DNA of 47,585 nucleotides from a virus: positions 1-47,585 of IMG/VR virus record IMGVR_UViG_3300036846_000035. The stretch is one strand, 5' to 3'. The notes below the pieces were generated by a model, which searched no databases, was not told the origin of the DNA, and saw nothing but the letters and a program-made list of their open reading frames with translations. Shown piece by piece: positions 1-47,585 of this stretch (the stretch's first letter is position 1; every line of letters starts with the position of its first letter). The position numbers and the translations under genes were made by a program.

Positions 1-307
1 CATGATTAATAGTTGATACTAGTTTTAGTTTGAAAGTATCAAGAGCTAAGGTGGGTTGCCAGGCACAGCAGCTAGCATTATTAAAGGCTGGCTAAAAAGG
101 AGGGTGTCACACTCGCTGGCGGCGGGGAGTTTTGTTTCCGAAGTTTGGTCGTGCCCACTTTGGGTCTGGACCATACCTATATTCCCTCCCAAAATTTTTT
201 AAAAATTTATGTAGGTACTACTCCCTATGTTTTATTTAATTTGAACTTTTCACAATTAAACTAAAGTAAACCCTGTGCAGAAAAACTAAACGCCTTAACT
301 TTGTTCA
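1..307 (+). other. Non-coding leader region with structured G+C-rich half
   Basis: No convincing gene lies here. Bases 1-190 are richer in G and C than the coding DNA and hold several stems: 13-20 with 35-42 (8 bp, perfect), 70-76 with 87-93 (7 bp, one G-T), 99-104 with 184-189 (6 bp, enclosing the rest), and 147-150 with 169-172 plus CCCA/TGGG inside it. Bases 191-307 are A+T-rich, with a near-palindromic run of A and T at about 191-208. The layout fits a structured RNA or cis element followed by a promoter for the gene at 308. I cannot assign it to a known RNA family, and the strand is inferred from the downstream genes. Confidence 0.5.
296..303 (+). promoter_or_regulatory. TAnnTTTG motif (Bacteroidetes -7 type)
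   Basis: The octamer TAACTTTG matches the Bacteroidetes -7 consensus TAnnTTTG and lies four bases before the ATG at 308. A weak -33 candidate (TGTG, 274-277) lies 18 bases upstream. If used, the transcript would be nearly leaderless. The match is seen; promoter function is inferred. Confidence 0.35.
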
Positions 308-784
308 ATGAATGTAAGGAAGTCTCTTACTCTATCCACCAGAGAGTACTACATGACTCATCTCTTAATCATAAATACTATCATACCCCCTATACTCAGG
401 ATTACACACAAGGAGATAGAAGTACTAGCAGCCTTTCTTACAGTACCTCCTGATGTAAGGTTCACATCCCTAGGCAGGAAGCTAGTAAGGGATGCACTAT
501 CTCTCTCACCTTCATCTATCTCCAACTACATGAAGGCTCTCATCACTAAGAAGTTCATACTCACATCACCACAAGATGAGAGCATACCAATAGGAGTAGC
601 TCCAAATATACTTCCTAATCCTACACAAGAGTATCATATTAGAATCATACACGATCCATCACTACCAGAACCACCACCTCAAACATATGAAGAAACCAAT
701 CATAATCTAAACATCATTTACAATGGGCAAGATCAAAGCGAAGAAACAATCCAACAAGAAGACCATCAGCACATCCCCTACTAA
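308..784 (+). CDS. Winged-helix-like DNA-binding protein
   Basis: This 158-aa protein has a helix-turn-helix-like core: a helix around residues 36-45 (KEIEVLAAFL), then at about 66-88 the pattern L-S-P-S-S-I-S-N-Y-M-K-A-L followed by KKFIL, which looks like a recognition helix and the start of a wing. The C-terminal 60 residues are Pro-, Glu- and Gln-rich and probably disordered. It is the first gene after the leader region and its end overlaps the next gene by 62 bases. An in-frame ATG exists at 353, but the longer start keeps STREYY, which looks part of the fold. Role unknown: a regulator of the structural operon or a small-terminase-like DNA binder are both possible. Confidence 0.65.
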   Translation: MNVRKSLTLSTREYYMTHLLIINTIIPPILRITHKEIEVLAAFLTVPPDVRFTSLGRKLVRDALSLSPSSISNYMKALITKKFILTSPQDESIPIGVAPNILPNPTQEYHIRIIHDPSLPEPPPQTYEETNHNLNIIYNGQDQSEETIQQEDHQHIPY

Positions 785-950
785 GAATGATGTGTCTCCT
801 ATAAGGAAGCCTATCTCTGTACTGCCTGCTACACCTATGAAGGATAGACAGATAGAGTTGAACAAGATACAAGCAAGCAATAAGAAAGAGGTAGAAGCTA
901 CCAGACAAAAACTAAGAGATGCAATACAACGCAGAGAAGCTAATAAATGA
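723..950 (+). CDS. Small basic protein of unknown function
   Basis: The 75-aa product is strongly basic (many Lys and Arg). The N-terminal 35 residues look disordered (KIKAKKQSNKK) and the C-terminal half is a likely single helix (residues 41-75). The gene overlaps the previous gene by 62 bases and the next by 32, each in another frame, which is unusually dense even for a phage. The real helix-like composition and ATG start argue that it is a gene. I do not recognise a family; a nucleic-acid-binding or assembly peptide is a guess. Confidence 0.5.
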   Translation: MGKIKAKKQSNKKTISTSPTKNDVSPIRKPISVLPATPMKDRQIELNKIQASNKKEVEATRQKLRDAIQRREANK

Positions 951-1320
951 GCTTTATAACTCAGACTCAGCATACTACTCTAGATACACTCTTGAAGAGT
1001 TCACAGAGATATGCCTAGCACCACTAGCCTTCTTCAAGAAGAAGATGAAGGAGCCTACTCTACCCTCTATGAGATTCAGGTTCATGGGAACCTTTCAAGT
1101 ATTCCCTGCTGTGATAGCCAAGATGCTACACTACAACCAGGATAAGTTCAATAGGGGTATAATACATAAGGATACATATGAGGAAGTGAAGGCTAATATG
1201 GAAAGAGTACATAAAGCTCTCACTACACAAACCTATAAGAGAGGAGAAGTAAACTTTATATTCATAGATGAAGAAAACACACCTACAACAGTTCCTGAAG
1301 AGTCACAACAAGCTACATGA
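919..1320 (+). CDS. Conserved-looking phage protein, function unknown
   Basis: The 133-aa protein carries a central motif, SMRFRFMGTFQVFPAVI at about residues 49-65, flanked by helical segments; the C-terminus is Thr- and Glu-rich. The R-x-R-x-M-G-T-F pattern resembles short phage proteins I have seen near the terminase in crAss-like genomes, but I cannot name a function. The ATG at 919 overlaps the end of the preceding gene by 32 bases, and the stop overlaps the next gene by 53 bases, so translation in this cluster is probably coupled. Confidence 0.6.
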   Translation: MQYNAEKLINELYNSDSAYYSRYTLEEFTEICLAPLAFFKKKMKEPTLPSMRFRFMGTFQVFPAVIAKMLHYNQDKFNRGIIHKDTYEEVKANMERVHKALTTQTYKRGEVNFIFIDEENTPTTVPEESQQAT

Positions 1321-1714
1321 TAGCTTTAATTACTCTCTAGCACATTACAGGTACTACCTGTACTATCACAATTCACTCCACTTCTTACTACGTACACATA
1401 TACGTCAACAGATAACCTTTAGGATAGCCATAATGAATCAACGATGTTACAACAACGGCTCATGCATACACTGTGGCTGTCAGACTACTCAATTACAGAT
1501 GTCTAATCATACCTGTGAAGGTAAGGAATATCCACCACTTCTCTCAGCACCCTCATGGAACCTTTTCAAGAAAGGCTTAACAAAGATTACTCATCGCCGC
1601 TCAGGAACTGTATGGTCTATAGACCTCAAGTCACCTATTCCAAGACTAATCATCAAAAGCCCCAATATACCTATCACAGAAACTAACTTTAGTATGGACT
1701 TAATAACCACATGA
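1268..1714 (+). CDS. Cys-rich zinc-ribbon-like phage protein
   Basis: The 148-aa reading frame contains a run of Cys at residues 60-84: C60, then C-I-H-C-G-C (C66, C69, C71) and C84-E-G-K-E-Y-P-P. The C-x2-C-G-C ... C-x-x-x-x-Y-P-P arrangement is a short metal-binding-like pattern found in many Bacteroidetes phage proteins that sit near the terminase. The N-terminal 50 residues are aromatic and may form a membrane-proximal helix. An alternative ATG at 1433 would start just before the Cys block; I keep 1268 because the related proteins I remember have an N-terminal extension. The stop overlaps the next start (ATGA). Metal binding is inferred. Confidence 0.55.
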   Translation: MKKTHLQQFLKSHNKLHDSFNYSLAHYRYYLYYHNSLHFLLRTHIRQQITFRIAIMNQRCYNNGSCIHCGCQTTQLQMSNHTCEGKEYPPLLSAPSWNLFKKGLTKITHRRSGTVWSIDLKSPIPRLIIKSPNIPITETNFSMDLITT

Positions 1715-2115
1715 AGAAGCTAATAATCATATGGAAGTCTATCCTCACAGCGATACTATCTTCTTTTGATTTCAAAGCGAGAGATGCTCATACTTTCAAT
1801 CATCCCACAGAAATAAGGGTAGAAGATGAGTATGATTGGAACAACCCTATGATAGATATGCCTGAAGTTCCTACAGCAATCTACTCTTCCAACTTATCAT
1901 ATAGAGATCCCATAGGATACATGTGGAGTGATGGGATAATGACAGCCACTGAAGAGCGTACATCTCCTATAGTCAAGAAGCATACTAAGCATGACCCATG
2001 GATAGCATCTACTGAACCTTCTACATTCAATACACAGCTTGAGAATAAGGAAGTGTCCTCTGAACCTGAAAAAAATGATACCTATATAATAGATACAAGT
2101 AATGGACTTAAATAG
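1711..2115 (+). CDS. Hypothetical protein
   Basis: The 134-aa product starts with a short hydrophobic stretch (KKLIIIWKSILTAILSS, residues 2-18) that could be a membrane anchor or amphipathic helix. The rest is polar, acidic and rich in Thr, Ser, Pro and Glu, probably mostly disordered. Its ATG overlaps the stop of the previous gene (ATGA), implying coupled translation. I do not recognise a family. Confidence 0.55.
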   Translation: MKKLIIIWKSILTAILSSFDFKARDAHTFNHPTEIRVEDEYDWNNPMIDMPEVPTAIYSSNLSYRDPIGYMWSDGIMTATEERTSPIVKKHTKHDPWIASTEPSTFNTQLENKEVSSEPEKNDTYIIDTSNGLK

Positions 2116-2116
2116 C

Positions 2117-2124
2117 TAAATTTG
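2117..2124 (+). promoter_or_regulatory. TAnnTTTG motif before DUF1573-like gene
   Basis: The octamer TAAATTTG matches the Bacteroidetes -7 consensus and, like the one at 296, ends four bases before the ATG (2129). No good TTTG is visible 19-21 bases upstream. The -33 element may be degenerate, or the motif may be chance. Function inferred. Confidence 0.3.
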
Positions 2125-2128
2125 CATT

Positions 2129-2437
2129 ATGGCTTTCAATACAACACACATCAATCTAGGTAGGATAAGAGCTAACAAAAGATATGAGGTAAAATTTCCT
2201 TACGATGATACAGTTAAGGATATAGGATTTATGTCTACTTCTTGTGGATGCTCTGGAGCACAGCACTTACCAGTCTCTAAAGAGGTTATCATTAACTACC
2301 ATCCAGGTTCTGTACCACAACATCTACTAGGACAGGGTTTCTATACTTCACGAAACCATGCCAATGTAGACATCATCAATGGAGATGGTAGTACATCTAC
2401 TATAATCCTCAGCTTTGAAGCCATCGTTACAAACTAG
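2129..2437 (+). CDS. DUF1573-like Ig-fold protein
   Basis: The 102-aa protein follows the DUF1573 pattern almost throughout: NLGRI near residues 9-13, then a beta strand (KRYEVKFPY), then S-C-G-C-S at about 38-42, a Pro-containing turn, a strand VIINYHPGS, a G-F-Y strand, N-V-D-I-I-N-G and a last strand ending FEAIV. DUF1573 is an immunoglobulin-like beta-sandwich common in Bacteroidetes secreted and lipoproteins. No signal peptide is visible here, so this copy probably works in the cytoplasm or the virion. It may be a capsid decoration or a host-derived fold; the function is unknown. Confidence 0.6.
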   Translation: MAFNTTHINLGRIRANKRYEVKFPYDDTVKDIGFMSTSCGCSGAQHLPVSKEVIINYHPGSVPQHLLGQGFYTSRNHANVDIINGDGSTSTIILSFEAIVTN

Positions 2438-2440
2438 TAT

Positions 2441-2719
2441 ATGAACTGGAAGTATACATCATCTAAATTCAAGTACGATAATAAGCCTGTAGAGAGAAGG
2501 AAAGCTATACTAGATACTCCTCTCGGAGAACTAAAGGTATTTGAAGCTGTCAATGGTAATGCTAAGATGAGCTATATGTACATAGGATATGAGAATGTAG
2601 GAGGAAAGATTATCCCCAGACTCAATTATGCTACCATGCCATGCTCTACCTTAGAAGAAGGAGTAGAACTACTTGAAAAGAGATGGAATGAACTAACAAC
2701 TAAAATGAATAATGTATAA
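2441..2719 (+). CDS. Hypothetical protein
   Basis: The 92-aa product appears mixed alpha/beta, with a strand-rich centre (LGELKVFEAV, SYMYIGYENV) and a C-terminal helix (TLEEGVELLEKRWNELT). The stop shares its last base with the next start (TAATG), a coupling used repeatedly in this window. I recognise no family. Confidence 0.6.
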   Translation: MNWKYTSSKFKYDNKPVERRKAILDTPLGELKVFEAVNGNAKMSYMYIGYENVGGKIIPRLNYATMPCSTLEEGVELLEKRWNELTTKMNNV

Positions 2720-3270
2720 TGCTATTCGAGATACGTAATAATAAAGCACTACCTACAGTCTTTGCACTACTCAAGACTCCCTATAAGGACATATGGAACA
2801 ATGATGAGTCTCCAGATAAGCATAAAGCTATACAATACTTCACTTATCTAGACTTACTTCTTAATCCTCGCAGATCAAACCCTTTCTATAACCTACCAGA
2901 GTCTGTCAGGATAGAGAAGGTGTGTTCAGAAGTCTTTAAAGACCCCAAATACTCCATCCCCAGTGACCTTATGTTAGCTACTATAGCCTATAAGGAGGAC
3001 TTAGAGAACATGGCACAGGGTTATGCTACTCTAACAGAGGCAGAAAACTCACTCTACAAGCTACAAACATTCCTACATAACTTAGAACCCTCTGCAAAGA
3101 CCCCCTCTGGCACTCTCCTTCTGAAGCCAAAAGACATAATCATGGCTTCAAAAGAGCTTCCTTCTGCAATCGAGAACATTAGGAAAGCTAAAGAGCGGGT
3201 AATCAGGGAGTTAGATGAGTCAGTAGCTAAGACTATCAACCAAAGGACACCAAACAAGTATGAAGTTTGA
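2719..3270 (+). CDS. Conserved phage protein upstream of terminase
   Basis: The 183-aa protein is largely helical. Its N-terminal half contains residues F41 to F56 with the pattern FTYLDLLLNPRRSNPF, which I associate with a family of small proteins found in many large Bacteroidetes phages. The C-terminal half (about 85-175) has heptad-like helices. Placement just ahead of the terminase would suit a small terminase or packaging accessory, but there is no helix-turn-helix that I can see, so this is only a suggestion. TAATG coupling links it to the preceding gene. Confidence 0.6.
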   Translation: MLFEIRNNKALPTVFALLKTPYKDIWNNDESPDKHKAIQYFTYLDLLLNPRRSNPFYNLPESVRIEKVCSEVFKDPKYSIPSDLMLATIAYKEDLENMAQGYATLTEAENSLYKLQTFLHNLEPSAKTPSGTLLLKPKDIIMASKELPSAIENIRKAKERVIRELDESVAKTINQRTPNKYEV

Positions 3271-3303
3271 CCCTTTTTCGAGATTAGACCACAAATGAAG
3301 GCT

Positions 3304-3361
3304 CTGAGAATGGGCTGTACGGTTTCAAGTCGTACCTTAGTACGATACAGCTCACTCTCAG
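3304..3361 (+). promoter_or_regulatory. Long two-part hairpin in intergenic gap
   Basis: Bases 3304-3319 pair with 3346-3361 (16 positions: 14 Watson-Crick, one G-T, one A-C mismatch). Inside, 3330-3335 (TCGTAC) pairs perfectly with 3340-3345 (GTACGA) around a CTTA loop. The two stems stack directly on the 3' side and are separated by a 10-base bulge (3320-3329) on the 5' side. A small second hairpin (3371-3375 with 3383-3387) sits just before the ATG at 3391. No T-run follows, so it is not a typical terminator. Confidence 0.6.
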
Positions 3362-3390
3362 GCAGTTCAAGTTAACAAAAAATTAACATT

Positions 3391-3597
3391 ATGATACTAC
3401 TAGCCATCAATTTAGTCACTCTCTTAGAGAATGTAATAGTAATATGTATATTCATAGCTGTACTATGGCTTATAATGTACCTTATAAGTAGATTTATAGG
3501 ACCTATCAACATAGTAGTCTATAGAACTATACTAATTATAGCCTTTCTTATCCTACTTTTATACTGTATCTCAGGACATACCCTAATCTTTTGGTAA
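3391..3597 (+). CDS. Small two-TM membrane protein, possible holin
   Basis: The 68-aa product is almost entirely hydrophobic, with two predicted membrane helices at about residues 13-35 and 42-62 joined by a short basic/polar turn (SRFIGPIN). Size and topology would fit a small class II holin, which lets the endolysin or membrane collapse proceed at lysis. No endolysin is adjacent, and small membrane proteins of other roles look alike, so holin is only a candidate call. It is preceded by a strong hairpin (3304-3361) and a short one overlapping its leader, so translation may be controlled. Confidence 0.55.
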   Translation: MILLAINLVTLLENVIVICIFIAVLWLIMYLISRFIGPINIVVYRTILIIAFLILLLYCISGHTLIFW

Positions 3598-3600
3598 TCC

Positions 3601-5847
3601 ATGTCAACAGTAGCCCTACCAGTAAGACATAGCTCAGGAAAGTGGTTAAACTCTGAAGTTTTCAATGAGGAAGGAAGGAGATTCTTCACTCATGGCTACT
3701 ATACTACAGAAGTTAATGACTCTTATGGCTACTATGAGTACTGGGATGAGCAACTAGACCGCTGTAGAGAGGGTTATGCAGTAGGAGGACAGAGGATTAC
3801 AGGAGATCACTACAAATATCTCAACTTTACTCCTATCCTACAGCTTGAAGACAAGTCTGCTGACATCCGTACAGGTAGAAAGATAGTAAAGAACCCTGAT
3901 TTCTGGGATGGAGACTATGACTACTACTGGTGTTTAGAGATAGCACGTAATGGGATGCTTAACAAGCACTCACAAGCCTCAACCACCCTTGAAAAAGAGG
4001 TAGCACTAACCCTTACTAAGGAAGCTCGTAAGGAACTCTCACTAAAAATACTCAAGAGATTACAGCTTAAGGTACAACCTCATCCAGATTTCCTGGAAGG
4101 TGGTTACCATATGATAATAGGCAAGTCTAGACGTAAGGGATTCAGCTTTAAGAACTCCTCACTCTGTTCAAATGCCTTCAACACCATAAGAGAGTCACTC
4201 ACAGTCATAGGTGCTTTTGAAAAGAAGCACCTATTTCCTGAAGGTACTATGGGAATGGCATCAGACCAGCTATCCTTCATCAATGAACATACAGCATGGG
4301 GTAAAGGTAGAGAGTACGTAGATAGAGAAGAGCATAGGGAAGCCTCATACAAGAAAACTATCAATGGTATAACCACCAAAGGAGGATATAAGTCCTCTAT
4401 GATGGCTACTACCTTCAAAGATAACCCTGATGCAGCCAGAGGTAAGGATGCATACTACGTACTCTTTGAGGAGGCAGGACACTTCCCTAATCTAAGAGCC
4501 TCTTACATGGCTACTAAGCCTACACTAGAAGCAGGAGGTGGCATAATCACTGGACAAATGCTAGTCTTTGGTACAGGTGGAGACATGGAGTCAGGTACAA
4601 GAGACTTTGCTTACATGTTCTACCATCCAGAAGAGTTTGGTTTCATGCCCTTCATAAATATATGGGATAAGAATGCCTCTAACACCACTTGTGGATACTT
4701 CCATCCAGTGTATCTTAATATGGAAGGCTTCTATGACGCACAAGGGAACTCAGATACAGCCGGTGCCTTACAGCGTGAGATGAACATAAGAGAAGCGATA
4801 AGGTTAGCCTCCTCTTCAAGTCTCTCTATGCAATCAAGGGTACAAGAATATCCTACTTGTCCTTCTGAAGCCTTCCTTCTTGTATCTATCAATGACTTCC
4901 CCATTATAGAGCTACGAGAACAGCTCAATAGAGTCATCTCACAGAAGCTACATACACTAATGGGCAAGGCAGTGTACCTTAAACCAGAGATGATTACTGA
5001 GACAAATGTAGTTACTCTCATAGATCCCTTTACACATAAGGCTGTCTCTGTACCTGCTAGAAGGAGAATCAAGATAGAGATGGATTTAAAGGGAGCACAG
5101 GAAGTACTTTACACCTATCAGCCTACCTCACAGAACATAGCAGGAGCAGTTATAATCTATGAAGCTCCAGAGCCTGACGCTCCACCAGGTCTTTATAAGA
5201 TAGGATACGATCCTTATAGGCAAGCACAGTCTACAGATACTAATCCATCACTTGCCGCTATCTATGTGTACAAAACTATCCTCAGAGGCTCAGGTACATA
5301 CAATCTCTTGGTAGCCTCATTTGTAGGTAGACCTAATGACCCTGATGATGTGAACCGTATAGCAGAGATGTTAGCAGAGCTATACAATACTCAGATAATG
5401 TATGAGAATGAAGTGACCTCTGTTAAGTCATACTTCCTGCGTAAGAACAAACTTCATCTATTAGCACCACAACCAGATAATGTTATATCTGCTGCTATCA
5501 ACAATAGCAAGGTAGCAAGAGTATGGGGTATGCATATGGTAGAGAAGTTGAAGGATGCAGGAGAGAAGTACATAAAAAAGTGGCTGCTGACTGAAAGAGA
5601 TTATGACGAGAACGGAAAAGTATTGCTAAATTTGCACTTTATCTATGACCCCGCACTTCTTGAGGAACTTATAGTGTACAATAGAAAAGGAAATTTCGAT
5701 AGGGTTATGGCACTGATGATGGTAATGTTCCAACTAGCAGAAGATGATGGAACTACACAGTATGATATAGCACCAAAAGAAGACACCATCACAAGACAGC
5801 TAGAAGAGTTAATGAATACACAATTCAGGAATACAGCAATAGCGTAA
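3601..5847 (+). CDS. terL: Terminase large subunit
   Basis: The 748-aa protein is the ATP-driven packaging motor and nuclease. The Walker A region is IIGKSRRKG at residues 172-180, a variant P-loop; Walker B is YYVLFEEAG at 285-293 with E290/E291; a likely coupling motif is LVFGTGGD at 321-328. The RNase H-like nuclease domain shows IGYDPYR with D537, SFVGRP near 573-578, the acidic YENE at 601-604, and a final Asp in NFDRVMAL near residues 700-705. Length suits crAss-like and related Bacteroidetes phage terminases, which have an N-terminal extension. It acts on the portal encoded two genes downstream. Confidence 0.93.
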   Translation: MSTVALPVRHSSGKWLNSEVFNEEGRRFFTHGYYTTEVNDSYGYYEYWDEQLDRCREGYAVGGQRITGDHYKYLNFTPILQLEDKSADIRTGRKIVKNPDFWDGDYDYYWCLEIARNGMLNKHSQASTTLEKEVALTLTKEARKELSLKILKRLQLKVQPHPDFLEGGYHMIIGKSRRKGFSFKNSSLCSNAFNTIRESLTVIGAFEKKHLFPEGTMGMASDQLSFINEHTAWGKGREYVDREEHREASYKKTINGITTKGGYKSSMMATTFKDNPDAARGKDAYYVLFEEAGHFPNLRASYMATKPTLEAGGGIITGQMLVFGTGGDMESGTRDFAYMFYHPEEFGFMPFINIWDKNASNTTCGYFHPVYLNMEGFYDAQGNSDTAGALQREMNIREAIRLASSSSLSMQSRVQEYPTCPSEAFLLVSINDFPIIELREQLNRVISQKLHTLMGKAVYLKPEMITETNVVTLIDPFTHKAVSVPARRRIKIEMDLKGAQEVLYTYQPTSQNIAGAVIIYEAPEPDAPPGLYKIGYDPYRQAQSTDTNPSLAAIYVYKTILRGSGTYNLLVASFVGRPNDPDDVNRIAEMLAELYNTQIMYENEVTSVKSYFLRKNKLHLLAPQPDNVISAAINNSKVARVWGMHMVEKLKDAGEKYIKKWLLTERDYDENGKVLLNLHFIYDPALLEELIVYNRKGNFDRVMALMMVMFQLAEDDGTTQYDIAPKEDTITRQLEELMNTQFRNTAIA

Positions 5848-5857
5848 ATACTAATAT

Positions 5858-6088
5858 ATGGATAAAGAACTAACATTTGGACAACGCCTAATGGGTATTA
5901 ACTTCAATCCCTCTAAGGATCCCAAGGTAGATAAGGTTAAAGCTCTAATGGCAGAAGTAGCTGACATAGTAGAGTCTAATGTACTAGATGGGGAGCAAGA
6001 CTATCTGTACAACCTTGTAAGAGGCATTGCTTTAAAGGAGCTACTCTTAGCACAGATGAGTGCAGTTAAGTTGCTAACGTTAAAATAA
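5858..6088 (+). CDS. Acb2/Tad1-hairpin-like small protein (candidate anti-CBASS sponge)
   Basis: The 76-aa protein has the hallmarks I remember for the small phage hairpin family that includes Acb2 (T4 Vs.4): TFG at residues 6-8, G-I-N-F-N-P-S at 13-19, D-P-K-V-D-K-V-K at 21-28, and the C-terminal signature A-Q-M-S-A-V-K-L-L-T at 65-74. Acb2 proteins form helical-hairpin hexamers that bind cyclic di- and trinucleotides and so block CBASS (and Tad1 blocks Thoeris). Many family members are untested. The location between terminase and portal is unusual for a counter-defence gene and could instead mean a packaging role. The family call is from memory of sequence patterns. Confidence 0.6.
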   Translation: MDKELTFGQRLMGINFNPSKDPKVDKVKALMAEVADIVESNVLDGEQDYLYNLVRGIALKELLLAQMSAVKLLTLK

Positions 6089-6094
6089 GAAACC

Positions 6095-8620
6095 ATGTTT
6101 GCATTTGATACCTCCAGTAAGAAGAAGTACCTTCTATCTGAAAAGGAGAAGGACAGTAACTCTCACCAGTGGTACAAAGACCAAGCTAATAATCTTATCA
6201 AGTATAACTATCGTAACAACATCTACGGAGTACTGGATGATAGCTATACATTAGGAGACAACTCTCCTCTCGATTCCTTCTGGAATAAGAAGACTAACTA
6301 CGACCTCTTCAATGGTATCCTAAACAAGTCAGACTTAAAGTACGTTTACCATCCTCTGGGAGATGCAGTAGGAGAGTTACCTGCTAACATGACTAATAGA
6401 GACATTCTATCACCCAAAATTAAAGCTCTTCTTGGGATAGAGATGTCTCTTCCTTTTTCATGGAAGGTAATAGCTACCAATAGACAAGCTACAACCAGAA
6501 AGGAGCAGAAGGAAACAGAAATGCTGAAGGACTTTGTGGTATCAACCATCATGCAGCCTATACAGCAGCAGGTACAGCAGGAACAACAAGAGCAAACTAA
6601 GGGTAGACAACTTACCCCTGCAGAACAACAGCAGTTACAGGAGCAAATGCAGCAGGAGATACAGCAAAAGACTCCTGATGAAGTCAATAGGTATATGACT
6701 AGGGAGCATCAAGACCCTGCTGAGGTACTAGCTAGACAGATACTTGAATACCTAACACAAGAAGAACGTATTCCCGAAAAGTTTAATGATGCTTTTAAAC
6801 ATCTACACCTATCCGGTACAGAAGTATTACGTCCTGTCATTATCAATAACAATCCTGTACTACAGGTTGTAAACTCACTCTACTTTGACCATGACAATAG
6901 TCCTGAAGTTAAGTATGTTGAAGATGGTGCATGGGCTGTAGCCGAGCTTCGCTACACTCCTAACCAAGTACTAACTGAATTGGGAACTGAACTCACAGAA
7001 GATGAGATAGAGCGTGTCTACGCTTATGAGAGGGAAGCCTTCTCTTCCATGAATGGTGGGTTCAACTTTCTTAGAACTGGTATCAATGATGACTTTAAGA
7101 TAAGTGTATTCCATTGTACATGGAAAGCACCCATGAAGATAGGCTTTCTATCTTATATTAATACTGCTAATCAGCTTAGTGAGAAGATAGTATCAGAAGA
7201 CTATAAGCTAAACAACAAGGCAGGGGATCTCAGGATAGAATGGGTATGGATACCACAGGCTTATGAAGTCTATAAGATGCTTGATGATATTTATGTGTAC
7301 CCACGACAATGCCCTGGTCAGGATAAAGACTTAAACAACCTATGGAAATCTAAACTACCTTACTATGGAGCAAGCTGCGATAATGTTAACTCACCTATTA
7401 CTGCTCTTATTGAACGTGGAAAGTCCTATCAGTATTACTATGATATTATCCTTTATAGAGTTGAGCTTCTTATGGCTTCTGATAAGGGGAAGATTATAGC
7501 AATGAACATACATACCATTCCTGAAACGAAAGGTATCAACCTACAAAAGATGATTTACTACATGGAGGCTAATAAGCTACTCCTTGTCGATCCAAAACAG
7601 GAAGGTAATAAGCCAGGAACAGCAGGAGCTGTAGGGGGAGAGATAGGTAACCTCGTAAAGGAGATAGACATGTCTCTAGTCTCACAGATAGATGCTTATA
7701 TTAAGATAGCAGACTACATTGAAGAAAAATGTGGTGCAGCTATGGGTATCAATAAGGCAATGGAAGGAGCCATCGGTCCAACAGAGGCAGTTACAAATAG
7801 TAAGCAAAATCTGATTCAGTCCAACTATATCATAAGACCATACATAGAGCTACATAACCAGGTTAAAAGGAATGTCCTACAAGCTATGATAGAGACAGCT
7901 AAGGTAGCATGGTCTACTAATCCTCCTGATAAGCTATTCTATGTTCTAGATGATATGTCTGTACAGATGCTACAGATAGACCAGCATCTTTTAGATGCAT
8001 CATCTTATGGTGTCTTTGTATCCAACTCAGCTAAGAGTGAAGAAGTAAGGCAAGCAATGATACAATTAGCGCAGACTGCTATGCAGAACCAAAAGGCAGA
8101 CCTAGTAGACATAGCCATCATCTTTGAGTCCAATTCTGTACAGGAAGCACTTGAACAGTTAAAGATAGCAAGAGAACAAGCAGACCAGAGAGAACAAGCT
8201 ATGGAACAACAGAAGCTTGATTTCCAGAAACAACAAGAGGCTCTTGAAGATGAGAGGATTGCTAAGAAGTATGCACATGAAAAAGAGATGCTCATACTCA
8301 AGGAAACAGAAGAGAGGAAGACAGAGCTTCAGAAACAGGTTATTATGTCTATGGGATTCAACCAGGATAAGAATATGGATAAGGATGCACAGCTTGATAT
8401 CATGGAAGTATATAGGAATGGAGTAGATGCTAACATAAAGCTACAGAAGCAGGCTCTAGAGCAACAGAATCAGAACCTGCAGGAGAGATCACAAGGTCTT
8501 GAGGAACAAAAGTTCCAACAACAACAGAAGATGGACTCCCATCAACAGAACATAGATAAGCAGAAGGTAGCCATAGATAAGCAAAAGGCTACTTCCAGAC
8601 CTACCTCTAAGGCTAAGTAA
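6095..8620 (+). CDS. Portal protein
   Basis: The 841-aa product is placed and built as a crAss-like portal, the dodecameric ring at the capsid vertex through which DNA enters and to which the tail attaches. It has an N-terminal domain, a Gln-rich insertion at about residues 153-192 (QQVQQEQQEQ and similar), a central alpha/beta body with WVWIPQAYEVY near 380, a stem region around 500-600 (NLVKEIDMSLVSQIDAYIKIADYIEEK), and a long Gln/Lys/Glu-rich coiled coil from about 680 to the end that may form the barrel or contact the internal cargo. It follows terminase and the 76-aa gene with six-base spacing. Confidence 0.88.
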   Translation: MFAFDTSSKKKYLLSEKEKDSNSHQWYKDQANNLIKYNYRNNIYGVLDDSYTLGDNSPLDSFWNKKTNYDLFNGILNKSDLKYVYHPLGDAVGELPANMTNRDILSPKIKALLGIEMSLPFSWKVIATNRQATTRKEQKETEMLKDFVVSTIMQPIQQQVQQEQQEQTKGRQLTPAEQQQLQEQMQQEIQQKTPDEVNRYMTREHQDPAEVLARQILEYLTQEERIPEKFNDAFKHLHLSGTEVLRPVIINNNPVLQVVNSLYFDHDNSPEVKYVEDGAWAVAELRYTPNQVLTELGTELTEDEIERVYAYEREAFSSMNGGFNFLRTGINDDFKISVFHCTWKAPMKIGFLSYINTANQLSEKIVSEDYKLNNKAGDLRIEWVWIPQAYEVYKMLDDIYVYPRQCPGQDKDLNNLWKSKLPYYGASCDNVNSPITALIERGKSYQYYYDIILYRVELLMASDKGKIIAMNIHTIPETKGINLQKMIYYMEANKLLLVDPKQEGNKPGTAGAVGGEIGNLVKEIDMSLVSQIDAYIKIADYIEEKCGAAMGINKAMEGAIGPTEAVTNSKQNLIQSNYIIRPYIELHNQVKRNVLQAMIETAKVAWSTNPPDKLFYVLDDMSVQMLQIDQHLLDASSYGVFVSNSAKSEEVRQAMIQLAQTAMQNQKADLVDIAIIFESNSVQEALEQLKIAREQADQREQAMEQQKLDFQKQQEALEDERIAKKYAHEKEMLILKETEERKTELQKQVIMSMGFNQDKNMDKDAQLDIMEVYRNGVDANIKLQKQALEQQNQNLQERSQGLEEQKFQQQQKMDSHQQNIDKQKVAIDKQKATSRPTSKAK

Positions 8621-8634
8621 GCCTATTAGCAACT

Positions 8635-8673
8635 GTTCAATTTAAAATGAACTTTGTTCATTTTAAATTGAAC
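8635..8673. repeat. Perfect 18-bp inverted repeat between portal and scaffold genes
   Basis: Bases 8635-8652 and 8656-8673 are exact reverse complements, separated by only TTT. The arms are A+T-rich (GTTCAATTTAAAATGAAC). As RNA it would form an 18-bp hairpin with a 3-base loop; as DNA it is a large dyad that could bind a dimeric protein. There is no T-run after it, so intrinsic termination is unlikely. It lies just ahead of a promoter-like motif and the scaffold and capsid genes, so it may set their expression level relative to portal. Confidence 0.85.
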
Positions 8674-8698
8674 TCCTAATCAGTAACACTTAAATTTG
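8667..8698 (+). promoter_or_regulatory. Candidate Bacteroidetes-type promoter for scaffold/capsid genes
   Basis: TAAATTTG at 8691-8698 matches the -7 consensus TAnnTTTG exactly. ATTG at 8667-8670, one mismatch from TTTG, lies 20 bases upstream, which is the usual spacing. The ATG follows at 8709, leaving a very short leader. It partly overlaps the right arm of the inverted repeat, which could act as an operator. Function inferred. Confidence 0.45.
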
Positions 8699-8708
8699 TA
8701 TAGAGATT

Positions 8709-10034
8709 ATGGCAAAGCAACAAGCAGAGGATACACTCGCAGATTTCACATTTGATGATGGCGATGCGGTATTCAGTAATTTCAAGGGTGATATAGACAC
8801 CCCACCAATAGCTACCCCACAAACAAAGAAGAATGGTAGCCCACTACCGGAGTTTGAAGATGATGATACTACGCCCCCAGTCAAGATTGACAAGAAGGTT
8901 GATAAACCTGAACCAGTTCCTGCAAAAGAGTTGAAAAAGACTCAGGTAAAGTCAGTAGTAGTGGATGATGAAGGAGAGGAAGTACCAGATGAAGCATTTG
9001 ACTTTGATGCTGGTGGAGGAGTAGAACCTCCTAAGCCCCCTAAACCAAAGGAAGCTCCAAAACCCAAGCCAAAACCTAAGAAGGAAGAGGAAGAAGAGGA
9101 TGATGAGGAGCCAAACAAAGAAGAAGAGGACGATGGAGTAGATGAAGAGAGTGCTATTGACAAAGACCCAAAGTATTTCACTAATATGGCTCTCGATCTT
9201 AAGGATAGAGGCACATTTAGGGAGATTACTGTTGATGAGAACGCAGAATTGTCGGAAGATGAGTTCTTTGACCTACAAGAGAAGGAGTTTGAAGTAAGAA
9301 TGGATGAAGCCTTCGAGCAATTTGCAGAGGAGATGGATGCTGATGGAAAAGACTTTCTAAAAGCTAAGAGAAAGGGGATGAATACGAGAGATTTCTTAAC
9401 CCACTACTTAGCACCCACGTTTGACATACCACAATTTGATCCCAACAACAAGAATCATATAACTAAGACTATAAATCACTACTTAGTGAACGTAGAAGGG
9501 CTTGAAGGAGAGGAGTTAGATGATAGAAGAGAGTGGTTGAAGAACAGTGGTAAGGAGGCAACACATGCTCAGAACTTTTACAACAAGATTCAGAAGATAG
9601 ATGCCGGTAGAAAGCAAACAATCATGGCTGCTCTTGACCAAAGGGTGAAAGATCAGGAAGAAGCAGTACAAGAGTTCAATGTAGCACTAGCAGAGGTACT
9701 AAATAAGACTGATAGTGTAGGAGTTTTCTCCATAAATAAGGGTGGCAAGAAGGAAATCTATGATGCTATCACTAAACCTACAATAAAAGCTAAGAAGGGA
9801 AGTTACGTTCCAAGGTTAGTAGCAAGAATAAGCAAGATATTAGCAGGAGGAACAGAGAAAGACCTAAAGGATTTGATAGCACTTACAATGATAATTGAAT
9901 CTGACTTCAATCTACCATCTCTAAAGGATGAAGTAGAGACTAAAGTTACAAGAGAAGCTAAAGCGAGGATAGGAAAGAAGCAGCCTAAAGCAGCTACAGG
10001 AGGTAGCAGGAGGGAGCTGGCTGACTTCTTCTAA
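8709..10034 (+). CDS. Putative scaffolding protein (acidic)
   Basis: The 441-aa protein is strongly acidic and low-complexity in its first 155 residues, with Pro/Lys repeats (PPKPPKPKEAPKPKPKPKK) followed by Glu/Asp runs. The C-terminal half is mostly helical and ends in a basic tail (GGSRRELADFF), which in scaffolds often contacts the capsid protein. Placement directly between portal and major capsid protein is the classic place for a scaffold, which guides shell assembly and then leaves. I recognise no catalytic motif for a protease. Inference rests on composition and gene order. Confidence 0.65.
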   Translation: MAKQQAEDTLADFTFDDGDAVFSNFKGDIDTPPIATPQTKKNGSPLPEFEDDDTTPPVKIDKKVDKPEPVPAKELKKTQVKSVVVDDEGEEVPDEAFDFDAGGGVEPPKPPKPKEAPKPKPKPKKEEEEEDDEEPNKEEEDDGVDEESAIDKDPKYFTNMALDLKDRGTFREITVDENAELSEDEFFDLQEKEFEVRMDEAFEQFAEEMDADGKDFLKAKRKGMNTRDFLTHYLAPTFDIPQFDPNNKNHITKTINHYLVNVEGLEGEELDDRREWLKNSGKEATHAQNFYNKIQKIDAGRKQTIMAALDQRVKDQEEAVQEFNVALAEVLNKTDSVGVFSINKGGKKEIYDAITKPTIKAKKGSYVPRLVARISKILAGGTEKDLKDLIALTMIIESDFNLPSLKDEVETKVTREAKARIGKKQPKAATGGSRRELADFF

Positions 10035-10060
10035 CAATATTACATTAAAACCATAATAAA

Positions 10061-11515
10061 ATGCGGCTAAATAGTAAACTGATAACCAAGCAGATGCCTT
10101 GGCACGCTAATATGACAGAGAGAAACCACTTAGGGAAGGCTCTGCTTATTAAGCCTGAAGTGTTTGAGAAAGTGATGACTCAGATGTTCACTTCAGTAAG
10201 ATACGCTGATAACCCCCTATCTACAGCACTTGCAGGCAAGGCTGAAAGGACTATTGGCAGCACAGAATGGGAATGGGAACTCAAGGGTGCTAATACAAGA
10301 CCCCTCGTTATCTACGAGAATGTAGAGTCCTCAGCAAACACTACCCCAGGAAAGTTCAAACAACCTTTTAAGATGAAGCTGGATGAAAACTGGTACTTAC
10401 CAGGTGATGTAATCCATCCAGGAACATCAAACAAGAAGTATCAGGTAAGGATACAGTCAAAAGGCATACCTCATGACGTAGCTTGGTTATATGAGGTACG
10501 TGGTATGACAGATGATGCACAGTGGTTCCTCGACCCTAAGTACCTGAATGCAGGACAACAATGGGCAAAACTCTTTTCACAGTACGAAGAAGGTGCAGAA
10601 CAATCCGGTTCTACTCAATACGCATTACCTATAGCTCTTACAAGCCGTATGGGAAGGTACAGAAAAATGTACAGCGTTACTGGAGATGCCGCACAGGAAG
10701 TTCTCGCTATTGCAATACAAGGAAGTGATGGTAAGATGTACACTTCTTGGGTAAAGTATGCAGAAGTGGAGTACTGGGAACAATGGTACAGAGAGCTTGA
10801 AAGAGGCTACTGGTATTCACGCTCTACAGATACAGTTCTGGGAGCTACAGGAAGACCTATCTATAGTGGACCAGGAGTACAGGAGCTATTGGAAGATAGC
10901 ATCCAACACCCTTATACTGTTCTCACTACAAAGCTTATTGAAGAGTTCCTTATGGACATCTTCTACAGCCGTGTTAAACCAGGGAAGGCAAGAAGGATTG
11001 AAGCTTACACTGGAGAGTATGGCATGATACAATTCCACAGAGCAATACAGGATTGGGCTGAAAGAAGGAGAGGGTTTATCTCTGTTGTTGATACCAATTT
11101 TATTGGTAAGGACAGCAGTGAGTACAATGAAAATGCCCTTGTAGCCGGCTACCAGTACACCAGATACCGTATGGCTAATGGTGCAGAATTAAAACTGGTA
11201 CATCAGCCTCTCTATGATGATAGAGAAATCAACTTTGAAATTGACCCCGTTACAGGATATCCTATGGAAAGCCAGAGGATCACCTTCCTCGACTTCTCAA
11301 ACCAGGATGGAGCAAACAGCAACATTATGTTGATGAACAGAACTAACTCATTCAAGTTAGCTTATGTAGTAGGTTTACAGTCACCTTATGGACCTGTAAA
11401 CAAAGGCTTCAGTGCACACTCTGGAGACTACTATGAAATGCATGTTCAAAAACAGTGTGGTGTTACTATCAACGACATCAGCCGTTGTGGTGAGCTTATC
11501 CTAGCTCGTTCATAA
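10061..11515 (+). CDS. Major capsid protein
   Basis: The 484-aa protein fits the HK97-fold capsid protein of crAss-like phages in length and in sequence features that I recognise: YALPIALTSRMGRYRKMYSVTGDAA near residues 187-211, YWYSRSTDTVLGATGRPIYSGPGVQELLEDS around 247-277, and a C-terminal region with YQYTRYRMANGAELKLVHQPLYDDRE. It forms the icosahedral shell. It follows the scaffold gene by 26 bases. No sign of cleavage or a protease gene is visible next door. Confidence 0.88.
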   Translation: MRLNSKLITKQMPWHANMTERNHLGKALLIKPEVFEKVMTQMFTSVRYADNPLSTALAGKAERTIGSTEWEWELKGANTRPLVIYENVESSANTTPGKFKQPFKMKLDENWYLPGDVIHPGTSNKKYQVRIQSKGIPHDVAWLYEVRGMTDDAQWFLDPKYLNAGQQWAKLFSQYEEGAEQSGSTQYALPIALTSRMGRYRKMYSVTGDAAQEVLAIAIQGSDGKMYTSWVKYAEVEYWEQWYRELERGYWYSRSTDTVLGATGRPIYSGPGVQELLEDSIQHPYTVLTTKLIEEFLMDIFYSRVKPGKARRIEAYTGEYGMIQFHRAIQDWAERRRGFISVVDTNFIGKDSSEYNENALVAGYQYTRYRMANGAELKLVHQPLYDDREINFEIDPVTGYPMESQRITFLDFSNQDGANSNIMLMNRTNSFKLAYVVGLQSPYGPVNKGFSAHSGDYYEMHVQKQCGVTINDISRCGELILARS

Positions 11516-11536
11516 GAGAAACAAATAACAGACTAT

Positions 11537-12340
11537 ATGACTTTAGTAAGAGTTAAGCCACTGGACAGAGAAAGGTGGCATAAGAAAAAAGGTAAAGAGT
11601 CCTTCACACAGCCTACAATAGTAGAGGCTCTAGTAAGTAAGGACACACAGCAATATGATACCGGCTTAACAGAGGAAGAAGCTATCATCTATGGTAAGAA
11701 GTTAGGGGGTGTTAACCTATCTCCTATATTCGTAGGAGAAGCACACCCATTCTACTCACAGAAGCAGGCATGGGTATCTCTTGAGAATAAGATGATGGTC
11801 TTTGATACGGAGAAGCCTCTGGATTTTGTAAAGGTTAAGCTGCTCAAATCAGCATCAGCTCCACAGGTTGCTAACAGCATGAGGGAGTATGATGAGGGTA
11901 AATTTCCTGAAGCAACTCACGTCATTTATGATGAGAGTGAAGAGATGGAAGTACAAGCAGCTAAGACAGAGCTTGAGATGGCAGCATATGTAAAGGTATC
12001 AGCCATGACTCAAGCAGATAAGGAGCTTATGGTACATGTAATGACAGGCAAGCCGGTGACCGCCAACTCTACAAACTTCATTAACGCTAAGATAGGCGAG
12101 CTTATCAAGGAAGATGTGAAGAAGTTTCTGAATACTCTAAAGACACCAAAGGAAGAAGTGGTGAATAGGGTACTTCTTTTAAGACTCCTTGAGAAGAACA
12201 TTCTGAATAAGGAAAGAGGAGCTATCTATTATATGGGCGATATGATAGCTTTTGACTTCGAGGATGGAGTTAAGTGGCTAAGAGACCCCGAAAACAGTCA
12301 GGTAAAAGCCTCCTTAGCAGCCCAGTTAAACAATAAGTAA
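11537..12340 (+). CDS. Head-module structural protein, function unknown
   Basis: The 267-aa protein lies between the major capsid protein and the adaptor, where crAss-like phages carry conserved virion proteins. The N-terminal 100 residues look beta-rich with FDTEKPLDFVKVKLLKSA; the C-terminal half (150-260) is helical, with a segment AKIGELIKEDVKKFLN and a final LAAQLNNK tail. It may be a capsid accessory or a completion protein; nothing in the sequence decides. The stop shares a base with the next start (TAATG). Confidence 0.6.
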   Translation: MTLVRVKPLDRERWHKKKGKESFTQPTIVEALVSKDTQQYDTGLTEEEAIIYGKKLGGVNLSPIFVGEAHPFYSQKQAWVSLENKMMVFDTEKPLDFVKVKLLKSASAPQVANSMREYDEGKFPEATHVIYDESEEMEVQAAKTELEMAAYVKVSAMTQADKELMVHVMTGKPVTANSTNFINAKIGELIKEDVKKFLNTLKTPKEEVVNRVLLLRLLEKNILNKERGAIYYMGDMIAFDFEDGVKWLRDPENSQVKASLAAQLNNK

Positions 12341-13059
12341 TGACTGTACAATCAATGCACTATGACTTTAAGCAGAAGTTAAACAAGGTTGATAGTCAGA
12401 GAATCCGCAATCTTGAGGTGCCTGAGATTGACTGGAAGTTAAATGAGGCACAAGAGATCTTTGTAAAGGTAATCGCTCAACCACGTATAGCTACCTCTAT
12501 TTCTTTTGAGTTTAATCAAAGGATAATAGATGATATTAGTATCATAGTTATAGACCAGAAGAGAGGACAGGGTTCAGTACCTACTGTATATGATGGAGAT
12601 AAGTACTTTGCTACTACACCTAAAGACTACTGGTACTATGTAGGCTCAGACCTATATGTTACTAAGGGAACTTGTACTGGTAAACTCACAACAAGAGAGA
12701 CTAAGCATGGAGATAGGGTAGGAAACTCCCCTTTTGATAAGTCGTCTTTCTTTTGGAGAGAGGCTAATATAAGGAGGATAGTAGGTGGTTATATCATAGA
12801 GACAGAAGGAGACTTTGTACCTAATGAACTATGCTATAACTATCTAAGGCAGCCAAGGTATATCTACAATGCTGATGCGTGGGATGTGAATGGATACATA
12901 ATGGATGGCATTACCTATACTGGTACTCAGGACTGTGAGTTACCGTCTAATCTACATCGAGAGATTGTAGACTTGGCAGTAGCAATAACAGCAGGGGATC
13001 TATCTTTACCTGATTACCAAATGAAGGATAGAAAGCTATCTTTGACAGATAAGTATTAA
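12340..13059 (+). CDS. Putative head-tail adaptor protein
   Basis: The 239-aa protein begins MHYDFKQKLNKVDSQRIRN and continues VPEIDWKLNEAQEIFVK at residues 28-44, then ends with LPSNLHREIVDLAVAITAGDLS near 208-229. This 'N-terminal helices with N-E-A-Q, C-terminal L-H-R-E-I-V-D-L-A-V' layout is familiar from adaptor-like proteins of Bacteroidetes phages that bridge the portal to the tail. The middle is beta-rich. It is coupled to the gene before it by TAATG. Confidence 0.6.
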   Translation: MTVQSMHYDFKQKLNKVDSQRIRNLEVPEIDWKLNEAQEIFVKVIAQPRIATSISFEFNQRIIDDISIIVIDQKRGQGSVPTVYDGDKYFATTPKDYWYYVGSDLYVTKGTCTGKLTTRETKHGDRVGNSPFDKSSFFWREANIRRIVGGYIIETEGDFVPNELCYNYLRQPRYIYNADAWDVNGYIMDGITYTGTQDCELPSNLHREIVDLAVAITAGDLSLPDYQMKDRKLSLTDKY

Positions 13060-13082
13060 TAAATTAATAAAATAAGTGTAAT

Positions 13083-14567
13083 ATGCAACATACCAATCCG
13101 GTGTTTCAGGTACTTGTTACATCAACTCCAGGAGGGAACCCAGCAACTGGACAACTTGTACTTGCTAAGGGTCTCAAACCTGACTCTTTGAAGGGTGGTC
13201 AGATAGGTTTCTTTAATGCACATACAGGGTTGTCAATAGACAGTACCAGTGCTGCTGAAACCATAGGTGATTACTATGTTATGGTAGGTGTTAACAAGGG
13301 TAGTGCTAACAATGCCTCTGATGATTACCAGATGAGTTCTGGCTATTACATACAGCCAAGGCATACAACAGCACTTACTCTGAAAGGCTATATGCCTGAG
13401 ACTCCTAAGATAGTAGAGGTAACCAACTTTACAGTGAACTGTGACTACGACTACTGTCTCAAGATAGAAGTACGTAATCAACAGAGTTACCTTGTCAATG
13501 GTTATAACGGGCTTATCAATACGTACTGTTATCATTCAGGATGCTGCATTACACCATCAGATTGCAGTGTATGTCCACAGCCAGGGAATCCTGCAGAGGT
13601 AGCAGCAGGTATTGCAAATCTTATTAATGCAGACCCCGATCATATCGTAACAGCACAGGCTTTTACAGTAGGTATGGCAGGTACATTTGGAGCAGCTACT
13701 ACAGCCGGTACTATTGTAGTTACAGTAGGTACCAATGTATATTCAATACCAGTAGCAGCCGGTGATACTAATGCTACAGTAGCAGCAAAGGTTGCAGCAG
13801 GTATCACAGGAACAACAAACTCACCATACACCGCAGCTACTACATCTACCGCAGGACAGGTTGCCGCATATGCTGAAGCTACCAGTGGTACTCCTTCTGG
13901 AACTATGGCACTAACAAGTGCAGGAGGTACAGGAGTTACACTTACTGGAGTACAGGCTAATGCCAAGTTGAACTATACAGATCCTACCACTGTTCCTTAT
14001 GGGGCAGGAGGTGGTATCAGAATTACCGCTAATCTTACCAATGCACCATCATTCAATAACAACATTCCTAACAAGTACTTCAAGGGAGGTACGGATTTCA
14101 TAGTATCATTTGCAGGGGGACTAGGTCTATGTAATGGTACTGTTACTATCGTGCAGAATGCTGTATTTCCTGATGGTAAAGCAGTGGATGTTAAGTACCT
14201 TGAGTATGTAGCCGGTGGATGGAATGGTAATCCTGGTGTTTATAAGACACTGAACTTAACAGGGCTACCGAAGGAAGATTTCGTATATTATTCAGTGGCA
14301 GGAGCTACCTATAATATGCTTGTCATTAACAACAATATTGAGTCTGTGTCAGGTAATATGACTACTTATCTCAATCCGGTAGCTACGTATATAGCAATAC
14401 CCTGTGCAGAGTCAGGAACACTTACTGGTATAGCAGCAGTGCTTGATAATATCTATAAGGGTAAGTTTGAACTTACCTCAGATGCAGCTGCACTACCTGG
14501 TAGTTGTGTTAATCCTCTTACATCTGCTATGGTGATAGGAGCGAAAGGTATAGAGTTTGTGGCTTAA
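13083..14567 (+). CDS. Virion surface protein with inserted tail-sheath-like beta domain
   Basis: The 494-aa protein has a beta-rich N-terminal half with a Cys cluster at about residues 120-165 (CDYDYC, CYHSGCC, CSVC). Residues 188-298 read as an inserted Ala/Thr/Gly-rich domain (GTIVVTVGTNVYSIPVAAGD, then AATVAAKVAAGI) resembling the add-on domains of phage sheath and decoration proteins. The C-terminal 190 residues return to a beta-rich style. It is last in the head block and is followed directly by the strong terminator at 14592-14616. In crAss-like virions a head auxiliary or fibre protein would fit; I cannot decide. Confidence 0.5.
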   Translation: MQHTNPVFQVLVTSTPGGNPATGQLVLAKGLKPDSLKGGQIGFFNAHTGLSIDSTSAAETIGDYYVMVGVNKGSANNASDDYQMSSGYYIQPRHTTALTLKGYMPETPKIVEVTNFTVNCDYDYCLKIEVRNQQSYLVNGYNGLINTYCYHSGCCITPSDCSVCPQPGNPAEVAAGIANLINADPDHIVTAQAFTVGMAGTFGAATTAGTIVVTVGTNVYSIPVAAGDTNATVAAKVAAGITGTTNSPYTAATTSTAGQVAAYAEATSGTPSGTMALTSAGGTGVTLTGVQANAKLNYTDPTTVPYGAGGGIRITANLTNAPSFNNNIPNKYFKGGTDFIVSFAGGLGLCNGTVTIVQNAVFPDGKAVDVKYLEYVAGGWNGNPGVYKTLNLTGLPKEDFVYYSVAGATYNMLVINNNIESVSGNMTTYLNPVATYIAIPCAESGTLTGIAAVLDNIYKGKFELTSDAAALPGSCVNPLTSAMVIGAKGIEFVA

Positions 14568-14591
14568 TTCTATAGTCTTTGTTTAATCTCG

Positions 14592-14616
14592 AAGAGGGGG
14601 GTAATACCCCCTTTTT
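14592..14616 (+). terminator. Intrinsic terminator after the head gene block
   Basis: Stem GGGGGT (14597-14602) pairs with ACCCCC (14606-14611) around the loop AAT. The stem extends by G-T and A-T pairs into the flanking A-rich/T-run (AAGA ... CTTTTT), giving a G+C stem directly followed by five T. This is a textbook rho-independent terminator and separates the abundant head genes from the appendage genes. It also decides the start of the next gene, since a TTG start at 14579 would place coding sequence through it. Confidence 0.85.
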
Positions 14617-14629
14617 AGTATCTACTAAT

Positions 14630-15160
14630 ATGAACTTACAATATCTACCAAGTGAGAACTACCTATCAGCTACAGATGATGTTATCACTGAGTATGCTGC
14701 GGATACTACACTATATCCATCGGTAGAGATGACTACTACACTTGATTGTGGTACGCCATGTGTAATAAGCTATGCTTCTAGTGTCATTACTGACCCTACT
14801 AATAGCTTCTACCTTGATATACCAAACAATCAATTTGTAGTACCACCTGGGATGTTTGCTCTTACTGCATTCATAGATGGTGTCTATAGAGTAGATATTA
14901 AATTCATTCAACCTAATGGATTTACACGTATTTATAACTGTATATTCATAGACATGACCTTTAAATGTCAGTTAGCTAATCTCTTATCAGGTTTACAAGA
15001 TGGAGATATAGCTTCTGAAACAGCACATCTTCTACACTATAGCTTGGTAAACGGTAGTAATTGTGGGTGTGCATGTGATGATATGTGTGAGAATTTTATA
15101 GCTTTGGAAACAATATTAGTTAACCAACCTGCTAAAGCTACAGATTGTGGGTGCAGCTAG
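14630..15160 (+). CDS. Cys-tailed virion appendage protein
   Basis: The frame is open from an alternative TTG at 14579, but that start lies upstream of the terminator hairpin, so I choose the ATG at 14630 (MNLQYLPSENYL), giving 176 aa. The body is beta-rich. The C-terminus is full of Cys: C-G-C-A-C-D-D-M-C at about residues 144-152, and C-G-C-S at the very end. Such clusters may bind metal or form disulfides after lysis. The end overlaps the next gene by 14 bases. No family recognised. Confidence 0.6.
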   Translation: MNLQYLPSENYLSATDDVITEYAADTTLYPSVEMTTTLDCGTPCVISYASSVITDPTNSFYLDIPNNQFVVPPGMFALTAFIDGVYRVDIKFIQPNGFTRIYNCIFIDMTFKCQLANLLSGLQDGDIASETAHLLHYSLVNGSNCGCACDDMCENFIALETILVNQPAKATDCGCS

Positions 15161-15686
15161 TAATAAATGTAACATAACATCTTCAGTGGCTGCTCTGATG
15201 GATGATAGAGCATGGGGAACTAAGGTTGATAATAACGTTTATAAGAGCATACTGGAGAACTATAGGGTGTATCTAGGCTGTCTGACAGATAACATAGATA
15301 TATGCTATCCTGATATTTGTGAACCTGCACCGCAGGTATTAGTATGTGGTATTACTATAAGCAGTATTAATGCTAGTCAGACACCACCTACAATAACATT
15401 TACAGCGCAGTTTAAAGACCCAAACTCCACTACCTTTTCTTTTGAGTGGACTTATAACACTTGTGTGTACAGCTTTATATCGGATAATGGCAATGGCACT
15501 ATAGTATTGAAAGTAAACCCAGGAGTAGATACATCAGTAAGTGGAGAAGTAGGTGTCACTATAACAGATGAGTTTGGGTGTTCTGCTACTAAGACTTGTT
15601 GCCTTATATCAGGAGTGATGCAATGTGACTGTGTACCATGTAGCTGTGTATGCAATTTAGTAGTAACTTTAAATACAGACTCCTAA
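15147..15686 (+). CDS. Ig/PKD-like Cys-rich appendage protein
   Basis: The 179-aa product starts at a GTG overlapping the previous gene by 14 bases; an in-frame ATG 17 codons in is an alternative. Residues about 68-150 look like one Ig- or PKD-like beta-sandwich (PTITFTAQFKDPNSTTFSFEW, then GVTITDEFGCSAT). It ends in a dense Cys tail, C-D-C-V-P-C-S-C-V-C near residues 163-172. PKD-like domains in phage tails usually help adhere to surfaces. The stop shares a base with the next ATG (TAATG at 15684-15688). Confidence 0.55.
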   Translation: MGAASNKCNITSSVAALMDDRAWGTKVDNNVYKSILENYRVYLGCLTDNIDICYPDICEPAPQVLVCGITISSINASQTPPTITFTAQFKDPNSTTFSFEWTYNTCVYSFISDNGNGTIVLKVNPGVDTSVSGEVGVTITDEFGCSATKTCCLISGVMQCDCVPCSCVCNLVVTLNTDS

Positions 15687-16357
15687 TGGCTAAGTTTAAT
15701 CTAACATGGAATAGCTCATCTTTACAAGGTAACACTAATGTTACCAGTCAGGAAGCCTCTTGGCAGAAGAAGATAGGGGGTACTTGGAGTGCTAGTGGAT
15801 TTAACCCTGCAAACCCACTGCTAACAAGTGCCAGTGCAACACAGTCTCCTGATCTTATACCAGATAATGTAATATACCAGTTTAGGATAAGGACTATGTG
15901 TACTCTAAATGGTCCAGTAAATAATGTAGGAGGACCATCAGAGCTAATACACTTTGCTTGTCCTACTGCACCTTCACTTTCTAATACAGGATTAACAGCT
16001 ACCATAGCTGTTGATTTAACTGGTACTGATATAAATAAGGTAGCCTTTACATTAAGAAAGGCTCCAGTAGCACCTGCTTTACCTTCTCCAACGGATCCTA
16101 TAGTGATGGCTCGTACTATAGTTAATAAGGGTAGTGGTACTGTTGTTAGTATAACAGCATCCACAGGAGTAGCCTATAGTACTGCCTACTATTGGGAGGT
16201 AGATATGTGTGCTACTCTGTTCAATGGTGGAATTAACACAGATGTATGGAGTGCAGCTAATACAGGGAACATAGGTTCTACCTGTAAGTTTATGTTTACA
16301 GCAGTAGATCCACCTACATGTGCAATGGTAACAGGATTAACAATAACTATAGCGTAG
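15686..16357 (+). CDS. FN3-like appendage protein
   Basis: I start at the ATG at 15686, which overlaps the previous stop as TAATG, rather than the in-frame ATG at 15650 that would add 12 residues (MAKFNLTWNSSSLQ is the resulting N-terminus, 223 aa). Two beta-sandwich repeats can be seen: the first at about 2-90 with VIYQFRIRTMCTLNGP, the second at about 95-205 with AYYWEVDMCATLF. The pattern (Y-x-F/W-E/R-V/I followed by a Cys) is typical of fibronectin-type III-like folds. Probably part of the tail or head decoration, with adhesion inferred from family. Confidence 0.55.
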   Translation: MAKFNLTWNSSSLQGNTNVTSQEASWQKKIGGTWSASGFNPANPLLTSASATQSPDLIPDNVIYQFRIRTMCTLNGPVNNVGGPSELIHFACPTAPSLSNTGLTATIAVDLTGTDINKVAFTLRKAPVAPALPSPTDPIVMARTIVNKGSGTVVSITASTGVAYSTAYYWEVDMCATLFNGGINTDVWSAANTGNIGSTCKFMFTAVDPPTCAMVTGLTITIA

Positions 16358-16358
16358 T

Positions 16359-17864
16359 ATGTTAACAATAACAATGAAAAATATAGTTCCACCTACACCT
16401 GGACCAGGTGGTTGGAAGGTGGAATATAGAAGGAAGGGTACTGATGATGACTATGTAGTGGCAACAGGCTCTCCTTTTCATTCACAGCCATTCAGTTTTC
16501 AGATACCTGAAGGAACTACAGCTACAGTATATGAAGGGAAGATAACTAATATGTGTAGTACTAACTCAAGTGTAGTAACTACATGGACTAGTCCTTGTGA
16601 TTGCAGTGGTAGCACAGGAGCTATATCAGATGATGGACTTAGGTGTGCTATAGTAGATGAACATGATGCTACTGTACAGACTACTACATGCTTTGCACCT
16701 GCTCCTAATAATGTATATGGACAGTATGGAGCTAGGATATATACAGCAGGATGGACCCTTGATGATGTATTTGTTGCCTTTGGAGCCGGTGGTCAGGTTC
16801 ATACCTTTGCAGAGATGGTTACTCCCTTACAGTGGAAGAATACTACTGGGAGTACTGCTTATGGAGCTATGAATAGATGTTGTTTATGGGGAGATAGTGA
16901 TTGTAATGGACAACCGGACTCATTAGCTCTTGGAAATAATGTTACTTTAGCTGTTGAATATACTAATACTGATGAGACTGTCACTACTATGTATCTAGGA
17001 GTAGGCTCTGATAATGACTTTATTATTAAGGTAGGAGGCTCTACTTGGATAGATACTACTGAAAGTTCTCTAAGTAGTGACAACAGCTACGCTGCACTTC
17101 TCTTTAAGATATGGCATATATTTCCTGTACCTGTAAGACTAGGTACTAATTGTTTTAATATAACTACTTATGCAGGTGCTGTTATACCACAGGCATTAGG
17201 AGTGATGTTATACAATAATACACCTACTGAAATACAGAATGCTACAGCAGATAGTCAGTTAGACATAAAATTTAATAGTGCTGATCTAATAGGTACAACG
17301 AAGAGATGGGCTATAGCCTCTTGTGGGGAGGGATATTGCCTAGATTATATCCCCGCTGATGGAGGAACTCCTGACCAATATAAGTGCAGGCAAGTTACAT
17401 ATTACGACTGTAACTCTAAGCCTGCACCTATGGCGGTTAACTTTATTACATCTGGTAATACTTTACCATGTGCAAGTAATAGTACTGGGTATAATGAGTT
17501 TGATATGATAATAACAGGAGCACCCCCAGGTACTATAATGGTAATGGCACATCTTACTATGGGAGGATACTTTAACTGGGGAGCAGGCAATGGTAATAAT
17601 GCTACATATGCAGCAGATCTTAATGGCTATCCAGGGGCACATATAGGTGGTAGTATAGCACATGGTACAAATAGTCCAAGTATACCACCAGGACCTAGCG
17701 TAGAGATAGATATAACTACCGGCAATAAGATACATCTTATAATTAGCTCTCATGTAGATAATGCAGGTACTGGGTTTAATGGAGGACTAGTAGTAGAGAG
17801 TGTAAATGGAAACACATCAGTAAATTCAATATACAACTTCTGTGTAGGTTGGGGTACATCATAA
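16359..17864 (+). CDS. Large appendage protein with N-terminal FN3-like domain
   Basis: The 501-aa protein opens with a short FN3-like domain (PPTPGPGGWKVEYRRKG near residues 11-27) ending at a C-D-C motif (80-82). The rest is beta-rich, with scattered Cys and a D-S-D-C-N-G-Q-P-D-S stretch near 184-193 that resembles a calcium-binding loop. The last third is Gly- and Asn-rich (YFNWGAGNGNNATYAADLNG). An ATG 15 bases further in is an alternative start. It follows the previous gene by one base. Probably a receptor-binding or adhesin-like virion protein. Confidence 0.55.
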   Translation: MLTITMKNIVPPTPGPGGWKVEYRRKGTDDDYVVATGSPFHSQPFSFQIPEGTTATVYEGKITNMCSTNSSVVTTWTSPCDCSGSTGAISDDGLRCAIVDEHDATVQTTTCFAPAPNNVYGQYGARIYTAGWTLDDVFVAFGAGGQVHTFAEMVTPLQWKNTTGSTAYGAMNRCCLWGDSDCNGQPDSLALGNNVTLAVEYTNTDETVTTMYLGVGSDNDFIIKVGGSTWIDTTESSLSSDNSYAALLFKIWHIFPVPVRLGTNCFNITTYAGAVIPQALGVMLYNNTPTEIQNATADSQLDIKFNSADLIGTTKRWAIASCGEGYCLDYIPADGGTPDQYKCRQVTYYDCNSKPAPMAVNFITSGNTLPCASNSTGYNEFDMIITGAPPGTIMVMAHLTMGGYFNWGAGNGNNATYAADLNGYPGAHIGGSIAHGTNSPSIPPGPSVEIDITTGNKIHLIISSHVDNAGTGFNGGLVVESVNGNTSVNSIYNFCVGWGTS

Positions 17865-17875
17865 AATAGTCAACT

Positions 17876-19720
17876 ATGCCGTCACCATCAGTAGATACAA
17901 TGTGGCAGGAAGTAAGAGAACTCAAATCAAGAGTATGTGAATTAGAGGGAAATATAGTATGCAATCCACCATTCGAGGCTATGGTAGACTCTGATTCTAT
18001 CTATCCTGTGGATGCTTCCGATGGAAAGACTATATTCTATGATGATAGACCTACCTATGATACCAGTTGCAGTAAGCATATCTATGATTTCAACTACATA
18101 TCCGATGCCCAGCTACAGGATAATAGCCTAACTTGGATAATAGGAGATAGTAAAGGCGTATTATACCAATCTACTCTACTTCAGATGAGAACTCTTATAG
18201 CTGAAGGAGAGTCTGGTGCCTATGTACTACCTGTAGCTACAGCTAGTGTGCTTGGTGGTATTAAAGTAGGTAATAATCTAGCTATTGATGCTCAAACAGG
18301 AGTACTAAGTGCCTTAGCTGCTCCATATAGCTTACCTACAGCCTCAAGTACAGTACTTGGAGGTGTGAAAGTAGGCTCAGGATTAGCAATCAATAGTGGA
18401 ATACTATCTGCTACCTTTAGTTATACACTACCACCGGCTACAACATCTATTCTTGGGGGTATAAAAGTAGGTGCAGGTCTATCTATTGATATAAATGGTG
18501 TCTTAAGCACTGGTGGATATACCTTACCTATAGCTTCATCTACAGTTCTAGGTGGAATTAAGGTAGGAGCAGCCTTTTCTATTAATGCTAGTGGACTATT
18601 CAATCTTAGCCCTGCTACAGCCTCTCTATTAGGTGGTGTGAAGGTAGGTTCAGGATTATCAGTTGATGTAAATGGTCTATTAGCAGCTACTTATACCCTG
18701 CCTATAGCCACTGCTTCTATTCTAGGAGGTGTAAAGCAAGGTTCAGGGGTGTCTATTGATGCTAGTGGAGTACTTACTAGTCCTATTTACGTACTACCAC
18801 CTGCTACAGCTACTACTTTAGGTGGTATTATAGTAGGTGCAGGACTATCAGTAGATGGAGCAGGTAAAATAATAACTAATTTCCCACTTACTAAGGGGTC
18901 TGTACCATTCTCAGATGGTAATGGTAATTTAATACAGGATAATCCCAACCTATTTTGGGATGATACTAACAATTTCTTAGGTATAGGTACTAATGCACCT
19001 GGTAGACAGCTTACAGTAAACCAAAATGTAAGGATTCTTACTGGAGGCTTAGAGGTAACTAGTGATGGCTATCAGGGTACATTCATTAAACCTACTATAT
19101 CACCAGGGTATCAGAAGTATATATCTATAGATCAAGTACAATGTCTGATGTTTTTTGGTAATGGAAACAGTGATGGAGGAGGTGGTATATACAGAGGCTC
19201 TGATGGTGGTCCATCTACGGCTAATACTAATGGTATGAACTTTGGTGAACTACGTCTATTCTCTTATAGTGCATGGAATAGTAATGGTACAGGAAGCCCA
19301 GGTGGAGGTAATAGACAGTGTTGTATCACTTTTCAGACACAGGATGCAGATACTAGTGAACCTGCTAAGGGTGTTATGAAGATGATACTATTAGATACAG
19401 GACAGGTAGGTATAGGAACAATACCATTGAATACAGCAGGTTCAGGGGCTAAGTATAATGGAATAAGTAGGTCTGCTATACTACAAATAGATAGTCCTAA
19501 TGGAGCAGGTTATGATACTTCACCAAGAGGAGTACTACTTCCAAGATTATCTAAGGCTCAAAGAGATACTCTTACTAGTAATGCAGTAAATGGAGTACCA
19601 CCAATAGGACTAATGTTCTTTTGTACAGATGATCTTAGCTTAAACATATATACTGGTGTAGGTAGTCAGAATGGGGGAAGTAATGGATGGACAAAGGTTA
19701 ACTTATCAAACTCAAACTAA
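17876..19720 (+). CDS. Tail fibre with seven LGG repeats and docking motif
   Basis: The 614-aa protein has a coiled-coil N-terminus (residues 8-26), then a motif at 70-108 (ISDAQL ... LTWIIGDSKGVLY) shared with two other proteins here. Residues 117-335 contain seven copies of a roughly 30-residue repeat of the form LPxATxxxLGGxKVGxGLSxDxxG, found in phage trimeric fibre shafts. The C-terminal part has GVLLPRLSKAQRDTL followed by GLMFFCTDDLSLNIYTG, the common Bacteroidetes fibre end in which a trimer tip binds the receptor. It begins the fibre block. Confidence 0.75.
   Translation: MPSPSVDTMWQEVRELKSRVCELEGNIVCNPPFEAMVDSDSIYPVDASDGKTIFYDDRPTYDTSCSKHIYDFNYISDAQLQDNSLTWIIGDSKGVLYQSTLLQMRTLIAEGESGAYVLPVATASVLGGIKVGNNLAIDAQTGVLSALAAPYSLPTASSTVLGGVKVGSGLAINSGILSATFSYTLPPATTSILGGIKVGAGLSIDINGVLSTGGYTLPIASSTVLGGIKVGAAFSINASGLFNLSPATASLLGGVKVGSGLSVDVNGLLAATYTLPIATASILGGVKQGSGVSIDASGVLTSPIYVLPPATATTLGGIIVGAGLSVDGAGKIITNFPLTKGSVPFSDGNGNLIQDNPNLFWDDTNNFLGIGTNAPGRQLTVNQNVRILTGGLEVTSDGYQGTFIKPTISPGYQKYISIDQVQCLMFFGNGNSDGGGGIYRGSDGGPSTANTNGMNFGELRLFSYSAWNSNGTGSPGGGNRQCCITFQTQDADTSEPAKGVMKMILLDTGQVGIGTIPLNTAGSGAKYNGISRSAILQIDSPNGAGYDTSPRGVLLPRLSKAQRDTLTSNAVNGVPPIGLMFFCTDDLSLNIYTGVGSQNGGSNGWTKVNLSNSN
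18224..18880 (+). repeat. Seven tandem coding repeats in fibre gene
   Basis: Seven approximate repeats of about 85-100 bp encode the LGG-type fibre shaft units (residues 117-335 of the fibre at 17876). The most conserved DNA in each copy covers the codons for L-G-G-I/V-K-V-G. Related units recur at about 24737-25320, giving DNA homology for recombination between fibre genes. Confidence 0.75.
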
Positions 19721-20173
19721 ATGGCTAACGGAATAGTAATACCGAGTGCAATGAATTGTTGTATTCCCAATACAGGAACTAAGAGTCTGCCTCAATTTAG
19801 GAAGATAGATGATACTACACTTAACAATAATACCTTCCTATGGGTAGTAAGTGACGTGGATGGTAACTTGTATAGACCTACAATAGCACAGCTAAAGACT
19901 CTTACATCTGGTGCCGTAGTTGCTTCACAGAAACCTATTATAGGAGTAGCAGGAAGAGGGCAGTTAGGAGATCCAATAGTAGGTACTAGTACTTATAGTA
20001 ATACTAAGCTGGCAGGGCTTGGTAGCTTTATAGCTATAATAGATGGGTTAATATGGCAGAACTTTGGAAACTATGGTAATCAGTTTACCTTTAATACTAA
20101 TACAGGTACTATCACATTCTCCAACTTTACATGGCAGAGTGGAATGAGTATCTATGTAAATATGAACCAATGA
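19721..20173 (+). CDS. Short protein with fibre docking motif
   Basis: The 150-aa product carries, at residues 24-61, the same motif seen in the fibres at 17876 and 22784 (KIDDTTL, then LWVVSDVDGNLY). A Cys pair (MNCCIPN, residues 11-17) precedes it. The remaining 85 residues are beta-rich and Gly/Asn-rich, without the long repeats of the fibres. It starts directly after the preceding stop. It could be a short fibre, an adaptor, or a cap that fills the same docking site. Confidence 0.6.
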   Translation: MANGIVIPSAMNCCIPNTGTKSLPQFRKIDDTTLNNNTFLWVVSDVDGNLYRPTIAQLKTLTSGAVVASQKPIIGVAGRGQLGDPIVGTSTYSNTKLAGLGSFIAIIDGLIWQNFGNYGNQFTFNTNTGTITFSNFTWQSGMSIYVNMNQ

Positions 20174-20177
20174 TATT

Positions 20178-22784
20178 ATGAAGAAGCTTTTGTCATTTGT
20201 TTTTTTCATTGCAGCTATCAAGGTTAGTTCCCAAAATGTAGTGAACATAGCGGGAACTAACCCTTTTACTATGCTTAAATCTATGGGGGGTTTATCTATA
20301 GATAGTGGTCTATACTTAACTCCTATGGCATATCTTAACTCTACTCTATATGATAGAGAGGGTAAGATAACTTATTTCTCACCTACTAATAGCGTATGGT
20401 TCAATAATGGTATCAGTTATGCTGAGTTTATGTACATGCTTCCTAGCCAGAGGACTATTACTACTCTGCCAGGCATAGGACAGACAGTCAATACCTCTAA
20501 GGACTTTGTGAATCTATTCTTTGGTAGTGGAACAGGGTCGGCAGGGGGTGGTACATCTCTCACTACAGTTAATACCATGAGTACACTACGTAACACTACT
20601 TCTACCCTAGGCACTGAAGTCTATGTTCAAGGGTTTTATGTCCCTGGGGATGGAGGTGGTGGAGACTTTATGCTCACTAACACCTCTGTTACTGATACTG
20701 TGCCAGGTATGAGAGTAGTAGCAGGTGGAAGTGGGCTAATATGGGTAAGAGTATATGAAGGTAACAAGTTCAATTATAAGTGGTTTGGGGCAGTAGGAGA
20801 TAGTATTACCTACAATAAGTACCTTCAAACAGCTATGGATTACGTTTCTACAAGGTATCCAGGAGGTACACTCTTTGTTCCTAATGGTAAGTATAGAGAT
20901 ACTTCACATGCTTTACTAAGGTCTAATATCAACATAGAAGGAGAGAGTATGTATGGAGCAGTACTATTCAATGACCTTAAGATATATGCAGGAAGTAAGC
21001 TACAGTATCAGAACCCTATTAGAATGGGTAATCTAACTCCAGGAGATTGGGATACTACTACACAGAGATATTATAACTTTGATAGTGTTATTAATTATGG
21101 TAATAAGATAGTACTACATAATATGCCTGATAGTTTCTATGTAGGGAAGATATGTATAGTAATAGGTACTACATTCTTTACACAGCATAGTGGAGTAAAC
21201 AAGTTCAATTATTGTAGGGTTGTAGAGGTTACAAGAAGAGTACTGGACACTATATACTTAGGACATCCATTAGACTCCGTTCTAGTAGTAGGTAAAATAG
21301 GAGCAGTAGGAGACTATTTATCAGCTAATAAAGACCCATATCTATTCCAAAAGAGATTTGTAGTACGCTCTAATATTTCTAACATTACTCTTAAATCAGT
21401 CTATGGACAGGTAGCACAAGCCAATGCTAGATATGAATGTCATATGACTAATGTACATACCTATGGATGGGAGCTACCCTTTGGTAATGGTGTAGTATGG
21501 TGTAAGTATAGCAATATACATGCAGAGTTTGCTAAGAAGGTATTTGAAGCAGCTGTAGGCAGTCATGATGATATACTTACTAATATACATGCTAACTTCT
21601 TCATTATGGACTCTGTACTTGTTAGACCTGCACAGCCTATTATAAAGTTTGGAGAGTCTGTTTATGACATTAAGGTTAGTGGACTCACAGTAGATGCAGG
21701 TAACTTCAATGGTAAAGGTATCTGTTTCTATGCTGCTCAAAGGTGTGGTATAGATAACTTCCTTATAGTAGGTAGAAATATGAAGTCTACTCTAGCTCAA
21801 ATGTCTACTTCTGTAGCTACTCAAGATGATGATAGTACAGAATCAGGAGCACCGACTGTCGTAGACTACAATTACCTAACCAATGGTAGTATAATAGGAG
21901 GATATAATGGACAATTATTTCAATATATTAACTTCCAGAGATATGTAAATGGTGGAGAGTTAGCAGGTAATAGGATAACTAATGTTACATTTCAAGGACA
22001 AGTAACCCAACAAGCCCTCAACTTAGATGGTAGAGATGAGTATATGAACAACCTATGGTGTGAGAATGGTAAGATAAGCTATGGAGATTCTGCATACACT
22101 TCTTCTATTTCTAATAGCTACATAGGAGACTTTGATTTATCGTATAACTATCCTGCAAATATAAGGCTATCTAATATAACTAGTAGAGCTGGTGCTCTTA
22201 ATAGAGGGCAGATATATAGCTTTGTTAGTAGACCTTCTTTAGGTGGAGTACCAGGATTAGGACAAACACCTATGTCTTTATGGGCTGATACTACTGGTGG
22301 AGTAGAGCATCTATATTACAAGCAGAGTAGTAATCTAACTACTGATATTCTTAGATTAGGGGGTGGTGGAGGGGGAAGTGGTGCACCAACTACAATAGAG
22401 AGGACTTATCCACAGACCTCTCTTACTAACTGGGTAGGAACAGCACCTAGTGGTACATATCTTGGGGTCTACAGGATAGATACACTTAATAGTAATACTG
22501 TTACTGTAGTGTTTACTATTAGGTTTTCATCGTCTGGTACATCAGTGACAGGAGTAGATATGGCATTACCATCTGATGTACCTATACCATTTGAGCCATC
22601 TCCAGCTAATGTCACAGGAGATGTAATGTATATAGGTAATGCAAACATGAGTAGTACTGGTAGCTTATCTGTATCTGGTAAGATAGGCTTACTCAAGACA
22701 GGTACAGGTACTTATAAGTTTCAGATAGTAGCAGCAGGTAGTGTAGCAAGAATTATACAGGCAACAATAACATACAATTACTAA
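20178..22784 (+). CDS. Tailspike-like beta-helix protein with Sec signal peptide
   Basis: The 868-aa protein has an N-terminal leader MKKLLSFVFFIAAIKVSSQ with a basic start, hydrophobic core and an SSQ-N cleavage-like end, as in Bacteroidetes exported proteins. Residues about 130-215 match the usual tailspike entry (TEVYVQGFYVPGDGGGG, then YKWFGAVGDSITYN), leading to a right-handed beta-helix to about 720. A Gly linker (LGGGGGGSG) then joins a C-terminal beta-sandwich. Such proteins degrade or bind surface polysaccharide. No catalytic residues can be assigned with confidence. TAATG couples it to the next gene. The leader is the odd feature. Confidence 0.7.
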   Translation: MKKLLSFVFFIAAIKVSSQNVVNIAGTNPFTMLKSMGGLSIDSGLYLTPMAYLNSTLYDREGKITYFSPTNSVWFNNGISYAEFMYMLPSQRTITTLPGIGQTVNTSKDFVNLFFGSGTGSAGGGTSLTTVNTMSTLRNTTSTLGTEVYVQGFYVPGDGGGGDFMLTNTSVTDTVPGMRVVAGGSGLIWVRVYEGNKFNYKWFGAVGDSITYNKYLQTAMDYVSTRYPGGTLFVPNGKYRDTSHALLRSNINIEGESMYGAVLFNDLKIYAGSKLQYQNPIRMGNLTPGDWDTTTQRYYNFDSVINYGNKIVLHNMPDSFYVGKICIVIGTTFFTQHSGVNKFNYCRVVEVTRRVLDTIYLGHPLDSVLVVGKIGAVGDYLSANKDPYLFQKRFVVRSNISNITLKSVYGQVAQANARYECHMTNVHTYGWELPFGNGVVWCKYSNIHAEFAKKVFEAAVGSHDDILTNIHANFFIMDSVLVRPAQPIIKFGESVYDIKVSGLTVDAGNFNGKGICFYAAQRCGIDNFLIVGRNMKSTLAQMSTSVATQDDDSTESGAPTVVDYNYLTNGSIIGGYNGQLFQYINFQRYVNGGELAGNRITNVTFQGQVTQQALNLDGRDEYMNNLWCENGKISYGDSAYTSSISNSYIGDFDLSYNYPANIRLSNITSRAGALNRGQIYSFVSRPSLGGVPGLGQTPMSLWADTTGGVEHLYYKQSSNLTTDILRLGGGGGGSGAPTTIERTYPQTSLTNWVGTAPSGTYLGVYRIDTLNSNTVTVVFTIRFSSSGTSVTGVDMALPSDVPIPFEPSPANVTGDVMYIGNANMSSTGSLSVSGKIGLLKTGTGTYKFQIVAAGSVARIIQATITYNY

Positions 22785-25684
22785 TGGACAATAATTGCGA
22801 TTGCATAGTAGGTAAGAAGATTACGCAGTTCACTCCAATAAGTGATGCAGATCTACAAGATACTTCTCTCCTGTGGGTAGTGGGAGATGTGTATGGTACT
22901 CTGTATAAGCCTAATATACAGCAGATGAAAACTCTGTTAGCTAATGGTACAAGTCTTTATGGTGACTTACAGACTGTACTTAATGCAGGTACATTACTTA
23001 CTAAGGATAACTTCATCTATACCAATACACATAAGTTTGTCTATGATACTACTGGAGGAGGAGCATCATTCAACTCAGTAATGATGGTAGATAGGAACTA
23101 TCCTACAAACTACTTAAATGAGTCTACGCTTGGTATGCAGGTAGGCTATGATAATAAGGCTGGTATTCTTAATTATGCAGAGCTGATGGCAGGTAAGTCT
23201 ACATTCTCTGCTACTGATGCTACCTCAAGTAGAACTCTAACTATACAGCTTACGACAGCAGGAGTAGGGCTACAGTATGTGATTAATAGCAAGACTTACT
23301 TTCAGGTAGATAACAATGGCACTACTAGTATATTAGGAGCATTAAATACTTCTAATGGTGTAGGAGCTATTAATCAAATACTAGCATCTACTATTACAGG
23401 TGTACAGTGGGTAGACCCAGCTTCAGTGACACCACCACCTACACCACAAGGATTAGAGTCAGTACTACAAACTAATCCTAACATTAGTCAAAGCTATACT
23501 ATAGGTATAGGACAAAGTGTTCTAGTATTCAATGGAGCAATAGGAGTATTTGGAGTAATAAGAGATAGCACACAGACAGGAGGAACAGCAGGTCAGGTAT
23601 TATCTTCTACTGGTACTGCTACTAAATGGATAAATCCACCTACTTCAACCTTACAGTTAGTAACTGGAGCAGGTAATACTACAACACTAAAGATTAATGC
23701 ACTTAATTATGATGCAACAGCTAATGACTTAATGACTCAGAATGGAAATAGGTTATTAGCTTATAATACTACCAGTAGGGCATATACCTTTAGTAATAGT
23801 GGTATGAGTAATGCTGCTACTGGTACTGATGATATAGCTATTGGAGATAATGCCTTAAAGCTTATAACAACTGGTGCTAGTAATATAGGCATAGGAAATG
23901 GTGCTTTGGGTGCTGCTACTACTATCAGTGGTAGTGTAGCCATAGGAATCAATGCACTTAAGCTATCAAATGGGGCAAATAATACAGCACTAGGATATAA
24001 TTCATTATCATCTATAGTTAGTGGTGTAAATTCTACTGCATTTGGGTATGGTACTTTAGCTCTTGCTACAAGTAACTATAATGATGCCTTTGGATATAAT
24101 GCTTTAAATGCTCTTACTACAGGTACACAGAACTCAGCCTTTGGAAATAGTGCTCAAGTTGCCAATCTTACAGGTAACTATAATACTGGTATAGGGCAAC
24201 ATGCTCTTCACTATAATACGGCTGGCAGTAATAATACAGCAGTAGGGTATTGGGCTTTACTTCAAAACCTTGCCTCAGATAATGTGGGAATGGGTGTTTC
24301 AGCAATGCAGCTTAATAGTACAGGAACTCTTAACGTTGGAATAGGTAGATATAATAGCCAGAGTAATGATGTAGGAAGTAACAATACTTCAGTAGGTGCT
24401 TATGCTAACTACGCAAACAAGGGAAACAGTAATGTATTTATAGGTAGCTATGCAGGATCAAATAGTACTGCTGTGAATAGTAGTATTGTTATAGGAGCCA
24501 GTGCTCAGTTACCAGCTAATACTGGTAATAACCAGATGAACATAGGGAATATACTATATTCAGCAGATGGTACTAAGTTAGGTATATTTAGAACTAATCC
24601 TACAGCTACAGTAGATATAAATGGAACTCTTAAGGTAGGAGCATATACTTTACCAGTTACAGATGGTTCAGTTAATCAAGTCCTACAGACTAATGGAGCA
24701 GGAGTGCTTGGTTGGGGTACTCTTGCAGGTGTTTACTCACTACCAATAGCATCTCCTACTATACTAGGTGGTATTAAGATTGGTGCCAATCTATCAATAG
24801 ATGGCAGTGGAGTACTAAGTGCTAATCCACCAGCTTATGTATTACCTATAGCTTCAGCATCTATATTAGGTGGAGTGAAGATAGGAAGTGGTCTTATAAT
24901 AGATGCCTCTGGACTACTTTCTAATACTGTAGGAGCATATAATTTACCACTAGCAACAACAACTATCTTAGGAGGTGTTAAGGTAGGTAGTGGACTATCG
25001 GTAGATGGCTCAGGTGTACTCAGCAACTCAGGTATTATCTTTGAGTCTGATCCTGTAGCACTAGCCAAGACTATAACGATAAATGGCAATTCCCAAGCAT
25101 TATCAGCAAACCCTAATTTTACTATCCCCAGCTATACTTTACCTATAGCATCACCTACAATCTTAGGTGGTATAAAGGTAGGTAGCAACCTTTCTATAGC
25201 TGGGGATGGTACATTGAGTTCAGTGTCCTCTTATGTACTACCAATAGCATCACCTTCAGTACTAGGAGGAATTAAGATAGGTGCTAATCTCACTATAGAT
25301 GGTTCAGGAGTATTGAGTGGACCATCATCAGGTACAGTAACCTTAGGTGTAACCCTAGATGGAGGAGGTAGTCAGCTTACTACAGGGCAGAAGGGTTATA
25401 TACGAGTACCATATAATGCTACTATCACCGGATGGGCTATCATAAGCAGAGAGATAGGAAGTGTTACCTTTGATGTATGGAAATTGAATGGAGCAAAGCC
25501 TACTGTGGCTAATACTATTACTGCCTCTGCTAAGCCTACTCTCTCCAGTACTGATGTAGCTACGTCTACAGCACTTACAGGATGGACTACATCTATACAG
25601 GCAGGAGATATAATAGGATGGAATTTAGATAGTGTGGCAACTTCCACATGGGTTATTCTTGAGTTAACGATAACTAAGAATTAA
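22784..25684 (+). CDS. Large receptor-binding fibre with YadA-head-like and LGG repeats
   Basis: The 966-aa protein starts MDNNCDCIVG, with the docking motif at residues 13-52. Residues about 345-590 hold head repeats like those of trimeric autotransporters (N-T-A-L-G, N-I-G-I-G, N-S-A-F-G and similar). Five LGG repeats follow from about 650 to 845 (LPIASPTILGGIKIG and variants), then a C-terminal domain from about 849 (GQKGYIRVPYNATITGWAI, VDVWK-like core) that I know from phage receptor-binding tips. The protein is probably a trimeric fibre. It overlaps both neighbours by one base. Confidence 0.75.
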   Translation: MDNNCDCIVGKKITQFTPISDADLQDTSLLWVVGDVYGTLYKPNIQQMKTLLANGTSLYGDLQTVLNAGTLLTKDNFIYTNTHKFVYDTTGGGASFNSVMMVDRNYPTNYLNESTLGMQVGYDNKAGILNYAELMAGKSTFSATDATSSRTLTIQLTTAGVGLQYVINSKTYFQVDNNGTTSILGALNTSNGVGAINQILASTITGVQWVDPASVTPPPTPQGLESVLQTNPNISQSYTIGIGQSVLVFNGAIGVFGVIRDSTQTGGTAGQVLSSTGTATKWINPPTSTLQLVTGAGNTTTLKINALNYDATANDLMTQNGNRLLAYNTTSRAYTFSNSGMSNAATGTDDIAIGDNALKLITTGASNIGIGNGALGAATTISGSVAIGINALKLSNGANNTALGYNSLSSIVSGVNSTAFGYGTLALATSNYNDAFGYNALNALTTGTQNSAFGNSAQVANLTGNYNTGIGQHALHYNTAGSNNTAVGYWALLQNLASDNVGMGVSAMQLNSTGTLNVGIGRYNSQSNDVGSNNTSVGAYANYANKGNSNVFIGSYAGSNSTAVNSSIVIGASAQLPANTGNNQMNIGNILYSADGTKLGIFRTNPTATVDINGTLKVGAYTLPVTDGSVNQVLQTNGAGVLGWGTLAGVYSLPIASPTILGGIKIGANLSIDGSGVLSANPPAYVLPIASASILGGVKIGSGLIIDASGLLSNTVGAYNLPLATTTILGGVKVGSGLSVDGSGVLSNSGIIFESDPVALAKTITINGNSQALSANPNFTIPSYTLPIASPTILGGIKVGSNLSIAGDGTLSSVSSYVLPIASPSVLGGIKIGANLTIDGSGVLSGPSSGTVTLGVTLDGGGSQLTTGQKGYIRVPYNATITGWAIISREIGSVTFDVWKLNGAKPTVANTITASAKPTLSSTDVATSTALTGWTTSIQAGDIIGWNLDSVATSTWVILELTITKN
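23815..24545 (+). repeat. YadA-head-like coding repeats
   Basis: This stretch encodes about ten N-x-A-x-G / N-x-x-I-G units, spaced irregularly by about 22-26 residues. In trimeric autotransporter adhesins such units stack into a left-handed beta-roll. Here they form part of a fibre. The DNA repeats are loose, so they were noted from protein pattern. Confidence 0.55.
24737..25320 (+). repeat. Five coding LGG repeats in second fibre gene
   Basis: Five repeats of the same type as in the fibre at 17876 (L-P-I-A-S-x-x-I-L-G-G-I/V-K) occur, with a gap after the third copy filled by a non-repeat stretch (about 25030-25130). The shared units between the two genes could let fibres exchange parts by recombination. 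Confidence 0.7.
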
Positions 25685-27627
25685 TGGCAACATACTACTA
25701 TAGGAATACAGGAACAGGAACATGGGCTACAACTACCAACTGGTCTACTACAGATGGTGGGGCATCAGCAGGTGTAATACCTACTGCTGCTGATGCTGCA
25801 TTCTTCACTGCTAATAGTGGTAATGTATCTGTTACAGCTAATGGAGTATGTTTATCTCTTAACTTTACAGGCTACTCTGGAACCCTATCAGGTACTGCTC
25901 AGATAACAGTATCAGGAAATATTACTTTAAGCCCTACAATGACTATTACCACTACAGGTATTCTAGCAGTTAATGCAGCAGGAACACTTACTAGTAATGG
26001 GAAGGTATATCCTAGTACATTTACTTTTTCTACAGGTACATATACTTGTACTCTAGCTGATAATTGGACAGTACAAAATCTTAGTTCAGCAGGAGCAGGT
26101 ACTAAGACTCTAAGTGGAAACACCTTGACTGTTCTTGGTAACTTTACACATACAATACAGTTCTCAGGTACTACTACTACTATAATACTTGGAGGTACAG
26201 GTACATGGAGTGGTGCAGGTAATCTAAATATACCTCTTACTATCAATACCACAGGAACTATCACTATAACAGCAGGTATGACAGGTGCTCTATATGGAGA
26301 TTTTAACTACATAGCAGGTACAGTAATTACTACTGGTAACACACTTACTCTTGGATTTGGTAGTAATACACAGAACATGAACTCAGGTAGTATAGTGTGG
26401 AATAATATAACTCTTAGTTCATCAGGTAATATTACTCTACAATCTAATATGCTTATAGGAGGTAATCTTAGTTGTACAGGTAAGGCTATTGGTGGTAACT
26501 TCAATGTATATGTAGGAGGTAACCTTACAGTTAGTGGTGCTACTGGTTTAGCTAATGGTACTCCTACTATGATTCTTAATGGTACAGGTACATGGTCAGG
26601 GAACTTTAATATAGGTGTTAATACCTTTATAAATACTACAGGTACTATTACCTTATCTGGACAGGTTGCTGTATCACGTGACTTTACCTATGTAGCAGGT
26701 ACAGTAGTAACAACAGGCTCTACAATGAACTTCAACTCAGCAACGGCTACACAGAATATTGATAGCAAAACTATAGTATGGAATAGTGTTACCTTTGCAC
26801 CACAGGTTAATGCTACATACGTACTTGTATCTGATATGAACTTAACAGGTGATCTTACATTATCAGCTACATCTAATAAAACTATCAATGGGTCTAATAT
26901 CTATATAGGAGGCTCACTTGCTTTAGGAGGAGGTAATACCTTAGCAGGAACCACAGTGTTTAATCTTGTAGGTACAGGAGTAGTAACTACAGCAGGGGCT
27001 ACTACACTACTTAATAGTCTTAACATTAATACTACTGGGGTGATAACCTTCTCAGGAATAGTTAATTACAGTACAGGTACACTAGCCTATATAGCAGGTA
27101 CAGTAATAACTTCAGGTAGCACACTTAGTCTTACAGGTGTCTGTGTACTTAGTACAGCAGGAATAGTGTGGAATAATATTAATATGACTAGTACATTTCT
27201 TGGGGTACTAACATTAGCTAGTCTTCTTACTGCAACAGGTATATTACAGCTTACATTAAATAATAAAGGATTTGCAGGTACAGCAGGATTTGTAGTAGGT
27301 ACTTTAATTACATCAGCATCAAGTAGTAATACTTTTACATTGCAGTCAGGTATTAACTATAGGGTGATTAATTTGATGCAAGCTATTAGTACAAGTCCTA
27401 CTGCCAAACCTACATTCAAATCTTCCACAGCAGGTTCACAAGCTAGGTTAACTCTTGACCCAAGAGCTGCAAGTACTTTGGGATATGTAAACTTCACTGA
27501 TATAGATGCTTCTGGAGGAAGACCTATTACTACATTTAATGGTACAGTTACTAATAGTCCTAATATTAATAACTATACAACAGCTATAATAATAGCTATA
27601 ACAGAGTCTCAAACATATGCAGCATAA
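25684..27627 (+). CDS. NWS-type beta-repeat appendage protein, long copy
   Basis: The 647-aa product begins YYYRNTGTGTWATTTNWSTTDGG, the entry motif of a family of phage beta-solenoid proteins, followed by IPTAADAAFFTANSG. It then runs as Thr/Gly/Asn-rich beta repeats with recurring pieces such as YIAGTVITTG and TIVWN (also near residues 410 and 510). The C-terminal 50 residues contain GYVNFTDIDASGG. Its N- and C-terminal ends are matched by the next gene. No catalytic motif seen. Probably a tail or head appendage. TAATG overlaps link it to both neighbours. Confidence 0.65.
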   Translation: MATYYYRNTGTGTWATTTNWSTTDGGASAGVIPTAADAAFFTANSGNVSVTANGVCLSLNFTGYSGTLSGTAQITVSGNITLSPTMTITTTGILAVNAAGTLTSNGKVYPSTFTFSTGTYTCTLADNWTVQNLSSAGAGTKTLSGNTLTVLGNFTHTIQFSGTTTTIILGGTGTWSGAGNLNIPLTINTTGTITITAGMTGALYGDFNYIAGTVITTGNTLTLGFGSNTQNMNSGSIVWNNITLSSSGNITLQSNMLIGGNLSCTGKAIGGNFNVYVGGNLTVSGATGLANGTPTMILNGTGTWSGNFNIGVNTFINTTGTITLSGQVAVSRDFTYVAGTVVTTGSTMNFNSATATQNIDSKTIVWNSVTFAPQVNATYVLVSDMNLTGDLTLSATSNKTINGSNIYIGGSLALGGGNTLAGTTVFNLVGTGVVTTAGATTLLNSLNINTTGVITFSGIVNYSTGTLAYIAGTVITSGSTLSLTGVCVLSTAGIVWNNINMTSTFLGVLTLASLLTATGILQLTLNNKGFAGTAGFVVGTLITSASSSNTFTLQSGINYRVINLMQAISTSPTAKPTFKSSTAGSQARLTLDPRAASTLGYVNFTDIDASGGRPITTFNGTVTNSPNINNYTTAIIIAITESQTYAA

Positions 27628-28418
27628 TGGCTAGTCTATATTATAGAAATACAGGTACAGGCAGTTATAGTACTGTTACAAACTGGTCATTAACAGATGG
27701 TGGGGTATCAGCAGGAGTAATACCTACGACTTCAGATGATGCATTCTTTACAGCTAACTCTGGTAGCTGTACTGTAGGTAGTAGCTCAAACTGTAGAAAT
27801 ATAGACTTTACAGGCTATACAGGTAATCTGTTCTTTAGTACGGCTAGTATAGTTGTTAATGGAAACATAACATTATCACCTACTATGACTATAACTACTA
27901 CCTCTGGTGGTGATGGACTAGGTTATGGGTTCTCTTTAAGTGCAACAAGCTGTACTATCGCTAGTAAGGGTATAAATGTATCAAAGCTAATACCAAATGT
28001 TGCAGGTATTACTATAACCCTTTTAGATACCTTATCTATAGCAGCTATAATTATATCAGCAAATAACGTAACTTGGGTAGGTTCTATATTTATAGTAGGG
28101 AGCTTTGTTTATCTATCAACAGGAACGCCAGTAATATTTAAAGCAGGGAATAATTATCAGATAGGGAATCTAGTTGATAATTACCATACAGGTATAGCTC
28201 ATGGTCTTATTAGGTCTGATACTCCTGGTACACAGGCTATAGTAACAGTAACAGGTTCCTGTAATACAGGTTACTTAGACTTTACAGATATAGATGCAAG
28301 TCAGGGAATACCTATACTTACTTTTATGGGAGTAGTAACTAATAGTAATAACATATTTACAATGGTAGATAGTTCAATCCAATTAAACCCTACTACATCA
28401 GGAATGTTAACAGCTTAA
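27627..28418 (+). CDS. NWS-type beta-repeat appendage protein, short copy
   Basis: The 263-aa product shares with the gene upstream the N-terminal motif LYYRNTGTGSYSTVTNWS ... DGG ... FFTANSG and the C-terminal piece GYLDFTDIDASQG. The repetitive middle (about 350 residues) is missing, so the pair looks like a tandem duplication with unequal middle length. It likely folds as a short beta-solenoid trimer. The TAATG junction suggests coupled translation. Confidence 0.65.
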   Translation: MASLYYRNTGTGSYSTVTNWSLTDGGVSAGVIPTTSDDAFFTANSGSCTVGSSSNCRNIDFTGYTGNLFFSTASIVVNGNITLSPTMTITTTSGGDGLGYGFSLSATSCTIASKGINVSKLIPNVAGITITLLDTLSIAAIIISANNVTWVGSIFIVGSFVYLSTGTPVIFKAGNNYQIGNLVDNYHTGIAHGLIRSDTPGTQAIVTVTGSCNTGYLDFTDIDASQGIPILTFMGVVTNSNNIFTMVDSSIQLNPTTSGMLTA

Positions 28419-28428
28419 ATTTATACAT

Positions 28429-28632
28429 ATGAATCCAAAGGATGCAATACAGAACATGAAAAACCTACTTAAGGCAGCTCTTAAGAGTGGTATGTTTGGT
28501 GAGGTAGAAGCAGTATTTGCTATGCAAGCTAGCATAGAAGTACTTGAGGCTCTAGTGAATGGAACTGCTAAGATGGATACTCTTACACCACCTAATGGTA
28601 TGGTGAAGGAAAAGGAATTAGTAACTAATTAA
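28429..28632 (+). CDS. Small helical protein, function unknown
   Basis: The 67-aa product is predicted mostly helical, with two helices at about residues 4-20 and 24-43 (FGEVEAVFAMQASIEVLEALV) and a polar C-terminus. It lies between the appendage genes and a beta-helix gene, with short spacing on both sides. Possible roles include a tail assembly chaperone or peptide cofactor, but nothing visible proves this. Confidence 0.5.
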   Translation: MNPKDAIQNMKNLLKAALKSGMFGEVEAVFAMQASIEVLEALVNGTAKMDTLTPPNGMVKEKELVTN

Positions 28633-28642
28633 ATAAACATAT

Positions 28643-30016
28643 ATGCACTATGACATTGAGCCGAACACAGGTTATTGGTTTGGAGCCAATAAATTCAAAC
28701 CAGGAGATACGATCACATTCAAAGCAGGACAGTATGCCTATTTCTCAGGGGCAGATTGTAGTGGTACAGAGCAGCAGCCTATTGTTGCTACTTTTGAGTC
28801 TGGTGTACAGTTCTCCAAAGGAATTGATTTTACTAATTGTAAATGGTGGGTATTAGATGGAGGAGCAGATAAGAACTTCTTCATTAAAGGAGCATCAGGA
28901 ATAGCCATGGGGTTTAAGGGTACTTGTGGCAATATCACTATCAAGGGAGTTAAGGTAGATGGATGCTACTCCTTTATATGGTTCAAGACAGAAGTAAACG
29001 AGCAGCAGTTTGCTAGCTGGGATTACTGGACAAAGAATGATGATGGTACAATCACTGCCAACTACGTTATGGATGGACTCACCCTTGATAACTTTGAGTA
29101 TGACAACTGTAACTTTGATGGAGGTTATATTGGCAGTACTGGACAGAAGGCAGACAGGGCTGTAGTTATTGATGGAGTAACCTACTATCCATTCCCTGTT
29201 CAGGTAACTAATATTCATATCTCCAATGGTAAGATAGATAGCTCTTCTAGGACAGGGCTACAGATATCAGGCTTAATAGGTACTGGTAGCTATCTTAAGA
29301 ATGTTACTATCTCTAACAGTGGTCAGGGAAGAGAGCAATACCAAGGAGCAGGTTTTAGGTTGGGCTACAACTCTCCTGATGGCTTTGAGATAGACAAGTG
29401 TACCTTTGATGGAAGCTTCCTCTACAATGTACAGACCATGGGTGGAGGACTGATAAAGTTCACTAACAACAAGGTTATTAACTCTTGTAGTGTTAATGGA
29501 GTACCCAATGTAGAGAAGATGGCAGCAGTAGAGATTGATACATTCAATCAATATCCTGCTAAGGTACAGGTAGAGGGTAATAATATTGATGGTAGTAATA
29601 ATGGTGTTAGTTTGGTTATCTATGGTAGTACCAAGAGTCTATCTAAGGATAGCATAGTTAGGAACAATACCCTTGAGGGAAGTTTCCAAAACCAGACTGG
29701 ACAAACTATTATTACTGATGGCGGTACACCTGTGCCACCTGAGCCTCCTAAGAATAAGACAGTTAACTATTTTGTAAAGGTTAACAACAGCAAGACTACA
29801 CTTAAGTTCTTATATACTGATGGAAGTAATGAAACAGTTACTAATGTTAAGTTAGTATCTTACATTGCTAACAATGGTAACTATACTGTTACCTTTGCTG
29901 ATGGTACTAAAAAGATCATGGGTAAGGCTTCAGCTACACCTAGTAGTACCAGGGATGAGACTATACAGGAACTCAAAGATGAACTAAGTAAGTTCATTGA
30001 CTATATTATGTCCTAA
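28643..30016 (+). CDS. Right-handed beta-helix appendage protein
   Basis: The 457-aa product is pectate-lyase-like: repeated short strands with V/I-x-I-x-N/D patterns (ITIKGVKVDG, VTNIHISNGKIDSS, LKNVTISNSGQG, IKFTNNKVINS) from about residue 70 to 345. A Pro-rich linker (GTPVPPEPPKNK, about 357-368) leads to a small beta domain and a final coiled coil (TIQELKDELSKF). The start has no signal peptide. It may bind or cut surface sugars; I see no clear active site. It ends one base before the spanin start. Confidence 0.65.
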   Translation: MHYDIEPNTGYWFGANKFKPGDTITFKAGQYAYFSGADCSGTEQQPIVATFESGVQFSKGIDFTNCKWWVLDGGADKNFFIKGASGIAMGFKGTCGNITIKGVKVDGCYSFIWFKTEVNEQQFASWDYWTKNDDGTITANYVMDGLTLDNFEYDNCNFDGGYIGSTGQKADRAVVIDGVTYYPFPVQVTNIHISNGKIDSSSRTGLQISGLIGTGSYLKNVTISNSGQGREQYQGAGFRLGYNSPDGFEIDKCTFDGSFLYNVQTMGGGLIKFTNNKVINSCSVNGVPNVEKMAAVEIDTFNQYPAKVQVEGNNIDGSNNGVSLVIYGSTKSLSKDSIVRNNTLEGSFQNQTGQTIITDGGTPVPPEPPKNKTVNYFVKVNNSKTTLKFLYTDGSNETVTNVKLVSYIANNGNYTVTFADGTKKIMGKASATPSSTRDETIQELKDELSKFIDYIMS

Positions 30017-30017
30017 A

Positions 30018-30278
30018 GTGAAGATACTGTTACTTATACTAGTGCTATGCTCATGTTCTAACACTAGGCATAGCACTAGATATTATGATAGTACAATAAT
30101 AAGTAGAGACTCTATACACGTAGGGATCAAGAAAGACTCAACAGGTTATGACTCAGTAAGATACTATACAGGACATACTACAACAAGGTCTACACCTAAG
30201 CGTAGTCTTGAAGTTAAGATTTGGGCTATACTGATAGTCACAGTAGCAATACTGGTCAAGGTATTTGTAGGCAGGTAA
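30018..30278 (+). CDS. Putative u-spanin (lipoprotein with C-terminal TM)
   Basis: I choose the GTG at 30018 instead of a TTG at 29997, because it starts one base after the previous stop and gives a clean leader MKILLLILVLCSCS (86 aa). The lipobox is L10-C11-S12-C13, with lipid attachment at C13. Residues 67-85 are one hydrophobic membrane segment (VKIWAILIVTVAILVKVFVG) ending in Arg. The middle is periplasmic and rich in Ser, Thr, Asp. An outer-membrane lipid anchor plus a C-terminal inner-membrane TM in one chain is the u-spanin layout known from phage T1, which links and fuses the two membranes in the last lysis step. Confidence 0.7.
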   Translation: MKILLLILVLCSCSNTRHSTRYYDSTIISRDSIHVGIKKDSTGYDSVRYYTGHTTTRSTPKRSLEVKIWAILIVTVAILVKVFVGR

Positions 30279-30343
30279 TATTATAATTATGTTAAAAAAT
30301 TTGGATTAGGGGTTTGTTTGTTGTAGCTTAGTATAGCTAAAAG

Positions 30344-30364
30344 AGTGGGCTAAATAAGTCCACT
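30344..30364 (+). promoter_or_regulatory. Hairpin ending at the nuclease start codon
   Basis: Bases 30344-30350 pair with 30358-30364 (seven pairs including one G-T), with a possible eighth A-T pair closing a five-base loop. The stem ends directly before the ATG at 30365. A second small stem lies at 30324-30328 with 30335-30339. The 86-base gap 30279-30364 otherwise holds no gene. A start codon next to a hairpin suggests control of translation, or a processing site between spanin and connector genes. Confidence 0.4.
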
Positions 30365-31105
30365 ATGATTAATACTCAAATAGATACGGAATCGTATATC
30401 CGTAACTGTTTCAAGGGGTTACACTTTCACAAAGAAAAGCACCTCTATAGCATAGTTAGGGATGGTGTGATGTTATATCTACCATCAGTAAGTAGCTTAG
30501 TAGAGTCTCATGCTCCTAAGTTCAATGTAGAGAAGATGCTACCACTATCAGCAGAGAAGCAACATGTACCAGTGGAGTATCTTAGGAATGTGTGGAGAAA
30601 GACTACAGAGGAAGCTTGTCAACTAGGTACTAAGACTCATGAGTTCCTTGAAACATATACAGGATTACAGACACCATCAACCCCACAAGAGAGAGCAGGA
30701 ATATCATTCATAAAGGATATACTCAAGACCCATAGAATTAGCATTAGAGAACTAAGAGTTTATAGCAAGGAGTTCCTCTATGCTGGAACTATGGATTTAC
30801 CATTAGAAGTAATAGAGGGTAACTGGTATGAAATAGATGATTATAAGACTAATGGAGATTTGTTTAAGGCTTATGATATGCTTAAGCCTCCTTTTAATAT
30901 GATGGAAGCCTCTCCCTTCAATAAGTATCAGATACAGCTCAGCTACTATCAGATACCACTTGAGGAGATTGGTTTAACTATCAAGAAAAGAAATCTAATA
31001 CATCTGAAAGAAGATGGTACATATAGGGTATATGAGTTAGAGGATCTAACAGAATACCTGAAAGACTATATGAGGTATAAGAACAAGAAAACTAGAGCAG
31101 CATGA
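30365..31105 (+). CDS. PD-(D/E)XK nuclease (Cas4/RecB-like)
   Basis: The 246-aa protein has the motif set of PD-(D/E)XK nucleases: G88-T-K-T-H-E-F-L-E (residues 88-96, the helix with His), R-E-L-R-V-Y-S near 128-134, Y-A-G-T-M-D at 139-144 (motif with D144), and E-I-D-D-Y-K-T at 156-162 (D159-x-K161, the catalytic D-x-K). Such enzymes cut DNA; in crAss-like phages a nuclease of this family occurs among virion genes, so it may help trim DNA or act in the infected cell. A hairpin precedes its ATG. The stop overlaps the next gene as ATGA. Confidence 0.78.
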   Translation: MINTQIDTESYIRNCFKGLHFHKEKHLYSIVRDGVMLYLPSVSSLVESHAPKFNVEKMLPLSAEKQHVPVEYLRNVWRKTTEEACQLGTKTHEFLETYTGLQTPSTPQERAGISFIKDILKTHRISIRELRVYSKEFLYAGTMDLPLEVIEGNWYEIDDYKTNGDLFKAYDMLKPPFNMMEASPFNKYQIQLSYYQIPLEEIGLTIKKRNLIHLKEDGTYRVYELEDLTEYLKDYMRYKNKKTRAA

Positions 31106-31836
31106 TTACAATAGGAGAGGCAATACAAAGGCTCTTATCAGCCTATAGTAGTGGTGTACAGAGTATAGACTCTAGGTACATGAAGAGACATGCTTACAGT
31201 TCTCTACTTACAGCTAGGGCTAAATTACTAAGGCAACAGTCTAGTGCTAGTCAGCATCTTAATAGCTGGGTATATCAATCACTACCATTGGTAGCATTAG
31301 AGACAGTAAGTAATAATGTAATGAATAAGGGTAAGGTAGCTGTTACTAAGAGTAAGCTAAAGTTACCAAAGGCTATATCTGATATTACCCATGACCTTAT
31401 AGGAGATGTACTGTCAATGGATGGTAGTACAAGGTACAACGCCTCAGACTCAGAAATAACTACTGCCTATCAAACTGGTAGTAAATACTCACCTAATGCA
31501 CAGAAGTCATACATTAAGGAGCAGAGACTATACATAAGTAATGCACCAGGACTTAAGGGAGTAAGAGTAGAGAATGGGGTATTTGAAGATCCACTAGAAG
31601 TACATCAGTTCATTATAGATAGTGGTATATGCCCTGATTGTGCTTGTTTAGCTGCTACTGATATAGAGTTTCCAATAGATAGAAATACTATGGGAACAGT
31701 AGTAGAGATAGCTATAGGAGAACTGTCTATACTACTACAAGTAGATGCAGATAAGACAAATAATGCTCAGGATGATATAACAACATCAGGGAGAATGTTA
31801 CACAGTCCACAAGAACAACAGCAACAACAACAATAA
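31102..31836 (+). CDS. Connector or ring-type virion protein (tentative)
   Basis: The 244-aa protein opens with a pattern I remember from crAss-like connector genes: IGEAIQRLLSAYSSGVQSID at residues 3-22, then RHAYSSLLTARAKLL at about 29-43. The body is mixed, with beta segments near 165-215 and a C-x2-C-x-C at about 178-183. It ends in seven Gln. Placement before the HU/IHF-like gene and ring protein suits a connector at the portal-tail joint. The exact ring is unresolved. Confidence 0.6.
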   Translation: MITIGEAIQRLLSAYSSGVQSIDSRYMKRHAYSSLLTARAKLLRQQSSASQHLNSWVYQSLPLVALETVSNNVMNKGKVAVTKSKLKLPKAISDITHDLIGDVLSMDGSTRYNASDSEITTAYQTGSKYSPNAQKSYIKEQRLYISNAPGLKGVRVENGVFEDPLEVHQFIIDSGICPDCACLAATDIEFPIDRNTMGTVVEIAIGELSILLQVDADKTNNAQDDITTSGRMLHSPQEQQQQQQ

Positions 31837-32357
31837 TGGAAGTAGGAATAAGATACGGAATAAGAGACACATATAAGTTCTATAAAGAGACCAGAGAACA
31901 TGAGACTAAACTCACAGATGATGAATATGGTAAGATAGGTTCAGCTCTATTCAAACTCCTTATGGAGAAGGTACATGAAGGACATGAAATAATACTGCCA
32001 TTCAAACTAGGGAACATATACATAAGAGGGATGAAGTATAGAGCATCTCTAGATAAGGATGGTAGGGTTAAGGGTATGAATATAAGTTGGGGTAAGACTA
32101 GAAAGATGTGGGAAGCTAGTGCCAATAAGATGGGATTATCATTCAATGATTATGTAGCTACAGTACCGGCTGAAGAGAGGAAGCTAGTGTTTAGCTTCAA
32201 TGAGGAGACTAATGGATATAGCTATAAGATAGTATGGGATAAGAGTCAAGCTCTTGCCTATAACAGAAATCTATATACCCTGTGTATTGCAAAGGATAAT
32301 AAGAGAAGATTACACAAGGCTATACTAGCTGGTAAAGAGTACATTCTTAAAAACTAA
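31836..32357 (+). CDS. HU/IHF-like protein
   Basis: The 173-aa protein has the HU layout in its first 70 residues: two helices (DTYKFYKETR; DEYGKIGSALFKLLMEK) followed by V-H-E-G-H-E-I-I-L-P-F-K-L-G-N-I-Y-I-R, equivalent to the HU segment K-G-E-x-V-x-L-x-G-F-G-x-F. HU/IHF proteins bend DNA. Crass-like phages carry IHF-like genes near the ring and tail genes. The C-terminal 90 residues (FNEETNGYSYKIVWDKSQALAYNRN) look beta plus helical and are not part of standard HU. TAATG couples it to the upstream gene. Confidence 0.68.
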   Translation: MEVGIRYGIRDTYKFYKETREHETKLTDDEYGKIGSALFKLLMEKVHEGHEIILPFKLGNIYIRGMKYRASLDKDGRVKGMNISWGKTRKMWEASANKMGLSFNDYVATVPAEERKLVFSFNEETNGYSYKIVWDKSQALAYNRNLYTLCIAKDNKRRLHKAILAGKEYILKN

Positions 32358-32360
32358 TAT

Positions 32361-32663
32361 ATGGGTAGCATTAAGATAGAAGCTGGTGAAAACGAGTATG
32401 AAAACAAACCACCAAAGGGAGCAAAGATACTCAAGCACAATGTTAATACCAACATTGAAAAGATAAAGAACGGATACCTTGTAACTCATAATCATCGTGG
32501 GAAGTATCAGACAGGTAAAGGACCAAATGATTATAGTCACTTTGATTATAGTGAGAAACACTTCTCTCCAACTAACCCTGTACAGGTTAATTCCAGTGAG
32601 GATGAAAACTTTGAGCAGGACTCAGACTTAGCAAACAATTTCCCACCACCTAAAGGTAAATAA
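32361..32663 (+). CDS. Hypothetical protein in connector block
   Basis: The 100-aa protein looks mostly disordered: Lys- and Asn-rich N-terminus (KPPKGAKILKHNV), a His-rich centre (VTHNHRGKYQ, residues 41-50), and an acidic C-terminus (NSSEDENFEQDSD) ending NFPPPKGK. Its ends are charge-segregated. It may be a flexible linker between neighbouring virion parts. I recognise no family. The stop shares a base with the next start. Confidence 0.5.
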   Translation: MGSIKIEAGENEYENKPPKGAKILKHNVNTNIEKIKNGYLVTHNHRGKYQTGKGPNDYSHFDYSEKHFSPTNPVQVNSSEDENFEQDSDLANNFPPPKGK

Positions 32664-33652
32664 TGTACCAATACACAGGAGTAGATAGAATCTACAAAAG
32701 GTTAAGTAGGGCAGGTGTTAGCTTCGATGAAGAGGACACAGTAGATATGATAGGTGAAGCTCTTGCCTTTATAGGTAGCCCTAGGATGTTAGAGGATGCA
32801 GTAGCTTTCTATGAGGTTAAGAACTACCAGTGTCCAGTACCACCTAACTGTCAGGCTATACTACAGTTAGCAAAGAATAATCAATGGACACCTGAAGTAC
32901 CAGCTCCTTGTCCTAATGAGATAATCACGGAGACACCTAACATATTCTATCAGACTTGTAGTACATGTGGAACCACACCTACAGGAGTGGACTTAGGATA
33001 TGTAGTGTTAGATGGTAAAGGTAGCCCTCTAGTAGAATATGACGTGGCATACTACAGACCCTACTTTGACCTACAAGGAGAGTACTTTGGGTGGTCTAAT
33101 TGTAGTTACTATCGTATGAACTGGACTCCTATAAGGTTAGCTGATAGTAGCTTCTTTGGGGTAGCAGTAGACAGTAACTCTGACGGTAGTATGTACCAGA
33201 ACTGTAGAGATGAGTACACACTCATTAACCAGAATAGGTACTTTAGATTTAGCTTTCCATGTGGCTTTGTAGCTATAGCACATAAGAGGAATGTATTGGA
33301 CAAGAATACAGGGCATCCTTTAGTACCAGATAGTGAGCCACATATAGCAGCCATAGTCAACTACATTAAGATGAACAAGGCTGACTTTGATTTCTTTGGT
33401 CACAGAGAAGGGTCAGATAAAGTACTTACCAAGTATGAGAATGATTGGCAATGGTATTGTGCTCAGGCAAAGAATGCAGATAAGATGCTACAAACTTTAG
33501 ATGAATTGCAGAACTTGCATGACCAGAGAAACTATGTACTACCCAATGAAAGTGTATACAACAATTACTTCGGGAATTTAAGCAAGCCAGAATATAGGAA
33601 GTACAATGACCCTAATCTAAGAAATTACGGCACAATATACAGATATGGCTAA
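32663..33652 (+). CDS. Ring or tail-tube-type protein (crAss-like)
   Basis: The 329-aa protein begins with helices (YQYTGVDRIYKRLSRAGVSFDEEDTVDMIGEALAFIG, residues 2-38) and continues into a beta-rich core with C-S-T-C-G-T-T and Y-F-R-F-S-F-P-C-G-F-V-A-I-A near 190-205. The C-terminal helices include a D-W-Q-W-Y motif. The mix of helical bundle and the F-P-C-G-x-V-x-I strand is what I remember from crAss ring proteins that form the collar below the portal. It overlaps the muzzle gene by eight bases. Confidence 0.65.
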   Translation: MYQYTGVDRIYKRLSRAGVSFDEEDTVDMIGEALAFIGSPRMLEDAVAFYEVKNYQCPVPPNCQAILQLAKNNQWTPEVPAPCPNEIITETPNIFYQTCSTCGTTPTGVDLGYVVLDGKGSPLVEYDVAYYRPYFDLQGEYFGWSNCSYYRMNWTPIRLADSSFFGVAVDSNSDGSMYQNCRDEYTLINQNRYFRFSFPCGFVAIAHKRNVLDKNTGHPLVPDSEPHIAAIVNYIKMNKADFDFFGHREGSDKVLTKYENDWQWYCAQAKNADKMLQTLDELQNLHDQRNYVLPNESVYNNYFGNLSKPEYRKYNDPNLRNYGTIYRYG

Positions 33653-36600
33653 AGACACTCTTTATGATAATGCTTATTCAGAGTTCTTCAATGGTATAGA
33701 TATAGATGTAGAACCTGCAAAACAAAAGAAAGGTAGTAGAAGATACACATTAAATACAGTAGAAAGATCAGGTGACAAGCAGATAAACCTTGCCAATGAA
33801 CCCTCTAACATTGAATGTACTGTCTTACCACAAGGATATATACCTATTGGCAGGCGATATATCTCCAATGGTGAGACAGTTATTATTTCTACTAACCCCA
33901 TTGGAGGTAGAACCAACATAGGCATACTCAAGGATAGTAAGTATAAAGAGTATGTAGATGTAGGAGGTTTAGGAACATCAATAGCTTACCAGTGTGACAT
34001 TAGGTTTAGGATAAGGAGGGGCAATACAAGAGTAATATACTGGACAGATGGACTAAACAATGCAAGGTCAGTTAACCTAGACAGGCTATATGAGTTCTAC
34101 AATGCAGACTACGAACAGTATCTCAAGAACCCAGTAGGAGATTTTTTAGGAGATAAGTGGGATATATCTTCTTTTGAATTGATAAAGAGATACTCTAAGA
34201 TACCCTCTTTTGACAACCTCGAACAATTAGATTATGGGAGCATCTTACCAGGCTCCTATAATTTCACTATACAACTAGTAGATGAAGACCTTAATCCTAC
34301 TAACTGGATAACTACTAGCAACATCACTAACATATATAATGATAGCTTTGATACTCCTTTTGAAAGGATAAGGGGTAGCAGGAATGTGCAAACATCTACA
34401 CAGTCTTGGATGAGAGCCTCTAAGTCTATCAAGTTGACAATAGGACATCTGGATACTGACTTCCCATACTATAGAGTAGGAGTGATAAGAGCATCTAGTG
34501 GTACAGGACAACCTGATAAGGTATTAGTATCAGATCTTATATCTACCTACACCAGTACCTATACATATTCAGGTGATGATGCTAATTTAACAGAGGTACC
34601 AATAGGAGATGTACTGGTTGACAAGGAAGTGATCTACCAACCTAAGCATCTTGAACAGCAGGAAAACATACTTCTTTTACTTAATGGTAAGGGTAAACAA
34701 GTAAACTGGTGTAGCTTCCAAGAGTCAGCATCTAAGATTTCATCCAAGATAATCTACAAGGACGTAATACTTAATACACTAGCCTCTGAACCTAATGTTA
34801 AGAATGTCAAAGCTAGGTTTACATCAATAGGTAATATGCCTGGGGAGGTATATAGCTATGCTGCTGTGTATGTATTTGATGATGGATACATATCACCAGC
34901 ATTCCATATACCAGGTATCAATAAGTCAGAGATAATAAACCCTACTACAGGACTGTGTAGTAATGGTATGCTATACCATGAACTAGATACTCCATATCTT
35001 GATATACATAACTGTACTACAAACTCATATTGGGGAGAGGACTATCTAGGTAATACTTTAGTAGGTAGTAAAGTAAGACACCATAGGTTTCCCTTTAGAA
35101 AGGATGTAGGTAAGCCATTAGTAACACACAACTCTTCTTCAGTTACAATAAACAAATATAGAGCATCAGCAACCTTTAATCTTAACCCTGCCTATAAGTC
35201 TAGTCCATCAGTACCTACAGACCCAGATGGATACCCTATCAATGCAGACGGTACTTTAGTGCCTATTGGATATACCTTTGACTATAAGATAACAGGCTCA
35301 GCTAGTGCCACCTCAGTTAGTAATACATTAATAAAGTCTGACTTAGGGCTTGTACTATCTGTATATGATGACCTAAATTCACTAGATGATATAGGAGATA
35401 TAATAGGGGCTAAATTGGGATTAGATAGTGAGTGTCAGCTTGCTAAGTATCAAGACCCACTTAATCCTATGTTCATCATCACACAGACCTATATACCATA
35501 TGCATTAGAGACTATTAACAATGTTGATACTGCACAGATATTTGGTATTGAGTTCAGTAACATAGAGTCACCACATCCAAATGTTATAGGGTTCTATATA
35601 GTAAGGAATAAGAGAGAAGATGATGATAGAATAGTTATAGACAATGGAGTATTCGGACCTATGACTAAGACTAAGGATTATAAGTCTCTTGGAGTACTAG
35701 CTCCAAAACAGTTCTATCATTGTGATAACTGTGGTCACAGTGACAATGCTCCATCAACACCTGTACAGTTCTGTGATGATAGTATGTATCTATTTAGTCC
35801 AGAGTATGAGTTCTTTCAAAGGAAGATAGACTTTGATGATGTTGTAATAGAAGGAGTATATAGTGAGACCTCATACACTATGCCCACAGTTTCGGACATT
35901 GATAACTCTATATGTAATGAACAAGGAAGTAAGGGAATCTATGTACAAAATGTACAAGCAGGTACTAGCTTTGATCCTAGCATAGATAAGGGAAGTGATG
36001 ATGATGGGTTTGATTTACTGGTAGGATATAGAAGTACTAACATGGCATATGCTTCTAACATATCTAATCTACAGTTTCCTGATAAAGATAAGGCATTATA
36101 CCTGTCAGCAGCATCATACTTCAATTATAATGATGATACGTATTATAATGTTTCAGTAGACAACAAGATGGGAGTAGTAGTAACAAAGGCTCCATTCAGT
36201 ACAGAACTTCTAAGGAATACATCAGCCAATCAAACTAAGCTACTCTATGGTAGTATGGTCAGAACCAATACTACTAGCTATGCTAACTTCATGAATAGAT
36301 CCTACTACAAAGAGCACAACAATATGGTTCCTTTTCCTGCTTCTACAGGAGTAGAAGGAGCACCACCACCTATTGTTGATGGAGTAGATATATTTAATGG
36401 AGATGCACAAATATCAGCTGCCTCTATTAATAGTACAATGTACTATGACACTCTAACAGCAACAAGGAAAAAGAAGAATGGTTTACTCAAGATAATAATA
36501 GGAGCAGTACTTATAGCAGCAGGAGTAGCTCTTATATGGACTGGAGCAGGGGCAGCTATAGGAGCAGTAGGTATAGCACTTACATCAGCTGCTCTATCAT

Positions 36601-38519
36601 ATGGAGTATCACTAGCAGTATCAGGTATCAAGTTTGACCAGTACATGAATATGATACAGAGTGAGTATGAGAAGGGATTAAAGACTGCTGTAGTTGAAGG
36701 AGGTATGTATGAATGTATAAGAGACAATATAGAAAGAGAAGATGATACTATAAGATGGTTTGGTGACCTCATACCTAATATCTACTTTGAATCTGCTGTA
36801 CCACTTGGACTACGATCAGGTCTTACTTGTGGAGTAACAGATTTTATGGACTCTCCAATGCAGTATGATGAGAATGGTTATAGGGCATATCTTACAGAGA
36901 AGCTTACATACATAGACAAGGATCAAGGTAGTGGTAGATTGTATAGAGGCTTTGCTAGTGCAGAGGTCTATGATATGAATGTAGATTACATGAGGATGAA
37001 TGAACAGAAGGTATTTAATCATCTACCAGTAGAATATGATTGTTGTGATAAGGATGGTGGAGAAATATTCCCTAGACGAATATGGTGGTCAGAAAAAGCA
37101 TTTCAAGAGGAGTTGACAGACAATTATAGAGCCTTCCTTCCAAATAACTATGTAGATGTAGAAGGAGAACATGGAGAGATAACAGGAGCATATAGATTAG
37201 GAAACAACCTTTTTATACAGACTACAGAAGCTACATGGCAGTTACCGCAGAACCAGCAAGAACGGGTAACTAATGAAGTGGTGAGCTTTGTGGGAACAGG
37301 CTCACTATTTTCTATACTACCAAGAAAGATATTGGACACAGAGTTAGGAAGTGCAGGTACTATACATAAATGGGCTAACTGCAAGACAGCAGTAGGAATG
37401 TTTGCAGTAAGTGAACTTGAACAGACTATCTACCTACACTCAGATAAGATAACAAGAGTATCTGACAACGGAATACATAGCTTCTGTCTTGAGTTTATGA
37501 TACCACAACTTAAAGGACAGTTACAAGGTATATTAGATAGTGCAGGTATAGATGCTTCATTCACTAATGACAATAATCCAGCTAACCCATATGGCACAGG
37601 TTACCATTCCGTATATGACCCTATATTCAATAGGGTATTGTTTACCAAAAGAGACTACCTCATCCTATCTGATACCCTTGACTCAATGGAAATACTTAGC
37701 AGCATACCCAATGGGTATAATGGGTTTGCCTACAATACCACAGACTGCAACTTCTACCATGATATGCTGCCTATACCTTTATCCAACAGAGACTATTTTG
37801 AAGATAGATCATTTACTCTGTCCTATTCCTTAAACACTAATCAATGGGTATCATGGCATAGTTATATACCTACAATGTATTTTCCATCGAAGGATAGAAT
37901 GTACTCATATATCTCTTCTTTTGATTCTATCTGGATTCATCTTAAAGAAGGTTCTTATCATACATTCTATGGTACATACTATCCACACCTTATAGAGGGT
38001 GTTATTAATACAGAGAACGTATTAGATAAAACCTTTGAGGATATGTCTATACAGACAAGAGCACTAGCATATTCTACTCTCAATAAGCAGTTCTTAGATA
38101 AGAAGTTCATTACCTTCAATAAGCTGCTATTGTACAATGATACACAGTGCTCAGGAGAATATACACTACAACCTAAAGAGACAGAAGCTGATAGACAGAA
38201 CTGGTATGCACACCAAGTAAATAGGAACCCAGGTATACTCAGAATAAATAGGAGGGAGACTGTATGGAACATAAATGGATTTAGGGATAACGTCATAGAC
38301 TATGAGAGTACTCTCTTCACTCTGGAGTGGGATACTATAAAGCAGGACTATCCCATAGATAAAGTACCTACACCAAACACTACTAGCTTCAAGAAGGATT
38401 GGATGGAGTTAGAAAACTTTAGAGGAAAATATATCATTTTCAGGTTGAAATTGGATAACTTTGACAATATAAATCTAATAACAAACTACCTTATAACTAC
38501 TACCTTGTATGCCGAGTAG
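33645..38519 (+). CDS. Giant tail muzzle or stabilisation protein
   Basis: The 1624-aa protein is the kind that in crAss-like phages forms the muzzle at the tip of the short tail. The N-terminus (FNGIDIDVEP, RRYTLNTVERSGDKQINLANEP, then YIPIGRRYISNGETVIIS) is typical. A C-x2-C ... C set occurs at residues 693, 696 and 710. Residues 950-994 are a long hydrophobic, Gly/Ala-rich stretch (IIIGAVLIAAG, GAAIGAVGIAL), which could insert in the host membrane. The C-terminal 400 residues are beta-rich. It overlaps the ring gene by eight bases and the cargo gene by eleven. Confidence 0.78.
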   Translation: MAKDTLYDNAYSEFFNGIDIDVEPAKQKKGSRRYTLNTVERSGDKQINLANEPSNIECTVLPQGYIPIGRRYISNGETVIISTNPIGGRTNIGILKDSKYKEYVDVGGLGTSIAYQCDIRFRIRRGNTRVIYWTDGLNNARSVNLDRLYEFYNADYEQYLKNPVGDFLGDKWDISSFELIKRYSKIPSFDNLEQLDYGSILPGSYNFTIQLVDEDLNPTNWITTSNITNIYNDSFDTPFERIRGSRNVQTSTQSWMRASKSIKLTIGHLDTDFPYYRVGVIRASSGTGQPDKVLVSDLISTYTSTYTYSGDDANLTEVPIGDVLVDKEVIYQPKHLEQQENILLLLNGKGKQVNWCSFQESASKISSKIIYKDVILNTLASEPNVKNVKARFTSIGNMPGEVYSYAAVYVFDDGYISPAFHIPGINKSEIINPTTGLCSNGMLYHELDTPYLDIHNCTTNSYWGEDYLGNTLVGSKVRHHRFPFRKDVGKPLVTHNSSSVTINKYRASATFNLNPAYKSSPSVPTDPDGYPINADGTLVPIGYTFDYKITGSASATSVSNTLIKSDLGLVLSVYDDLNSLDDIGDIIGAKLGLDSECQLAKYQDPLNPMFIITQTYIPYALETINNVDTAQIFGIEFSNIESPHPNVIGFYIVRNKREDDDRIVIDNGVFGPMTKTKDYKSLGVLAPKQFYHCDNCGHSDNAPSTPVQFCDDSMYLFSPEYEFFQRKIDFDDVVIEGVYSETSYTMPTVSDIDNSICNEQGSKGIYVQNVQAGTSFDPSIDKGSDDDGFDLLVGYRSTNMAYASNISNLQFPDKDKALYLSAASYFNYNDDTYYNVSVDNKMGVVVTKAPFSTELLRNTSANQTKLLYGSMVRTNTTSYANFMNRSYYKEHNNMVPFPASTGVEGAPPPIVDGVDIFNGDAQISAASINSTMYYDTLTATRKKKNGLLKIIIGAVLIAAGVALIWTGAGAAIGAVGIALTSAALSYGVSLAVSGIKFDQYMNMIQSEYEKGLKTAVVEGGMYECIRDNIEREDDTIRWFGDLIPNIYFESAVPLGLRSGLTCGVTDFMDSPMQYDENGYRAYLTEKLTYIDKDQGSGRLYRGFASAEVYDMNVDYMRMNEQKVFNHLPVEYDCCDKDGGEIFPRRIWWSEKAFQEELTDNYRAFLPNNYVDVEGEHGEITGAYRLGNNLFIQTTEATWQLPQNQQERVTNEVVSFVGTGSLFSILPRKILDTELGSAGTIHKWANCKTAVGMFAVSELEQTIYLHSDKITRVSDNGIHSFCLEFMIPQLKGQLQGILDSAGIDASFTNDNNPANPYGTGYHSVYDPIFNRVLFTKRDYLILSDTLDSMEILSSIPNGYNGFAYNTTDCNFYHDMLPIPLSNRDYFEDRSFTLSYSLNTNQWVSWHSYIPTMYFPSKDRMYSYISSFDSIWIHLKEGSYHTFYGTYYPHLIEGVINTENVLDKTFEDMSIQTRALAYSTLNKQFLDKKFITFNKLLLYNDTQCSGEYTLQPKETEADRQNWYAHQVNRNPGILRINRRETVWNINGFRDNVIDYESTLFTLEWDTIKQDYPIDKVPTPNTTSFKKDWMELENFRGKYIIFRLKLDNFDNINLITNYLITTTLYAE

Positions 38520-41500
38520 GAAGAAACATTGGACTAGTGGTATATTAAAGTATCAAGATGGTACTGGAGGAGGTGGTATGTTGCCTATGTCTCATTCATT
38601 AGCTACTAACTATGGAGATATAGACAGGTTTAAGTTACTAGCTGAAGCTCAAGCTAAAGCAGTACAAGATGCCAAGACACAACAGATTAATGAGCAAGCA
38701 CAGTTTGGACAAGGACCAAAAGGATCTACAGTACAACAATGGAATCCAGTATCTGCTAGAACCAAGTTACAAAGAGCAGCATTAAATCCAGTCACAGCAG
38801 CTAAAGCATTAGCAGATAAAGGAACACTACCTGAAAACTATGGAGATAGAAATGTATTAGACTATGCTACAGATGTTATCAATCCTGCTACCTATGTAAA
38901 GGCAGGCAGTGATGTACTTAGTGGCACAGGGGAGGCACTTAGTGCAGGTAATCTTAGTGACTTTGCTATGGGAGTAGCTAAAGCAGGTCAAGGAGCTATG
39001 CAAGTACTACCTGCTGTACATGATCTAGGTGAGGCTCTATCTAATGCTTCACATCCACTATTAAATACTATACCTTATCTAAATAGTAATACTATAGGTA
39101 CTTATGCTAAGGCAGCAGTACTAGGAGGAGCAAATGAATTTGCAGATGAGTTTTCTAAGACTCCAGGACTAAGTAGTTTATATAAGAAGGCTGCCTACAA
39201 TGTAGGTAAGATGAGTGCATCGGCTGCTAGAGATATTAGTGAGCTAAATGTAAGTGATGTATTAGGTAAGAAAGCTACTAGATATACTGGAGCAATAGGT
39301 AGTGCCGAAGAAGGTAATAGGAATTTACTTAGAAACTACATATATGGAGATACTAGAGGATTTAAGAAATCTGGTCTTCCACTTACAGGACTAGGTAAGT
39401 ATACTGATATGTATGGAGATATTCCAAAGTATCAGATGGATGCAGAACATTTTGGTCCTATTAGTAGTAGAGATATACCTTATAGTTTTAGAGAGAAGTA
39501 TGGTATACATTATAATGCTACCAAGGAGGATATAGATAAGTTATTAGACGAACATGGTGGTACTCTATATGCAGGAGTAGACGAACATGAATCTCCTATA
39601 AATCCTAATGATAATATAGCAGGACACGTAGGATATATAACTAGAGCTGAAGATGGTACACATATGTATAGAAGTCAGGACTTATGGAAGTTTAATCCTG
39701 AAGATTACAATAAAAAATGGTATAGTCCTTTTGATGAAGACTACCTTAAGGAAATGAAGAATGATGATCCTGAGAAGTTCAGTGTACGTAAGGATGCATA
39801 TGTTAATAAATACTTGGGTGACTATATTAAACCTATGCAGTCTAGTCTAATGGATAAGGCGGGTAAACCCTTTGCATTACTACATGAAACACCTATAAAC
39901 TATGTTAAGAGAGAGACACCTCTTCCAAGTGAGCAGTTCAATCCTTCTTATAAAAGTGGGACTATAGATATTACTAAGAAGCCTTGGGAAGAAGAGGGTA
40001 CAATGACAGAAGAAGAGATGGATAGATTAGATAGAGAATGGGAAACTACTCATGGAGGGTATAGACCTGGCTCTTATAGAGGTCCAGATGAAGAACTTAA
40101 ACCTATATTTTCACTAGGATTAGGAGGCATTATGAAAAAGAAATATCAGGATGGTGGAGATATGACATTTACTCCTATTGGTAATGGAGTACCATTTACC
40201 CCTACAGGATATACTAATTTAGCTGCTACTCAGGAGAGCTTAGGATGGAGTCCTATCTCTACTACTAGTACAAGCACTAGATCTAATAGTAGTGGTGGTA
40301 TGAATAATGCATTAGCAGGGTCAGTATCAGGGATAATGGGTTCTTTACTATCACTCATGGATAAGCCAGAAGTGGCATCACAACAACCATTAGTTAATCC
40401 AATGACAATGAGAGCAATGTTTTCTCCTTACGCTTTCGGTGGAAGTGTACAGGACTTATCAGATGATGAGATGAACCAGGTGCAACAGTTTGCAGACCAG
40501 AATGGTGTGACTGTAGAGGATGCACTTAATTACATCAATACTCAGATGTACCAGAACCAGACAGCAGATATGCCACAGACCTATGACCAAGAGGATGGAA
40601 GTCCTGATGAGAGTGATATGGCTTCTGCACCACAGTTTGCTAAAGGAGGATGGATAAAGAAAGCTGCTGCCTCTATCAAGAGGAGAGGTACTAAGGGTAA
40701 GTGTACTCCTATGTCTAAGCCTGGGTGTACAGGTAGAGCTTTGGCATTAGCTAAGACCTTTCATAAGATAGCAAGAAATAGAAAGAAGAAAGGTAAACAT
40801 GCTATGGGTGGTATAATGTTTGCAAATGGAGGTATTGTACCACCTGGTAGAGCAGCTTACAATGCCTCTAACTATATAGCATTTGGAGATCAAGGTAAGG
40901 CTGCTTATGACTTAGGATGGACTCCTATAAGTGTTAACAAGGATGGTACAGGTACCTATACTAATAGTTATGCGGGTGCTAACAGAGTATATGGGTCAGA
41001 TACCAATAAGGATAATATAGGAAATCCTGTAGGTAGTATGCAGGTAGATGTGAATAAGAATGGACTGTTCAATATGTATACGGTAGACAACAGTGGTAAT
41101 AGAGTAGGAGGTAACAATAACTACATAATGTGGCAGAGACCCTTCTCAGAAGTAAATGATTACTTCACTAACAATATGGTAAGGGCTAGGGCAACAACGA
41201 TACCTGAAAGTTCAATAGCAAAGGAAACTACCCCAGGATTACTGCCAACTGATGCTTCTACAGAGATGAGGAACAGAGCAGGACAACTTAGGGCATTAGG
41301 TGGCATTATGAGATATGCAGATGGTGGTTACACAGGTGGTGATGATACTGTAGGTATAACACATATACCTAGGCAGTTTCATCTTATCAATCCACAGCTC
41401 GATAAGTCAGGTTCAGTGCCAGTGTCAACTGCTACTCCTAATCTAGGGGCTACTAATACACCTTCTATAGTAGACTATCTAAAGTCAAAAGGATTAGATA

Positions 41501-43974
41501 GTTCATATTCCCATAGAACTAAACTAGCAGAGGCAGCAGGTATAAATGATTATAAGGGTACAGCTGAACAGAATGAACATATACTTTCTACTTTGAGTGG
41601 CAGTGATGTGAATGGTACTGCTGCAAGGACTCTTATAAGAAAGTCTGCTACTAATAAGCAGGCTAAGAATGTTAAGGGTAATGCAGTTAATCCTACTCCA
41701 GTTACTAACACAGTAACAGCAGGAAGCACCGCACAGCCTGTATCAGGTAATGTACAACCAGTAACAGGTAGACCTAATGGGAGTAATCAAGCAGGAGGAG
41801 TAACTCCTACAGGTGGTTCAGTAACTCCTGCTCAGGGTAGAACAATGCCTACATTCTCAACTGATAGTAATGACTATTACAATGAAGGCATTAAGAATGG
41901 ATGGATTACTCCACCTGCACAGGACTTTGGTACACAGAGGTTACCTAATACTACAGTAACAGCTAATACTCCGGCTCCAGTAGATAGCACAGCAAGAGCA
42001 GGTAACGAACCTACTTGGCAGGAAAGAAAAGCAGCAGCAGAGAAGAACAATGTGTGGGATGCTTATTGGAATAATTACAATAGCTACTTAGCTAAGGCTA
42101 GAGCTACACCACGTAAGGTATATCATAATCCCACAGGTGATTGGCAGAAGTTCAATACACAGAACATAGTTAATGGTACTGTAACAGACCCAAATACAGG
42201 AGACATATATACAGTTAAGAACCATAGGGTTGTAGGAAAGAACCCCAAAGGCTCACCACTTAATCGTAATACAGAACCATATAACTTCAAGGGTAATGGT
42301 AGAGTAGGTGGCTTTGCTACAGGAGGTACGTTAAGTAGGTCTAAGGCAAGGCAGATGTTACATGATGGTACAGCACATGGACAGCCTATTACTGAAAAGC
42401 AGAGGAAGTACTTTGGGTATATATCCAATAAGAAGGCTATGGGTGGTAACATGACTGATGCAGAGGTAGAAGGTGGAGAGATAATGCAAGCACCAGGAAA
42501 GAAACCACAGAGAGTATATGGACCTAAGCATGAGGATGGTGGAGTAATGGTTAATGCTCCAGTAGGTACTAAGGTATTCTCTGATAGGCTACAGGTAGAT
42601 GGTAAAACTATGGCTGATAGGAAGATAGCTAGAGAAAAGGCTTTAGCTAAGTTGGAGAAGGCACTTAATGCAGATCCTACTAATAAGATACTTAAGAGTA
42701 CTGCTGAAAGAATGCATGAGACTATAAAGATGGAAGAGTCACAGGATATGAACTTACAGAACTATGCTAATAACAATTACCAACAGCCTCAAATGGGTGA
42801 CCAAGAAAACTCACAAGAAGATATGGGTGAGTCTACTGAAGAAGCAGCATATGGCAAGTACTTAGGAATGTATGATGGCACAGGAGTATATGCAGGAGGT
42901 ACCGGAGATAATGGTATAGACTTCAACACAGAAGTACCTAGATATCCAGGGTTATCATTGGCTCTGAATGATGATTATAACTATCCTGTTAGTAGATACG
43001 ATCCTTCCTTTGGAAGTAGCTTCTACCCTTATGGACTACAGAAAGAACCTACAATGGCTCCCTTAGTAGGAGAAGTTCCTAATCTAAGAAAAACACTGGC
43101 TCTTAGCCTTGACAGTCCAGAGAGTATACCATTAGGTCAGGCAGGATATGCAGGTAGCTATAATCTAAATGCTAGGCATCCATCATCAGTACCAATGTTT
43201 GGTAAGCAAACCTTTAAGCTACCTGGTTTTGATGAGGCAGGTAATATACAGTATGGAGATGTAGCAGGTACTAGTGGTATACCATCTAGAAATACTAGTA
43301 ATAGTAATAAGAACCCATATGCTTTTAAACCAGGACTAGGAGACTACATAGGAGGTCTAGGTGCTATAGCTGGACCAGTAATGGGATTGATGAATACTGA
43401 AGCTAACAGAAGAGCTACTGAAGCTAATGCTAGGACTAATAGATATCAGGGAGTAGGTCAGAGAGCTATAGATGCTTGGAGAGCTGCTCAAGGTTATGCT
43501 TATAATGACTATGGAGAAGATATAAGAGACATAGCTACTAAGTATAACACTTTGGGTGCTAATTATAGAGCAGGAGCAAGCTCTGTTAATACTCTTAGAG
43601 GAGTACTGCCTATGTTAACAGCAGGACAGACAGGAGAGGACTTAAAGGCTAGGGAGTTATACGGAAGAAGGATGGAAGATCTATTAGGTAAGGAAGGTGA
43701 AGCTACATACAGACAAGATGTAGACCAAGCTAGAGGAGCTACAGCTATAGATGAGGCTAAAGCACAGGATATTGATGCCTACTTCAGTAGTAGAGGACAG
43801 AACCTTGAGGATATAGCAGGTGGTGTACAGAATATAGGAGCACTGTTTAATAAGACTAGAGAGAATCAAACGAATATGAATCTTATATCCCAGTTATCTA
43901 AGTATGGATTAGGGTTTGATAACAATGGTAACCTTGTAGATATAAATACAATAAGAAATAAAAAGACTACATAA
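38509..43974 (+). CDS. Giant internal (cargo) protein with GG boxes and basic peptide
   Basis: The 1821-aa protein is likely packed in the capsid. It has recurring short boxes: KYQDGTGGGGM (14-24), KKKYQDGG (543-550), AKGGWIKK (711-718), MGGIMFANGG (766-775), GGIMRYADGG (931-940) and FATGG (1269-1273). A basic segment lies at 717-764 (GTKGKCTPM at 727-735, then KTFHKIARNRKKKGKH). Residues 1278-1304 follow a K-A-x-x-M-L-x-D-G-x-A-H-G-x-P-x-T-x-K-Q-x-x-Y-F-G pattern, and 1319-1361 an EVEGGE ... GPKHEDGG ... FSDRL module. The last 350 residues are helical. Role in genome ejection or defence is inferred. Confidence 0.6.
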   Translation: MPSRKKHWTSGILKYQDGTGGGGMLPMSHSLATNYGDIDRFKLLAEAQAKAVQDAKTQQINEQAQFGQGPKGSTVQQWNPVSARTKLQRAALNPVTAAKALADKGTLPENYGDRNVLDYATDVINPATYVKAGSDVLSGTGEALSAGNLSDFAMGVAKAGQGAMQVLPAVHDLGEALSNASHPLLNTIPYLNSNTIGTYAKAAVLGGANEFADEFSKTPGLSSLYKKAAYNVGKMSASAARDISELNVSDVLGKKATRYTGAIGSAEEGNRNLLRNYIYGDTRGFKKSGLPLTGLGKYTDMYGDIPKYQMDAEHFGPISSRDIPYSFREKYGIHYNATKEDIDKLLDEHGGTLYAGVDEHESPINPNDNIAGHVGYITRAEDGTHMYRSQDLWKFNPEDYNKKWYSPFDEDYLKEMKNDDPEKFSVRKDAYVNKYLGDYIKPMQSSLMDKAGKPFALLHETPINYVKRETPLPSEQFNPSYKSGTIDITKKPWEEEGTMTEEEMDRLDREWETTHGGYRPGSYRGPDEELKPIFSLGLGGIMKKKYQDGGDMTFTPIGNGVPFTPTGYTNLAATQESLGWSPISTTSTSTRSNSSGGMNNALAGSVSGIMGSLLSLMDKPEVASQQPLVNPMTMRAMFSPYAFGGSVQDLSDDEMNQVQQFADQNGVTVEDALNYINTQMYQNQTADMPQTYDQEDGSPDESDMASAPQFAKGGWIKKAAASIKRRGTKGKCTPMSKPGCTGRALALAKTFHKIARNRKKKGKHAMGGIMFANGGIVPPGRAAYNASNYIAFGDQGKAAYDLGWTPISVNKDGTGTYTNSYAGANRVYGSDTNKDNIGNPVGSMQVDVNKNGLFNMYTVDNSGNRVGGNNNYIMWQRPFSEVNDYFTNNMVRARATTIPESSIAKETTPGLLPTDASTEMRNRAGQLRALGGIMRYADGGYTGGDDTVGITHIPRQFHLINPQLDKSGSVPVSTATPNLGATNTPSIVDYLKSKGLDSSYSHRTKLAEAAGINDYKGTAEQNEHILSTLSGSDVNGTAARTLIRKSATNKQAKNVKGNAVNPTPVTNTVTAGSTAQPVSGNVQPVTGRPNGSNQAGGVTPTGGSVTPAQGRTMPTFSTDSNDYYNEGIKNGWITPPAQDFGTQRLPNTTVTANTPAPVDSTARAGNEPTWQERKAAAEKNNVWDAYWNNYNSYLAKARATPRKVYHNPTGDWQKFNTQNIVNGTVTDPNTGDIYTVKNHRVVGKNPKGSPLNRNTEPYNFKGNGRVGGFATGGTLSRSKARQMLHDGTAHGQPITEKQRKYFGYISNKKAMGGNMTDAEVEGGEIMQAPGKKPQRVYGPKHEDGGVMVNAPVGTKVFSDRLQVDGKTMADRKIAREKALAKLEKALNADPTNKILKSTAERMHETIKMEESQDMNLQNYANNNYQQPQMGDQENSQEDMGESTEEAAYGKYLGMYDGTGVYAGGTGDNGIDFNTEVPRYPGLSLALNDDYNYPVSRYDPSFGSSFYPYGLQKEPTMAPLVGEVPNLRKTLALSLDSPESIPLGQAGYAGSYNLNARHPSSVPMFGKQTFKLPGFDEAGNIQYGDVAGTSGIPSRNTSNSNKNPYAFKPGLGDYIGGLGAIAGPVMGLMNTEANRRATEANARTNRYQGVGQRAIDAWRAAQGYAYNDYGEDIRDIATKYNTLGANYRAGASSVNTLRGVLPMLTAGQTGEDLKARELYGRRMEDLLGKEGEATYRQDVDQARGATAIDEAKAQDIDAYFSSRGQNLEDIAGGVQNIGALFNKTRENQTNMNLISQLSKYGLGFDNNGNLVDINTIRNKKTT

Positions 43975-46727
43975 TGGGTAGGTATTATAGAACAGCTAGG
44001 TCTCTGCCGGTAGACTATATGTTTAATGTGAATACTCCTCTTATGGAGAAGGTAGTACAGGCTAATGATGAAGGCATCACTAATCTACTACAACAGGCAG
44101 ATACTGATAAAGCAGCTACATACTTTGACTATGCTCCACAGGATGCTGCAATGGCACAGGGTATACAAAAGGACTATGCTAACAAAATAGATTATGCTAC
44201 CAATCAGCTTAGGGGTAACTATGCTAATTGGAGAAATCAAATGGCACCAGTTAGGGCACTCACTGACCAGCTTACTAATGATTATAGAACAGGAGCTATT
44301 TCTAAGATAGCAGGTAATGCTGCGGCTAGACAACAGTACTTTGCTCAGGCAGATGCTATGGGTAAGTTATACAATGAGTCTAAAGTAGGAGAAGAGAAAG
44401 GATTACCACAGGACTATGTAGAGTTATTCAAAGCTAAGTGGGATAGGGATTACAAAGGAGCATTTAATCAGGCTAGTAATACATGGAATACATACCAGGG
44501 AGGTGTAGTACCAAGGTATCATAATGTTAATAAAGAGTTGGAAGATGGTCTAGATAAGGTTCTTGCAGATGAGGGATATACTCACACTAAAGATCCTTAT
44601 GGTAATAGTATGTATATGAGGGAGGAAGAACATACATGGAAACAAATCTCTCCACAGAAGTTATTAGAAGCTATGAAGGCTAATATAACTCCCGAAATGC
44701 AGGATTACTTAGCCCAAATGTCAACAGTAGGAGTAGTAAATCCAAAATCATTACAAGGAGACCCTTATAAGTATGACCCACATACTATTACTCCAGATGA
44801 ACAGGCAATCCTAACAGCTAAGGGTGCTACTTTAGCTGCTGCACAGAAGGATAGTAAGCATTATAGTAAAGACCAGTTAGCTGCACTGCAGCAAGACATT
44901 GATGATACTAAGAAATCATTTCTAGTTAAAGATGACTTACATTGGAATACTGATAACTACTTTGCAGGACCAATGTTACATCTGCTTAATAAGTATAGTG
45001 GAGGTAATGTAGATAAGCATAGTATATTATGGTCAGAAGATCCCGTACAGACTAAGAGATTTGAGGTAGCACATGCAGATGCTAGAGCTGCTGCTGACCT
45101 TAATCTTAGAGCGCAACAGTTCCAGTATCAGAAAGACCATGATAAGATAACAGACTTCATGAAGCAAGAGGAGATAGATAATCAGCAGGTAGGTAACTAT
45201 GGAGGAGGTACTAAGAGTGTTGGAGGAGGTGCAGGTACTCTGGGACCACAGCAGTTCCCTACTAATACTATGCTATCAACTAAGTCTGCACATGACTTAG
45301 CAGGATTACCTAAGACACCAGGAGGTAGAGATCAGCTATCAGTGGATGGATTAAATGAAGCTGTTGCTACAGCTAAGAATAACTATGCTAAAGCTTCACA
45401 GCAATATATTGTTGCTCAACAACAGCTTAGAAGCCTACCAAATACACCTGCCAATGCAGCTCTAATAGCCGCAGCACAGAATAGTTCTGACCAAGCAGTA
45501 GCTAACATGAAACAGTATCAGAATGATGCAGCTTATGCTAGTGGACAAATCAATGTTACTACAGGTATGGTATTAGGTAATCAGTTAGGTAAGACTCCTG
45601 GAGATACTTTCTCTACTCAGGATGCAGATATGTATAAGAAGTATAGTGCTAATAGCGAGGCAGGATATAAAGACCTTGGCAAGCAGATACAGACTCTTAA
45701 CAATTATCTAATGACTCATGCAGGTGCTGGGTCAACACCTAAGTCTCAAATGGCAGTAGGTATAAATGATATAGAGGCTGCTAGGACTAAGAGAGACCAG
45801 TTGATGGATGAACAAACTCACTACTTAGATGTTAAGAAGAGAGTTAAGACAGCTACAGATAATGTATATACTTCAACTAGGAATACTACTGATGTAGGTG
45901 CTACAGCAGCATCACTCCGTAGAAATGATAGTTACTTTATAACACATGCTATGCAAGCTGATGGTGAAGGTAATACTATAAGAGATATGGGAACTATGCA
46001 ACCCATAGGAGATAAGACAGACATATCTGATGTTGTAGGTACTCAAGGTAAGACTGGATATAGTATGAGTTTAGTAGGAGAGAATAATCTAAATGACTAT
46101 CTTCAAAAGTATGGTGGAGAGATGTATGTAACAGATATTAAACAGCATGGTTTGACCAACAATGGTAGACCAGTAGCAGTAATGTCATTCAGAGACCCTA
46201 ATGGTCTACTTAATGGTAAGAGATTCTTAGTAGACCTTAATCCTAATGTGAGTAACATAGCAGGAATGAGGTTAGCTAACTCAACTGATGGAGGTGTGTC
46301 TAAATTAGGCTATGATATACTTAATCCTACTAAGACTGATGTACTATATCAGGTAGAGAATGGACTCAAACCTATAATGCAGGGAGGTACAACAGGTACA
46401 CCTGGTACTAATTCGGCTACCTTTCCAGTGATGGTAAATGTACCATCATCAGGAGGTAATCAACGTGTACCATTAAGTGTAACAGCTTCGGCTAACTACA
46501 GTAATAAAGGAGGATGGCTGTATACTGTAAGCATAAATCAACAGCAGCCAGATGGTAGTGTTAAACCAGTACCTCTTCAAAAGCTAAAGGAAGTGGATGG
46601 AAAGATAGTACCAGATAATAGTAGCAAGATACCAGGTCTATTCAGTACTCCAGATGATATAGCTGAAACTGTATCTTTAAACGAACAACGTTATCAACAA
46701 GCACAGAACCAAGTAAAAAGTAGATAA
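43974..46727 (+). CDS. Large internal (cargo) virion protein
   Basis: The 917-aa protein is mostly helical with long Gln/Ala-rich stretches, such as YAPQDAAMAQGIQKDYANK near 52-70 and residues 470-530 with many Asn and Gln. The last 120 residues appear beta-rich. There is no signal peptide and no clear enzyme motif. It is coupled by TAATG overlaps to both giant neighbours and is probably one of the proteins filling the head around the DNA or released at infection. I cannot name a family. Confidence 0.6.
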   Translation: MGRYYRTARSLPVDYMFNVNTPLMEKVVQANDEGITNLLQQADTDKAATYFDYAPQDAAMAQGIQKDYANKIDYATNQLRGNYANWRNQMAPVRALTDQLTNDYRTGAISKIAGNAAARQQYFAQADAMGKLYNESKVGEEKGLPQDYVELFKAKWDRDYKGAFNQASNTWNTYQGGVVPRYHNVNKELEDGLDKVLADEGYTHTKDPYGNSMYMREEEHTWKQISPQKLLEAMKANITPEMQDYLAQMSTVGVVNPKSLQGDPYKYDPHTITPDEQAILTAKGATLAAAQKDSKHYSKDQLAALQQDIDDTKKSFLVKDDLHWNTDNYFAGPMLHLLNKYSGGNVDKHSILWSEDPVQTKRFEVAHADARAAADLNLRAQQFQYQKDHDKITDFMKQEEIDNQQVGNYGGGTKSVGGGAGTLGPQQFPTNTMLSTKSAHDLAGLPKTPGGRDQLSVDGLNEAVATAKNNYAKASQQYIVAQQQLRSLPNTPANAALIAAAQNSSDQAVANMKQYQNDAAYASGQINVTTGMVLGNQLGKTPGDTFSTQDADMYKKYSANSEAGYKDLGKQIQTLNNYLMTHAGAGSTPKSQMAVGINDIEAARTKRDQLMDEQTHYLDVKKRVKTATDNVYTSTRNTTDVGATAASLRRNDSYFITHAMQADGEGNTIRDMGTMQPIGDKTDISDVVGTQGKTGYSMSLVGENNLNDYLQKYGGEMYVTDIKQHGLTNNGRPVAVMSFRDPNGLLNGKRFLVDLNPNVSNIAGMRLANSTDGGVSKLGYDILNPTKTDVLYQVENGLKPIMQGGTTGTPGTNSATFPVMVNVPSSGGNQRVPLSVTASANYSNKGGWLYTVSINQQQPDGSVKPVPLQKLKEVDGKIVPDNSSKIPGLFSTPDDIAETVSLNEQRYQQAQNQVKSR

Positions 46728-47585
46728 TGGCTCTAGCACAAAGAAAACCAGTAACAGCTCCACTACAAGCTGTAGATATACTATCAGGTGCACAGGGGGG
46801 TTATACAACCCCCTTTAGTGATACTGGTACACAGTCTAATACAGTATCCCCAGGTATAGATCCCAGTCAGTATGAGTACCTAAATGTTACAGGTCTAACA
46901 GGAGCTAGTGAGGCAGGGTTAGGTAAGCTTAATGCAGAGAAGCAACCTTGGTATAGTCAACTAGGAAGAGCAGGTATACAGTTCACTGCTAATATGGTAG
47001 CATCAGTAGGGCAAGGACTGGCTGATACATTTGATATGCACTCTGCCTACCAGAATATGATGGGAAGTGGTAGCTATGACAGTCATCTCTTTGGTTTGAG
47101 TTCAAGAGATATGGCTACATGGGCTGAAGGAGTATCAAGAAGGAACCAAATATATGAAAAAGATCCTGGAGGGGTACACCCTTTTGACTCTGGATGGTGG
47201 ATGAATCAGTTAGCTAGTTCAGGTACTAGCCTAGGCATGGCTATAGAAGCTGGAGCAACATCATTTGGTATAGAAGCTCTAACAGAGGGTATGGGTACTG
47301 AAATGGTAATGGGTAAGTTTGCTAATCTAATGAGTAGGTTAAAAGGAGTAGTAAAAGGCTCAGAAGATATAGCAGAATTAGCTAAAGCAGCAGAAGGGTT
47401 TAAATCAATGTCAGCAGCATACATAGGTCTCAATAGGTATGCAGAGTCTAAGATGGAAGCTAGACAAACCTTTGACCAAACAAAGGAAGAGTTAGCAGGT
47501 CTTGTTAATCCTGATGGTACTAGGAAATATACTGACCAGCAGGTAGATCAGTTCTCAAGAGCAGGAGCAGAGAAGGATTTCCATT
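46727..47585 (+). CDS. Cargo-type virion protein, N-terminal part (cut by window end)
   Basis: The ATG at 46727 shares its A with the previous stop (TAATG), and the frame is open to the window edge, giving at least 286 residues. The visible part starts MALAQRKPVTAPLQAVDIL, then becomes Gly/Ala/Ser-rich with helical stretches (FTANMVASVGQGLADTF, SLGMAIEAGATSFGIEAL) that could be hydrophobic or amphipathic. A terminator-like hairpin lies near its start (46794-46815). It continues past the window, so size and domain set are unknown. A very large ejected protein is likely given its neighbours. Confidence 0.65.
   Translation, partial: MALAQRKPVTAPLQAVDILSGAQGGYTTPFSDTGTQSNTVSPGIDPSQYEYLNVTGLTGASEAGLGKLNAEKQPWYSQLGRAGIQFTANMVASVGQGLADTFDMHSAYQNMMGSGSYDSHLFGLSSRDMATWAEGVSRRNQIYEKDPGGVHPFDSGWWMNQLASSGTSLGMAIEAGATSFGIEALTEGMGTEMVMGKFANLMSRLKGVVKGSEDIAELAKAAEGFKSMSAAYIGLNRYAESKMEARQTFDQTKEELAGLVNPDGTRKYTDQQVDQFSRAGAEKDFH
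46794..46815 (+). terminator. Terminator-like hairpin inside coding sequence
   Basis: GGGGGTT (46796-46802) pairs with AACCCCC (46807-46813) around ATAC, with A-T and G-T pairs extending it to 46794-46815. Only three T follow. It lies 67 bases inside the last gene. It resembles the true terminator at 14592-14616 but may be weak; it could act as an attenuator for the gene or just encode Gly-Gly-Tyr-Thr-Thr-Pro. Confidence 0.4.

Follow-up and report, generated by a model that had tools for sequence, protein, structure and literature searches.

We found that a 76-amino-acid ORF lying between the terminase and portal genes of a crAss-like phage encodes a protein, P0001, that is almost certainly homologous to the Acb2/Tad1 hairpin family and is a new, divergent member of this known superfamily. 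We lean towards reading it as an accessory sponge of the hairpin superfamily that was acquired at the junction between the two packaging genes. The gene was analysed within a stretch of 47,585 nt of viral DNA (hereafter, the window) and its translation is MDKELTFGQRLMGINFNPSKDPKVDKVKALMAEVADIVESNVLDGEQDYLYNLVRGIALKELLLAQMSAVKLLTLK. The features of the locus are:

5858..6088, + strand: P0001, divergent solo Acb2/Tad1-hairpin (FNPS-type) protein (tblastn relatives, family HMM, AF2, Foldseek)
5903..5914, + strand: FNPS block, P0001 residues 16-19 (profile coordinates and anchored gap-free comparison)
5993..6079, + strand: second long helix, P0001 residues 46-74 (AF2)
3601..5847, + strand: terminase large subunit (TerL), upstream flank (phrog_6681, E 1.1e-152)
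6095..8620, + strand: portal protein, downstream flank (phrog_6547, E 2.7e-144)
10061..11515, + strand: crAss-like major capsid protein, MCP (PF23898 Crass_capsid, E 7e-137; phrog_11589)

The preliminary description had placed this ORF between terminase and portal, and the PHROG matches of both neighbours bear this out, with only 10 nt separating the TerL stop from the P0001 start and 6 nt separating the P0001 stop from the portal start. Since TerL, portal and a Crassvirus-family MCP were all recognised with PHROGs and Pfam, the window comes from a crAss-like phage; a megablast of its first 25 kb returned no matching phage record. The GC content is 0.39 both for P0001 and for the whole window, and a recent transfer can thus not be read from anomalous base composition. 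Elsewhere in the window, an 1821-aa ORF (38509-43974) carries an L-alanyl-D-glutamate peptidase-like stretch at residues 981-1076 (E 1.7e-14), perhaps a wall-degrading domain within a large virion protein.

The assignment to the hairpin family had originally been proposed from four sequence blocks (TFG, GINFNPS, DPKVDKVK and AQMSAVKLLT), all of which are found in the translation of P0001, and it stood when approached through intermediates (tblastn, HMM and fold) but not in a direct scan: PF24729 (Acb2_Tad1_hairpin) did not match P0001 in a Pfam scan up to E 1 or in an alignment scan, and PHROG and PADLOC scans of the protein gave nothing useful. Among 50,697 phage records, the best tblastn relative was EcP1 gp26 (38% identity, E 2e-7), followed by proteins of Providencia phage PS3 (2e-6), Pasteurella phage Pmp11 (2e-4) and DSL-LC05 (4e-3). 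Three of these exceed the PF24729 cut-off (EcP1 gp26 2.8e-9, Pmp11 7.5e-11, DSL-LC05 3.5e-10), and the PS3 relative, at 4.9e-5, falls just under the Pfam gathering cut-off of 27 bits, which is an annotation threshold and not a biological criterion. A motif scan of IMG/VR recovered 416 viral stretches or contigs with solo relatives of P0001 that form an "FNPS" clade, and a family HMM made from 69 of them, with P0001 left out, matched P0001 at 70.1 bits (E 4.8e-21). The top score among 2000 shuffled versions of the protein was 11.6 bits, and among the 564 reading frames scanned in the window no other fell below E 2. Of the 61 rows in the full family alignment, PF24729 matches 59 and misses two, P0001 among them. 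The homology is thus secure, and direct detection fails owing to the outlying position of P0001. Searches against the PDB with phmmer and with profiles returned chiefly designed helical proteins, together with a weak match to Vs.4 in the profile search (E 0.27 with A4), and a profile-profile comparison with the T4-type Acb2 covered only 25 C-terminal columns with a probability of 30%, which by itself decides nothing.

The predicted structure also fits the family. From a 61-row alignment, AF2 modelled P0001 with a pLDDT of 93.6 as a short N-helix (residues 7-12) followed by two long antiparallel helices (22-39 and 46-74), with no strands; the hairpin of PF24729, two long antiparallel helices, is thus predicted for P0001, and a short N-helix with two long helices is also what has been reported for the Acb2 protomer (PMC10419184, PMC12043709). 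In a viral fold library, the top Foldseek match was the PS3 protein annotated as "Acb2/Tad1 hairpin domain-containing protein" (TM 0.78/0.91). Against the PDB, Foldseek retrieved no Acb2/Tad1 crystal structure for P0001, nor did it for a canonical clade member used as a control (AF2 pLDDT 95.7), and because the control was also blank we take this to be a limit of the method on short hairpins.

P0001 is most similar to the FNPS-type solo members of PF24729 (EcP1 gp26, Pmp11_0039, DSL-LC05 WJZ48178, PS3 Stuart_43 and the IMG/VR protein L013), with which it shares its length, the FNPS and AQM-x-AVK blocks, 30-43% identity and the predicted fold. Unlike P0001, these match PF24729 directly, although PS3 does so weakly and L013 not convincingly, and most of them keep R53, T60, Q63, W68 and W75, all five of which P0001 lacks. 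In the literature searched, no paper mentions this hairpin family by name, and we found no demonstrated function for the FNPS-type members and no ligand, oligomer or phenotype evidence. With the cyclic-nucleotide sponge Acb2 (T4 Vs.4, PDB 7uq2; Pseudomonas phage p26, PDB 8h2j/8ixz), P0001 has in common the PF24729-type hairpin, the arrangement of a short N-helix and two long helices, and an aromatic residue at the Y8/Y11 position, but it is 12 residues shorter than T4 Vs.4, to which it is 19% identical, and its equivalents of R67 and T68 are substituted. With the anti-Thoeris sponge Tad1, it has in common the hairpin module, as the Pfam family is defined. Tad1 carries an N-terminal antiparallel beta-sheet ahead of its two long helices (PMC12043709), a domain absent from P0001, which is all helical in the AF2 model. 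We therefore do not class P0001 as an Acb2, because the second-helix binding residues are missing, nor as a Tad1, because there is no beta domain.

Residues of the putative pocket were matched both by Pfam profile coordinates (T4 Vs.4 and clade members) and by an ungapped anchored comparison, two alignments that differ slightly in the loop preceding the last helix. Position 16, which is Phe in 72 of 73 clade members, aligns with Tyr8 of T4 Acb2 and Tyr11 of the Pseudomonas phage Acb2, so that P0001, with Phe and not Tyr, keeps the aromatic residue that follows the N-helix in Acb2 and is required there for ligand binding. The Y8A mutant of T4 Acb2 is binding-deficient, and T68M lowers its binding (PMC12657230). 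Position 53 of the clade, Arg in 67 of 72 members, is Leu in P0001, and position 60, which aligns with T68 of T4 Acb2 and is Thr in 65 of 72 members, is Lys, so the second-helix binding residues of Acb2 (R67, T68) are here L53 and K60. R67 of the Pseudomonas phage Acb2, with which position 53 is aligned, we take to have a role in ligand binding. In addition, Gln63, Trp68, Ala72 and Trp75 of the clade are replaced in P0001 by Leu, Ser, Leu and Leu, respectively. In the second long helix, A58, A65-Q66-M67 and V70-K71 are kept, while L53, K60, L63, S68 and L72 occupy conserved positions. Overall, P0001 deviates at 11 of the 29 columns conserved at 85% or more, the joint highest of all alignment rows.

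Such losses would be expected of a hairpin-family protein that no longer binds nucleotides, a decaying or repurposed relic such as a small helical adaptor, a reading that we consider unlikely but which deserves weight. It draws on the loss of R53, T60, Q63, W68, A72 and W75, on the very long branch of P0001 in the tree, and on L013, its nearest relative, which also lacks the conserved residues at the R53 and W68 positions. Set against it are the intact frame and the retention of F16, N17, P18, K28, A58, A65, Q66, M67, V70 and K71 (V24 and A32 are retained as well), the confident AF2 model, and the tight packing between two essential genes, which argues against simple decay. Moreover, T4 Acb2 is active and yet has Asp61 at the R67-equivalent position (PMC12657230), so not every Acb2 has R67, and its loss by itself does not have to inactivate the protein and is no proof of a relic. 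If P0001 is a sponge, the substituted equivalents of R67 and T68 together with the kept F16 lead us to expect an altered or narrowed ligand specificity, and not the di- and trinucleotide range of Acb2.

The preliminary description had also asked whether the late, structural-operon location reflects a role in packaging. The location is real, but the packaging role was not borne out by the relatives. A single-protein portal search of IMG/VR found nothing, and a three-row portal alignment recovered them, giving 76 crAss-like records with both TerL and portal (portal best-segment identity 41-55%). Searched with the family HMM, none of the 76 has a hairpin ORF at the TerL-portal junction or its flanks, and in 73 of them the two genes are separated by at most 84 nt. 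The exceptions are L109 (184 nt, without a convincing gene), L156 and L163. Between TerL and portal, L156 (3438-4465) has two ORFs, one of 67 aa and an unrelated one of 275 aa that by eye resembles a glycosyltransferase, and L163 (2887-4356) has what by eye is an HTH and HipA-like pair, for which PADLOC gave weak HTH and PDC-M03A matches; the junction seems to take cargo now and then. Since crAss-like relatives do without P0001 at the junction, an essential packaging gene is ruled out. Concerning the flanking genes, the portal gene of crAssphage cr56_1 (L009:4890-7355) is interrupted by 12 stop codons under table 11 but open with TAG read as Gln; unlike it, the packaging genes flanking P0001 require no recoding.

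Hairpin genes do occur at other sites in crAss-like phages: when records were searched over their whole length, 4 of the 24 longer IMG/VR relatives (G007, G019, G022 and G023) had one, and none of 50 mostly short records did. They always lie upstream of TerL and on its strand: directly upstream of the homologue of ORF 308-784 in G019, between the homologues of ORFs 308-784 and 919-1320 in G007, and about 4 kb further upstream in G022 and G023, which encode an identical hairpin protein and whose ORF 308-784 homologues were assigned by eye. The hairpin ORFs upstream of TerL in the four crAss-like records are:

L210:1498-1728, - strand: hairpin ORF
L211:1370-1612, + strand: hairpin ORF
L212/L213:1489-1752, - strand: hairpin ORF

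These copies belong to the same superfamily as P0001, and their closest proteins are those of Flavobacterium phage FCL-2 and of elemo phages. In the tree they cluster with the Flavobacterium phage proteins (support 100/99), and P0001 clusters with L013 (support 96/94), apart from the other crAss-like copies; the L013 gene lies 131 nt downstream of a phage MCP. Forcing all crAss-like copies into one clade costs 31 log units (AU p 0.07), so that the tree disfavours a single crAss-like origin for all hairpin genes without rejecting it, and there were probably, though not demonstrably, two acquisitions. At L010:3995-4222 and L011:3980-4261 there are further hairpin-like proteins, carrying the annotation hypothetical, in a group of Flavobacterium columnare phages and Baltic elemo phages with 146 records in the collection.

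The absence at the junction in relatives, together with different copies elsewhere, indicates that P0001 behaves as accessory cargo and not as a packaging component. It is improbable that P0001 belongs to the late proteins associated with packaging or with the virion, be it as a terminase or portal cofactor or as an injected protein, with an incidental fold or as a sponge delivered with the virion. The short gaps to TerL and portal would fit such a protein, as would the members from Pmp11, Aaphi23, DSL-LC05, PS3 and L013, which adjoin TerL, TerS, portal, MCP or internal virion proteins, but other family members adjoin replication genes or glycosyltransferases. Of the 31 large ORFs lying no more than 700 bp from clade genes, 7 are TerL (phrog_2), and of the 67 at greater distances 8 are (Fisher p 0.23; p 0.50 with a permissive TerL count), so an enrichment of the family beside terminase is not supported, and with such mixed neighbourhoods a packaging function finds no support either. 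A close relative located beside TerS/TerL (L001/L059:2976-3215) has an in-frame stop in its first long helix, which might reflect a sequencing error or mark a pseudogene.

Returning to the accessory sponge, from the homology, the predicted fold and the accessory distribution we infer an oligomer, a ligand and an anti-defence effect, in the following manner. A crAss-like phage would have gained P0001 as an accessory gene, tightly packed amid late and packaging genes, and, judging from this packing, P0001 would be expressed alongside the late genes, which would be an odd timing for a counter-defence gene. The protein's helical hairpins would mediate oligomerisation, as they do in Acb2 and Tad1, and pockets between subunits may sequester a nucleotide-derived second messenger, which could weaken CBASS, Thoeris, type III CRISPR or a similar defence of the host. 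By analogy, P0001 is rather more plausibly than not a sponge for some nucleotide signal; that it acts specifically against CBASS is a tentative suggestion, which we would not assume. It is very doubtful that its target is instead Thoeris (gcADPR) or type III CRISPR signalling: Tad1, with the same hairpin module, binds gcADPR and cyclic trinucleotides (PMC12043709), but its beta-strand domain is missing from P0001, a 76-aa protein predicted to be all helical. More speculatively, and with little confidence, we hypothesise that P0001 and L013 represent a structural-operon branch whose pocket was rebuilt (R, T/Q and W lost) for a different nucleotide signal, perhaps from Bacteroidota defences, and that crAss-like phages acquired such sponges repeatedly as late-operon cargo.

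Acb2 is described as relatively rare and limited to specific phage groups (PMC11722364). The FNPS-type clade is large, a single motif retrieving 416 viral contigs, and its members are annotated as hypothetical or as hairpin-domain proteins. The clade suggests that the hairpin superfamily is broader than the described range of Acb2, although function is not transferable by name. If P0001 is a working sponge, crAss-like phages would possess a counter-defence gene of the Acb2/Tad1 type, and anti-signalling cargo could then reside inside a late packaging operon.
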